Below are positions 1-64,000 of a DNA stretch of 64,000 nt, piece by piece. The stretch is taken from the NCBI RefSeq assembly GCF_021130785.1, contig NC_060213.1, positions 94,170,501 to 94,234,500 of the forward strand. Direction: 5' to 3'. The notes beneath the pieces were generated by a model, which saw only the letters and a list, made by a program, of their open reading frames with translations, was not told the DNA's origin and searched no databases. The stretch is from Homalodisca vitripennis. Its lineage: Eukaryota > Arthropoda > Insecta > Hemiptera > Cicadellidae. Position numbers and translations under genes: made by a program. How positions within the stretch are numbered: position 1 is the first letter of the stretch; the number at the start of each line of letters is the position of its first letter.

Positions 1-2339
1 CGTTGTAGGTGAGCATCATTGCTTAAAGTGGTAAAAATGGCACAGAAGTCATGTACTCTAGTTATAGAGTTGACGATGTCTATGGAATAAACAATGTAAG
101 CCATGAGGCATGTAAGGATAATATAGATTCAATTGGTGCCTATTAGTGTTATTGATCAATAAACTGATAAAAAATGAATATAGAGTATTCCAACAACATT
201 TTCGGTGGAGTATAACATATTGCAAATAACTAATATATCTAGCACATAGTGTGTCCCAAAGTGACTTCATAATCTTAAATAAACATATTATTTTAGTAAA
301 AAAAACTATTTTAAACTATTATAGGTTACAGTATATATACGGGACAACAGTCTGTTACTGTGTATTCACTGTGTATATACTGTAAATTTGAATTATGAGT
401 AACAAGACAAGTGTAAATATTTTTCTAGAATAGTGTAAAAGCTATAAGCCCACGTCAGACACATAATAATCATGTCTTCCTAAAGTATCATTTCAACTCG
501 TCGAATTTTTTTTTCAAATGTTTTGACAATGATTATGTACACGTTCACACATTAATGCACCTTTGTTTCATTTACTGTTTTCTAATTATGTATGAAATAA
601 TAGAAGGAATAATGTGTTAAAATTTTATTACGTAAATTCGTGAATTCGTTTTACTTATATTTTTTGAAATAATAATTAACTAATACGTGTAGGTCAAAAT
701 GGCGTTTAAAAATAGTCTTGATAAGAGTTTAAAAAAATACATATGATTGTGATACTCTTAGTACAATTTAGAATTGTTAACACATTGTATAAATGAAATA
801 GAAAGATTTGTGGTTTTAAAAAAGCTGATTAATTAAGCAGAATGTTTAAAAAAATGTGTAGTAAACGTTTTATTGCCTTTCTAAAACAACTAAACCCCAA
901 TTTAGAGCTTATACAACATTGTAATTGTTTTTTTTATACATTATGAGATGGCTTTGTTAAACAGTAATAATAATTAAAATCTTTCACGTAGTTTAATGAT
1001 ATGATTGTTTTATTACGACAATCACACTTATAAGAGTTATAGGTCCATTAGTTTTAGTACACTCTGTGCTAATATAATCTTCATACATTAAACAAATTTA
1101 TAATCATTAAATAAAAATTGAACAAGCTTTGTTACTGAAAATAAATTATAAATAATTATAATACGCAGAATCTATTTATTTGCGTTGCTAATCTTTTTGC
1201 TTACGGATGGTATTATAAATGGTTAAAGAGTAAATTCCAAAAATATATTATAAAATATAGGACGTAATTTTATACGACCGAAGGAAGAGAGACGCCATAC
1301 TTTAAAGTAAATGGACAGGGACTGGCCACTGTGCTCGGGAAAATTAAGTACTAAATTGATGCCAACTTCTCAACTCAAGAAATTTTACTTTCTAGAATAA
1401 TTTTAACATGATTTTCTTTATTATTGGTTTAGAAAAATATTAATATAAATTGTGTCATAGTAATGTATTTAGTATACCGAAAAATTAAAAATAGATCTTT
1501 TTCATACATTTTATTACTTTATATATTTCCCCCCAAGAAATACGCTTAAACGTTTGTTGTTATGCAAATAATTTTTCAATGAATATTTAAATAATTGGCA
1601 ACTTAATTATTTCTGCATCAAATTAGATTTTTGCTAAAAAGATTAAATGAAATATTGCGTAAAAAATATACGATTACTTAAATAACATTATTTATTTCTA
1701 TAAAATCAAGTTCATTCTATTATTCATTGCCAGTATATGAAAAAAAAACTTTCTATAAGGACAAAAAAAAATCTAGTAACATGTTCTAAGAATAAGAAAA
1801 GTTTCTAACCTTAGACGTAAAACAATGTACAATATGGTTTGTTTAGTACAAATTGAAGTAAATTATGTTCAAAATAAAAAAATAACTCCTAACAAAAAAA
1901 TATTTTATACTTCAGACTGGATATTTTGTGGTAATATTTATTATGTATTAAATATTTATGTTATAAATATGGTTATTTAATATTAAAAATTATTACACAG
2001 TTCAGTGTTAATAATATAATAGTTGTTAAATGTGTGTTTTATTTGTAACATATGCACAAATATTGTGTTACTGTTCAGGTGTTAGTAGTATTACTATAGT
2101 TACATCAATATTAAATTAGATAACTATAAGTAAAAGCTGCGTATATTTCAAGGGACGTAGTAAAAGTTTTTCCATGGTTATTTTGTAAAAATTTCGCACC
2201 GTAGATGTATAATTTTTACGCAGTGAATTACGTAGTTTTAAAAATCAATCGGAATAAAAAGCATACAATTATATATAAAAATAATTAGTTACATACACAA
2301 TAGCTAGTGTTATAAATATGTGTACGAAAACTTAAGAAG

Positions 2340-2535
2340 TTCGTGCTATCAATAATCTACAATCAGTTCTGTTAGTGACAAGTGATTCTCTTATCAGGAA
2401 AACAACGCGGTGTGAGGAATTGACAGGTGCTCATCATAGCATTGTCAACTGATGATAGCTGTTTTGATGAATAAACTATTATCATGATTATGACGAGAAT
2501 TGTATGAAAATTACGTTGAAATTAATCTTTGGCAC
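2340..2535 (+). repeat. Dispersed island A, copy 1
   Basis: This segment of about 190 bp aligns with 23505-23690 (same strand) and with 61770-61905 (opposite strand). Its arm mate is 45082-45270. The shared core holds the words TTGACAGGTGCTCATC and GATGATAGCTGTTTTGATGA. The DNA on either side does not align clearly with the other copies. I do not recognise the family. Confidence 0.6.
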
Positions 2536-3689
2536 ACAAAAATATCGAATTTAAGATGTGAGTAAATGTACAACACTTTTCGATGTTTAAAACTTAAATA
2601 TATTCATTTTAGAAGAATTTTTTAAATATATAAATGTCTGCCAATATATAAGAATTAAAATCACCTCGGTGAAAAATCTTCGTGTGTAACACACCCTTGA
2701 CAAAGCATAAAACATATGGTTACATATAATTTCAAATACATATTTCTGAAACTGGAGTAACATGTAACCTGAAATTTAATTTATCTAACTTTACACCTAT
2801 TATATTATTGACATTAATTATGATTCTAAATAAGTTATATGAGAGTATAAGGATTTATTCCCTTTTTGACCTCCTCCCTAACGTTTGTGTGATCAACCGT
2901 GATGACTATATTTATATTTCATATGGGTTAAAAATATTAAAAAAGTATGTATTTTAATATTAATTTTTTTGTAAAAACTTTAAGATACAACTTATCGACG
3001 TTAATATGGATGACCTTTGATAAAAATGTTTCATTTACAGTATTAGATGGAAACACGCGTGTTTAGTTTTTATTTATAAACCATTATACTGTTATTAAGT
3101 TGATACTTGTAGTACTAGGTTTCGAAACAATTATCATTAGCAATTAACTCTGAGAAACACAAGTCGGCTTCTTTCTTTCGTTCACACCCTAGCTGAGATA
3201 TTAAAGTTTACTATACGTTTATGTCACCATTAAGAAGAACAAAATCAGTACGCCAAAAATCAGGTTATGTAAAAAATGTCATATGGCTGTACAGTTGGTT
3301 TACGATTTACTATACGCATCATGGTTACTCATGAAACCAATATATAACACTTTACTAACCGTTAGCCAACTCCCATTGAGTGAAAAGTATTATCATCCGA
3401 CCAGTATTTGATTATGTAAATGGGGCTGCATTCAAAATTTACAGGCTATGTATTAGTATGTTCTTAAAACATAATATATAATAATGACATACAGGCTGAC
3501 ATAAAAACATACACTTTTCTATCCACTTTAAAGATAATCATCACTAGCCAATCACAAATCAACTAATAAGCTAGTGAAAAACAAATAAGTTGGCTTGTTA
3601 AATGATATGTTAAAAGGTACTAAATAAATAAAGCATAATTGCCTAACATTAAATACATAAATAATTCTGAGTAAAAGAATTTTACAGCA

Positions 3690-3870
3690 AAACATCAAAC
3701 TTTTTCACCAAAGACAGAGTTTCCTCGGAAGCTTGCACTGATTGTTTCCAGTGACAGAGCAGAAATGAAATCGTAGGAACGTCCTGTGGCAGAGTAAACA
3801 GGTTTGCTTTGGGTTGAGGTCCTTTGATCGTTATTCTATACGTGAGTTCAGTCAATGTGCTCTAAATTGT
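3690..3870 (+). repeat. Dispersed island B, copy 1
   Basis: This segment aligns for about 165 bp with 5235-5405 on the same strand, and for about 110 bp with 57600-57710 on the opposite strand. Its arm mate is 40050-40225. The shared core is CTCGGAAGCT, then GATTGTTTCC, then GAAATGAAATCG, followed by a GTAAACAGG-like word. The complementary strand can be read as a short open peptide in several copies, but the copies differ by indels, so coding is not supported. I do not recognise the family. Confidence 0.6.
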
Positions 3871-4186
3871 CGTTGGTTCTACCTTTATGGACCAGTTAGT
3901 ATTTTCGAATATAATCTATAAAAATTATGTTGTAACTTTCAAATGTTTGTCTTTACATATTTTTTTACAGTTATGTTAAAAAATATACTAGTTTTACTAA
4001 ACAAAATTCCGATCGTAAAGACCTATTGGTAGTCATAATCAAGTTTTCAGGTCAGTATTTTATATTTATTTATTTATAGTTAGTTATTATATTTATGAAC
4101 AATCTTGAGGCTTATAATTAGGATTTTTTTTAAATATTTACAAATATATACCTTATTAGAAACGTAAAATAATATAATTCCATAGC

Positions 4187-4375
4187 TTAAATAACATATT
4201 GAAAGAAAGAGTACTTGATTTCTTCAATGTGAGCTAACGTTGATATCTTCATCAGTCGTTCCTCAAGCACCTTCTTCACGAAGAACTTGGCGTCCCTGCA
4301 CCAGGCGAAGCAATAGCTAATGTCTATGCACCTCTGCTTTACCTTAGCGTAAAACTGCTTATTTTCTGGCAACAC
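4187..4375 (-). CDS. Orphan exon-like segment, possible terminal coding exon
   Basis: On the minus strand a 62-codon open frame ends in TAA at 4187. The frame is also open a little upstream of its first Met. Codon use departs from the AT-rich surroundings: many codons end in G or C, with runs such as GCC TGG TGC AGG GAC GCC and AAG TTC TTC GTG AAG AAG. That is what an exon under coding constraint looks like, not a chance frame. The peptide has Cys at residues 15, 22 and 26 and a charged, helix-prone middle (KKVLEERLMKIS). No signal peptide or membrane segment is visible. A possible splice acceptor (TTGCCAG) lies just upstream near 4378, and AATAAA-type words occur near 4060-4080 on the minus strand. 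I do not recognise the protein and found no partner exon nearby. It may also be an old retrocopy fragment. Confidence 0.4.
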   Translation of the reverse strand: MLPENKQFYAKVKQRCIDISYCFAWCRDAKFFVKKVLEERLMKISTLAHIEEIKYSFFQYVI

Positions 4376-5234
4376 GTGGACGTTTACAAAATTATCTATA
4401 ACTCGGTTATGCTGGATTTACCTCCATAGCAGTTAAATTGTGTCTTTGTCCTGTACTTCGTAATCCACTGTATGACGTCGTTAAATTGAAAATGTTTAAA
4501 AAACCAAAATTTTTCAAATGATACTAATATGGTGTTTTGACATAGTAAAAATAGGTAGAACTGGTTTTAGAAATAAATAATAATATAATTTTTTACCTTA
4601 AATGTTTGTTATTTTGTTAAGGATACTGATATGGTTATTCTCACATTTCAAAAATTTTATGATTAACACATTTTCTAAACTTGTTTATTTAATTAAACTT
4701 TGGTAATCAAAACATTTCCCTTTTTTACGTAACAACATTATTTTTACGCACACTATAAGTTTAGCTATGTTATCAATTTGTTCTCTATTATATTATTTAT
4801 TTAAAATTTTGAAAATATATAATAAATATTTATATTACTGTAATTAAGTTTGTAATAGAGTTAAAAATTTTAGCATAATTTTTTATATATTATGTGGATA
4901 TCTGTTTGGCGGTATTTTTAAATAAACTTCACTACTTAGCCATTCTTCAAATTTTATTTAATATTATTCACTTATAAAATGATGATTTAGATCTCTAAAT
5001 ACTTCAATTATGCGGATTGTTTTGGTGCAATAAATTTCAAGTTTTCTCTTAACAATAAATAAAAAATGTATATAAATAACACGTATAAGAGCAACTTAGA
5101 TGTACATAAATACTTTTATAAAACTATCATAAATAACAAAGGATTTATAAAATAACAAAGAAATAGATAGCCAGCTACATAAGAACTGCTGAGTTAATAC
5201 TGTTTTACGGATCAAAAGAAAAAATAATTCATCC

Positions 5235-5405
5235 TTATCAAAGAACAGCGTTTCTCGGAAGCTTTCACTGATAGTTTCCGGTGAGAGAGAGGAAATGGAA
5301 TCGCAGGAACTCGCTCTGTCAAAGTAAACAAGTTTTTCTGTGGATTAGGACCATTTCACCTCCACACTCTATATCGGGAAAGTCAGTATGCTTTAAATTA
5401 CATAA
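5235..5405 (+). repeat. Dispersed island B, copy 2
   Basis: This is a second same-strand copy of island B, about 1.5 kb after the first. It carries CTCGGAAGCTTTCACTGATA, a GGTGAGAGAG word, then AATCGCAGGAAC and AAGTAAACAAG. A 76-codon frame that covers it (5281-5511) is not shared with the other copies, so I treat it as noncoding. Confidence 0.55.
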
Positions 5406-6091
5406 ATATATATTATCAAAAAGAAGCAATAGTAGTTATGTCCTTGTGACATTTTCTTATGTAAACAACAACACTTACCCCCGGATTAGCCCGCAATTGT
5501 CTGCTGAATAACAGGTACGTAGAGACATATAATTTTTAGCGGTAGAAAATATCTAAAAGATTAAATAATGGCGACGAATAAATAATTCTAATGTTGTGAA
5601 AAACAACCGATAAGTAGAAATTTAAGTTTGGAGGGCTTTGATTTGGGATCCTGAACTAAGAGAGAGAAACATATATTATAACTTGTCTATTGTAAAATAA
5701 TGTATTGCATTTCTCTGCATTCCGTGTATTTGTTTGAATATAAAAAAAACAAACAATTAAATGTTTCAAACAATGTGGGGGAATACTCAATTCAAGTTCG
5801 TTTTTGTTTTTGTTTTTAACTTACTTATAATATTATACAATGTAGTACTATGATACTTTAAGAGGACTCAGGTTCTATGATCATTGAAACGGATGAAGAC
5901 TCAGTTCAATTAGTCTCAATATAAAAATAAACTTTGATAGTTACAAAGGAAGTTAAATATTACTTTTAAGAGAAGTGTAGATAAATGCGTGGCTGCTTAT
6001 CACAAACGTTATTACCTTTCTCAGATTCCATCACTGATATGATTTATGAAAAACGAAGGAAAATCGCATAAACTAGAATCAGCTAATAGTA

Positions 6092-6180
6092 CAAAAAGGA
6101 CTTTACAACTTTGAAAATTCATAAAAATTTTATTAAACAAGGTACAGATCTGTTTTTGGTGATATTTTAAAGGAAGAAAC
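6092..6180. repeat. Left terminal inverted repeat of the mariner-type element
   Basis: This pairs with 6921-7020. It starts at ACAAAAAGGACTTT and lacks the CAGGGCGTTTC present at the other end. Confidence 0.8.
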
Positions 6181-6201
6181 TTTACGTTTTTTGACCTTAA
6201 A

Positions 6202-6886
6202 CTAAAGATGTTCTATGTGGCTTCCGTTGGTTATTCTGCAGACATCCAATCGGTAGTCGATTTCTTCCCAGACTCGCACTAGCATTTCCGGTGTAACTTG
6301 CTCAGCAGCAGCGTAAATTCTTGCTCTAAGTTCAGGTAGAGTGGCCGGAAAAGGAGGTACGTACACCATATCTTTTGTGAAACCCCAGAAGAAAAATTCT
6401 AGCGGTGTCATGTCTGGGGAACGGGGGGGGCATGCAATTGGCGCATCAACGGGCAATCTTATCAGTGTCTTTAATTGCTTGTAAAAGCGAATATCGATAT
6501 GGTTTCAAGTGCAAACGTTTTCTTAACACACGCCAAACCGTCGTATGTGGTACTTGCAGCTCACGAGATGCACGCAGGGTCGATTTCGTAGGGCTATTTA
6601 CAAAACATTGTCTCACTTGTTCAACGACTTCGTCAGATGTGCTTGGACGACATGAGGATTTTTTATGTTTCACTGAGCACCCTGTTTCTACAAAACAACT
6701 ATGCCACTCATAAATTGTAGGCCTACTAGGAGGATATTTAGCGTGCTTTTTACGAAAACTACGCTGAACTGTTGTCGCAGACTTCGATTCTTCAAACCAA
6801 AACACACAACTAGCACGCTCCGGTCCAGTGAAGGCAGCCATGTTTAACGTAGCTGTCACTAGCGCTTGTGCGGCGCGATTAGGCAC
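6202..6886 (-). pseudogene. Mariner-type transposase with the central catalytic region missing
   Basis: Two overlapping minus-strand frames carry the two ends of one transposase. The N-terminal part (6446-6886, 146 codons) has the helix-turn-helix DNA-binding region of insect mariner-like transposases: an ERASCVFWFEESKS start, then GRPST-like and HTTVWRVLRKRLHLKPYR segments. The C-terminal part (6202-6456, 84 codons) has the hallmark PPRSPDMTPLEFFFWGFTKD, then VYVPPFP, and ends with DYRLDVCRITNG. From family knowledge, roughly 150 residues with the first catalytic acidic residues should lie between them. Here the halves abut at about 6450 with a frame change, so a large internal deletion is inferred. 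The Asp of SPDMTP is the only part of the catalytic triad region still visible. The product is inactive. Confidence 0.85.
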
Positions 6887-6920
6887 TAACGGACTACGCG
6901 AGTAAAAAAAAACTTGAACT

Positions 6921-7020
6921 GTTTTCCTTTAAAACAACACCAAAACCAGCTCTGTACCTTTTTTACTAAATTTTATATGAATTTTCAAATTTGTGAAGTC
7001 CTTTTTGAAACGCCCTGTAT
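6921..7020. repeat. Right terminal inverted repeat of the mariner-type element
   Basis: The outer end reads CAGGGCGTTTCAAAAAGGAC on the minus strand. The repeat matches 6092-6180 with several substitutions and short indels. Confidence 0.8.
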
Positions 7021-7559
7021 AATATACTACAGCATTCTAGAAAATAGTAAATACTTAAATAATTTACTAATTAGGCAACAGTAAAATATAAATGTATAGA
7101 AAGAATAAAAATAAACAGAAGTTTCTAACATAAATACTATTCTCATGTTTGTAGATAAGTGGAATTTTAAGTTGTTGTTATTTCAAGTGTTTAATTGCAG
7201 GAGAACTTCTGGTTATAATTAATAATATCTCTAAAGACCAATTGTTTTTCATTGTGTTACCCATATAAACTACTTATAGTGGCCTGTATATCATTCACTT
7301 TACAGAAGAATCTTCACATTTGAATTTTGTCATGTAACCTCTTCGAAGGCTCATCTTAATCGCGACACATGATCAAAAACATTATTCTTTTTTATAGGTA
7401 CTATGCTGGTCCACATTTCCATAAACTCAGTATCTTTTCAATATTAAAACTATAAATATATCCCTAAAATACAGTGGTTTCTCAACAATGGTATTGAGAA
7501 ACATTTATCTTACGAACATGGTTGTTAAATCTATTGTAGAAGCGTGTTCGGAAACTAGT

Positions 7560-7710
7560 GAAATACAAAAAGCACTTTTACGGTGTGTTTGCTGTTAAGG
7601 AAGACACTCAAGTGATTCAGAGTGTCTGTGCCGCGGCCCGTACGTGTGTGGAGAGACAAAAGACCAAGGAATGGACTAGTGTAGATTATATTTGTAAGGA
7701 AGCATTAGAA
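7560..7710 (+). repeat. Dispersed island C, single copy (same family as the tandem array at 60600-61690)
   Basis: The reverse complement of this segment aligns with units of the tandem array 53 kb away. Shared words in this orientation are AAGGAAGACACTCAAGTGAT, CGTACGTGTGTGGAGAGAC and ACCAAGGAATGGAC. It also lies in a 66-codon open frame (7558-7758) with Cys residues and a TCVERQKTKEW stretch. Array units translated in the same register keep fragments of this (DTQ or DPQ, TCV, TKEWT) but contain stops. The copy is locally GC-richer than its surroundings. Either the array has decayed from a coding repeat, or the open frame is chance within a DNA-level repeat; I favour the latter. Confidence 0.55.
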
Positions 7711-8403
7711 GCACTGGTATCTTGTTTACAGTTGCATATATTTTGCTCTTTGTGTTAGTAAAGTCCTACACTAAATGGAAATAAGATATTCTACTGCTTT
7801 AAACATTTTAATTGCTTTATAAATAATCTGTTGAATTAACAACGATACAGTTGTTTTAATATTTGTAAAAATTACATTTATAAATTTTTCCATACAGAAT
7901 AACATTAAAAGTGTTATTATGATAATGTGTAGTGTAGTTTGCCTTGAACATATGTTAAAAAGAGAAAATGCACTTACAATTAACTATGGGGATAATGTAG
8001 TACACATACACACATATAGTAGTTTTAACTGTGATGCCTGCATTACAGTACTGGCCAAACACTAGATGACTGTTATTCCTTAAACTTGATGTTAAAAACA
8101 CATACAAACTTACAATAGTGCTTAAAGTAATTAAACATATTTGTGGAGTCATGATGTAATGTTTACACACACAAAATTATTACAATGAGCATGATGAGGG
8201 TTTATAGTAATTTAGAGACTAATGGGGACGTAGTATGGACAGAATTTCGAAATGGTACTAGGCTTATATTTACGCCTGACATCCTAATAATGTCCATATT
8301 TCAGTCAATTACTTAACGCGTTAAACCGAAATAAAAAGCACTGTCGTATTTGTAATGTTTTTACATACCATTACGATAGTACTATTACGTCGTAATAGCA
8401 TTA

Positions 8404-8552
8404 CGACAGTTATCGTGTTCACAAACCACAGAGCGCTTACTTTTTCCGATTCAATTATTTTGTATTTGGCTATATCTGTAACATATGCGTTGAAATAAAA
8501 AACTAATATATGATCGGAAGACCAAATACCTGTCAAACGACTTTTATTATTA
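8404..8552 (-). mobile_element. tRNA-derived SINE, inverted and truncated copy
   Basis: Read on the minus strand, this matches the 5' half of the SINE at 8724-8975: GGTATTTGG, CTTCCGATCATAT, CAACGCATATG, AATTGAATCGGAAAAAGTAA, then GCGCTCTGTGG. It stops there and has no tRNA-like middle. It lies head to head with the next copy, giving a perfect inverted pair around the GAATCGGAAAAAGTAAGCGC word. Confidence 0.75.
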
Positions 8553-8558
8553 AATTGT

Positions 8559-8715
8559 ATAATTGAATCGGAAAAAGTAAGCGCTCTGTGGTGTAATGGT
8601 AGCACATTCACGCGGCAAGTGAGAGATCCGGGTTCGACTCCCGGCGGAGTAAGTACTTTTTGTGATTCAATGTTTATTGAAATTAAATAAGGCTATTGCC
8701 ATTTATACAATTTAA
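8559..8715 (+). mobile_element. tRNA-derived SINE, copy 2
   Basis: The tRNA-like head starts at GCTCTGTGG. It has an A box (TGGTGTAATGG), an anticodon arm (TTCAC, loop GCGGCAA, GTGAG) and a B box (GGTTCGACTCC). The GGC triplet at the anticodon position would fit alanine, but position 33 is C rather than T and the acceptor stem is imperfect. It is therefore a tRNA-derived promoter rather than a tRNA gene. The body ends in GATTCAATGTTTATTGAAAT and GGCTATTGCCATTTATAC. Confidence 0.85.
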
Positions 8716-8723
8716 TGTAAATA

Positions 8724-8975
8724 AAAGTCGTTTGACAGGTATTTGGACTTCCGATCATATGTTAGTTTTTTTTATTTAAACGCATATGTGACAGATACGG
8801 CCAAATACAAAATAATTGAATCGGAAAAAGTAAGCGCTCTGTGGTGTAATGTTAGCACATTCACGCGGCAAGTGAGAGATCCGGGATCGACTCCCGGCGG
8901 AGCTAGTACTTTTTGGGATTCAATGTTTATTGAAATTAAATAAGGCTATTGCCATTTATACAATTTAATGTTAAT
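8724..8975 (+). mobile_element. tRNA-derived SINE, longest copy
   Basis: This copy has the region before the tRNA-like part (GACAGGTATTTGG, then CATATGTGACAGATACGGCC), the tRNA-like head at about 8836-8905, and the same tail as copy 2. In the B box one T has changed (GGATCGACTCC), and in the D arm TGG has become TGT. Copies 2 and 3 follow each other as a near-tandem pair. A diverged relative lies at 19350-19590. Confidence 0.85.
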
Positions 8976-8981
8976 ATAATG

Positions 8982-8984
<3 letters not shown>

Positions 8985-9035
<51 letters not shown>
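8985..9035. repeat. (AT)n microsatellite
   Basis: An uninterrupted AT dinucleotide run of about 50 bp lies directly downstream of the SINE tail. Confidence 0.95.
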
Positions 9036-9038
<3 letters not shown>

Positions 9039-9049
9039 ACCACAAAATA

Positions 9050-9500
9050 ATACTTGGTCGGGCAGGAATTGAATAACCAAACCTCCGGGGTGTTCTCTGA
9101 CCACAGGTCACTTTATGCGCAGTAACTGCACCACCACCCCCCGTCACTTAGACTCTACGGACATTTCCCCAGTTGATCGGTAGCACTCTCTCTCCAACAC
9201 CCAGGAACCTCAATCAGCCCCTCCTCGCTTCTCAGATGAACATCATGCCGTTGCCAATCCTGTCTCAACCACTTCCTTCATTTCGGCAGACTCATACCAT
9301 CACTGTAGACTTTATACTATCCATCTGTACTCAATTTTCCTGGCTCTACCATCAATGATATCAAAACTTTTCCTTGAATGAATAATCCACCGGGAGTGAC
9401 TCAGCCGCCGCTTATCACCACTACAACACCACCGTCCAACCTTCCTCCTTGAGAGTAGCCAGCCCCATCCGGCTTTCTCGCCACATACCTGCGTGGTTCT
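9050..9500. other. GC-richer island, possible decayed SINE on the minus strand
   Basis: Composition rises sharply here, with C-rich plus-strand words such as CACCACCACCCCCC. On the minus strand 9050-9140 has an A-box-like TGGTGCAGTTACTGCGC and a B-box-like TTCAATTCCTGCC, with CAGAGAACACCCC between. That is reminiscent of a tRNA-derived head with a damaged T arm. The rest (9140-9500) has only short frames and no domain I recognise. Confidence 0.35.
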
Positions 9501-9509
9501 ATCACTTAT

Positions 9510-12500
9510 ACTCTATAATATAATGTTATATACCAGTAATAACTCTCGATTTCGCACGCAAAACTATTTTTTTTATACTGGGACACCAAGAACAAATTTT
9601 CTATCATCCCAACTAATCCTGAGGTAAGTGACATAAACATAAAAATATTTTAATCTTTTGATTTATTTGAATATAAATATTGTTCATAAATGGGGCCCTT
9701 AATTCGAAGAGTGAAAATGTACTCTATTCAAATTTTATGACATTGTATTGAATAGTTCCATGGTTTTAGTAACAATTAAATTATTTAAAGACCAGTGTAG
9801 GTAAATCCTCTTTAAGTCGTCCCTAGGTTTCTGCAAGTCTTAAATTAACTTTAGTATAACTACTGTAAGCATAAGCATAAAGATTACGAACGCTATGAAG
9901 TAATTAAGAAAACAAATATTTAGAGTTTAAGGAAAATAACAGTTCGCTACACAAATTATTTTAGGTAAATGTAGTTTAGTAGGAGTCTCTAGAAGCACAG
10001 AACAACATTCAACATTACTAAAATGAGTCTACTTTCAATATAATTTGTGATCAATTTCGTGTTACTTATAAGTAAACATTAAGCGGATGAAATATCAGGA
10101 AAATACAGTTATTATTATTTGTTTCTAAGCATAGTTCAGAAATCACCATTCCAAACAACGCTTAGTTAGGCTGCTATTAACAATGTTAGTTTTCTTTAAA
10201 GTAAGTACGCACGTATATTATCAGTAATGTAAACTAATTTATTCAATATCTCTTTTGTCTTAGCGTTTAGTCATTTATAACTATTTACTGATTTTATTTT
10301 GGAACACTAACCATGTGATGACAATATCATCAGCCAAGTTTAGCCTCCCACTCTAGCTTTGATGATATTCGAAGAGATATAAAAGATCTTATTCTTTAAC
10401 TCAGTACGCTGTAACACAGTGACAGCTGAAATTCTTCTATCTGTGTCCTAAGAGACAACACAATGTAGAAACAGCTTAACTAAGCAGTGTGTCTACTCCT
10501 TTGCTCAAACTTAATTCCCCAATCAATCCGAGGAGCATAGTTCAGGGACCCCTACGGCCTAAAAGCGATAATAACTGACAGACTGCATCGTTTTTGAAAA
10601 GAACATTCCGTTTTAAATCCGAGGTGTAACGTAACTTAGATTTGGAACATAAATCTTCTTCTAGTGAACAACAGGATTACTCGAAGCGCGAGACTAGGAT
10701 CTCGGACTTAATAACCGCGTGTATCCACGAATATAGGTCGTACTACCTGGAAAAGGAAATATTCTTCTCCTGTTCATGCTGAAGTGGTCCTCTTACTTAA
10801 TGGAAGAAGTTTTATACCCATACCCTGTGTTGAGTAGCTCCACACAGTTTAAACGGATCGATTCATTAACCTATTCCGCAACAAAATGGTACTTATTAAC
10901 TTTAAGGAAAAGGCATGACTTACTAATACTTGGTTTAACATGTTTTAATTTAATTATGAAAAAAATCTTCTATGTTCTGATTTATTCTTTAGAAATAAAT
11001 TATAGAGTTATATTTCAGTATAATAGGTGCAAAATTGAATTACAGGCTTTTAAAATTTTGTAAATGATATCAATAACATTGGGTGATATCAATAACTAGT
11101 TTCTTTTTTATCTTTTTATAATTGGACTGAATATAAATGGAAACCGTTTTACTTAGTGTAAACTTTTGGCTATTGAACTCAAAAGTTTACATTGTCATTT
11201 TATCGTTAAAAGGTCTAATTGACTTCATCATGCTTTCCATGTATTATTACTAGTCAAACTACGTTTTATTATATTGCTTGGAATTTGAGGAATTTAACTA
11301 ATTGGATGATACGTTAAGAAAAAGTAAGTCGTTCTAAAGAAATCCCATATATGTCATAGTTTTCTTTTTCTTATGACGTAATTATTTTTATGTCACAGTA
11401 TGGTATTTTTGTGTATTGGTATTAAGACAGAGCGAAATATACCGTTCCAGAGTACAAAAAGTGTCGAGTAAAATCCACCTAAATGGGCCGTGAACATTAT
11501 TAGCACCTAAATAGCATACATTTATTAGTTTATAAAATAGTCTTGTAATTTATTTTTATAGTGCTATGGATGTCTTAGGCTAAAATATAACAAAAAAGGC
11601 ATTTGTGAACGTAGAAACATTTGTTACGTGCGACATGGAAGTAACGTGATTCAAATGAATGTAAAACAGTCCTATATTAACTACCAACAGTCAAAATGCA
11701 TCGGACAGGTTCGACTACTAGTATTTTGTATAATTATAAAGTCTAATCTATATGCCATTGCTGCTGATGAACTCTCACTTTAGTTTAATTAGCTCACCTT
11801 AAATTCATTAGAAGGTATTATAAATTTTAACAATTTTGATGCTATATATCGATTCTTGAGTTAAAATATGTTTTCGTCTGATAGGTGTAATAAGGTATTT
11901 AAAAATTAAAAATAACTTAAAAACGTTTTTCATAGTTTAAAAGTTAACTTGGACTGTGTTACAACTATATTCTACAACATGTTGTTCACACTGCGTCGAA
12001 ATTTTGTTTAAACAATTATTAAACTATTTAATTATTTCGTTCAGTTACCATGATTTAAAATAGAATAAGGTGTGTTTCGCCATGGTATGGTTCAGAATAA
12101 ATAGATACCAGCAAAAGTTTTATGTCTATAGGTTAGTGTTCTACTCCGCTAACTGTTAAACGTCCGTCATATTTAATTTTAATTTATAAAGGTTATTATA
12201 TCAGTAATAAATTCCTGAATTATTTCTATAATTTATAAGTTTGTCTCGTTGAAAATATACGGTTGAGAGAGGAATACAAATAAATAAATGGGATGTGCGC
12301 CTTTAAGTTTCAAGGAAGGAAAGAGAGTCTTTAAAGCAAATGCTCTTAAAAGGCTTATTATATTAATGGACCTCCTCTACGCAAAAGAAAACAACGTTCC
12401 ATTTAGCCTCTTAAAGTTATTGTTCTACTCAATAACAAGATATTTTAAATCAAACCTTTTTTAAACCTGTTTTTATAAAGTTGTGCTGTACCTATAGTAA

Positions 12501-15500
12501 TAATTTATTCATGTATTTCACTGATTACACCGAATTATAATTTTTTATTTCCTAAAAAATCGATTGTACTGTATGTGAGCTTTACATGGCGCTAAATAAG
12601 GCAGAGTTATAGCGCTGACTGAACATTAGCGAGGCCTATAGCCTATACCTCAAGAGGATAGAGTAAAATGTTTGCCTGCCTGTGTACACGATCTCTTTTT
12701 TTGTTCGATAGGCAGCATGTTCGAGTTTGATTATCGCGCATGTCTATAGGACTTAGCTGGGCGTTACTGGAAACGTTTACACCGATCTTTTATTACTAAA
12801 CATTGTTGGAAACGATAAAATTGCAAAATGAATAAATTGTTATCATATAATTATAAAAACAAAATATTGCAACATATGAAATTGGAACATAATATAATTA
12901 TGGACTTGAAATATTCATACCAGTTTGCCAGTTCAAATTTCCAATTATTGCAGTTATCATACTAAAGACAAAAACAAAATCAAGTACATCTCTGAAGAAG
13001 TTTTTATAATGTGACTTTATCGTATTATGGAGAACGGAAAAACTGGAAAACACAAGGGAGCATGGGAAAACTCTTGTTTACCAAAGCTACAATTATCGCT
13101 GCTTCTTTTCCCTGACCCAGCAAATCAAATTGCTCTCGTTAAAGAAAATTGGCTTGTCGCAGTTGCTTTGCGCTGGTTTTCTTCAAAGCAGTTCAACAAT
13201 CCGTTTTGAAGGTCCTTAATTATAAAAGTTATTGATATTATGATTTTTTTAGTCTGTCTTATTTTAAAATAAATATAAATTAAGTTCTTGATTATTTCAC
13301 TCAATTGAAAACATGGTTATAGTTAAAATGCTACGTTATTACCCCTAAAATAAAAACTAATGATCTTATATAGTCAATTATTTAGAATACGACTTTTTCA
13401 AACCCGTCCTCTCTTAATTATTTTTGCATTATCCTATTTAAAGAAATTTTTAATATCACTAAAAATGTACGAATAACTGTAATATTGACTTGGTATTTGA
13501 ATATCACACCACGTGATTAAATTACAAGCTTTGCTGGGGCTACATGCAATGTTAAAAGATGCCACATGAGTTCCTAGACTAAATGTCAAAATTTTCACAT
13601 AATGTACCCAGTTTATTCACATTTATATTTATTCCGTATTTTTGCGCTATTATTTTACCTACAAAATCAATATAAAAGATTTTCCTGCTGCTTAGCACGT
13701 ATCAAATCTCTATATAAAAATAAATTTTGATCATAATTTTATATCTAGAGTTATGCTCGTTTTATAAATATCATGTAAATGGAAGGATACGCCGACATGC
13801 ATGAGAAATGTAATGAAATGAGAATTTTAGTACGGTTATTGATGACAGTTCAAACTTAGATTTGTTGTTATTTTGTCTAGAATATGTAATATTAAAAAAT
13901 TTGAGAAATATTTTAACGATCAACTTGATATTTAATATCTTTTGCTTAGCTACATCAATGGGATTTTATAGCAGTTTCCTATTAGTCCGCTTTCATGTCT
14001 TCCTTTATGTATGTTCAAATGGATATCCCAAGAACGAATTAAACTATTGATTTTAGTTTTTCATCCAATGTCATATACGTTCGAAGCGTCATATTTAATG
14101 TCGGTTATAACTCTCTGTGAAATTTTGTCGAGCCAATTGCGCAGGTTACCCATCCCTATGATGTACATAGAAGTTTATTATCTGTATCATGTATATTTTA
14201 TCTTAAATTTATAAAAATAGAATTAATTCAATGAAGGAGGGGTTTTACTTAGTGCAATTTTAATCCACTTGCTAAATGTAGATGTTCCTCTCTGTATGCT
14301 AGTGCCTATAAACATTTTCATTTGTCTGCCATTCCAAAGGCTTGAGATTGAAACAAGGTATATACTTGAAATGTCAGATGCGACTTTACTAAGGCTTGTT
14401 GGGCTACATCCTAATCGTATAGCGTAGCCTCAACTTGTAATTTCCCAAAATCCTATAAAAAATCATAAATTTGCTTATAAACCAAAGAATATTGCGGGAG
14501 TACCTAGTAGGTTAAAATTGCAGCTCAGAACGAGTTAAACGAAAGAAGTAAATAATGACTTTAAATTGAGAGCTACAATATTGTGCATTTATTCTGATAC
14601 ATACAGTATCGTAATGTTTTAAAATATAGTCATGATTATCGAGCTTTCGACGAAAAGACTAAACAATAACCTGTATTATTTATAGTATATACTAATATTC
14701 CTTCATAATGTAAAAGTATGTCCCCACGAGATTCTACAATTATTGTATAAGTGAGACAAAAACTAATGTGTAGATTTTACACATATCTAATACGTAAAAA
14801 GTTTGTTCGGCAATATTTCCCCCTTCGGCATATATTTAATGAAAGGTTTAAAACTTGTATTTCCGGTTTTAAATATGTGGCAATTTTTTTTATTTTAAAT
14901 ATTTTAGATAAATGGGCAGTCAATGTCGAAGTCATATTAAGGTAAAGAAAAACGTACTTCTCTAAAAAAAGCCAGTGGATCCTTGTTGGCTGATTTAATG
15001 GTGATTTCATACATCACAGTTTATTGCTACGAAGTACAGTAGCTGGTGTTAGATTTAATTGTTTGCTACACTTTTACCATGAACTTTTCATCACCATTTA
15101 TATGGTTTTTAGCTTATTCGCGATTAAAATGAAATAAGATATCATTCAATAACATATTCACTATCTATTACAAACTATAAGACTTAGATAGATGTTCTAT
15201 TGTATTCAAAATTTCGGTGATTTTTATGTTCTGCCTAGTGGACTTCAACTATCAAATACAAGTAAAAATGTCCGAAATATATCATGGCACTGCAAAGAAT
15301 ACAGAAGAAGGAAAATGTTTTGGGTCCACTAGTAAGTAGAATTGCGTACAATTTGGTAGTACGGAAGTGATAGATTAGATGAATTTTGAAAACATTTTAA
15401 TACATATATCCCAACAACAACTACATTATAGACGGTTGAAATTGACTTCTTTTACTATTTACGAAACATATTTGCAACAAAACAGAAACAATAAGTAGTT

Positions 15501-15795
15501 TAAGAATTTCTAATAACCACCCCGATAAAATAACATGGAAATAAATCGTGTCAAGGAAAGGCAATTTTTTTACAAATCACGAAACAGTATAAAAGCACAA
15601 TAATATGATAGTATATAATTTATCACAAACATATTTACTATTATATAATAATAGTTTCTTATATGTCGCCGTTTATACTTTGTCAGTAATAGAAAATAGT
15701 AATGCTGTAAACTTTAACTAGGTTCTTGGACAGCTTAGTTTTATGGGAAAAGAACTGGTTACCGGATTAGCAAGAAATGGCTCAAATGTGCACTT
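9510..15795. other. AT-rich stretch without a supported gene
   Basis: Only chance-length frames are seen. 10690-10870 and 13027-13200 are slightly less AT-rich, but neither shows codon bias, a domain or a splice context I can defend. I found no tandem repeat or transposon ends by eye. Confidence 0.5.
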
Positions 15796-15808
15796 TATAT
15801 AGTAAACT

Positions 15809-15850
15809 CGCCTTCGGCTCGATGGGGGCTACGCCCCCAGGCCCCTAATT
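15809..15850 (+). mobile_element. GC-rich double hairpin, Helitron-like 3' end candidate
   Basis: Two hairpins stand out from AT-rich DNA. GCCTTCGGC (15810-15818) has a 3-bp stem. GGGGGCTACGCCCCC (15824-15838) has a 6-bp stem and TAC loop. A CTAA lies seven bases after the second. A GC hairpin followed by CTRR is the usual Helitron 3' end. No 5' TC end, helicase or Rep domain is seen, so this could also be an unrelated repeat fragment. Confidence 0.35.
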
Positions 15851-16253
15851 GGAGAGTTGGCTAAATGCGGGGATGCGGGGAGACAGGTTAAGTCCGAGCA
15901 TTAGATTACGGATCTGGAAGTTTAAAGTAGACCTATTTTATTGATTCAATCCGGATTCATCCAAACTTTGGAATTTGAGGGCGTTTTGTAGCTTAACCAT
16001 TAGAGGTACGAGAAAAAGTGACTGGACCTTTCTTGTCGGAAATTTAATTTTATCTTTCGATTCTGACCTCGGATTTTATATTCCGAGTTTCGGTTTAGCC
16101 AATAAACAGCATGGAAGAAAAGTTTGCACTGGTCAGCTATTGTGAATTGTTTAGTGTAATGATAATAAAAACACATTCTAAGTTAGAATTTTAAAATGTT
16201 AAGGGAGTATAATTTGCTCAGGAGTTCAACTATTCATTCCAGGAAATTCCCTG

Positions 16254-16267
16254 TGGGGGGGGGGGGA
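16254..16267 (+). repeat. G homopolymer
   Basis: A run of about a dozen G (after CCCTGT) is very unusual in this base composition. It could form a G-quadruplex with nearby GGGG words, or be a read-error site. Confidence 0.8.
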
Positions 16268-16848
16268 TTAATGTTACCGGGGTTAAGACATCGGGGGCTG
16301 CTGTTACTACACGTTACAAAATGTATAACACAATTGTTCAAAGATTAAAATCTTTTTCATTAGGAGAAATAATATCCAAAAAATTTTCAACTGATGCTTT
16401 TAAGCACAAGTAGACAAAATATTTCATTAAATTAATGAAAATTATCGTTTAATCTACATCAAATTTAACTCCTCATCAGTTCCATTCAGGTACATCCTTC
16501 CTAACATCCAAACCTGGCATCCCTCTCAGCCCAATAATAATATTTATTTGTCATCTTGACACCACTTGTAGGATAAACTAAATCTTTTATAAATATTCAA
16601 TAGACGTCGTTGAAAATTAAGAAAACTATTTTATTTTCAAATTAGAAATTTATTTATTTACAAACACATTTAACGATGAATTTTCTTATGTGATTACAAT
16701 TTAGGAACACATAGTATGTCAAGTAGTCAACGCAGTGTAATGCAAGACATTTTAAATGAAACAATCATTTTTATAAAACAGTGTTTTTATATAACATTTA
16801 TGAGTTGCAATGCTACTTTACTCTTTTGTATTTTATACGGGCTCCGGC

Positions 16849-16948
16849 AAGACATATGATACGTAGTTCCCGGATGTGACGTAGATACTGACGAAATCAC
16901 GGATTCTCTCAACAATATCCTCTGTCACTGTCAATGTGTTCAATACAA
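16849..16948 (+). repeat. Dispersed island D, copy 1
   Basis: This aligns with 21901-21990, 28611-28708 and 32042-32138 on the same strand and with 52672-52772 on the other. It holds the shared words AATCACGGATTCTCTCAA and TCTGTCACTGT and ends in GTGTTCAATAC. No open frame is conserved among the copies. Confidence 0.65.
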
Positions 16949-17773
16949 CACCCCTACAGTTGTTATACTAATTTAATGTTGTTTCCAGTTTTAATTTATA
17001 TATTCTAGGTCAAGCGCATTGAACTTCTGGTAACTTGCCGCTCTGCAAAAGGAAGTCCCATACGGATATTTTTCCTAGTCCTGCAATGTCACTTTTCAGT
17101 TAAAAAAGGGTTATTTAACAAATAATGTGATACGTAGAAAATCCTAATATACTTTTATATACTTACCTTCTTTTAGTTAGAATGTTTAGGCTTCCATACA
17201 CAAAAACAACTTAAACATGTCTTACAATTTATAGCTTTAGTCCCATAGTGACAGTCTGTACTATATTAGTACACTATACAGCTTTTATGAAATTGATAGA
17301 GAAATTTTTATAACATATCGATCGTCCGCAGTGATAATTTGTATGAAGATCGAAAAAAGAGGGGTTCAATAAGAAAGTTTTTTTTACTTTTTGTGCAGTA
17401 TGAAACTTTAACAAATGTTTTACCAATTGTCAGACACATAACTGATAATGATACTAACGATGTAGCAACTTGCTAATAGAATAAAAATTTACATGTTAAA
17501 TAGTTCATTATAAGTCTGCTAAAGTGTTAAAAATACTAATACAGAGAAAAATACAATTTAATTATAACAGATACACCTCAACAAAAACTAGTGTAGATGT
17601 CGATCGAAACTTTATGATGTATAAGTTCTGCATTTATTAAAAGAACACCAACATTTTGTGCTTATATCATTCAAATTGGCTATTGAATCCTGAAGTACGC
17701 AAAAACACGCACACAAACACACACGCCGGGATATATTCCAAACGGATTGAAATATGTATATTGTTTATATATG

Positions 17774-17778
<5 letters not shown>

Positions 17779-17823
<45 letters not shown>

Positions 17824-17875
17824 CATATGTGTATACACACATATATATGTGTTTGTGTGTGTGTGTGTGTGTGTA
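17779..17875 (+). repeat. Compound microsatellite (TA)n then (GT)n
   Basis: An AT run of about 40 bp is followed by mixed ATAC/ATGT words and then a GT run of about 26 bp. The 89-codon frame through it is an artefact of the repeat. Confidence 0.95.
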
Positions 17876-18239
17876 ATGTATATTTATACATTTATATATG
17901 CATTAAGCTGGTTAGGCTAGTTTAAAATGTTGCATAACAAATAGTGAGGGTTAGGATATAGTTTTCTTAGGCAAATTTCCATGAGTTGAAATATTTTCGT
18001 TTAATCTAATGCTTACATTTATACATATAACATATATATAACATACATATACATATACATTTATACATTAGAGTCCAGAGCTCTAGAATCCATTTGCACT
18101 TGTTAGTTTCAAAATGTAAATTTTATAAATCGCTGCCTTTCGAATTAGTATGCGAAGTCGGTTTACGCAATGTTTTATGTCTCATGAATCTTTGAATTGC
18201 ATAAACCATTTGGTTATAAAAAAACAAATAAAAAAACAA

Positions 18240-18377
18240 GCGATGGAGATGATACTGTATGCGTGAGGTGTATCGCGATCGCGTGTAAGCTGCTAACAAA
18301 ATATTATTACACTATCTGTGATCACAGCGGGCCCGTCTGGAACACGAAGCCCTGGAAATGCAAACACTTAGTTACCG
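18240..18377 (+). CDS. Orphan exon-like segment with a splice donor
   Basis: The plus-strand frame reads SDGDDTVCVRCIAIACKLL and ends in WKCKHLVT, followed at once by a good donor (ACCG then GTAAGA). Many codons end in G or C (GTG, GCG, ATC, CCC, GTC, AAC, ACG), unlike the surrounding DNA, which suggests past or present coding. It has seven Cys in about 46 residues, including a CxxC pair, so a small metal-binding or disulfide-rich piece is possible. The upstream acceptor is unclear: the A-rich sequence before 18240 is a poor polypyrimidine tract. No neighbouring exon was found. I do not recognise the protein. It could equally be a fragment of an old mobile element. Confidence 0.3.
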
Positions 18378-18749
18378 GTAAGATTGTAACTGTTACTTTT
18401 ACTAAATAGTTTGTATATGAGGTTGTTACTTTAATATGCATATTTTATATTAATATTAAATACACAAGTATGTGATTCAAACCTGATGTTATCAAACATA
18501 AGCAAAAAAAATTTAAACAAATTGGTATGGTTTTTTATTAAAATTAACATTAAATTCATATTAACGAGTTATTATTTTAATCTTTACAGTAGTAACACGC
18601 CAGACAAACTTTCGGCTTTTTAAATCCTGTTAGCTTTGCATTCAAAACAATTTCTTACAATTTATAAGTAAAGTAATAAGGAAAAGCGGAAATTATTATG
18701 ACATATATTTGTTTGATCTTAATGTTTCGAACAAAATTTATTACGTTTT

Positions 18750-20868
18750 GTACATCTATGAGGATTTCAGATTCCAGAGAATTATACTTCAGACGCCAAT
18801 GTACAGTTTTCCTTTTTGCAGCGATCTTAGTCAATTTTTTTATATACTTGTCCTATGATTTATTTTGTATAGTATCAAGATCAAGAATATACAAATACAT
18901 ACACAAATCTGTAAAACAAAAAATAGGTTTTATAAAAGTCTGTAATAATAAAACTGAGGTAGTAGTCATTCTTTCATATGTGCATTACAGTACTGAGCAA
19001 GCACTGCAATCTTTATATATGCTAAAATGTGCATTTAATTTTAAACCATATAAAATAAAACGAATCGTAAAATATGCTGCATAGCACTAAATTCGAATTT
19101 GGCTGTACCATTTTAGTTAATTCTGTTTTTTAAATAGTGTTTTCAACCCTCATACTCTTAAACATAATAGTTCAATTAATGTAAAATATTAATATTACGA
19201 AAATCCTAAAATATATACGTTAGTTAGTGTTTTCAAGAAATTTTATTAAAAACATTCAATATACTTACAATATTTTCAATAAAACATTAAACGTAGCAAT
19301 ACAAAAATAAACATTTAACAAGGTACTTGCTCCGCCGAAAAAGGTATTTGGTCCGTCTGATTATATAACACTATATTTATTTCAACGCATATGTGACAGA
19401 TACTGGCACATACAAAATAATTTAATCGTAAAAAGTAAGGGATTTACTGTGAAGTGTTAGCGCACTCACCTGGCAAGTGGGAGATCCGGGTTGGTGTCCA
19501 GGTGGAGCAAGTACTGTTTGTGATTTTTTGGAAAAAAAAGTACCAGTTTTTGGGAAAATTAAATTAGGCTATTGTCATTTATAAAAATTTAATCAGTTCT
19601 CAAGGAGTAGAATTCATTTATTAAACAATATTTAAAGTTTCTTAACACATTTTTCAAAATTATTTTTTCATAGTAGCGTGTGTAAGGTCACTATGGTGTA
19701 TCGCGTGACTGGTTTACTTGCCGCTTGGCCAGAACTCCACTATGATAACTGATATTGTATTCTCTACACTGTATAACTCACAGGTAAACTTTATCAAATA
19801 TTCAGTGTTATTCCAATCTTATAAATAATGAGTATCTATTCTTTTATTCTATATTTTATTTAAAATTACTATATATAACATAAAATTTTTTATTTACACA
19901 TGGTTATTAATACATTTACAATATGTCAAAATTATAGAAAATAGCTTTTTACAAATCCTGTATAAATACATTCACACTCTAAACACTCCTTACACAGTTT
20001 TAATATATACTCATAATATCCTCAAGATTTGGAAGATAATAATTTAACTCATAATGTTTAATATTATGTTAGGAAGATAAATCGTTGTGGTTATACACTA
20101 CCAGTTTCCAAAAAATCACTTAGTTTACAACATTTAATTAATAAATATCACAAAACTGGATATTTTTTATTGTCTATTAGCACAGTGCATTCATATTCTG
20201 CAAAGTTAAACCTATAAATTAATCTTATTAACCATAAGATTAATATTAACCATGTGTACGCGCCCTTAATACTGCAAAGATAGAAATACACCACATCCAA
20301 TATGTTACTATGTCACATCTTATAATGTCACATAATTAGGCAAAATGTGACTAGGAGGTTAAAATTGTAGTTTTAGGATTTAATCGTTTCCATTTTGATT
20401 ACCTATATGCCAATTTAAAAATGTAGGCTAACGCTGAGTCAAACGTAGAGAGGCACCATCAAACTCCAAACTGCATGTATTGAAATTAAGTTCCAGGTAG
20501 AATTTATAGTTTAAACGTATGTTCGTTTCATTAGATAACGAGTGGGTAGACAGACAGAAATAAAATTCCTCTAGCATTTCAAATGATACGCTTTTAGAAA
20601 TCCCAGTTAATAAATATCCACTTCTTCTATACTCAGCCATACCACTAGTAAATGGATGTAATACCTAACTCAACAAAGCTGCTAACCAGCTGAGTATGAT
20701 GCACACGTATTATAACCATGGCAGTTTGTTTATTGTCCTGATGCAAGCAGTCTCAGAGTACGGTATTGTTTACGCTGACAGTATAATTGCGCTGTCTGTG
20801 ACGTCACGGGTCGCTGCACAGAGTAATTGCGTATAAATCAGCTGCAAAGATAAAGTCCTTTCACTTTT
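18750..20868 (+). repeat. Source copy of a direct duplication (second copy at 37625-39668)
   Basis: Starting at the shared word CATCTATGAGG or ATCTATGAGG, this segment can be followed almost base by base in 37625-39668 until TCCTTTCACTTTT. It holds a diverged SINE (19350-19590), two modest frames (a plus-strand frame at 18698-19084 and a minus-strand frame at 20428-20640) and a candidate promoter at its right end. Both frames are broken in the second copy. I see no domain in either and do not call them genes. Confidence 0.9.
19350..19590 (+). mobile_element. tRNA-derived SINE, diverged copy
   Basis: This is the same family as at 8.4-9.0 kb: GGTATTTGGTCCG, CAACGCATATGTGACAGATA, AAAAAGTAA, the tRNA-like head, then AGTACTG and GGCTATTGTCATTTATA. 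Here the anticodon loop reads CTGGCAA, with T at position 33, closer to an alanine tRNA (GGC). The B box is damaged (GGTTGGTGTCC), so the copy is probably not transcribed. Confidence 0.75.
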
Positions 20869-20931
20869 ATCTCTCGTTTGATTCTCATCAGTATTTATCT
20901 GCTTTCATTGTAGGAATGTAAGAGGTAATTT
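20795..20931 (+). promoter_or_regulatory. Candidate core promoter: CRE, TATA box, initiator and short first exon
   Basis: A perfect CRE palindrome (TGACGTCA) lies at about 20799, a TATA box (GTATAAAT) at 20831-20838, and an initiator-like TTTCACTT at 20859-20866. The first T of the TATA box is about 31 bases before the predicted start base near 20863, the standard arthropod spacing. A possible splice donor (AAGAG then GTAATT) near 20932 would end a noncoding first exon of about 70 bases. Expression driven by cAMP-responsive factors would be expected. No coding exon is recognised downstream within the window. Confidence 0.5.
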
Positions 20932-21900
20932 CTATAACTGATAATTAGTTTATATTATCTGGATTATCAACATGGTATTATAGAAAAAAGGATAAAATTA
21001 TAAACCCCATAAGTTATAGTAATTGTACGTATAACATATGTAAACAAAACATATACTTTGGATTTTTGTGGGAAATATAATAATATTGTAATAAATAATA
21101 TTATTGTACTTTGGATAATTTCAGTAAAAAACCTTCAGTTACAACAAAAGCAGTATATAAATTTTTGGAACATCCTAAATGGGTACTTTATAAAATAGCT
21201 TTAGTAGAAGGAACTAAATTTACAATAAAGTTATTCCTTTGTAAAAATCTCCTAGTAATTCGCAAGTTTAAATCAATAGGATTGACAGAAATTTATTTAA
21301 TGATACAGAAATAGATATAAATTTAGATTTATCATCAAGCAACAACAAGCCGTGCATATTGGGGAGAGCCACACGTGTCCCAAGAATTCCATGATAACTG
21401 GTACATTGCCTATTTTTCTTATTTACCTCTATTCATGTATCTGTGTACTTTAAAATTATATTTATAAAGTCATATATTTATGTTTTTTGGATAAAACGAA
21501 CTAGGTAAACTGTTTTCTACAAATAAAAGAACCTCGTATTACAATAAGGTTTCCAATGTCTAAAACAAACTCCACAAAATGTATTTCAAATTGAATTAAA
21601 TATAATCCTTGCTGCAATTTAATTGTATACTACTCTAATTATAAACGAATAGTTTTGATAACACTAACAATTATAATAGTTACACACTATTATGAAAAAC
21701 AAATCTAACTGCGTTATATTGTAAAAATTCCTTTAAACGTGATGACAAATAATAAAATTTATATAATTGTGTACTAAATAGTTAGAATTTTGTAAATTAA
21801 TGAAATGATTTGTGAAAACCAAACTGTTTGATCCAAAATGTTGGTAGGAACAAATTGTATTATGCACAAAGATTTTTGCTTTCTCTTTATGCGAGTATCA

Positions 21901-21990
21901 CGGATACTGATGCCATGTATTTCCAGGCATTGAAGATGTCATGATCTTTCGTAAACTATGTACTCTGTCACTGTTACTCTGTTAAACTAG
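21901..21990 (+). repeat. Dispersed island D, copy 2
   Basis: This is the most diverged D copy. It shares TGATGCCATGTA, CCAGGCA, GTCATGATCTTTC and CTCTGTCACTGTTACTCTGT with the others. Confidence 0.6.
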
Positions 21991-22239
21991 TTTTCCGTGA
22001 ATTTCCCACACCGTATAATTCTTTTTCTATGGTCTTATATTTCATGTTCTTAGCTATGCAAATTTTTCTAGGTCAGAGCAACGGTTTTGATCAAAGAAAA
22101 TTATTTCCACATTTTCAAAAGTATGTCTTCTTCTATTACAGCTCTAACGTTAGTTTAATATTAGTTATTTTTTTTCTTTTAAACCGCTACTCAAAAACTT
22201 CATTCTAAAATATAGATGATATTTGTATGTTTCAGATCC

Positions 22240-22800
22240 TTGCTTTAACTAACTTGCTCGGAACTGAAAGAGGATGTTCCAAGCCAAACTTGGTGGAAAG
22301 TTGAATGAAATATGATGTCCAATGATCTGCAATGCATCAACAACGCCTTTCCAGATTTCAACATGAACGTATTTAATGTATTGGAACATCTGAGGAATCA
22401 CGCAAGGATTCTATCAAACAGCAATATGATATTTTTTTAGGTAGACTGAAACAACAGAGCAATACAGGTTCAAATACTTGACACGATACTTGGGCGATGT
22501 AGTCACAGGCCTTGCTTTCAACTCCGACATGAACGACGAAGTTTTTCTATAAGTTCCTCCAGCCTACTGGGTCACTATCCATAAATCTGTAAAATTCGAA
22601 ACGCTGCCGTTCTACCATTCGACCTCCAGCCATTTTTTCCAACAGCCCACTCCGATTCACCACGTCCCGAATTCTGATGTTGGTGCTGCCACTCACTCAA
22701 AAATAAAGAGCCTTTTTGTGAGAGCTGTACTAACGCTATGCAATTCAGTTCAACGTACACTTCTAACTTCAGGAAAAAGTCAATGACCATTCTGTGAAAT
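22240..22800. other. Less AT-rich stretch without a recognisable gene
   Basis: Composition is more balanced than in the flanks, and the minus strand has a 71-codon frame (22575-22790) rich in Gln, Gly and Trp. No domain, splice site or terminal repeat can be defended. It may be a decayed transposon fragment. Confidence 0.3.
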
Positions 22801-23504
22801 TTATATTATGAGGAAACATCTTGCTTTTCTTAGTTTGTGTCTATTCCAAATGTCATGTTTAGTTAATAATCACACCCAAAAAAGGATTATTGCAAGACTG
22901 AATTGAAACTTGGCATTTATGTTAACCTAATAAAAATTCATCTTTTTGGACACAAAGAATAAATAGACAATACTTTTGTAAGTGCTTATTGTCATAAGAA
23001 ATTAAATATCTCGCAAAAACATTTTCCTACAGGATATTATGAAGGAAAGTTATTTACTGGTTTGTTTTACTAAGAATTTAATCATTAACATACACTATAT
23101 TACTACATTACTAGTATAATCACGACATGTCCAGCATACGTCTCATGTAATAGTAGTTACAGTGCTTCAGGCGAACGTCTTAGCTTCATTACCTTTTAAT
23201 GGTTCCATAACTCTAGCTATTACTATTCCATTATCATTAAAGTGACCGATGATGTAACTATGTAATACTATAGCAACATTAGTTTTAAATTACAGTATCA
23301 AAAACAAAATAATAAATTTTTCTTCAGTTTTACTAAAAAAAATAAAATTTCTTTAACTAAAACTTCTAAAAAAATATTTTTTTCTAAAAATATACATTAT
23401 GTTGCAATTATGTAATGTAAAAATAATCTGTAAATAAGTAAATTTCCAACTCTGCTTAGTTACATGCCGACTGCCAATATGTGTGTGTTACTAGTAATTT
23501 AAGA

Positions 23505-23690
23505 AATGTTGTGGTATCACTTACCTATCAACAGTTTAGTTATTCGCATGGTACTTACTTATGAGTAAAACAACCTCTGTTTGATGATTTAATAGATGCC
23601 CCTTATCGCATTTTCAACTGGCTATAGCTGATTAGATGATTAAACTGTTGTCATTTGTATCACGAATATTGTGTAAACGTAGTGATGAAA
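23505..23690 (+). repeat. Dispersed island A, copy 2
   Basis: This aligns with 2340-2535: CTTATGAGTAAAACAAC, GATGCCCCTTATCGCAT, TCAACTGGCTATAGCTG, GATGATTAAACTGTTGTCAT, then ACGAATATTGTGTAAACGTA. Indels are frequent. Confidence 0.5.
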
Positions 23691-23699
23691 TAATCATAG

Positions 23700-25021
23700 G
23701 ATAGTAAATTATCTTTAAAAGAATATTGCTAGGAGTAAATACAATAGATTTACATTATTTAAAACTAAACATAGTGTCAAATTAGGAAATATTCTGAAAA
23801 TATATTAATGTTTTAAGGTAGAAATAAAGTCGTTTGCTTCACTCCGCAAATGCCTCCATCGATTCATCCGAACCTGCGAGTGAGTTTGTGTCTCTAATAT
23901 ATGTTCATGGACATTGTATTTCCAAAAAATGAGTCAATGCACAAATGGTGGAAATTAGTAACGATGAATGTTTTGCTCATTTTACCTCAGAAGGTAAGGT
24001 GAGGGTATGATAGTTGAGCCATTTACATGATTTTGTAATATTTATGTTTTTAGAAACTTTATTTCAGTTTTGAATTCGATTATTATGTTGAGAAATAATA
24101 TTTTACTATATATTTCGAAAACTCAATACATTTTCTTTGAATAAAGTTATTAACGATTATATTTCTGCTCAGTAGCAAACATGTTATTGCAGGTTATATA
24201 TATTGTAATATTGTTGTTAAAAATATTTATTAGGTCTTACTTTGCAGATTAGTGCTTTAAAAATTATAACAAGATGAATACTTTTCTAATTATTGAGCTC
24301 AAACATGATGATGACATCGTTGATGTTAAAAAATGATAGTAAATTATATAGTTATACGTGAGATGACGAATAGTTACAAATAATAACATGTTTTATGCAT
24401 CCAAAAATACAAATAGTTAATCAACGTCATTAATAGCTCAAACAGCCATTATGAAGATGCAGGTCACGGTTTATTTTGTGTAAAATTAGTTACAAGTATT
24501 GTTTGAAACGTATAATCTGACTATTAACATGTACCCCGCTTTTGTTGAGAACTTTAAGCTAATGTTTACTGTTGAACGCGATTACAATAATTATGTAGTA
24601 TTATTGCTAGAAACTAACTGGAAACTATAATTGCTAAATATTTCTTCAGCCAATTCGTATTGCATAAGCACACGTGTTTTCTTTGCATCTATAGAATTAT
24701 TTTCCTTAAGAATTATATATTCTTGAAGAACTATATATGGAACCCAATGCTCAGCTACGATTGTTTTAATGGAAGCAGAAGTGGGGGGGATAACGATGAA
24801 TGGGTGTTTTATAAACGTAATTTTCACCCGGCTCTCTTACTACTTAGTAGTTAAAAGGTCTCAGCAAACTGGTTATTGCTTCAGTTGCGGACCTGGCTGT
24901 ATGTAAATTCCCCATAGAATAATGGAATGTTATTTTTTCAAGTGGTTTTTATATATGAAATAACACACTACACATCTAGCATTCTAGGTTATTTTACTCG
25001 CTTTATATTGGAAATAATACA

Positions 25022-25068
<47 letters not shown>

Positions 25069-28000
25069 TTTTGTATTCATATATTGTATTTTATGTATTA
25101 AATCAATTTCCAGTACAACAGGTAAATGTGGATTGTATTGTATCGTTTTAACTAACGGTTTTAACTAATTGTTATTGTATATACAATTACTTTAAATATA
25201 TGTAAACATTTATGATACTTCCTAAAATATGTTTAATTAAACAAAGAAATAAACGGAACGGTTAATCAAGAAAAATCCAGAAAGTAACTGTTTTATTTAA
25301 CTGTAGAGCTCAATTAATGTAAGAAATAAGCACACCTAAGTTATTGTATATGCCAAGAATGTTGTAGGAAATATAGAATAAATATTCCAGTAGGGATCGT
25401 AAAACCGTTTAGTATAAGCACATGCTGGCACTGTTACTCTTACAAAGGGTCTCTCGCTCTGCTGTCTACATGAATCCCGTATTTTGAGATAAAAAGTTAC
25501 GAATGAGTTTTTATACGAGCTTCTGTTTTAATCTATCCGTTAAAATTGTATATTTTTAGAATATGGATTATTGTATTGGGTTTATTTATTTACTAAATAA
25601 GTTCTATCGCTATTATAACAATGTAGAGGTGAATACTCATAATTGGTATTAGTAAGTTGATTACAGTTTTAAATATAGTTAATATTCCTTCTCAATAGTG
25701 TTGTACGTACAATGTTTACTTAGGATTTTGTAATGGCACTTTCTGATAAAGATAAATGATATAATTCAAAATGAGTTGAGATTGGGGTCTTTAGTGCTTT
25801 GAAAAAATCACGCTTATGTAATATGTGTATTAAGATTAATTTATCACATTATTTTGAAAATTTATTTATTTATTATAATTTCAATTTAGTATTAGTATCA
25901 TCAAAGATATTGACCAAAACGGGTGGATGGTATAAATATATTAATGTTTAGTATATAATTTTCTACCATGTTCTAGTATCCTATTATAGTTTTTAGGAAA
26001 AGTTTTGTACATATTACTTTGTAAGTATTCACACTCTTTCTTTAAGCTCGTTACTAATAAACCTCAGTTCTTAACCTTATTTACATTTTTTTTTTATCAA
26101 TAAGTATCCACTTTTAGTTAATGTATTCTGAAATTGCTTTTTCCCACAAATTCAAAATCAGATTTTGATTAAATCAAGCATACAAAAACACTTAGAATAA
26201 CGTTTTTCATAGAGAAAACCTTTGTTTTAGATTTAATTTTCTGCTTATTTCTAGACATTAAATGCATAGTGAATTGAATAAAAAGGTTTTAATAGTATAT
26301 GGATATCGTAACACTTAATAATGTACAAAGTGTGGATATCTGAGACTGATAAAGGACAGGTGCAGTGGTCGTGACCTTTGACCTTAAATTACCTCACCGT
26401 TAGATCTTGGCTTTTGCAACTGCTCTCACTGCTTATGAAGTATAAAGTGGTATGTATCAATATATTTCCATGTGATTACTAGTATCCATAAGGTATTAAC
26501 TATTTAACGCTATAAAGGCGGCACTTATTAGATATTTATTTAGTTTAGAAATCTATTCAGAATGTCAGGCTCTTTAGCATATTATTCTTTTGGAGTCAAA
26601 CAAAATAATTCGACGTAAGCACCAACCATGCGTCTCAAAATATATTTTAGTATTTCCTATCCGCAACTACACCATGCACCCCGAGGAGATTTGTGCTTTT
26701 TATATGTTTAGGATTTGCTTTATAATGTCCCTATAGAATTTAGAACTAAAAATTTTTACGGCTATAAGCTGTTGAACATTTCTTTTTAGTTTAACGGACA
26801 TAATTTATGTATATACAGCACGGTATAAAATCAGCTCGCTTATAACTGCAATATTATATTAAGTGTTGTACAATGAAATTTGTTTTTCAAACGGAGAGAA
26901 GTATTATATATAAGAAAAATACGTTGCTAAATACATTATGGCGCTCCCTTCATCAGTTACAGGGCATGTGTGTGGTTAGGATAAATACTAGCCTCATTTA
27001 GGTCTGTTTTAAATTTAGCACCTGATGTGTCAATAAGAACACGAATTAATCTTTAGTTCAAAAATATTTGTAGTCTAAAAGTGAGTGATTATACAAAATA
27101 TAAATATTCTATTTCTAGCTTTTCCGTTGCCGTCTTTTTTAGATTTCCAGACGGACTTTTTAGTATTTCAGACGACAAACTTAGCGGAACGTGAAATGGA
27201 GTTAAACTGAATAATCAGAAACAATGGATGTTTTATTATTCTTATTTCATATTAAATTGCAATTTTGTATCAGCTACAAAAATAAATGTAACACATATGC
27301 CTGTAACGGGTTGTTTACAATAAGTTACGTAAATAAATAATCATACATATATTATACAGTTTTATTAAATAACTATTACCTTGTGCATAAATAGTATATT
27401 TTATCAAACGATAACTACGATGAAAAACAGTGTAAGAATTTCCCCTTTAATTGCAAATAAATAAATATACAAAACGTAATTATTTTCACTTATAGCAAAT
27501 TACTTTCTACACTATCTATGTTATAGATATTTATTTTGGAAAAATACAGTCATATTCGTTACATCCTGTAGCATAAATTTTCTTTTTTTTTCTTTTACTG
27601 CAATTAATTAATTTTAATGAGGGGAGTGTACTTACCTATTTTTTTTTTAATAATATCCGAGTAATGTACAATTATAATAAATAAGTTTCATGTAAAATTA
27701 TCATTATATATACATATTTCTGAGGGAAACCTATTAATTTAAGAAAAAAGGTCATATGCATTGACAGCGGGAACGTAAATAACTCTTCTGCAAACAATAT
27801 CGGTTTCAATATTATTATTAATGTACTTTGTCCGATTTCACTGTATTTTCTAATAATTAAATCAGTTATACGAGTATTTTATTGAAATGATTGAAGTACA
27901 GGAAAAAAATTTTATAGTGTTTACTACTGATATGGTTTTTTTGAAATTATAGGTTTTTCTTTTAATAAACAAAAAGATAGCTCTAATTAATATTAATTTA

Positions 28001-28600
28001 TAAAAAGGCAACTTATATAACGTGATGATATATTTGATGATGTATTATTTCTTTGTATAATGTGGTAATTGTTGCATAAGTTTACCATTTTTTCCATATA
28101 TAAATGAATAGCCTATAGTTTCAAACTCTAATATTTGAATTAAGTTCTCATAGATAACTTTCGTTGGTTAAAGTTTCAGCGAGATATTCAAGGATATTTA
28201 CTCATTAACCCACAGGTCTTAAAACCGTATCCACAGAACTTTCACAAATAATGATTGTGAAAGATATGATTGGTTTTTATAAGAAAGTCTTGCGTAAAAA
28301 TATCTGCTATTTAAAAAAAACTATCAAGTTTGATATGCGATACAAAGTGTATTAATTGCATCAAGTATTTCATCCCTTACTTTGCGCATTATATGAAAGC
28401 AATATAAAAATTTCACGTAATCCTCTATGTTAAATATTTTATTTAAACATTGTCCTATCGTATTTCCTGCTTTATATTAGTTTCAGGACACGTTATTAAC
28501 AAACTAAACGCTAAATACTTGTCATAATACTTCAAGTAGTTATCTTATTTAATGGAATATCTAAGAAAATTTACACTTTAAACTCTTTTCTGTTATGCAA
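23700..28600. other. AT-rich stretch without a supported gene
   Basis: It contains an (AT)n run at 25025-25066 and a few less AT-rich patches (25380-25500, 26340-26460). None has a domain, bias or splice context I can defend. Confidence 0.5.
25025..25066. repeat. (AT)n microsatellite
   Basis: An AT run of about 42 bp. It inflates the 74-codon frame around it. Confidence 0.95.
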
Positions 28601-28610
28601 ATTCTAGGAA

Positions 28611-28708
28611 GAAAGATGCAATATACCCGGCACGTGGAATATGCGATGGGTACACGGATTTTCTCAATTTATATCCTCTTTCATTGCACTGTGTTCAATA
28701 CTATACAC
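28611..28708 (+). repeat. Dispersed island D, copy 3
   Basis: It carries GAAAGATGCAATATACC, CGGCACGTGGA, ACACGGATTTTCTCAA and GCACTGTGTTCAATAC, in the same order as the other D copies. Confidence 0.65.
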
Positions 28709-30734
28709 CAACTGTTGTCCAGCGCACTCGAGTTTCTGTTTCTACGATAACTTCAATGCTTAAGCTTATTTAACTTACAAAACTCTAAATCAAAATTATA
28801 GACATAGAATAAGCTATTGCATTACAAAAATTTGAGTTTTTTTCTAGGGACAAAGAGTCTTTTTGAATTTCTTGATTTGAAAAGGAGCAATGAATTGATT
28901 GCTTTATTTTGTTTAACACAGCGCCCGTCTCTGCCCAATTACATACCTTTAACTGTTGCGATCAAACCAAATCGTTCTATATATAAAAAATTTAAGTTAA
29001 CATTGGCATATAATAATAGCTGGCAAAAAATATTAATTTTCAAACATAACTGTTTCTGAATAGTTTATTAGTAAATATTTATGATTTAAATATAACCGTT
29101 ATTTTGCTCTTTATTTACCTTTAACATAAATTTTTATTTTTTAAATAACTTTATACATGAAAAATTAATTATATTCAATGTCCTGAACATTTAACCCACT
29201 AAAATTTCAAATAAAGGACGGATGACCCTAGTCAAAACAAATAAAGCATTTGTAATTTACGACCATATACGGAGATTGTGTGCGCGCAACATACATAGTT
29301 ATATAATATTGATGAACGGGATGTAACTAGTGATGAGTATAAACCGGATATTGCTTTTCTGTAAATGTTAAATCAGTTTCAATATTAATAAACGAAACGT
29401 AATGATTTTATCTTGCATTACAAAGTTGATAACTAAAGTGCTTGATTAAATTGCTAAAACTAATGAGAATTTTAATTGGAGCTAAAAATTATGCAGATAG
29501 TTATTTTTACGATTGATCTTAATCATCCTTTTAACAGCAGGAATATATAATATTACGAAATACTCTAATAATTTATAATATACTTTTAATGCCGATCCAT
29601 TATTTACTTAAAGACTGTATTATTCAACTAGCAATTACTCAGGGACTATCTTAAGTACGCTATAGGCGTATTCTTTCAAATAATTAGAATGAAAGTTTAA
29701 ATAGCAATAATACAGATTCTGGAGTGAGAGAATAAATAACATGTTTTTAAGTACTGGCAAGACACAAATTTCACAAAAAATTCCATAATATGTGAAAATA
29801 TTGCTCCATCACTTGAACAATAAAAAGCAAGAGTAGTGCAAAATTTAAATCTATATAAATGTTAATGAAAACAATTCTGATGATAGGAAACTTTGTAATT
29901 TTAAGTATAACCTACATGTTATTTCCTGTCCTAGTAGCGTTTGAATTGTTTCCTCTATTAAGATAATAATACATACATGAGTCTAAAAAGTATAATGTGG
30001 CCATAAAATACCTGCACTAAATCATTTTACTCTACTTCTCGTCTAAAGTATATCAGGTGCTTTAGGTAGTTTTACCTATCTTTACAAAAAAATATACATA
30101 CGCATATCTGAAAAGTATTGTTTAGTCAAAAGCCTTAAACTTTCGGGTATCGTAATATATATCTGGCCTAAATTATTTTTCTTACCCTATTAGGGGTTGC
30201 CACTGAACAAAGCTAATATATATTTATTGTTCTGAAGAGTCTACTTGGGCTAAAGCGTATACGTCCGTACTCTTTCATTTATTTCTTGTTTAAGGTACTT
30301 TCTTTGCCATATTAGCGTTTGCTTTTTTAACCTGATTAAGACACAACATATACATGCATATTAAAATATTTTGATTTAAAAACTTTCTAATACAGGTATA
30401 TTTCTGTTAATGAATGAAAGTGCGTGTGTGATGTCTTATCCCTCCAGGACGGCAGATATATTTAAAATAAAAAATATAGCTCTTATAGAGATTTCAAACC
30501 TATTGTACCATATGTGGTAGGTTAATCTTCTTATACAATAATTACTTTTAGTTTTAAAAGCATACTTCAAGACTGAATATAATTCCATGCTTATTGGATG
30601 GAAAGAAGTACATAAGATTAATATATTAATCCTAGGAGTATACAAACCAAATTAAGCACCTATTTAAAGGAAGGCTATTTAGTTAAAAAATCTTTTGATT
30701 TGATATGTAACTCATTAGACAGCTGTATCTAAAA

Positions 30735-30826
30735 TCTTCTCTTCATAGGACTTGGACCAACAAAAAATATAGGTCTTTTAGGGATGCAAACCTTTCTCAA
30801 CTCCATGGGTGGTTGATGTACATGAC
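30735..30826 (+). repeat. Island G, copy 1
   Basis: This matches the reverse complement of 53903-54020: CAACAAAAAATATAGGTCTT, TTAGGGATGCAAAC, then a GGTGGTTGAT word and a CATGA word. Confidence 0.65.
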
Positions 30827-32041
30827 ACATTTTTGTTTTTCTGTTAAAAGTATAAAACAATTGTGTATCGAATTTTACCTCCCTATGACAGCTGGCTCTT
30901 GCAAAGGAAACATTAGGTATTGGGGTCTTAATAAAACCTCTATTGATGGTATGTATCCTCGAAAAATCATTTTTTTATAATTCTTTGATATGAAAAAATG
31001 TAGTTTCTTTGAAATAAGTCATCAAACATTTGAAAACTGACAAGTAGTTTTTCTAAGGTTTGCCGTCACATTTCAACCACAATGACTGGATGATCTTTTA
31101 ACAACTGTTTATTTATTTGCTGGTAAGACTCACTTTTATCACATTAAATTTTTTTTGGACATGGAGAAGTTAAAAATATAAATATTATTCTTTTACGGGT
31201 TTCGACCTGATTTCAAACCACTATAGATGTTTTTAATATATATAAAAAAGAAGATTTGAAAAAAAATTATGTTCTTAGTATCGCGTGTGTAATATAGATT
31301 CTTTAGAGGACAGCGGCAGTTTAATATCCTAACATATTTATTACTTCCTGGAGTTTATGAGACATACTTTGATAATTTTGTACTTTCTGGAAAACCTGGC
31401 AATTCTAGCATTAGACAAATATTATAGTTAGTGACCGAACGCTTTGTTTATAATATAAAATATATTATTAATATTTATATATATTATTAACATAATATAA
31501 AGATATATATTATATATCTTAACAATAATGTGTATTGTAGTACTAAATATTAGCTGACTGTATTTTTTTCTTCTAATTTGATTCTAAATATAATTTATAA
31601 TATCGATCGCAAATTAGTCCATTTTATGTAGGTTCCTAAAAAAACTTGTTCTTTTTATTAGTTTTTAAAATGTTACTTCCCCTAACCGAAAAAAATATTA
31701 TGTATTTGTTGTATATTTTATTTTTGTCAAAGCCTATTACTCAAAGAGCTAGAAAAATTTTATTTGTGTCTGTCTGTCTGTGATAGTGATATATCAAACA
31801 GGAATATTACAGAATAAAAAATGAAAAAAATAACTCAATAAAATGAAATTTTTACATGTAGTATCGGTTTTAAAAGAATGTGACGATATGTTTTAATTTG
31901 TTTTTATTACTGTAACTGTTGTTATTTCAAAAAGTGCATGACGTTTAATCAAAGTTTAATAATAAACATTTTAATAATAGTAAAGTTAGAGTGCGGTGAA
32001 ACATTGTGATCCCTGACTTTATTTTTATGTGGGTATTGGGG

Positions 32042-32138
32042 AGACAGATGCAATGTAGTTTCAGGCACGTAGACGCTGTAAGGAGGTCACGATTTCTCCC
32101 AAACGATAACGTCTGTCACTTTTACTGTACTCAATTCT
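32042..32138 (+). repeat. Dispersed island D, copy 4
   Basis: Its closest relative is 52672-52772 on the other strand: GATGCAATGTAGTTTCAGGC, CACGTAGACGCTGTAAGGAG, GTCACGATTTCTCCCAAA and GTCTGTCACTTTTACTGT. The frame that is open through this copy (32006-32209) has a stop in the closest relative. Confidence 0.7.
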
Positions 32139-32818
32139 CAAATCCTTGCGGATATATTACATTCTCGAGTTCTGTTTCTACAACTTTATATAAGATATTC
32201 TTGATTTAACGCATTTTAAAACTACAAAACATAAGAACTAACGTAATATTTCACACTTTAATTGTTTATCTATATGAAATTTATTGTATTGGTAAATTGA
32301 ACGTCCAAAGTTTGAGATCATTGCGTTGACCTATCAAGGAGATAATTTAGCGTTGGCTGTGACAACTAAACGTTTGGATAATCAATATGGTTTATTCACT
32401 TGTTTCTTGGCGTATCACAGCCCTCGATGTTTTAGTACTCTTAAGATCAATAATTAGTTATAATTTCCAAGTAAAACAGTATCCTGTTACTTAGGATATC
32501 AGTTCGATTAGGTTTACTTAGTATAGTAAAATGTAACTAGTTATGAAGAGCGTACAGAAAATGTAATTGATCAAAGTATTAAAAAATCCAACAGATGGGT
32601 TTAGGTTTATTATGTCCGAATTTCACTTCTTAATTTGCATATGGACTATAATATTCCTGAATACAAGGATTAGGTTATTTCATTTACACATTGACCAGTA
32701 ACAAACATAAAAAACGTACGATACGAGGAAGTAATATCGTTTATTTATCCTATTCCGTGATTTTTCTGTAGATGCTTTTCACTGCAAGTCTTATAACAAG
32801 GATGGGAAAGGCGTATTT

Positions 32819-33660
32819 CAACCTCCGGAAGGTGAAAATTCATAACGACGAGCCACATCCATGTAGCCTTTTGCAGAATGCGGGAGATCCTTATTGTTTG
32901 TCAATTGCATTGGCCATTCAACTGTAGTTGCGTTAAAATCGCCGGCAACAATCTAGTTTCCACCACATCGGTAATGAACATCCTACAGGTGTCCCGCTTG
33001 TCCTGGTATTCGACCTTTCTTTTAAAATCGGAACTAACTATTGACCTACAAGTGGTTTTGCTTTTTCAGGGTATAGGTTTAAACCTAATCTAAAAGACAA
33101 AACCGAATATCCGCCTCACAGTCGTTCCGTCTGTGATCCACTTTCCTACGCTGAATTCAGAGTATATGATTACTTCTTTCGAACCAAAAGCAGAGCATCA
33201 GAGACCACTTGCAATCTTAAAATGAACACTACAACTGACCCATCCAACTTTTATTAGGACCGCTTTTGTAAGCTTGCTGACACCAAGGGCCGTTAGGTGG
33301 TACTTTGTTTAGTCCCTGATTCTACATATTGCGCAGGATCTTTCAATCTGTCCGTATTTGATTTATGATACTTAGTGATGGCCGTATTGTGCGTCTCGAG
33401 CGTTATAAGACTCTCCAGGATCCATATTTCAAAGGTCACCATTTATTCCAGACTTCTAATGGTTCCACTCACTCTATCATATCGTAAAGGCAGCAAAGAA
33501 GAGTTCACGTTCAATTTTGTCTTTCCCGCCGAGTATTACTTTGAGATAGCGTTGAAGTTAAACTCAGTTAAAGCTGTGAAAAGTGCTACTGAATTTTGAA
33601 ATTCCGGGAATGCCGTGTCTCAGGAACACGTATCTTAAGCCGGCCTATGGAAAGCTGTAG
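32819..33660 (-). pseudogene. Decayed LINE endonuclease fragment (R1-like)
   Basis: On the minus strand 32819-32952 reads IVAGDFNATTVEWPMQLTNN and continues for about 24 codons to a stop. GDFNA is the conserved catalytic motif of the apurinic-type endonuclease of non-LTR retrotransposons. The following EW-M--TN pattern resembles R1-clade proteins. Upstream (33000-33660) the DNA is less AT-rich than its surroundings and contains coding-like pieces in several frames with many stops, so I include it as the likely decayed N-terminal part. No reverse transcriptase follows. The fragment sits exactly where the left arm of the old inverted duplication has about 1.2 kb of extra length, which suggests it inserted after that duplication. 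Confidence 0.5.
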
Positions 33661-34841
33661 AGGACGTAAGATACTGTTTTACATCAATCAAATAAGCAGT
33701 GGGATAATCAGATGCAGTAAAATTGGACTAGTTCAGTTTATTCTTTAGCTTACATTACAAGCAGTATTATATTTACTGTTCACCTGGGGGTTTTAGGTTA
33801 TAGTTTGTACCTAAGAGTTTAGGAGAACAATTTTTTTCAAACATAGTGAAGAAATTTTTATTTCTGTGAGTTCTATTTGTAATTACTTCTGTTAAAGAAA
33901 AAGAGACAGATAACACCCCTTCAGCTTTTCACAATATATTGATTTAAACTAGGTTTAAATTAAAGACTCTTATGTTTTTAAACAGGGCTAAAAAGATTTT
34001 AAACTTAACCTCCAAGTTGATTAAAAGAGTTAGGTGATTTCTGACTCGTAAGATAATTTAACCTAACAGTACGTTCGACTACATCATAAATAACTTTCAT
34101 ATATTAAAACTAAACATTATTGTCTTAGGCTGCTTCGAACTTTAGCAGAATAGCTTACAAAATATTGTAAACTAAAATAACAATTATTTTCTTCTACTAA
34201 TACAGATAACGCGATAAAAATATAGAAATCAAGTCTATTATTACACTAATATGAAATTAAAACTTTCCTCACGTTTATATTACTTAAATTTGAAAAAATA
34301 TTTTAAACAATAAATAACACTAGTTATGGGTTTACAAGCTTAAAAAGTACTTTATGCGTTTCTTACCAATTGTTAACATTTATAGAAAAAGGGAATACAC
34401 AGTTGGTGCTAATATGCAACACAGTCGTTTGCTATGTGTTAAATTATTTATTATTTTGAGATGAAAACAATTAAAAAGTAGTTTAATTTATTAAATAATT
34501 AAATATTGAATGGTTTTTAATTCTATTAAGTTGATTACTTAATGTGATAGCCGGTGATAACGCACTCAAAGCTATAATGCACTAAAAATTTCTAAGATAT
34601 ATTTTTTTTAGTGATAATTATTTTAAGTCTGTTAACATTTTATATTACCTTACAAATATATTTTTAATAATCATAACCTAACATTAAAATATTTTAGGAA
34701 GGGTGCAAAAATTTATTTAAAAAAAGCATATTAAAATAAAATTTAAATATAGATATCTAAAAAAGAATTGTCTATATTTTTGTAAGTATGTGATGCAAAA
34801 AATATAAATTTTTCTAACATTTCTAAAATCATTCTAGAGAT

Positions 34842-34936
34842 TGAACTTTACGATGTTGGCACTGGAGTATTGTACCTGTGTGGAGCACCAAGAGCGAACA
34901 TTATAACAACTTTACTTAGCCTTTGTAAGATCTTTT
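34842..34936 (+). repeat. Island E, copy 1
   Basis: This matches the reverse complement of 51084-51182: ACTTTACGATGTTGGCAC, TTGTACCTGTGTGGAG, CAAGAGCGAACATTATAAC, ACTTAGC and AAGATCTT. The TGTACSTGTGTGG core is shared with island C. Confidence 0.65.
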
Positions 34937-35629
34937 TCTCTGGCATGTTTACTATCTACGTACTTGTTATTTAGTGTGAATTTGTACACTGGTGTTTATA
35001 TTGTTCGAAATAATTTACAGACAGTTGTAGAAGACATTATTGTTATTTCATAACATTACCGCGCTTACAGATGTATCCGTACTGTTTAGGATAGTTCGCG
35101 TATATATGGGGCAAAGTGTGTGTAGGGCACATAGATTCAAAGTTCTTCTAATTACTATAGGAGGAAACTGAGGAATAATTCACTCCCCTTGTAATGGGTT
35201 AGATGCGATATATGGTGGAAATATTAGTCGCCATAAGATTTTATGTGGCTCCTATTTATTTTGTATGTATACCCCATAAAAAATTGCCACACAAAATTGT
35301 GTGTAATAGGCTTCTCTGATGTTTCACACAATATTCAAATTTATAGGTCATATCATTAGATTAGATGTTCAATATTCATATAATGTGTACCACATTTTTA
35401 AGGATATTTTTTTTCTTTGAATTATTTTGGCCATCTTAAGTAACCGTACTACAGCAATAAATTAAATGAATGATAATGCACACTCATTGATAAGACTCAT
35501 CAAAATCCGTTGGAGTTAAAAGCAACATCAGTTATCTCAATTTTTCAATTAAGGAAATTTCAAGTATGTATACGTTATTTCGTACTCGTAATACCATGTG
35601 GAAAGATTAAGGTGTATTTTTCTTCATGT

Positions 35630-35685
35630 GACAGCCTTTGCTAACACTCAGCCAATAAGAAGTTGGTAAATAATCCTTGAAGGTA
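35630..35685 (+). repeat. Island H, copy 1
   Basis: This short match to the reverse complement of 50505-50555 centres on TTTGCTAACACTCAGCCAA. It is supported mainly by its collinear position between E and F. Confidence 0.45.
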
Positions 35686-35959
35686 TGGGCAATGCACTAT
35701 TCTTTGTAATATTGCTATCCTAGACGTTAATATTTTTAAACCTATCCACACGACCCATTTTTGTAGGTATACAGGTTTGTATTATTGTCCGAAGGTACAT
35801 AAAGGAGTGTCCATTCTTCCGAATAAAGACTAAACGGCAACATTATACTACATCACAAAAATGAAGTGAAGAATACTTAAGTTATACTCATTATCTAATC
35901 GAAAGCGTTCTATTAAGAACAAGTGGTAATGAAAAATGATTTTGTATTAAATAATTCAT

Positions 35960-36115
35960 AGCGCTGTAAATAAACGACGAGCTCAGGGATGTACACTGAA
36001 ATTGCGGGTTTTCAAACTGATATTCTGTATCGCTTGTCCGGTCACGAGTAACAATATATGGGGGAAACATCCGACGGTTTGTCGATTTTGCTATCAACAC
36101 TTGGTCCTTCAGCAC
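35960..36115 (+). repeat. Island F, copy 1
   Basis: This is the best conserved island of the old inverted duplication, about 155 bp long. It has GAGCTCAGGGATGTACA, TTTTCAAACTGATATTC, CCGGTCACGAG, then CCGACG and ACTTGGTCCTTCAGCAC, all found in reverse complement at 49940-50100. Frames open here on both strands are not shared by the mate. Confidence 0.75.
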
Positions 36116-36905
36116 GTTCACAACAGGACAGTCTGTAAAAGTCTGTTTTTAATGTTGTTTTATTGGTTATACTGTTTAATCTTCCATTTAAAAGTACCAA
36201 AAATAAACACACATATGATTGTTTGAGTGAAAATCAGTTTTAATGAATGTTTTACTTCTGAAATGAAAACTAGTTACTCAAAATAGATAAATAGCTATAT
36301 TTAACACGTTATTATTTACTTTAAAGTTTAAGTATTTTGGTAAACATGCACAGTTTTAGTCTGTAAACGAGCCCTGATTAAAGGTAAACATAAAAGTTAT
36401 AATGTAAAAATAACAATCCGATAATACATGCCACAATGAGGATAATTCATTTATTACTGTAGCAACCATGGAACAACAATAGACTCTGTTTACCAAAGCT
36501 AACAATACTGTTGTTATCCATTTAAACAAAATATTATTTATTTAGTTTCAACTGTTGTTATCACTATAATTGAGATGCCCAGTACTGTTTAGAATTTCAC
36601 AATAAGGGCAAAACTTTATGTATCCTAACTTTAAATTACTAAATTTTCCTTAAGTTAGCCTAATATTGAATTATTTCCCTAACATATTGAATGTATCAAA
36701 GTAACAGAAAATCTAATACCAACACAATTTTGCGTTTTTGAATATTCTAAATGATCAAGTGTAGCAACATCAACTATAATTTCTAATGATTACTTTCTGA
36801 GAAAATGGCGTAGTCATATACTTGTACTTACAATGTAAGCACATGTACAAGTACAATCATAAATAAATAAGCTTGTGATGATTTCATAACGCGGCCGTTA
36901 ATATT

Positions 36906-37088
36906 ACAATACATTTATAAATCTAAAAATTTATGTCTTTTTACAATACTTTTGGCTAAAAATTTGTAAATGATTAAATTAGACAAATAATTTTTTTACA
37001 ATATATTTATAAATCTAAAAAATTTATGTCGTTTTACAATACTTTTGGCTAAAATTTTGTGAATAATTAAATTAGACAAATTATTACT
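36906..37088 (+). repeat. Tandem duplication with 92-bp period, two units
   Basis: Units start at 36906 and 36998 with ACAATA[C/T]ATTTATAAATC and run through TTTACAATACTTTTGGCTAA to ATTAAATTAGACAAAT. They differ at only a few positions. A short (ATT)n run follows at about 37124-37142. Confidence 0.9.
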
Positions 37089-38204
37089 ATTGAATCGTAT
37101 CATAATAAGAGCTGTTATATCCATTATTATTATTATTATTTTATAACGTATCTGTTTCTTCCCTTGAGATTTTCTTTTGATGTTTAGTAAGGCTAAACAT
37201 AAACAAGTTCATTGACTAATCGACGTGGTAATTGCAGGTTTGTGAAGAAATGAGCAACAAAATAAAATAAAAAATCTTTTTTTCACAAATCGGAAAATAG
37301 TTTATTTTAGTTTAGTTTATAGGAAAAAGTATTACATATTCTTATAAATAATCACTGTGATACCCTTAAGAATAATTTCATGACCTGGAAGTGTTAACTA
37401 ATTTGGTAAGTCTATGAGCCAGATTAAAAAACATTTGCGTTATGAAAAGTAAAATTTACATATAATGTTAAAAGCATAAAATAGAAATAGCTTTATCATT
37501 TAAATAAATTTGTAACACATTAAATTTAATTAAGCTTTGGTTTAGTTATATTAGCTACTTATAAAATATAAAAACCAAATGGAAGCTATAAAAATTGTCG
37601 TTCGTATTTAAATATACCTATGTAAAATCTATGAGGTTTTTCGATTCCAGAGAATTATCTTCAGACGCCAATGTACAGTTTTCCTTTTTTGCAGCGATCT
37701 TAGTCACTTTTTTTAAATTTGTCCTATGATTTATTTTGTATAGTATCAAATCAAGAATAACAAATACATACCAAACTGTAAAACAAAAAATATTTTTATA
37801 AAAGCTGTAATAATAAAACTGAAGTAGTATCATTCTTTCATATGTGCATTACAGTACTGAGCAAGCACTAAATCCTTATATAGAAAAAAAATGTGCATTT
37901 AATTTTAAACCATAAAAATAAAACGAATCGTAAAATATGCTGCATACCCAAAAAATTTCGAATTTGGCTGTACCATTTTAGTTAATTTTTTTTTTAAATA
38001 TGTTTTCAACCCTCAAACTCTTAAACAAAATAGTTTTAATTAATGTAAAAATTAAATTCAAAATCCCAAATAATACGTTAGTTAGTGTTTTCAAGAAATG
38101 TTTTTAAAAAACATTCAATATACTTACAATTTTTTCAATAAAACATTAAACTAGAATACAAAAAATAAACATTTAACAAGGTACTTGCCCCGCCGAAAAA
38201 GGTA

Positions 38205-38450
38205 TTTGGTCCGTCTGATTATAAAAACCTAATTTATTTCAACGTATGGTGACAGATACTGGCACATACAAATTAATTTAATCGTAAAAGAAAGGGGATT
38301 TACTGTGAAGTGTTAGCGCACTCCCTGGGCAAGGGGAGTTTCCGGGTTGGTTCCGGTGGAGCCAGAAAGTTTGTGTTTTTTTTGGAAAAAAAGTACCATT
38401 TTTTTGGGAAAAATTTAAAATTTAGGCTATCGTCATTTATAAAAATTTAA
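38205..38450 (+). mobile_element. SINE within the noisy copy
   Basis: This is the counterpart of the SINE at 19350-19590, with added errors. The tRNA-like head is recognisable only by comparison (TTACTGTGAAGTGTTAGCGC, then TCCGGGTTGG). Confidence 0.75.
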
Positions 38451-39594
38451 TCATTCTAAAGGGAGTAGAATTCATTTTTTAAACAATATTTAAAGTTTCT
38501 TAACACATTTTCAAAATTATTTTTTTCATAGTAGCGTGTGTAAGGTCACTATGGGTACCCGCGTGACGGGTTTATTTGCCGCTTGGCCAGAACTCCACTA
38601 GATAACTGATATTGTATTCTCTACACTGTAAACTCACAGGAAAACTTTATCAAAATTCAGTGTTATTCCAATCCTATCAATAATGAGTTCATTCTTTTTT
38701 TGTATATTTTATTTAAAATTTTTATATATAACTTTAAAATTTTTTTTATTTACACATGGTTATTAATACATTTACAATATGTCAAAATTATAGAAAATAG
38801 TTTTTGTACAAATCCTGTATAAATACATTCAACTCTAAACCCTCCTTACACAGTTTTAATATATACTCATAATATCCTCAAGATTTGGAAGATAATAATT
38901 TAACTCATATTGTTTAATATTATGTTGGAATATAAATCGTTGTGGTTATACATACCAGTCTCCAAAAAACACTTAGTTTACAACATTTAATTAATAAATA
39001 CACAAAAAAGGATATTTTTTTATTTTCTATTAGCACAGTGCATTCAATTCTGCAAAGTTAAATCTTAAATTAACTTAATTTAAACCCAAAAAAACGCAAA
39101 GATAGAAACACGCCCCCCATCCAATTTTCTATGCACACTTTTAATGTCACATAATTGGGCAAAATTGACAGGAGGTTAAAATTGTATTTTTTGGATTTAA
39201 TCGTTTCCATTTTGATTAACTATATCCCCAATTTTAAAATGTAGGCTAACGCTGAGTCAAACGTAGAGAGGCACCATCAAACTCCAAAAAATGCATGTAT
39301 TTAAATTAAGTTCCAGGTGAATTTAAGTTTAAAAAAGTATGTTCATTAATAACGATGGAAGACATACAGAAATAAAATTCCTCTAGCCCTTTCAAATGAT
39401 ATGCTTTTAGAAATCCCGTTAATAAATGCCACTTCTTCTATACTCAGCCCAAACCCCTATAAAAGGATGTAATACCTAACTCAACAAATTGCTAACCAGC
39501 TGATAGATGCACACTATTAAACCATGCCATTTGTTTATTTCCTGATCAAGGATTCCAAGTACGGTATTGTTTACGCTAACAGTATAATTGCGCT

Positions 39595-39668
39595 GTCTGT
39601 GACGTCACGGTCCTGCACAGAGTAATTTCGTATAAATCAGCTGCAAAGGGAAAGTCCTTTCACTTTTC
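39595..39668 (+). promoter_or_regulatory. Second copy of the CRE/TATA/initiator promoter, cut at the start site
   Basis: TGACGTCA, CGTATAAAT and CTTTCACTTTT are all kept in order. Homology to the source stops about five bases after the predicted start, where the C15A tract begins, so no transcribed region follows. Confidence 0.5.
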
Positions 39669-39766
39669 CCCACCCCCCCCCCCCCCCACCCCCCCCCCCC
39701 CCCACCCCCCCCCCCCCCCACCCCCCCCCCCCCCCACCCCCCCCCCCCCCCACCCCCCCCCCCCCC
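39669..39766 (+). repeat. (C15A)n tract with an exact 16-nt period
   Basis: Single A residues at 39672, 39688, 39704, 39720, 39736 and 39752 are each 16 bases apart, with only C between them. The tract sits exactly at the junction between the noisy direct copy and the second inverted-repeat arm. Such regularity in an AT-rich genome suggests an artefact, although a real i-motif-forming minisatellite cannot be excluded. Confidence 0.95.
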
Positions 39767-40049
39767 ATATTCGTAAATATTAAAAACAAATCCTAATTAT
39801 AAGCCTCAAGATTGTTTATAAATATAATAACTAAAAAATAAATAAATAAATATAAAATACTGACCTGAAAACTTGATTATGACTAACAATATGTCCTTTA
39901 CGATCGGAATTTTGTTTAGTAAAACTAGTATATTTTTTAACATAACTGTAAAAAATATGTAAAGACAAACATTTGAAAGTTACAACATAATTTTGATCCG
40001 ATTATATTCGAAAATACTAACTGGTCCATAAAAGGTAAGAACCAACGAC

Positions 40050-40225
40050 AATTTAGAGCACATTGACTGAACTCACGTATAGAATAACGATCAAAGGACC
40101 TCAACCCAAAGCAAACCTGTTTACTCTGCCACAGGACGTTCCTACGATTTCATTTCTGCTCTGTCACTGGAAACAATCAGTGCAAGCTTCCGAGGAAACT
40201 CTGTCTTTGGTGAAAAAGTTTGATG
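40050..40225 (-). repeat. Island B within arm 2
   Basis: This is the inverted-repeat mate of 3690-3870. The 87-codon frame that overlaps it (40063-40326) is not kept in other B copies. Confidence 0.6.
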
Positions 40226-41263
40226 TTTTGCTCAGCAATTATTTACTGTATGTATTTCATGTTAGGAAATTATGCTTTATTTATTTAGTACCTTTTAACA
40301 TATCATTTAACAAGCCAACTTATTAGTTTTTTCACTAGCTTATTAGTTGATTTGTGATTGGCTAGTGATGATTATCACTAAAGTGGATAGAAAAGTGTAT
40401 GTTTTTATGTCAGCATGTATGTCATTATTATATTTCGAGAACATAACTAATACATAGCGTGTAATTTTTGAATGCAGCCCCATTTACATAATCAAAATAC
40501 TGGTCGGATGATAATACTTTTCACTCAATGGGAGTTGGCTAACGGTTAGTAAAGTGTTATATATTGGTTTCATGAGTAACCATGATGCGTATAGTAAATC
40601 GTAAACCAACTGTACAGCCATATGACATTTTTACATAACCTGATTTTTGGCGTACTGATTTTGTTCTTCTTAATAGCGACATAAACGTATAGTAAACTTT
40701 AATATCTCAGCTAGGGTGTGAACGAAAGAAAGAAGCCGACTTGTGTTTCTCAGAGTTAATTGCTATATTAATGCTTTCGAAACCTAGTACTACAAGTATC
40801 AACTTAATAACAGTATAATGGTTTATAAATAAAAACTAAACACGCGTGTTTCCATCTAATACTGTAAATGAAACATTTTTATCAAAGATCATCCAAATTA
40901 ACGTCGATAATGTGTATCTGAAAGTTTTTATAAAAAATTAATATTAAAATACATACTTTTTTAAATATTTTTAACCCATATGAAATATAAATATAGTCAT
41001 CACGCTTGATCACACAAACGTTAGGGAGCAGGTCAAAAAGGGAATAAATCCTTATACTCTCATGTAACTTATTCAGAATCATAATTAATGTCAATAATAA
41101 GGAATAAATGCTAGGTTACATGTACTCCAGTTTCAGAAATACGTATTTGAAATTATATGTAACCATATGTTTTAATGCTTTGTCAAGGGTGTGTTCCATA
41201 CGAAGATTTGTCACCGAGGTGATTTTAATTCTTATATATTGGCAGACATTTATATATTTTAAT

Positions 41264-41273
41264 AAAATTCTTC
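41264..41273 (+). repeat. 5' target-site duplication of the LINE
   Basis: AAAATTCTTC here is repeated at 44981-44990. The uninterrupted site, with one copy, is in arm 1 at about 2614-2623 (minus strand). Confidence 0.85.
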
Positions 41274-41275
41274 CT

Positions 41276-41990
41276 CCAGCACAGTAGGGCTGCCTCGGCA
41301 GCCTTCTGCCAGTTCTTCCTCCAGGAGGGATTTGATCTGGCACTGATTCAAGAACCATGGCTTCACCAAGGGAGAGTGGCGGGCCTAAATGAAACCAAAG
41401 GTAAGTTAATTTACTGTACCTCTCTAAGGAATGTCAGAACCTGCATCCTGTTGAGGAGAGGCTTGGATTTTCTAACCCTCAACGAATTCTGCTCCAGAGA
41501 TCTCACTGTGGGCACACTGACCTGGAAGAATGGAGGTATAGTGCAGAGCACAATTGTAGGCTCCCGTATACTTGCCATATGATGCCAGGGAACTCCCTCC
41601 ATCAAGAGACCTAGAGCTCCTGGTGGAAGAAGCACAAGCCAGACGTCAACAACTTCTTCTAGGTTGTGACGCCAACGCCCATCACTCTGCTGGATGGGGC
41701 AGCACCAACACTAACCCTAGAGGTGAGGCACTTTTACAATTTCTTCTAAGTAGGGACCTATTTATATGTAATAAAGGTAACCGCCCTACGTTCGCAACAC
41801 GAATTAGACAAGAAGTTATTGACATAACAATCTGCACACAAGGAATACTTGGAATGGTTGATAAGTGGCACGTAAGCGAAGAGGCCTCATTATCGGATCA
41901 CAGGTATATCCTCTTTAACTTAACTATCGTAATCCCAGGAGGACTGACTGGTTGGGATATAAGTCCTGACCTTCAGTCACAGTGTGGGAT
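41276..41990 (+). pseudogene. LINE endonuclease domain, frameshifted
   Basis: The first frame opens at the truncation with LQHSRAASAAFCQFF and reaches the catalytic glutamate in LALIQEPWL. A frameshift near 41575 moves it to the frame holding LLLGCDANAHHSAGWGS (the conserved D and N) and EASLSDHRYI, whose Asp and His are the last catalytic pair. So all main catalytic residues survive, but no single frame links them. The domain nicks the target site for insertion. Only the first strand and helix of the domain are missing. A second frame change lies near 41990. Confidence 0.85.
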
Positions 41991-43737
41991 CGGTAGGCGG
42001 AAGGGTGCGATGCTTCACAGACATAGATCAGATAGCTTCTGACCTGCAGAATGCTATAATCAATAGCTTCCATGACAATTGCCCATTGCGACGGGGGAAG
42101 AGTCGAACCAATAGTAAGTGGTGGACTGCAGACCTCGCTCGCAAAAGGGCTAATGTCAGGAAGCTGTACAATCAATGCAAAAGGAGCCGTATCTGGGAGT
42201 CCTATCATAGAGCTCTAACAGAATACAGCCTAGCAATTAAAAAAGCAAAACAAAGTTCCCTGGAGGCAGTTTAAACAGAAAGGTAAATGAGTTAAGCGCG
42301 GCAGCTAGACTGCAACGCTTGCTAGCCTCAAGTCCAACCGGTCACTTGGGATCTTTAAGGTCCCAGGGAGGTCAACACACTTCCGGGTCTAGTAATAGCC
42401 TCAAACTTCTCCTTGAGACTCACTTCCCTGATTGTATCTTTGAGAATGACGACACTGGAACGTCTGGTAATCACGAGGCAGGCTCACGGCCAAGAGCTTG
42501 TCGTGGTAGCTGGGCCATTGCCAGAAGGATTGTCACTCTCTCTAAAGCCAAATGGGCAATTTCTAAATTTGCCCCTTTCAAATCTGCAGGAGGGGATGGA
42601 ATCTTTTCCGGCCCTGCTTCAACAAGGGCCGGAGAATCTCCTTACCCTTCTATGTGAACTATTCAGGGCGAGCCTAGCCTATGGGTACATACCACAAGTC
42701 TGGCGTCTCAACAGGGTGGTCTTCATCCCTAAAAAAGGGAGAGCGGACTACTCTGTCCCTAAATCTTTTCGTCCCATCAGTTTATCTTCGTTTCTACTGA
42801 AAACATTAGAAAGACTGGTGGAGAGGCACCTGAGAAAGGGAGTTCTCTCAGACACTCCCCTTCATCGCAACCAACATGCATACCAGCAAGGCAAATCCTG
42901 TGAATCAGCACTGCACCAATTAGTCAGTAGGATTGAGGATAGCCTGTCCGCCAAGGAATTGGCATTGTGCACCTTCATAGACATTGAAGGAGCTTTCGAC
43001 AATGCCAAATTCACTGCAATGGTAAGTGGAGCACAGCGACGTGGCCTCGAGCCAGCTCTGTGCCGGTGGCTTAGGGCCATGCTGTGCTCCAGACGGATCA
43101 GGGCCGATCTCAATGAAGTATCGCTTGTGATCGCACCCACAAGGGGATGTCCTCAAGGAGGCATCCTGTCACCTCTACTGTGGAATCTAGTAGTAGATGG
43201 TCTACTTGAGGACCTTACTAACAACGGAATCTATGTCCAAGGATATGCAGACGACATAGTCCTTATGGTACAGGGAAAATACACAAATGTTGTTGTTGAT
43301 ATCAATGAACACCAACCTTCAACATGTACACAACTGGTGTCAGGTGAGAGGGACTGAAAGTAAATCCCTCTAAGACAGTAGTTGTACCATTCACTAGAAA
43401 AAAGAACCTAGAGTCTCTTTCTAGGCTGAAACTCGCATCCACTCAGCTGGAGTGGTCAAAGACAGTCAAATATTTAGGACTGACTATAGACCATAAGCTT
43501 ACGTGGAATGATCATCTTAATAATATCCTGCACAAAGCAAAGTGGGCGCTCATGACGTCCAGGAGACTTGCAGGAATCTCATGGGGCGTAAAACCCCATA
43601 TAGCACTATGGCTTTACAAAGCAGTTGTAAGGCCTCAAATCACTTATGGTTCATTAGTCTGGTGGACAAAGGTGAATCAGGTAACTGCCAAAGCCAAGCT
43701 TGAAAAAGCTTACAAAGGCTTGGCACAATCTTTGTAA
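41984..43737 (+). pseudogene. LINE reverse transcriptase domain, frameshifted
   Basis: A linker with a basic Lys/Arg-rich stretch (41984-42274) leads to the finger motifs at about 42690-42830 (RLNRVVFIPKKGRADYSVPK, then FRPISLSSFLLKTLERLVER). The first catalytic Asp is in FIDIEGAFDNA (about 42975). Motif B is GCPQGGILSPLLWN (about 43147). The catalytic YADD is at 43244-43255. Thumb sequences continue in another frame (VNPSKTVVVPFTRKK, then KYLGLTIDHKLTWNDHL and ALWLYKAVVRPQITYGSLVW). Frame changes lie near 42270, 42600, 43300 and 43350, with a stop at 43735. The domain would copy the element RNA into DNA at the nicked site. Confidence 0.9.
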
Positions 43738-44039
43738 CCGGAGCATTCAGGAGCAGTCCCTCAGCGACCCTCGAGGTGGCTTTAGGACTTCTACCTCTTG
43801 ATGTTTCATATAAAAAGCTGAAGCGCGTAAGTCAGCTTATCGGCTGATGGTTGCTGGCTTGTGGAGGAATGGCGCGTCTAACGCGAGCCATGGCGCCATC
43901 ACTGAAGCTGTAAACCCAAGCGCTATTCTCGAAATGGTCTCCGACACAATGAGAACGGAGTTCGTATTCAATAAGCCATTCTCTGTTGACTTCTACTCCA
44001 AGAGATGAGTGGAAATCGCAAGATAACATCCCAACAATA

Positions 44040-44480
44040 AGAAAGAGCTTTGTCTGGTACACGGATGGCTCGCTTATTAAGGGTAGAACTGGATATGGAG
44101 TGTTTAGTCAATCCCCTAGAACTGCCCTTAGCGGCAGTTTGGGTCGGAACTGCTCCATATTTCAAGCCGAAATCTATGGTATCCTAGCCTGTGCCAACCT
44201 AGGCCTCACCAGAAGGTACCAGGAAATGAACATCTGGTATAATGTCAGACAGTCAGGCAGCTCTTAAAGCTCTTGACTCCAACAGCATTTCATCCAAGCT
44301 TGTGTGGGAGTGCTTTAAACACTCTCTGCAAGCTTGGATCACGCAACTGTGTGCGTCTTGGTTGGGTACCGGGCCACACAGGCATAGGTGGCAACGAATG
44401 CGCCGACAGGCTTGCCAAAAGCGGAGCAAGCATGCCATACACCGGTCCAGAACCGAGTTGTGGTATAAGCAAGTCAGCCG
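44040..44480 (+). pseudogene. LINE RNase H domain, frameshifted
   Basis: The four catalytic acidic positions can all be seen. They are the Asp of WYTDGSLIKG (44055), the Glu of IFQAEIYGI, the Asp of MSDSQAALKAL (44242), and the Asp of GNECADRLAKSG (about 44390), with WVPGHTGIGG just before the last. They are spread over at least three frames, with changes near 44235 and 44340. RNase H in the same protein as the endonuclease and reverse transcriptase is typical of the I, LOA and related LINE clades and degrades the RNA template. Confidence 0.85.
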
Positions 44481-44639
44481 CTTATCAAAGTATAAACAAA
44501 TGGTCCAGGAAGACACACCGCTTGCGGTGGCAGAGGTCACCAAGGACAAGCACATCGGCAAAAAACCTGCTTGCCGATTCTAGCTCCGGATTCCACCAGA
44601 TGGCTGATGGGGCTGGGGAGGGATCGGGTTAAGCAAGTG

Positions 44640-44810
44640 ATTGCCTTGGATCACTGGACACGGCCACTTCAGGAAACACCTAAACACTCTAGGTTTACGA
44701 AATGAGGACTCGGAGTGTAGACTCTGCAATAAGTCTGAAGAGACTGCAAAACACATAATACTGGACTGTGAGAGACTGGGAGCAAGGAGAAGGGCTCTTT
44801 TTCGGTGATA
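44640..44810 (+). pseudogene. LINE C-terminal zinc knuckle
   Basis: One frame reads CRLCNKSEETAKHIILDC (44716-44769), a CX2CX8HX4C pattern common near the end of LINE proteins. It is preceded by GHFRKHLNTLGL. A stop follows shortly after an Arg-rich stretch. It probably binds nucleic acid. Confidence 0.7.
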
Positions 44811-44980
44811 AACAACCAGGCGACGAACCAGATGCTAGTATCGGGGAAAAGCTTCTTAGCCTAATTAAGTGCACGAAGATAGGCTTACCCCTCTAACATC
44901 AAAGGGGCACACAATAAGCTCAGGTTGACGTGTGAGGATCTAGGAATCCACCCCAATATCCCAAAGGAAAAAAAAAAAAA

Positions 44981-44990
44981 AAAATTCTTC
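44981..44990 (+). repeat. 3' target-site duplication of the LINE
   Basis: The second copy of AAAATTCTTC directly follows, or overlaps, the poly(A) tail. Confidence 0.85.
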
Positions 44991-45081
44991 TAAAATGAAT
45001 ATATTTAAGTTTCAAACATCGAAAAGTGTTGTACATTTACTCACATCTTAATTTCGATATTTTTGTGTGCCAAAGATTAAT

Positions 45082-45270
45082 TTCAACGTAATTTTCATAC
45101 AATTCTCGTCATAATCATGATAATAGTTTAATCATCAAAACAGCTATCATCAGTTGACAATGCTATGATGAGCATCTGTCAATTCCTCACACCGCGTTGT
45201 TTTCCTGATAAGTGAATCACGTGTCACTAACAGAACTGATTGTAGATTATTGATAGCACGAACTTCTTAA
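45082..45270 (-). repeat. Island A within arm 2
   Basis: This is the inverted-repeat mate of 2340-2535. Confidence 0.6.
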
Positions 45271-47560
45271 GTTTTCATACACATATTTATAACACTAGCT
45301 CTTGTGTATGTAACTAATTATTTTTTTATATAATTGTATGCTTTTTATTGAGATTGATCTTTAAAACTACGTATTTTACTGTGTAAAGTATTATACATAC
45401 ACGGTGCGAATATTTTACAAAATAACCATAGAAAAACTTTTACTACGTTCCTTGAAATATACGCAGCTTTTACTTATAGTTATCTAATTTAATATTGATG
45501 TAACTATAGTGATACTACTAACACCTGAACAGTAACATATTATTTGTGCATATGTTACAAATAAAACATACATTTTACCACTATTATTAACACTGAACTG
45601 TGTAATAATTTTTAGTATTAAATAACCATATTTATAACATAAATATTTAATACATAATAAATATTACCACAAACTATCCAGTCTGAAGTATAAAATATTG
45701 TTTTGTTAGGAGTAGTTTTTTTTATTTTGAACATAATTTACTTCAATTTGTACTAAACAAACCATATTGTACATTGTTTTACGTCTAAGGTTAGAAACAT
45801 TTCTTATTCTAAAAAAATTTTTTTGTCCTTACAGAATGTTTTTCTCATATAGTGGCAATGAATAATAGAATGAACTTGATTTTATAGAAATAATGTTATT
45901 TAAGTAAACATATATTTTTTTACGCAAAAATCTAATTTGATGCATAAATAATTAAGTTGCCAACTATTTAAAAATTGATTGAAAAATTATTTGCATAACA
46001 ACAAACGTTTAAGCGTATTTCTTGGGGGAAATATATAAAGTAATAAAATTTATGAAAAGGATCTCTTTTTAATTTTTCGGTGTACTAAATACATTAATAT
46101 GACACAAGTTAAATTAATGTTTTTCTAAACCAATAATAAAGAAAAACTTGTTAAAATTATTCTAGAAAGTAAAATTTCTTGAGTTGAAAATTTGGCATCA
46201 ATTTAGTACTTAATTTTCCCGAGCACAGTGGCCAGTCCCTGTCCATTTACTTTGAAGTATGGCGTCTCTCTTCCTTCGGTCGTATAGATTACGTCCTATA
46301 TTTTATAATATTTTTTTGGAATTTACTCTTTAACCATTTATAATACCAATCCGTAAGCAAAAAGTTTAGCAACGCAAATAAATAGATTCCGCTATTATTA
46401 TAATTATTTATAATTTATTTTCAGTAACAAAGCGTGTTCAATTTTTATTTAATGATTATTAATTTGTTTAATGTATGAAGATTATATTAGCACAGAGTGT
46501 ACTAAAACTAGTGGACCTATAACTCTTATAAGTGTGATTGTCGTAATAAAACAATCATATCATTAAACTACGTGAAAGATTTTAATTATTATTACTGTTT
46601 AACAAAGGCATCTCATAATGTATAAAAAAGCCAGTGACAATGTTTTATAAGCTCTACATTGGGGTTCAGTTGTATAAGAAAGGCAATAAAACGTTTACTA
46701 CACATTTTTTTAACATTCTGCTTAATTAATCAGCTTTTTTATATAACCACAAATCTTTCTATTTCATTTATACAATGTGTTAACAATTCTAAATTGTGCT
46801 AAGAGTATCACAATCATATGTATTTTATTTGAAACTCTTATCAAGACTATTTTTAAACGCCATTTTGACCTACACATATTAGTTAATTATTATTTCAAAA
46901 AATATAAGTAAAACGAATTCACGAATTTACGTAATACAATTTAAACACATTATTCCTTCTATTATTTCACACATAATTAGAAAACAGTGAATGAAACAAT
47001 AGGTGGATTAATGTGTGAACGTGTACATAATCATCGTCAAAACAATTGAAAAAAATTCGGCGAGTTGAAAAGATACCTTAGGAAGAGATGATTATTATGT
47101 GTCTGACGTGGGCTTATAGCTTTCACACTATTCTAGAAAAAATTTACTCTTGTCTTGTTACTCATAATTCAAATTTACAGTATATACACAGTGAATACAC
47201 AGTAACAGACTGTTGTCCTGTATATATACTATAACCTATAATAGTTTAAAATAGTTTTTTTTCACTATAATAATATGTTTATTTAAGATTATGAAATCAC
47301 TTTGGGACACACTATGTGCTAGATATATTAGTTATTTGAAATATGTTATACTCCACCGAAAGTGTTGTTGGAATACTCTATATTCATTTTTTATCAGTAT
47401 ATTGATCAATAACACTAATAGGCACCAATTGAATCTAGATTCTCCTTACTTACCTCATGGCTTACATTGTTTATTCCATAGACATCGTCAACCCTATAAC
47501 TAGAGTACAAGACTTCTGTGCCATTTTTACCACTTTAAGCAATGATGCTCACCTACAACG

Positions 47561-48290
47561 CTGTAATTACAGGTAAACGACTACTATACTGTAAAGATAG
47601 TATTGTTAATAGTAATGGAATTGAAACAGCTAGCATTATGAAATCAATAAAAGATAATTAACAATTTTTTTATGAATTCTACAACACGTTATCTACGAGT
47701 ATTACTCGTATAAGATATAAATAATTTATTTGATAATAATACCGCTATGTTAACGTATGGAGTTACGAAGTCGTTACGTGATTATTTACTTAAGGTGCTT
47801 ATCTGCAACATTGTAACAACAAGTACCTGACTACTGCATGTTCAACAGAAATCAGTCATTCCAACGGATACAATTTAATATTAGCCCTCTTCCTTTGTTA
47901 ATCCGATGGCATTTATATACATCAAGAAATACTATTATATTACTACTTTAAATTTCAACACAATCACTATTCACCGTTATCATGTTACTTGTTAATTGTT
48001 AAGGAAAATAATTGAATATCAGTCTACGTAAGGAAATAAGAAACTTAATAAATATTACAACAAGGCAACCAAATAAAGCCCCTAATTTGTTAACTTTAAA
48101 CGGATTACTCAATTCTAATGATAAACACAGGTGGTTCTAACTAGTTCTTCTGTAGAATGATTAACAAAAGTAATTTTATGTATGTATAATAAAGCATAGT
48201 TGTGTCATAGTTCTTGTCATATTAAATTCATTATCCTTGTTGTTCATACATTAAACCTGACATTTTTACTTTGGTTAGGATCGGTTTTCA
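47561..48290. other. AT-rich stretch without a supported gene
   Basis: Nothing beyond chance-length frames is seen here. It starts where homology to arm 1 can no longer be tested because the window ends. Confidence 0.5.
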
Positions 48291-48314
48291 ATTTAAATCT
48301 CCAGCTGGTATGAA

Positions 48315-48385
48315 AGAACTTTCGTCGCCAAAGGCCCGTCCGATTTGGAAAGGACGAATATTCGTCACCAAAGTAGACATATGCA
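48315..48385. other. Palindrome-rich segment
   Basis: A perfect 14-base palindrome (GACGAATATTCGTC) lies at about 48353. Related words TTCGTCGCCAAAGG and TTCGTCACCAAAG flank it as a direct repeat of about 40 bases. GC content is raised. It could be a protein-binding site or a transposon end. I see no partner elsewhere. Confidence 0.45.
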
Positions 48386-48702
48386 GTCTTTTGAAATTTT
48401 AGGCAATTAAGGTCATATAAATAAATTTTATTTGATATATTCTGGGAGAGCGCTAACTATAGTACCAATTTACTATTCTTACTTCGATTATTGTCTTCTT
48501 TGTTTACCGTAAAACATCGTTCTCTATAGACAGCTGACGTGAACGTAGTACGGGTCAATTACATTGTTGTGAAACTGTAAACAAGTGCCGGGTTTGAGGT
48601 TACGAATCCAATAGTATTTGTGGAAATTGTATTTTATAGTGTTTTAGTGTTGTTATTATTGTTTTTTTTAGCTTTCTTAGGTTATAGTTTTAGTTGTTCA
48701 GT

Positions 48703-48813
48703 ATGGGTGAAAACTTTAGAGACCGATCAAATGATCTTACAGAGCTCGCAAGGCGGGATTTAGTGGCGCTGAGTGAAAAATGTACTTTGTATGTATTGTA
48801 CATATGTAAATAA
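48703..48813 (+). CDS. Candidate first coding exon or short ORF with a strong splice donor
   Basis: A frame of 36 codons starts with MGENFRDRSNDLTELARRDL and has a more balanced codon choice (GAG CTC GCA AGG CGG, GTG GCG CTG) than its surroundings. The DNA before it (48530-48702) is T-rich and locally less AT-biased, like an insect 5' UTR. A strong donor (AAG then GTAAGA) sits at 48815, just after the in-frame TAA. An alternative donor (TTT then GTATGT) at 48789 would cut before the stop and leave the frame open. The LTELARRDLVALSEKC segment loosely recalls the helix-turn-helix of SAP-like domains, but this is a weak resemblance. No second exon was found in a compatible phase. It may also be an upstream ORF in a noncoding exon. 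Confidence 0.35.
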   Translation: MGENFRDRSNDLTELARRDLVALSEKCTLYVLYICK

Positions 48814-49939
48814 GGTAAGATTAAAATTTATTATTTTATTTTATTTTTGTTTCATCTTTCGTACTTATATAAGTATACATACAGTCATGAGATTATGTTT
48901 ACCCACGAACAATAATATTTATTTATAAATCTACGCATTTTTGAAAATAAGTAATTATGCGTGCTTTTTCATACAAATCCCTGTAACACATACGTTTTTA
49001 ATGTAAAAGTTACAATAATTATATATCTTTGGAATCAGGACAAAATTTTGAATAAGTTATAACATTTACAGTTTTGTTTTGAAGGTTATTGCTAAGCAGT
49101 TACACAACGGAATATTTACAAAAATAATGTCCAAAAAACATTTTTCTTACATTATGTAAAATAAACAAAAATACGTTACCATGGAAACAATAAGATATTG
49201 TTATTATAATGATCTCCATATAGTTTTGAGTACATTGACATATAATAGTTTATATTTGGACTAACTTTTATGAAATGTGATACATTATAAGAAACGGCTG
49301 CGAGGCTGTTAAAATAGAGCCGCCAGTACAGAATGACATCATTGCCAGTTCTAGGGTTAAAACTCTGCATGATTATAAAAACTGTAATTTCGAAATATGA
49401 TAATAATTTTTCTTAACCACTTACAAATTCTTTACTAAAATCTAAATATACTAAATAAGGTAATTTATTTTTTTAAGTCCCACTATTTTAAAATTGGATA
49501 TAATGTTATTTCTTCACATTTGTGTATAAATGTCACTTTGACTTGTTCAAATGAAAAAAATTCAAGTTAGTAACATAAAAACTTTTAAAATTCAGTAATT
49601 ATTTTTTTTTAAACAAATAATTTATTATTTTTGTTGTGTCTTGAAGAGACAAGGAATAAACTAGGCGAGGTACGTATATGTTTGCAGTATGCACGCTTTG
49701 TTCTTTTTAGTCTATTGTACTTTACTATTGTAACACCAAGATGTAGCAAGACTCACCGTAATATATTTTGTATGTATGACGAGTGCATTCTCCTTTTATT
49801 AATGAAAAAAAAATAGAAAACTAGTCAGATAACTGTAATGGTTTTTAATTCTTCTGTATTACTACTTTAGCTGGGAGCCACACACTCTAAATAGTAAAGA
49901 AAATTTTTAAAATACCCATTTCGAGACTGTACTAGTATG

Positions 49940-50100
49940 AATGTGCTGAAAGTCCAAGTGATGATACCAACATCATCAAAACGTCGGGCGTTTTTCCTAT
50001 AGTTTGTTCCTCATGACCGGTCAAGAGCTATTGGATATCAGATTGAAAAACTGGAATATCACTGTACATCCCTGAGCTCCTAGTTTGTTTACAGTACTGT
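49940..50100 (-). repeat. Island F, copy 2
   Basis: On the minus strand it shares GAGCTCAGGGATGTACA, TTTTTCAATCTGATATCC, CCGGTCATGAG, CCGACG and ACTTGGACTTTCAGCAC with 35960-36115. Confidence 0.75.
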
Positions 50101-50504
50101 GAGCAATTGGACACAACTCTTGCTTTACTATTCTGTATTTGATTATAATACTGATGATCGGGTATAGATTATTAATTACGTACTCTTCAATTCACTTTAA
50201 AATCTAGTAAAAGGTTACAATTAACGGAAATAATACTAGGTACCTACAAGTACATTATGGGCAAAGACATAAACGTGTTTACCCAGGAAACATAAATCTT
50301 AGACAGGTTTAAAATATTAAATTTCTATTACTGAGAACGCTCGTCTACTTACGGAAAGTAATTTAACCCAGAGTAAAAAAGCTTGTCACTCAAGAGACTA
50401 GAAAATCCTATTTTCAACGGTCGGCACGTTATATCGAGTACAATAAGTTGGCATGTACAATAAGTTTCATTTATATCAGAAATATTGCGTTCACTTATGG
50501 ATCA

Positions 50505-50555
50505 TATAATTCCATAGGATTTGGATGAGTGTTAGCAAAATTTATCACATTCCTT
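50505..50555 (-). repeat. Island H, copy 2
   Basis: On the minus strand it has TTTTGCTAACACTCATCCAA, matching 35630-35685. It is short, and supported by position. Confidence 0.45.
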
Positions 50556-51083
50556 TTTGTTAAACTACGGTAAAATATTATGGAAATTAATAAGTCCAGG
50601 TAATAAATATATATATTTTGATAAAATCTGAGTGTAAATCATATAAAAATTTAATATTTAATTTCATTTTATTGGCTATAGGCTTAAAGTTTTGCGTGCT
50701 AGCTCAAACATATCTGTTGCGCGAAATTTAGCTTGGAACACTCGTACCTAGTAAGGTTTTGGGTATTTGAATCCAAAAATGTGAATTACACTAACATATC
50801 ATGATAAATAATATTTGAACCATAGTATCGCATCGAATCTATTACATGGGGAATTAAATATTCTTCACTAACCACTACATAGTAATTATAATGAGATATT
50901 CATCCCTGTATACAAAAAGATACTAACGATCCTTAATGGTATAAATACATCTATAAGTGGCACTATTAGGTAAGATCAATTAGTCCTCTTATAGCTATAT
51001 ATCTGATTATAATGATTCTATCATATTACTAAAATTGTACAAATTAGAAATAAATTACATGTAGGTTGTAATTGGGATAGAAA

Positions 51084-51182
51084 ACAAGATCTTTTCTTGG
51101 TAAAGCTAAGTGCAGTTATAATGTTTGCTCTTGACGCCCCACACACGTACAGCACTCGGTGCCAACATCGTAAAGTTTAATG
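51084..51182 (-). repeat. Island E, copy 2
   Basis: On the minus strand it has ACTTTACGATGTTGGCACC, GAGTGCTGTACGTGTGTGG, CAAGAGCAAACATTATAAC and AAGATCTTG. The CACACGTACAGCAC core is identical to that of an array unit at about 61065, which ties island E to island C. Confidence 0.7.
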
Positions 51183-52671
51183 TCTGCGATTATAGCAGAC
51201 ACTACAGAAAAAACCCGTCTTTAGAAAAACTTCTTTTTAAAAGTTATTAAATATGTGTTTTTGTAACGTACTAATCCGTTAGATTCAACAATATAATTAT
51301 CACATTCCCAATTAATTGTGTTATTTTTTACTGCTCTAACAGTAAATAATCAACTTCATTGGGTATAAATTCCTTAAACTATGATGTTTGTGTAAGCACT
51401 AAATTTATTAATGGTTTTGCAGTACTGAAATGAATGAAAATAAATAATTCTTTGAATTTCTTGCTATAAATATCTTTTTTGGAGTACAGTATAAAGGGAT
51501 TAATAAAAAATATACAATATAAGTCTTTCCTGTGTTTTGAGCAATGAAAGTAATCAATATTTTATGACATAGCAGACAATCAGTGGCAACATTGTATCAA
51601 GTGTATAGTCAATTTTTCTATTACAGTTAATATTTTAGTACTGTACCATTTGGCAGTGAAGGTGTAAAGAATATTTAGCAGTTATGAGCTATTAATAAAT
51701 ATTCAGAAATTTTAAATAATATTTAATTTTTAAGTTCCCTAAATAATATTTACAGAAGGAAAATTTTAAAATTCCCTTTCCAATTATATTAACGTACATA
51801 ATAAAATCATTTATAACAGAAAAACTTTATATTTTTATTGTTTATGAACTTCTTTGAAACAGTTTCTATTAATTGCTAAGTATTAATCAATGTTTGTAGA
51901 AGGAAATGTGTATTTTACTTAGATTATTATATAAATTATTGGGTCTCAATTATATAAGCTGTTTATTGGGCTAAAATAATTAGCTCGAAACTTTTACTTA
52001 ATTAATTAGTGAATATGATCAAGCAGGATTAAATATATTCTTTAATCGTAATGTTTCTTGATGGATATCGGTTAAAATATAAATGAATCAAACATAGTCA
52101 CGTCCAGGGTCTGCATTACAAGTAGATTATACTTGCAAATTCGGAAGTAACGTTTTAGAATTATTTTAATAATACCTTAAGTTGGAGTAAAGGTTAAGTA
52201 ATTTCTTTAGTCACAATAAATTTCCACATTGTAAATAAATGTCACTTTTTACTAACCCTTATGGTCGAAATAGAACTGCTTTTCAACCTACGTCAAAGAA
52301 CAAGGCTTTACTTGACACGGATGACTGATTTTACCATTTATAAATCCTAACCATCATCAACATCAAACCAAGGACTATGAAAGCCAAAATAAAAAGTGGA
52401 CTAATCATATCTTAGAACAGGTTTATAGCTCAAACTCTAAGTAGCCATAGTCAATACCATATTATGTCGGGAATAGATAGATTTCAATCTGAACTTTTGC
52501 AAATGCACTTGACAAACCATACTCTTATGAAATTTATAAAAAATATGGAATGAGCTTTTAGTTGCTACAGCAATTTTTTATCTGTTTGCTGTTTAAAATT
52601 ACTCCATTCAAGGATGTACAATTTAAGACTTTAGAAAACGGAATGCGAGTGTGTGATATCCAAAAGGGACT

Positions 52672-52772
52672 AGTATTTAACACAGCAACAGTGAAAGACA
52701 ATATGTTTTGGGAGGAATCGTGACCTCCTCACAGGGTCTACGTGTCTGAAACCACATTACATCTTTCTTCCC
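52672..52772 (-). repeat. Dispersed island D, copy 5
   Basis: This is the mate of copy 4 within the old inverted duplication: GATGTAATGTGGTTTCAGAC, CACGTAGACCCTGTGAGGAG, GTCACGATTCCTCCCAAA and CACTGTTGCTGTGTTAAATA on the minus strand. Confidence 0.7.
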
Positions 52773-53207
52773 GATACCATAAACATAAACATAAACTAGA
52801 GAAAACCAATATTTACGGTATTCAATACCAAAAAATTTTTTTGTGAATATTTTATTGACTATTAGTAGTTGTAAAATGAAATGATTGTTTTGTATGTTTA
52901 CAACGGTTTAAAATGTATTCTGTGATTTTGGTTTTGCGATCTCGTGGGGACAAACCGAGAGACAGGTTCAATAATAGGTTTCAGTAAAGTTTGACCAATA
53001 AATTACATATAAATTTTTCTGGTAGGAGAAGTCAAATGTAACAATTATTACTTGTATAAACATTTACAATATCAGTTGTATTTGCCTATTGTTGAATTGG
53101 AGAATGAAGTGTTTTTGGAGACTTATTTAGGTAGAAAGGAAAGATAGAAAAAACAATAAGTATATGAATCTAAAAAAGGAAGAATCTAATTCAAATATTC
53201 ATGTATA

Positions 53208-53285
53208 ATCCCAAATGTAATGTATAATCCCAATAAATGTAATGTAATGTATAATATTAAATAAATGTAATGTATAATCCCAATA
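53208..53285 (+). repeat. Short imperfect tandem repeat
   Basis: AATGTAATGTATAAT followed by CCCAATA or TTAAATA recurs about three times with irregular spacing. Confidence 0.75.
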
Positions 53286-53902
53286 TAAAAAAGAAAAAGC
53301 ATTCAATCACTTATCTCCAATTCTCCAACATCCTCATATTCCAGAATGTTTACTTTTGGCAAATATACGCCATAATGAATTTTATATAAATATCAAAGCA
53401 AATTCATAAAGTTCAAAGGTCCATAAAACGTAATGGTACTTTGATTTATGTTTAAAATATTTATGTTTAAACTTCCTGCTGTAGGTACTACAAAGATGAG
53501 ATACCACTCACGTCTTTGTAATGTGTTATTTATATTCCCAATAGAAATAATCAGCATTTTCATAAAAATCATATATCTACAATGGTCGAAATTAGGTTTA
53601 AACCCCTAAATTGACTGCATATACTTGAATATTTAATTAGTGTAAATAATATAATAGGAGAAAATTAGTTTTTCTTTTTTAAATTTCTGATGTCCTATTA
53701 CAATTAAAATATATTTCAACATAGCAAAACATTATTTTAAAAAGAATAAGAAAATATTTTCGTACACATAAACTACTATTAGAATCTAAATTGTAAATAT
53801 AACGACGAGAAGAACTTTATTTTTTTATTTTAAAACTCCCTTTTGTTATATCACAGTGAAATTATACACACAAATGTATTATCCTCTCTAAAAACCAATA
53901 AC

Positions 53903-54020
53903 TGATTGTTCATGAAGATCAACCACCTATTGTGGTTGCGTAATTTATGGACGAAATTTGTTTGCATCTCTACAAGAACTATATTTTTTGTTTAACCTAC
54001 CCATGTCCTGTGAAGAAGGA
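53903..54020 (-). repeat. Island G, copy 2
   Basis: On the minus strand it has CACAGGACATGGGTAGGTTA, AACAAAAAATATAGTTCTTG and AGAGATGCAAAC, then GGTGGTTGATC, matching 30735-30826. Confidence 0.65.
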
Positions 54021-57000
54021 ATTTGGTACATTCTTGTCACATAGTCAAATAGCAATCAAAATAATTTTTTTAGAAATCGACTACCCTTTGGGGCTGAATA
54101 AGGCAGAAACTCCAAGAAGATAACAACTTTCTGTTTAAATATATTGCTATCTAAGAGGGATAAAATTTGACAGATACATCTCTTATGCTCTCACAAATGT
54201 AATATAGTTCATGAATACTAACTACCGATATTTACTGGAATAGGGCTGAGATGTTTGGCGCTTTTTTACCCACGTTATCAACTGGCTATCGGCAACGGAA
54301 ATAGTGACTAGAAATAGGAATTTCTATAGGCTTGTAAGAATAACGAAAGAAAATATTATCGGCATAATAAGGAAAATGTCGCTATGGGACAGATAATTTA
54401 GGCAGGAAATTTTTGACAGAATGGGAATTTCCAGACCCACGAATGCACATTTTATCCAAAAATGCAAAAGCTAATACAGTGCCGTATTGAACTCTAACAT
54501 GAAATAGACTACAATGGCCAGATTTTAATGCTTATAGCGAAATTATGCTGTTCAGACTAACAAATGTACATACTTTGATCGCAAATATCGTAGCTTAAAA
54601 TGATTTTGACCGGAATAAGAATGAAATGGACGAAATAAAATGCTCTTTTATTGACCTAGACTATTAAGACCCACATACATATATATTTTCTTAATCCTAA
54701 CCTCATAACTCAGCATAAACAACTCGGCAAACATAAATAGAGTTTTGGTTGAAACAACCTACGATTAGTGAATCAATGGTTGACCAACATATAGTTATAC
54801 TTTATTGTAGCACTCATGCTTAGGATGAAATATTGTGAACTTTTAGTAAAAAGCCAGATATGCTAAATAGATTACCAATAATAGAAAATAATTTAATCAG
54901 TAACGCTTAAAGGGCATTGGTTAGTAAATATATTTGGGTTGCACATATAGGTATAGTATTATTCTGATCCATAATATTGGAGATTTCATAAGTATTGTGG
55001 ACATGTTTAAAATCCAGCAAGAGACAATGAGGTAGTTTAATGTCCAGTTTCACCTGCCAGTGATCTGTCTCAAAACTTTAATTTAATCAATGATACGCTT
55101 TTTCGTTGACTTCTAAAGATATTCAATAAAACTATAATATACTTACTTTAAATATTATATTTTTATATATTTCGTGATCTTTTGCGGTTCCTTTTGAACT
55201 AACCCTTAAAAATAATGGGATAGACGCTGTAAGCAATACTAACACAGCTACAAAAGTATGATTCTCAAAGTTTTAAAATCCTCATCCTCAATTCATTTTA
55301 AATCGCTATTTTACCATCTACCATTGGCAAAAAAGAGCTAGTACAAAGGCTTAGGAATGGTATGTATGTAATAATTAATATGAACTTCATGCTCTATTTG
55401 AACTAAAACCAATTTTCTGATACCGATGATTTCTATTCACCATTATTTATAGCAGTAGAAGTAATTTAATAAAAAAGCCCAATATAAAAAGCAGTGTACC
55501 GTACCAATATAATATTACCAGTTATAGTAAAACTTCACCTTATATGAGTGTATTTCCTGTATACTCTTAAATTTATATCTTGAAATACACGATTCATGTT
55601 GATAGCAATGCAAGACACAAATTTGAAAGACTAAAAGTGCCAACGTGTGTTGGAACTAAACAGTTTACGATCCCTACCTGAATATTCTTTACATACTTCC
55701 TCCAGTACGCATGGGACTAGTAGCATTTTAAACTTTGATAAATCAGGTGAGCGTAGGTTTAATATTGATATTGTTGTACCATTATATAAAAAATATGAAT
55801 AGTAGTTACAAAATGATGAACACATCTTTTATGGCTAACCGCTTAGTTTAAGTTCACGTTAGGTAAAGTGTACTTTCCTGTGAACAGAAATCTAGGATAA
55901 ATAACTTAATTAATGTTTACTTATATTAAAATTAATAGCATATTTTTAGCATATAGCATATGTTTTTTAAAAGGACTTAAAACTGCTTACTTTTAAAATA
56001 ATACAATATAATCTACTTTGCATTGAACTGGATATTTAATTTTATGGCAAGTATGTTCCTACACTAAAAGTGAGCGATACGATGCATAATTATTAAATAT
56101 ATTTATGTAATATTATTATATCCAATATAGAAATCTGTGTAAAAGAATTAACTTATAGGCAATTTATATGAGCTAAGTCCATAACTGAAAGTAAATTATA
56201 CGAATTTTGGGACTGTTTATGATGGGTTACATTACGTTTATAACGCATCCATTTTTAGTTTCCCTTCCAATTCGGCTTCCAAACACTATATCGCGGCTGA
56301 GCATTGAAAAATAACATTGTTTTATAATACACGCAAATGTGCTGCAGGGCTCTTATAGTTTATATCAATAATAGTAAAACACTAATGATTTCGATGTTAA
56401 CAAAAAAATACATTTAAAACTCTTAACCAAAGCGGCTGCATATAATCATCCACGTACAGAGATTATACGTTCCAAATATTATATTGTAGGAACATTTTAC
56501 ACGATATAAATATGACTTACCACACTATAATAGTTGTGTGAGTTATAGCCATTTCAATTCATTTTTTATTTTGTATTTTTAGGTGTATAAGAGTATTCAT
56601 TTATGATTATGAGTTACGTTACGATAAAAGGATTCCTTATATGTTAAGAAGTTGCCAGTTGTTAAAAGATCATTTTAAAAATTACAATATATAATTTTTT
56701 ATCCTTAAAACTGTTAAATCGTCAATTTCAAACGGTTATATATTTTTTTTAAATATGTTAAAAATTATTTATTTTTACAATTATTACCCAACTATAATGC
56801 GCATAAAACACTATGCTCCTTGATACCTTTTAAAGAGACATCATGTATTTTGACCCTGCTACCGACTAGATTCGGGTTTAATGGAGATTATATTAATCTT
56901 ATATTTTTATAATGTATGTCAATTCTTTGAAAACACGAAAATAATCAATAAATTATTTCTATAAGGGAAAAAGTGTATGAGATTCATATTCTACATGTAC

Positions 57001-57600
57001 TTTCATTGAAAGAGTGTTTTTATATGGAAAACGAGAAATATTCCAATAATATAAAAAAAAACACAAATATCCGATATTTAAAATTTCTTACACGTGGCTT
57101 TTCAACATGAAACTGTAGTCATCAGGATTGAATTAAAAAAATATTAACATCTATTGAGTTTTTACTGATTTAAACACTTATAAGTGGAGTAAAATTAATA
57201 GAGCATTTGCATCAAAAAAATAATATAAATATCAACACATGATTCGAAAAGTTACTCAAGTTCTTTATTTCATAAATATTACAAATACAAAAAATTGTGT
57301 TAGAAATAACCGGCTTATTCCTGGTTTTCCAAAATTCTGGTCAAAGATTAAGAAGAGGGTCACCCGTTTCGACCTTCCTCTTAATCCCCCTGGAGGCCCT
57401 TGTAATATTTGAAATTCCGCTAATTGATTTCTTCCTGTTCTTCTGAGAAAAGTGCGCAAAACTGTGCAAGCTTAAACATATGTTTCTAGAATTGCATAGC
57501 CAGTGACATGCATGTGGACAAACTTTATTAATTCATTAGACATATAAAATGTAACAACAAGAAGCATTCTTAAAACACAATTTCTATCCGTATATAACTT
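54021..57600. other. AT-rich stretch without a supported gene
   Basis: Only short frames are seen. 57320-57470 is less AT-rich and has a minus-strand frame with PPGGLRGRSKR, but no family or splice context is recognised. Confidence 0.5.
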
Positions 57601-57710
57601 GTTTATTTCATCAGAGAACGCTTGTGCAATTTCATTTCCGCTCTCTCACCGGAAAGAATCAGAGCGAGCTTCCGAGAAAACTCTCTCTACAGTGATAAGG
57701 TAGAAATAAC
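57600..57710 (-). repeat. Dispersed island B, copy 3
   Basis: On the minus strand it has TTTTCTCGGAAGCTCGCTCT, TTTCCGGTGAGAGAGCGGAA and ATGAAATTGC, followed by AATAAACAAG. It is independent of the large inverted repeat. Confidence 0.6.
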
Positions 57711-58398
57711 TTTTCTCGTGATTTGAGAAACCGATTTTAAGCTAGATACGTTTTATTTGTTTCTTTGTAACTAGCAGTAAATAAATTAAATTATTTTTTA
57801 AGTGTATACAACATTAGTTGTTACGAAAGGTAATAAGATTATTGGACCTTGGGTACTTGTGTCTAAGTTTAAATATGATTCAATTTATTAATGTACAATA
57901 ATTGTACAGTTTTTAAATAAAAATAACTATTTAGACAACTATGAATTTCTTCTACAAACGTAAATGTGATCTAAATCTTCTGTACATTTATCTTTTAGAG
58001 AATAAAAAGAGAAAATACATATTTAGTTGTTAATATTAACCTACCAGATTACACCTTTTTAACTTAATTCCCCGATGGAGGATAAAATTTATGTGTCAGA
58101 CGGTCGGTTTAATGTTATAGAGGTACAAAAAGTATAACCTAAAATAATATCGTTTGAAAATGTATACCCTTTTAGTACCCTTCAATCTCAAAGCTACAAA
58201 ATTTCAAGTAGCAGAGTTATTATATAATAGTAAGGAGAATTCTAGACGTGACTCCTTTATCAATTTCACATGTGTAATTAGTTTCGTTTAGTTTTAGGCT
58301 GTGTACTTACACATTGTAAATAGTTTGATACTTCCTAGCCCACAACAGACAGTTATCCCTTTTTAATGCTGTAATTTTCATTATAGTATAGTTTTTTT

Positions 58399-58400
58399 CC

Positions 58401-58432
<32 letters not shown>

Positions 58433-58433
58433 C

Positions 58434-58501
<68 letters not shown>
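58399..58501 (+). repeat. Compound microsatellite (CCA)n (CAA)n (CA)n
   Basis: Three adjacent simple repeats: CCA at about 58399-58415, CAA at about 58416-58435, then a CA run to 58501. Confidence 0.95.
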
Positions 58502-58503
<2 letters not shown>

Positions 58504-58509
58504 ATATAT

Positions 58510-60590
58510 ATACATATGTATAATATTATAACTAAAATTTCATAAGTGGAAGAAATGCATAAAAAAAAAACGAATGAGAAAAACCGTTTCGCTCTTGATT
58601 TGGTATAAATGTTGTTGTCTAACTACTTGATTTTATAGAAATACTAAAATTTGGAATTATTTATTTCCACCATCCTACAATATTAATATACTCTTTGTTG
58701 AACAAACATATAAATACATGTGTATCCAAATGTATATATAATATGTGTACAATTTATACGATAATGAGTGAAATGCAATTCTTGGTTTACGCAAAAACAA
58801 TGGATCATTGGAAAGACATAACGAAACAAAACCATAAAACATTTTATCATATCATTAGAATTAATTCAAAAAGGTGTCATTTTCTAAAAAACGAGCTTAA
58901 TTTCAAACCAGGTATTAACCAAAACAAATTTAACACATTCAAGCATTATAAGGTAAATATGTAGAGAATAACACACAATGTGGGAACCTTAGTAAGAGTG
59001 GTAAGTTTTTATACAGAATAATTTGTAAGAGCCGATATTATTTAAGGGTTAGTAAATAAGAAAGATAACGTATCAAAAACCAATTTGGCTTTAAATCCTT
59101 CCACTTATTGAATACCGAAACGCGTGAGTATAAAAGTATCCGACAGAAATTAACGAATTAATTATAACACAGACGAGCCTTTAAACCGTTAGCCAAAACA
59201 TCAAAGTAGGGATTTCCTAGACCAAGAGGAATCTGCGCACAGAATTCTAGTTCCCTATAAAATTCCTATTTACCTTATTACGAAGGTGAAAAGATAAACT
59301 TTCAGACAGACGGAATTTAATTTTAAATGGCAATCCTAAAACTAAATAGTTATTCCTGGTAAAACGAGAAATATGAGTATCTGGTTTCAAGCCTCTTGGA
59401 TATTTCTATTAAGAGCTATCCGATAGACAGTCACACAGATGGACGGCCTGACAGTAATTTCAAAGAGGTCGTATCGTATAGCTCAAGCCCTAATAACGGC
59501 AGATTAATGTTTATGTAGTGTCACGAATATTAAAAAATAGGAATCTATTTTTTTTGCTTTCTCGGGTTTCAGAATAATAATATGTTTAGAATATATATTG
59601 AACGCTTATATTAAGAACAAGCTTCTTATTGTTATAATGTCAAGAAATGTTTAGATACTATTAGCAGGTCATGGTGACGATTATTATAGGGAAATTAGTC
59701 ATTGAAATAATCTCAAATTTAACCAGCAGTATTTACGTTTGAATATATCGCCATGCAAATACATTAAATACTTATATCAGAGAATGGAATCATAGAGTAA
59801 GATGGAAAAATTATATAATATATTTTGCAACATCCGAAAAATAACTATTATTCTGAAACCTAAAAATTATCTATATTTTGTACTTTTCCTGTTCCCTAAG
59901 TGACAAGTACTGTTCAACACAACGAAAACCACTAAACTCCAGATACATAGCGGATGGTTATTAGACAATTCCAGAGCTAATATTCGGTCACCAGCCTGTA
60001 CTATACTATTCAATATTGCGTTTGTTTGAAATATATGGCTTGTTTGTTGGTAAAAGTATTTTATGAAATATTTAAACCTTACTATAAGAAATATTTTTTA
60101 TTTGAAGTGGTAAATTTTGTTTTGAAATTAAATAATTAATACAAGTAAAACACTTATAAAATAAAGTATGTTTCAAATCACCGACTGTAAAGATTTTCCA
60201 GGTAAATTTTTTATATTTATTATATTTATCTTTATTGTCAATCTTTAACATCTCATTAAAGATGCTATATATCTGTAAAAAGAGAGGTACTTTTCGTACA
60301 TTACATTTTAACTCTAATGTCTTTTCGTATGGCTATAAGATAAAGGGATTAATTAATATATATTTTTTTAGTATTTTTGAGGGTCGTAATAAAACGCTAC
60401 ATATTATAATATCATATTAAGGGTTTCACTGCAATTTTATATGATAAAACATTTATATAGAATTAAAGGTATATTTTATTTTTAGATTTTAAGACAGTGG
60501 GCAATATTATATTTTTATTATATACAGGCCTTTATTGTCAACAATGGGTTAATGTGTAAAAGAAGCACTGTAGAAAGAAGCAGATACTTA
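58510..60590. other. AT-rich stretch without a supported gene
   Basis: The longest frame is 89 codons (58695-58964). It uses AT-ending codons throughout and shows no domain, so I do not call it a gene. Confidence 0.5.
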
Positions 60591-60599
60591 CAATGGATG

Positions 60600-61690
60600 T
60601 AACACATATACTCAACCGGTCCATTCCATGGTCTTCTGACTTCCACACACGTCTCTTGAATAGCACATGTGTGCCACTATTATGTTCATGTACAACTCGT
60701 GGCTCCGACACTGCGAATCATTTGAGTGTCTTTCTGTATTGTAAATGAAGTATTTCTATATTTGGTAAATTCGTTACCAAATATAGCCCTTTCGGTCCAT
60801 TCCTTGGTGTCTTATGACTACAAACACGTACACCACGTGGATGACACCCTAAAACACGTGGTGTCTACTTTAGAGTAACATCGTAATTCTAATGTATGAT
60901 AACATATATAGCCGTATCCGTCTATTCCTTTTGGTTTTATGCTACAAACACGTTTGGCTAACACTCTAAAACACTTGATGTTTACTGTGTAGTAAAAAAG
61001 TAATTGTAATGCATGCTAACAATTATCCTCATCAGTACGTTACTTAGTACGTATATAGTCACTACACACGTACAGCACAAGTCACCGACAATCTTAATGA
61101 CTTGAGGGTCATCGTTTAGAGGAAACACGGTATTTATACATTTTAATAAGATATTCAACTTTCCCCAGGATAATAATTCGTCTTTTGTCTATTCACACAT
61201 TCAGCACGCTGTATTGCTACTCTAAAATAACGTATTGTACTCTATAGTAAAAAAGTATTAAAAATATTCTCTAATAAATACAATTTTTTCCAGCGTAATC
61301 CTTTGTCTTTTGGATATTTTCTCACATTCAGCACGATTCATTGACACGATAAAATATCTTGAGTATCTTCCTTTACATAAAAAAAAACTTGTAAAGTTTG
61401 CTAACAAATGCAATTTTCACCTGCAAAATTCTTCGTCTTTTGACTCTCTTCACACATTCAGCACGTTGAATTGCCACTCTAAAATAACTTGAGTGACTTT
61501 CTTTAGTTTAAAAAAGTAGAAATATTTCTAACAAATACGGTTTTTAATAGTGCAGTTCCTTTTCTTTTATGTCTCTTCGCACATTCAGCACGCAGCATTG
61601 ACACTCTAAAATCATTTGAGTGTCTTCCTTTAGAATAAAATTGTATTTGAAATGTTTGCTAAGATAATCACCACTCAACATCACAAATGG
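60600..61690 (-). repeat. Diverged tandem array of about 128-bp units (island C family)
   Basis: A box related to CACACGTACAGCACG recurs at about 60646, 60821, 60945, 61065, 61194, 61323, 61451 and 61579. The last five spacings are 129, 129, 128 and 128. The first interval (175) may hide a damaged unit. Each unit also carries a GACACTCTAAAATAACTTGAGTGTC-like arm, which is partly self-complementary (GACACTC and GAGTGTC), then a TTCCTTTAGA word, then a CTAACAAATAC word. Units near 60600 are closest to the single copy at 7560-7710. Units toward 61690 are closest to each other, suggesting local expansion from that side. Confidence 0.85.
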
Positions 61691-61769
61691 TCTTGTATTT
61701 ATTTATAGTCTCATTAAGGACACTTTTGTGTCCCAGAGATAATTTCAACACTAGATTTCATACGATACT

Positions 61770-61905
61770 CGACGTAGTAATGATAACAGTTGAATCATCA
61801 AAAGAGCTATCATTAGCTGAGGATGCTATGAGGATCATCTGTCAAATCATTGCAGCGCATGTTTCTCTGATAAGTGAATGGCATGTCAATAACTGAAATA
61901 GTGAA
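61770..61905 (-). repeat. Dispersed island A, copy 3
   Basis: It aligns with 45082-45270: GATAACAGTTGAATCATCAA, GAGCTATCATTAGCTGA, GATGCTATGAGGATCATCTG, then CTGATAAGTGAAT and GTCAATAACTGAA. It abuts the C-family array. A 69-codon frame over it is not kept in the other copies, which have stops. Confidence 0.6.
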
Positions 61906-62584
61906 ACTACAACAAGCTTTTTAATTTGTACCTACGTGTTTTACAGTTACGTAGGTAAATACATTTGTGATTTAGGTGTTTTATAGTTTCTCCAAAATAC
62001 TTTAAATTTTAGTACTAATAATATGTGTTTCATATATTATTATTTTTATATTTTAACATAATATTATTTTTTTACAGTTGTAACATATTTGCCGTAAATT
62101 TTATAGATTTACATTAGACAAAATTAATTAAAAAGTAAACATCTTGGTAATTTATCAAACTATAAAATTTTTACTAATTGAAAAAATCAATAATTGAATT
62201 TAATTTGATTATTGTTTATCACATTTTCTCCCTTCATACTATGAAAACATTATACCTGTATTCATTTTGTGTCGAAAGTTATTAACACTATTTACTGTAT
62301 TAGTTTCTATAACATGTTCTACACAATAACATGGAATATATTTCATTAACCTTACTGTAGCGTTTTTAAAGCTACATTGACTTATTTTTTAAATTAAAAC
62401 TTAAATTAAATAAAAATTTTGGGATCGAAATATTGGGACTTAATTTTAGATTAGATTGTGAAATTTCAGGGTAAAAACGAACACGTAATCCTTTGGCAAG
62501 TTAGTACTGGTAGTTTTAAATTGTTAGGAAGGCAGGTTGAACAAACGAGAGAACACTGGGGATATCCAGTAAAGTTGGTTGGAA

Positions 62585-62700
62585 AGGGAAGTATTTAAGC
62601 GCCCGCTCATAATTTTCGCCCTTCTTCTGGTTATTTTCGTGTATTAAGTTCATTACAGTGCGCCGAGTTTCTTAAATTTTTTTCCGCGAGTGATTTTGAG
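62585..62700 (+). promoter_or_regulatory. Possible promoter and noncoding first exon with splice donor
   Basis: A TATA-like GTATTTAAG (62591-62599) is followed by a CpG-containing stretch (GCGCCCGCTC, later GTGCGCCGAG and CCGCGAG) that is unusual here. It ends at a strong donor, TTTTGAG then GTAAGC (62701). No initiator stands out at the expected distance. An LTR promoter is the alternative, but no matching second LTR is seen in the window. Confidence 0.35.
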
Positions 62701-62701
62701 G

Positions 62702-64000
62702 TAAGCACCAAATGTATTGTACGTGTTATTGAAATAGTCTTACTGATCTGATATTAAATTAAATCTAGGAAAAAATTAAATTCATAGAAACTACAGAGCA
62801 ATCTGAATAACGTATTCTCGAAGAACAATAGATCATAATAGAATCATACAAGTTACAATTAGTTCATGCTTGCAAGAGAAGTGAATTAAAATTGAACTTT
62901 GTCAATAACTTTAAATGAGATTTGGAAAAGTAGTAATTTATTAATACTTAACTGGAACTGTTTTATTGTCAAATTATTAATTTGAAATTAATTGAACTTT
63001 AATAATTGTTAGAGAGAGTTGTAACCTGAATTGCAGAGATTTGAAGGTTAAGGTTCAAATAGTGGAAAGAGAAGTTGAAATTTTTATTTTGAATTTTGAG
63101 TGAACTTAGAAGTGAACATTTTTATTTTAGTTATTTCCAAGTGGTATTTCATTTATATTTTAAAACTTTATTATTAAATTTTAGAAGAGAGCTCTGATTT
63201 TTAGTTTGATATATTTGATTAATAGTTTTTATCTCTTGCCAAAGGAATTTTAAAATTTACTAAAAGGTTTGTCAATTCTTTGTGGAAAATAGAGTGATAA
63301 CAATTCTGAAACGTTGAACTTATTAATTTGCCAGTTTAAAATAAATCCATTATTTTTATTTAGAACTTTGATTTTTATTTTAGACAAACCAGATAATATT
63401 TAATAGTTAACCAATTTAGTAATAAATCGTACTTAATGTTCACTAGGTGCTTACTAACCAAAAAATATTTTATATCGTCTTGGATGTCTTATTGATAATT
63501 TAAATATTTTACTCTAGATTATTAATATCTACAATCCAAGTCGTTATAACTAGCAATGATAGCAATAATCTTGATCTTGTATAACTAGTACCCTGCAATT
63601 TAATTGATAATAGTGCATTGCGTATTGCATTGGAATGTTGTGGCTCAAGTTTCGTGCTTATCCTATAGATATAATTTGGTAATACAGCAACTAATTGTAA
63701 AGCTATATCCTAGAAAAAATAGAAAGAGCAGAAATAAATAGCTTAAATAGATAAATTTTTATTTTTATATTATTTGCTATTAAAACCGTAGCGAATAAAT
63801 CACGTATAAGATGTAATAATTGTATTATTTAGTCAAATATACAATTAGAATATTTTTTTTTTAAGTTATTCCAACATTTAACTTTCGTGATTTGAAAAAA
63901 GCTAATTAACTACGGCTTTATTTTCTTTCTAACAACGGCTAGTTTCTGCCTAATTATTGTCATATAACATACTCATATATCATTTTTGTAACCCTAGCTT
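62702..64000. other. AT-rich stretch, possible first intron
   Basis: No frames of note and no repeats recognised. If 62585-62700 is a first exon, this is its intron. Confidence 0.4.

Follow-up and report, generated by a model that had tools for sequence, protein, structure and literature searches.

A very probable false join marked by a degraded direct copy, an exact C15A tract and an allele-like inverted arm

False duplications in genome assemblies have been divided by Ko et al. 2022 into a heterotype class, in which the second copy is the other allele, and a homotype class, in which it arises from read errors, and gaps between the copies are listed among their marks (PMC9516828). At the level of single reads, Breakinator defines a fold-back as a turn within 200 bases and a chimera as a jump of over 1 Mb, so that an inverted jump of 16.7 kb would be called a true break (PMC12870357). 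The same report describes the unmapped sequence between the segments of artefact reads as enriched for homopolymers and short repeats, with homopolymer A and AC the most frequent (PMC12870357). Palindromic chimeric reads are plentiful in amplified libraries, as reported with the tool Pacasus (PMC6218980).

Here, we analyzed a stretch of 64,000 nucleotides (the window), in which three oddities, a degraded direct copy, a tandem tract and an inverted arm, abut within 2.1 kb. The features of the locus are the following.

1 to 4147, plus strand: first arm, read as allele A and lacking the retrotransposon; inverted pairing with 39767-47560 at ~94%
18754 to 20868, plus strand: source of the degraded direct copy, taken as the sound version on the basis of a tRNA-like repeat
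37626 to 37627, no strand: first breakpoint, where window-unique sequence passes straight into the degraded copy
37627 to 39667, plus strand: degraded direct copy, from self-comparison and compressed-space counts
39668 to 39766, plus strand: perfect (C15A) tract of period 16 and 99 bases, from Tandem Repeats Finder
39767 to 47560, minus strand: second, inverted arm, read as the other allele of 1-4147, with the retrotransposon, from self-comparison and balanced differences
41273 to 44984, plus strand: non-LTR retrotransposon in one arm only, from Pfam domains, frames and junctions

This arrangement is very probably a false join, introduced while a heterozygous, insect-like genome was being sequenced or assembled, and the duplication seen here is most likely an artefact. 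A false join of two haplotypes head to head had been proposed in a first-pass annotation of the window, and it is well supported by the allele-like arm, the badly read duplicate and the machine-like tract between them.

Self-comparison of the window showed that 18754-20868 is repeated directly at 37627-39667, over 2146 columns with 89.1% identity, 97 mismatches and 113 gap openings (Expect 0.0), which agrees with the degraded direct copy of 18750-20868 described in the first-pass annotation. The inverted arm pairs 1-2623 with 47560-44979 at 93.7% and 2612-4147 with 41273-39767 at 93.6% (matches with E up to 1e-5). Its start at 39767, the base directly after the end of the tract, had been placed correctly before, while its extent is 1-4147 rather than 1-4170, and a 3.7-kb retrotransposon breaks the pairing within the second arm. 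None of the 14-mers of 37300-37640 recurs elsewhere in the window, including the sequence before 18754. The window contains no N, so there is no N gap at the join, and both breakpoints were judged on a single assembled sequence. A tandem pair with a 93-base unit (92% matches) lies at 36904-37085, approximately 540 bases before the first breakpoint, and could have helped a contig to end there.

To decide which of the two direct copies is degraded, we used a tRNA-like repeat at about 19376-19525 of the source, which has relatives in the window at 8559-8667 and 8812-8920. The repeat of the source aligns locally with the two relatives without gaps (86/109 and 85/109), whereas that of the other copy reaches only 64/92 and 67/96, in each case with six gap columns. 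A sound copy with a noisy source was rejected on these alignments, which point to 18754-20868 as the sound version and to 37627-39667 as the degraded one. The two relatives belong to a tandem pair at 8561-9046 with a 253-base unit, each unit carrying a tRNA-like sequence (Rfam tRNA, 47.6 and 43.4 bits). Because of the related copy at about 19376-19525, these units are read as probable tRNA-derived SINEs rather than tRNA genes.

The differences between copy and source have an unusual form. Global alignment yields 91 substitutions (20 of them transitions), 79 deletion events covering 109 bases and 26 insertion events covering 35 bases. The new base equals a neighboring base in 79 of the 91 substitutions, as opposed to 41/104 and 10/41 in the two arm segments. 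After homopolymer compression, the copy has lost 206 runs, gained 5 and substituted 9, and is thus almost a pure subsequence of the source. Among the runs that were kept, 129 are longer and 26 shorter, and 98 of the 129 longer ones lie within two columns of a change. Owing to this lengthening of neighboring runs, the length falls by only 74 bases, from 2115 in the source to 2041 in the copy. The earlier description of differences made up mainly of indels and homopolymer stretching is therefore borne out and sharpened by the run counts.

Among single-base runs, 169 of 1094 were lost, compared to 24 of 249 runs of length two and 10 of 88 runs of length three. Loss was unrelated to the base (chi-square p 0.25) and to the trimer (p 0.62), and systematic context errors were ruled out by its independence of base, neighbors and trimer. 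Along the copy, loss is patchy, with 6 to 31 lost runs per full 150 source bases. A 16-base period is absent from the error positions (power 1.35 in source coordinates and 0.05 in those of the copy; the top value among periods 2-59 is 5.61, at 58). In simulations of six error mixes (20 each), the five that contained insertions or substitutions gave a ratio of lost to gained runs of 2.4 at most, whereas the observed ratio is 41, so a loss-dominated noise is needed. The sixth mix, deletion-only, averaged 119:0 and matched the one-sidedness, but pure deletion would neither lengthen runs nor nearly preserve the length, as seen in this copy. The highest neighbor-repeat excess in the whole window falls in three 500-base windows at 39501, 38001 and 39001, the first of which includes the tract. 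To the left of the copy, eight 250-base windows starting at 36901-37601 have mean run lengths of 1.49-1.59, all above the mean of the whole window (1.456, sd 0.10), but parts of the copy itself score 1.50-1.59, which makes run length a blunt measure of noise in this flank.

Gained and substituted runs cannot be created by pure loss, and they account for only 14 of the 1493 compressed columns of the copy, compared to 86/1843 and 36/1080 in the arms; the copy therefore hardly differs from the source as an allele. It looks like a second, badly read version of the same or a locally near-identical allele, and a stretch of low heterozygosity would equally give it this appearance. We infer that its degradation is read error.

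The noise had been called typical of unpolished long reads. It is of the uncorrected type, as that description implies, but its one-sided loss (206:5) is unlike the published averages for PacBio and nanopore reads. PacBio reads are on average rich in insertions, with about 8% insertions versus 3% deletions, and nanopore reads roughly balanced at about 4% of each type (PMC7671305), although deletions are elsewhere reported to lead the nanopore errors (PMC8486125). In the first of these reports, transitions are prominent among nanopore substitutions. The copy has 35 inserted and 109 deleted bases, the reverse of the excess of insertions in raw PacBio CLR reads and in line with the predominance of deletions reported for raw nanopore reads in PMC8486125. 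The low share of transitions (20/91) and the imbalance between lost and gained runs depart from the nanopore profile, from whose average a single bad read may of course deviate. In its direction, the noise is closer to nanopore than to PacBio, and it is more one-sided than either average.

The copy is followed at 39668-39766 by a tract of period 16 with 6.2 copies, 100% matches and 0% indels over 99 bases (Tandem Repeats Finder). The spacing of A at exactly every 16 bases, reported in the first-pass annotation, is confirmed: A occupies positions 39672, 39688, 39704, 39720, 39736 and 39752, and the tract contains five C15 runs and a closing run of C14. No comparable tract follows the source at 20868 or the first arm at 4147, which rules out a natural tract already present at either place. 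C15A as a known artefact was not borne out among the prokaryote genomes and viral contigs searched. Three exact C15A units occurred at 0 loci of a prokaryote genome collection, which may omit records close to the window's own. Among viral contigs, C12AC12 was found at 42 loci with irregular spacing, and 36 of the 42 tracts lie no more than 130 bases from the end of the fetched locus, which may differ from the end of the contig. C-rich tracts near the ends of metagenome viral contigs are taken to be artefacts of poly-G reads. Like the tract described here, the viral-contig tracts consist of C runs interrupted by single A's; in contrast to it, none of the 42 printed tracts has a regular 16-base period.

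The 16-base period suggests a software origin, as 16-base words and 32-bit packing would each give 16. A toy walk through 16-base words with at most one A, in which A is taken before C, generates exact C15A repeats, and at two bits per base C15A fills one 32-bit word. The walk demonstrates only that such a rule yields the pattern, which other rules yield as well. A run-length cap in an assembler was rejected as the cause of the 15, since the values given for Shasta, which stores run counts to 255, and for HELEN, which works in blocks of 10, do not fit (PMC7483855). The tract looks like machine output.

Beyond the tract, the inverted arm differs from 1-4147 in a manner expected of alleles. The first segment has 104 substitutions and the second 41, spread along the arm, and in compressed space lost and gained runs are balanced at 64/61 and 30/25. 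The ~94% identity, substitution levels of 2.8% and 4.1%, the balanced differences and a retrotransposon with target-site duplication in one arm only make it look like the other allele, although an old duplication would give a similar picture. If the allele reading is true, the inverted homology would continue beyond window position 1.

The retrotransposon at 41273-44984, which we take to be of Jockey-like type, contains open frames in more than one register with domains for an endonuclease (PF14529), a reverse transcriptase (PF00078, RVT_1, E 4.9e-29) and PF00075 RNase_H. It ends in A17 at 44968-44984 and is flanked by a short target-site duplication of TTCTTC plus A's that are inseparable from the tail. 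Among the best 120 of the 633 relatives of its reverse transcriptase, the top E-value for a named organism belongs to Graphocephala atropunctata (51% identity over 73% of the query), and the highest identity to Nilaparvata lugens (72% over 50%). Both species are sap-sucking bugs.

In the scheme of Ko et al., which also draws on read depth and k-mers (haploid depth and single-copy k-mers on both copies for the heterotype class), the arm would by its sequence fit the heterotype class and the copy the homotype class (PMC9516828). The arm shares with the heterotype class the allele-like divergence, evident in its substitutions, its balanced compressed changes and its one-arm retrotransposon, as well as its position in one sequence with the first copy, beside a disturbed stretch. 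It differs in being inverted and joined without an N gap; a gap between copies is listed as characteristic, and a gap that had been filled would leave no N. The copy, in turn, shares with the homotype class that it is the degraded partner and differs by noise and hardly by allele-type changes. Its small size of only 2 kb, its placement as a bridge and its one-sided run loss set it apart.

A hairpin or fold-back read, which the first-pass annotation had also put forward, shares with the locus the opposite orientation of pieces from the same locus and the low complexity between them (PMC12870357, PMC6218980). It was rejected on geometry. The copy is direct and ends at 20868, and the sequence that follows runs in reverse from 4147, 16.7 kb away, whereas a fold-back would resume in reverse at about 20868. 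The turn is thereby displaced far beyond the 200-base limit set for the opposite-strand segment in Breakinator (PMC12870357).

The locus could be read at face value, as a genuine inverted segmental duplication around a spacer of 35 kb, the inner edge of which would also hold a direct duplicate in decay and a C-rich tandem repeat of natural origin. The arm divergence of ~6% and the retrotransposon in one arm are also expected of an old duplication, and the join lacks an N gap. Natural decay, however, is not expected to lose 206 runs and gain 5, and the diverged arms show no such bias. A perfect sixfold C15A beside a heavily scarred copy is hard to square with mutation, and almost no allele-type change is found in the copy. 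We consider a real duplication very unlikely.

We infer that the animal contains no such molecule and that one uncorrected read or fill forms the bridge. Under a false join, the sequence up to 37626 would be one contig or path of allele A, and the sequence from 39767 on would be a separate consensus of allele B from the same locus in reverse. The bridge at 37627-39766 would then be a single-read or otherwise uncorrected stretch, containing a badly read second copy of 18754-20868 and 99 bases of machine-generated junk. Most likely, a chimeric read left its uncorrected end, or a gap filler its inserted piece, hanging on one contig end, and this was taken as the bridge. The false join itself has points to its disadvantage: the average error profiles in PMC7671305 and PMC8486125 do not match the noise of the copy, run loss is uneven along it, and no adapter remnant was found in the window within about one error in five bases. 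A single 13-base match to an Illumina adapter at 8510, with 2 errors, was taken as chance.

The bridge may have been created in the laboratory or in the computer. A cis-chimeric molecule from library preparation or whole-genome amplification, formed by template switching within the locus, sequenced once and then assembled, is a possible part of the earlier chimeric-read proposal and one that we regard as plausible, if short of probable. Both pieces come from one 21-kb locus in opposite orientations, palindromic chimeras are common in amplified libraries (PMC6218980), and the unmapped sequence between artefact segments is reported to be rich in homopolymers and short repeats, with AC one of the leading motifs (PMC12870357). 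Against this, the jump of 16.7 kb shows no fold-back and would count as a true break in the Breakinator scheme (PMC12870357), the two parts look like different alleles, and the change in quality at 39767 could arise only if the second part were a consensus of several reads. Being classed as a true break, the jump lends weak support to a real molecule; both the noise and the tract weigh against it. A computational bridge, in which contigs were scaffolded head to head and a gap filler or polisher added an uncorrected read segment and low-complexity filler, is likewise conceivable without being the probable course. TGS-GapCloser, for instance, places read segments between contigs, and its authors state that error correction is needed (PMC7476103). 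The C15A pattern is obtainable from the toy walk or as a single 32-bit word, but other rules give it too, and without a shared 14-mer at the left flank (37300-37640) no overlap explains the choice of the inserted piece.

A false join left in place would introduce a spurious inverted duplication, would misorder the sequence past 37.6 kb and could seed mistaken claims of gene families or inversions; the locus is in this sense a useful warning for assemblies. The count of lost and gained runs in compressed space, with the allelic arms as an internal control, offers a means, independent of reads, of telling copies made by read error from real duplicates that have decayed, and could be tried over whole assemblies. 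The succession of a near-subsequence copy with lengthened neighbors and an exact period-16 C15A tract might even be a reusable fingerprint of one failing basecaller, corrector or gap filler, although we hold this to be doubtful; the papers retrieved in a literature search on it concern other subjects, to judge by their listings and abstracts. If true, it would be detectable from the assembled sequence alone and would recur in other assemblies from that tool.

The window as a whole is AT-rich, with a GC content of 0.23-0.40 per kb outside 41-45 kb, and looks eukaryotic and insect-like by its mobile elements. An element of ~0.9 kb at 6092-7007 has 100-base terminal inverted repeats (85%) and, on the minus strand, a helix-turn-helix fragment (HTH_32 and DUF4817, both below the Pfam cut-offs), and it looks like a decayed DNA transposon. 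Tandem repeats include a degenerate array with a 127-130-base unit in ~3.7 copies at 61156-61633 and a perfect (AC)33.5 microsatellite at 58435-58501.
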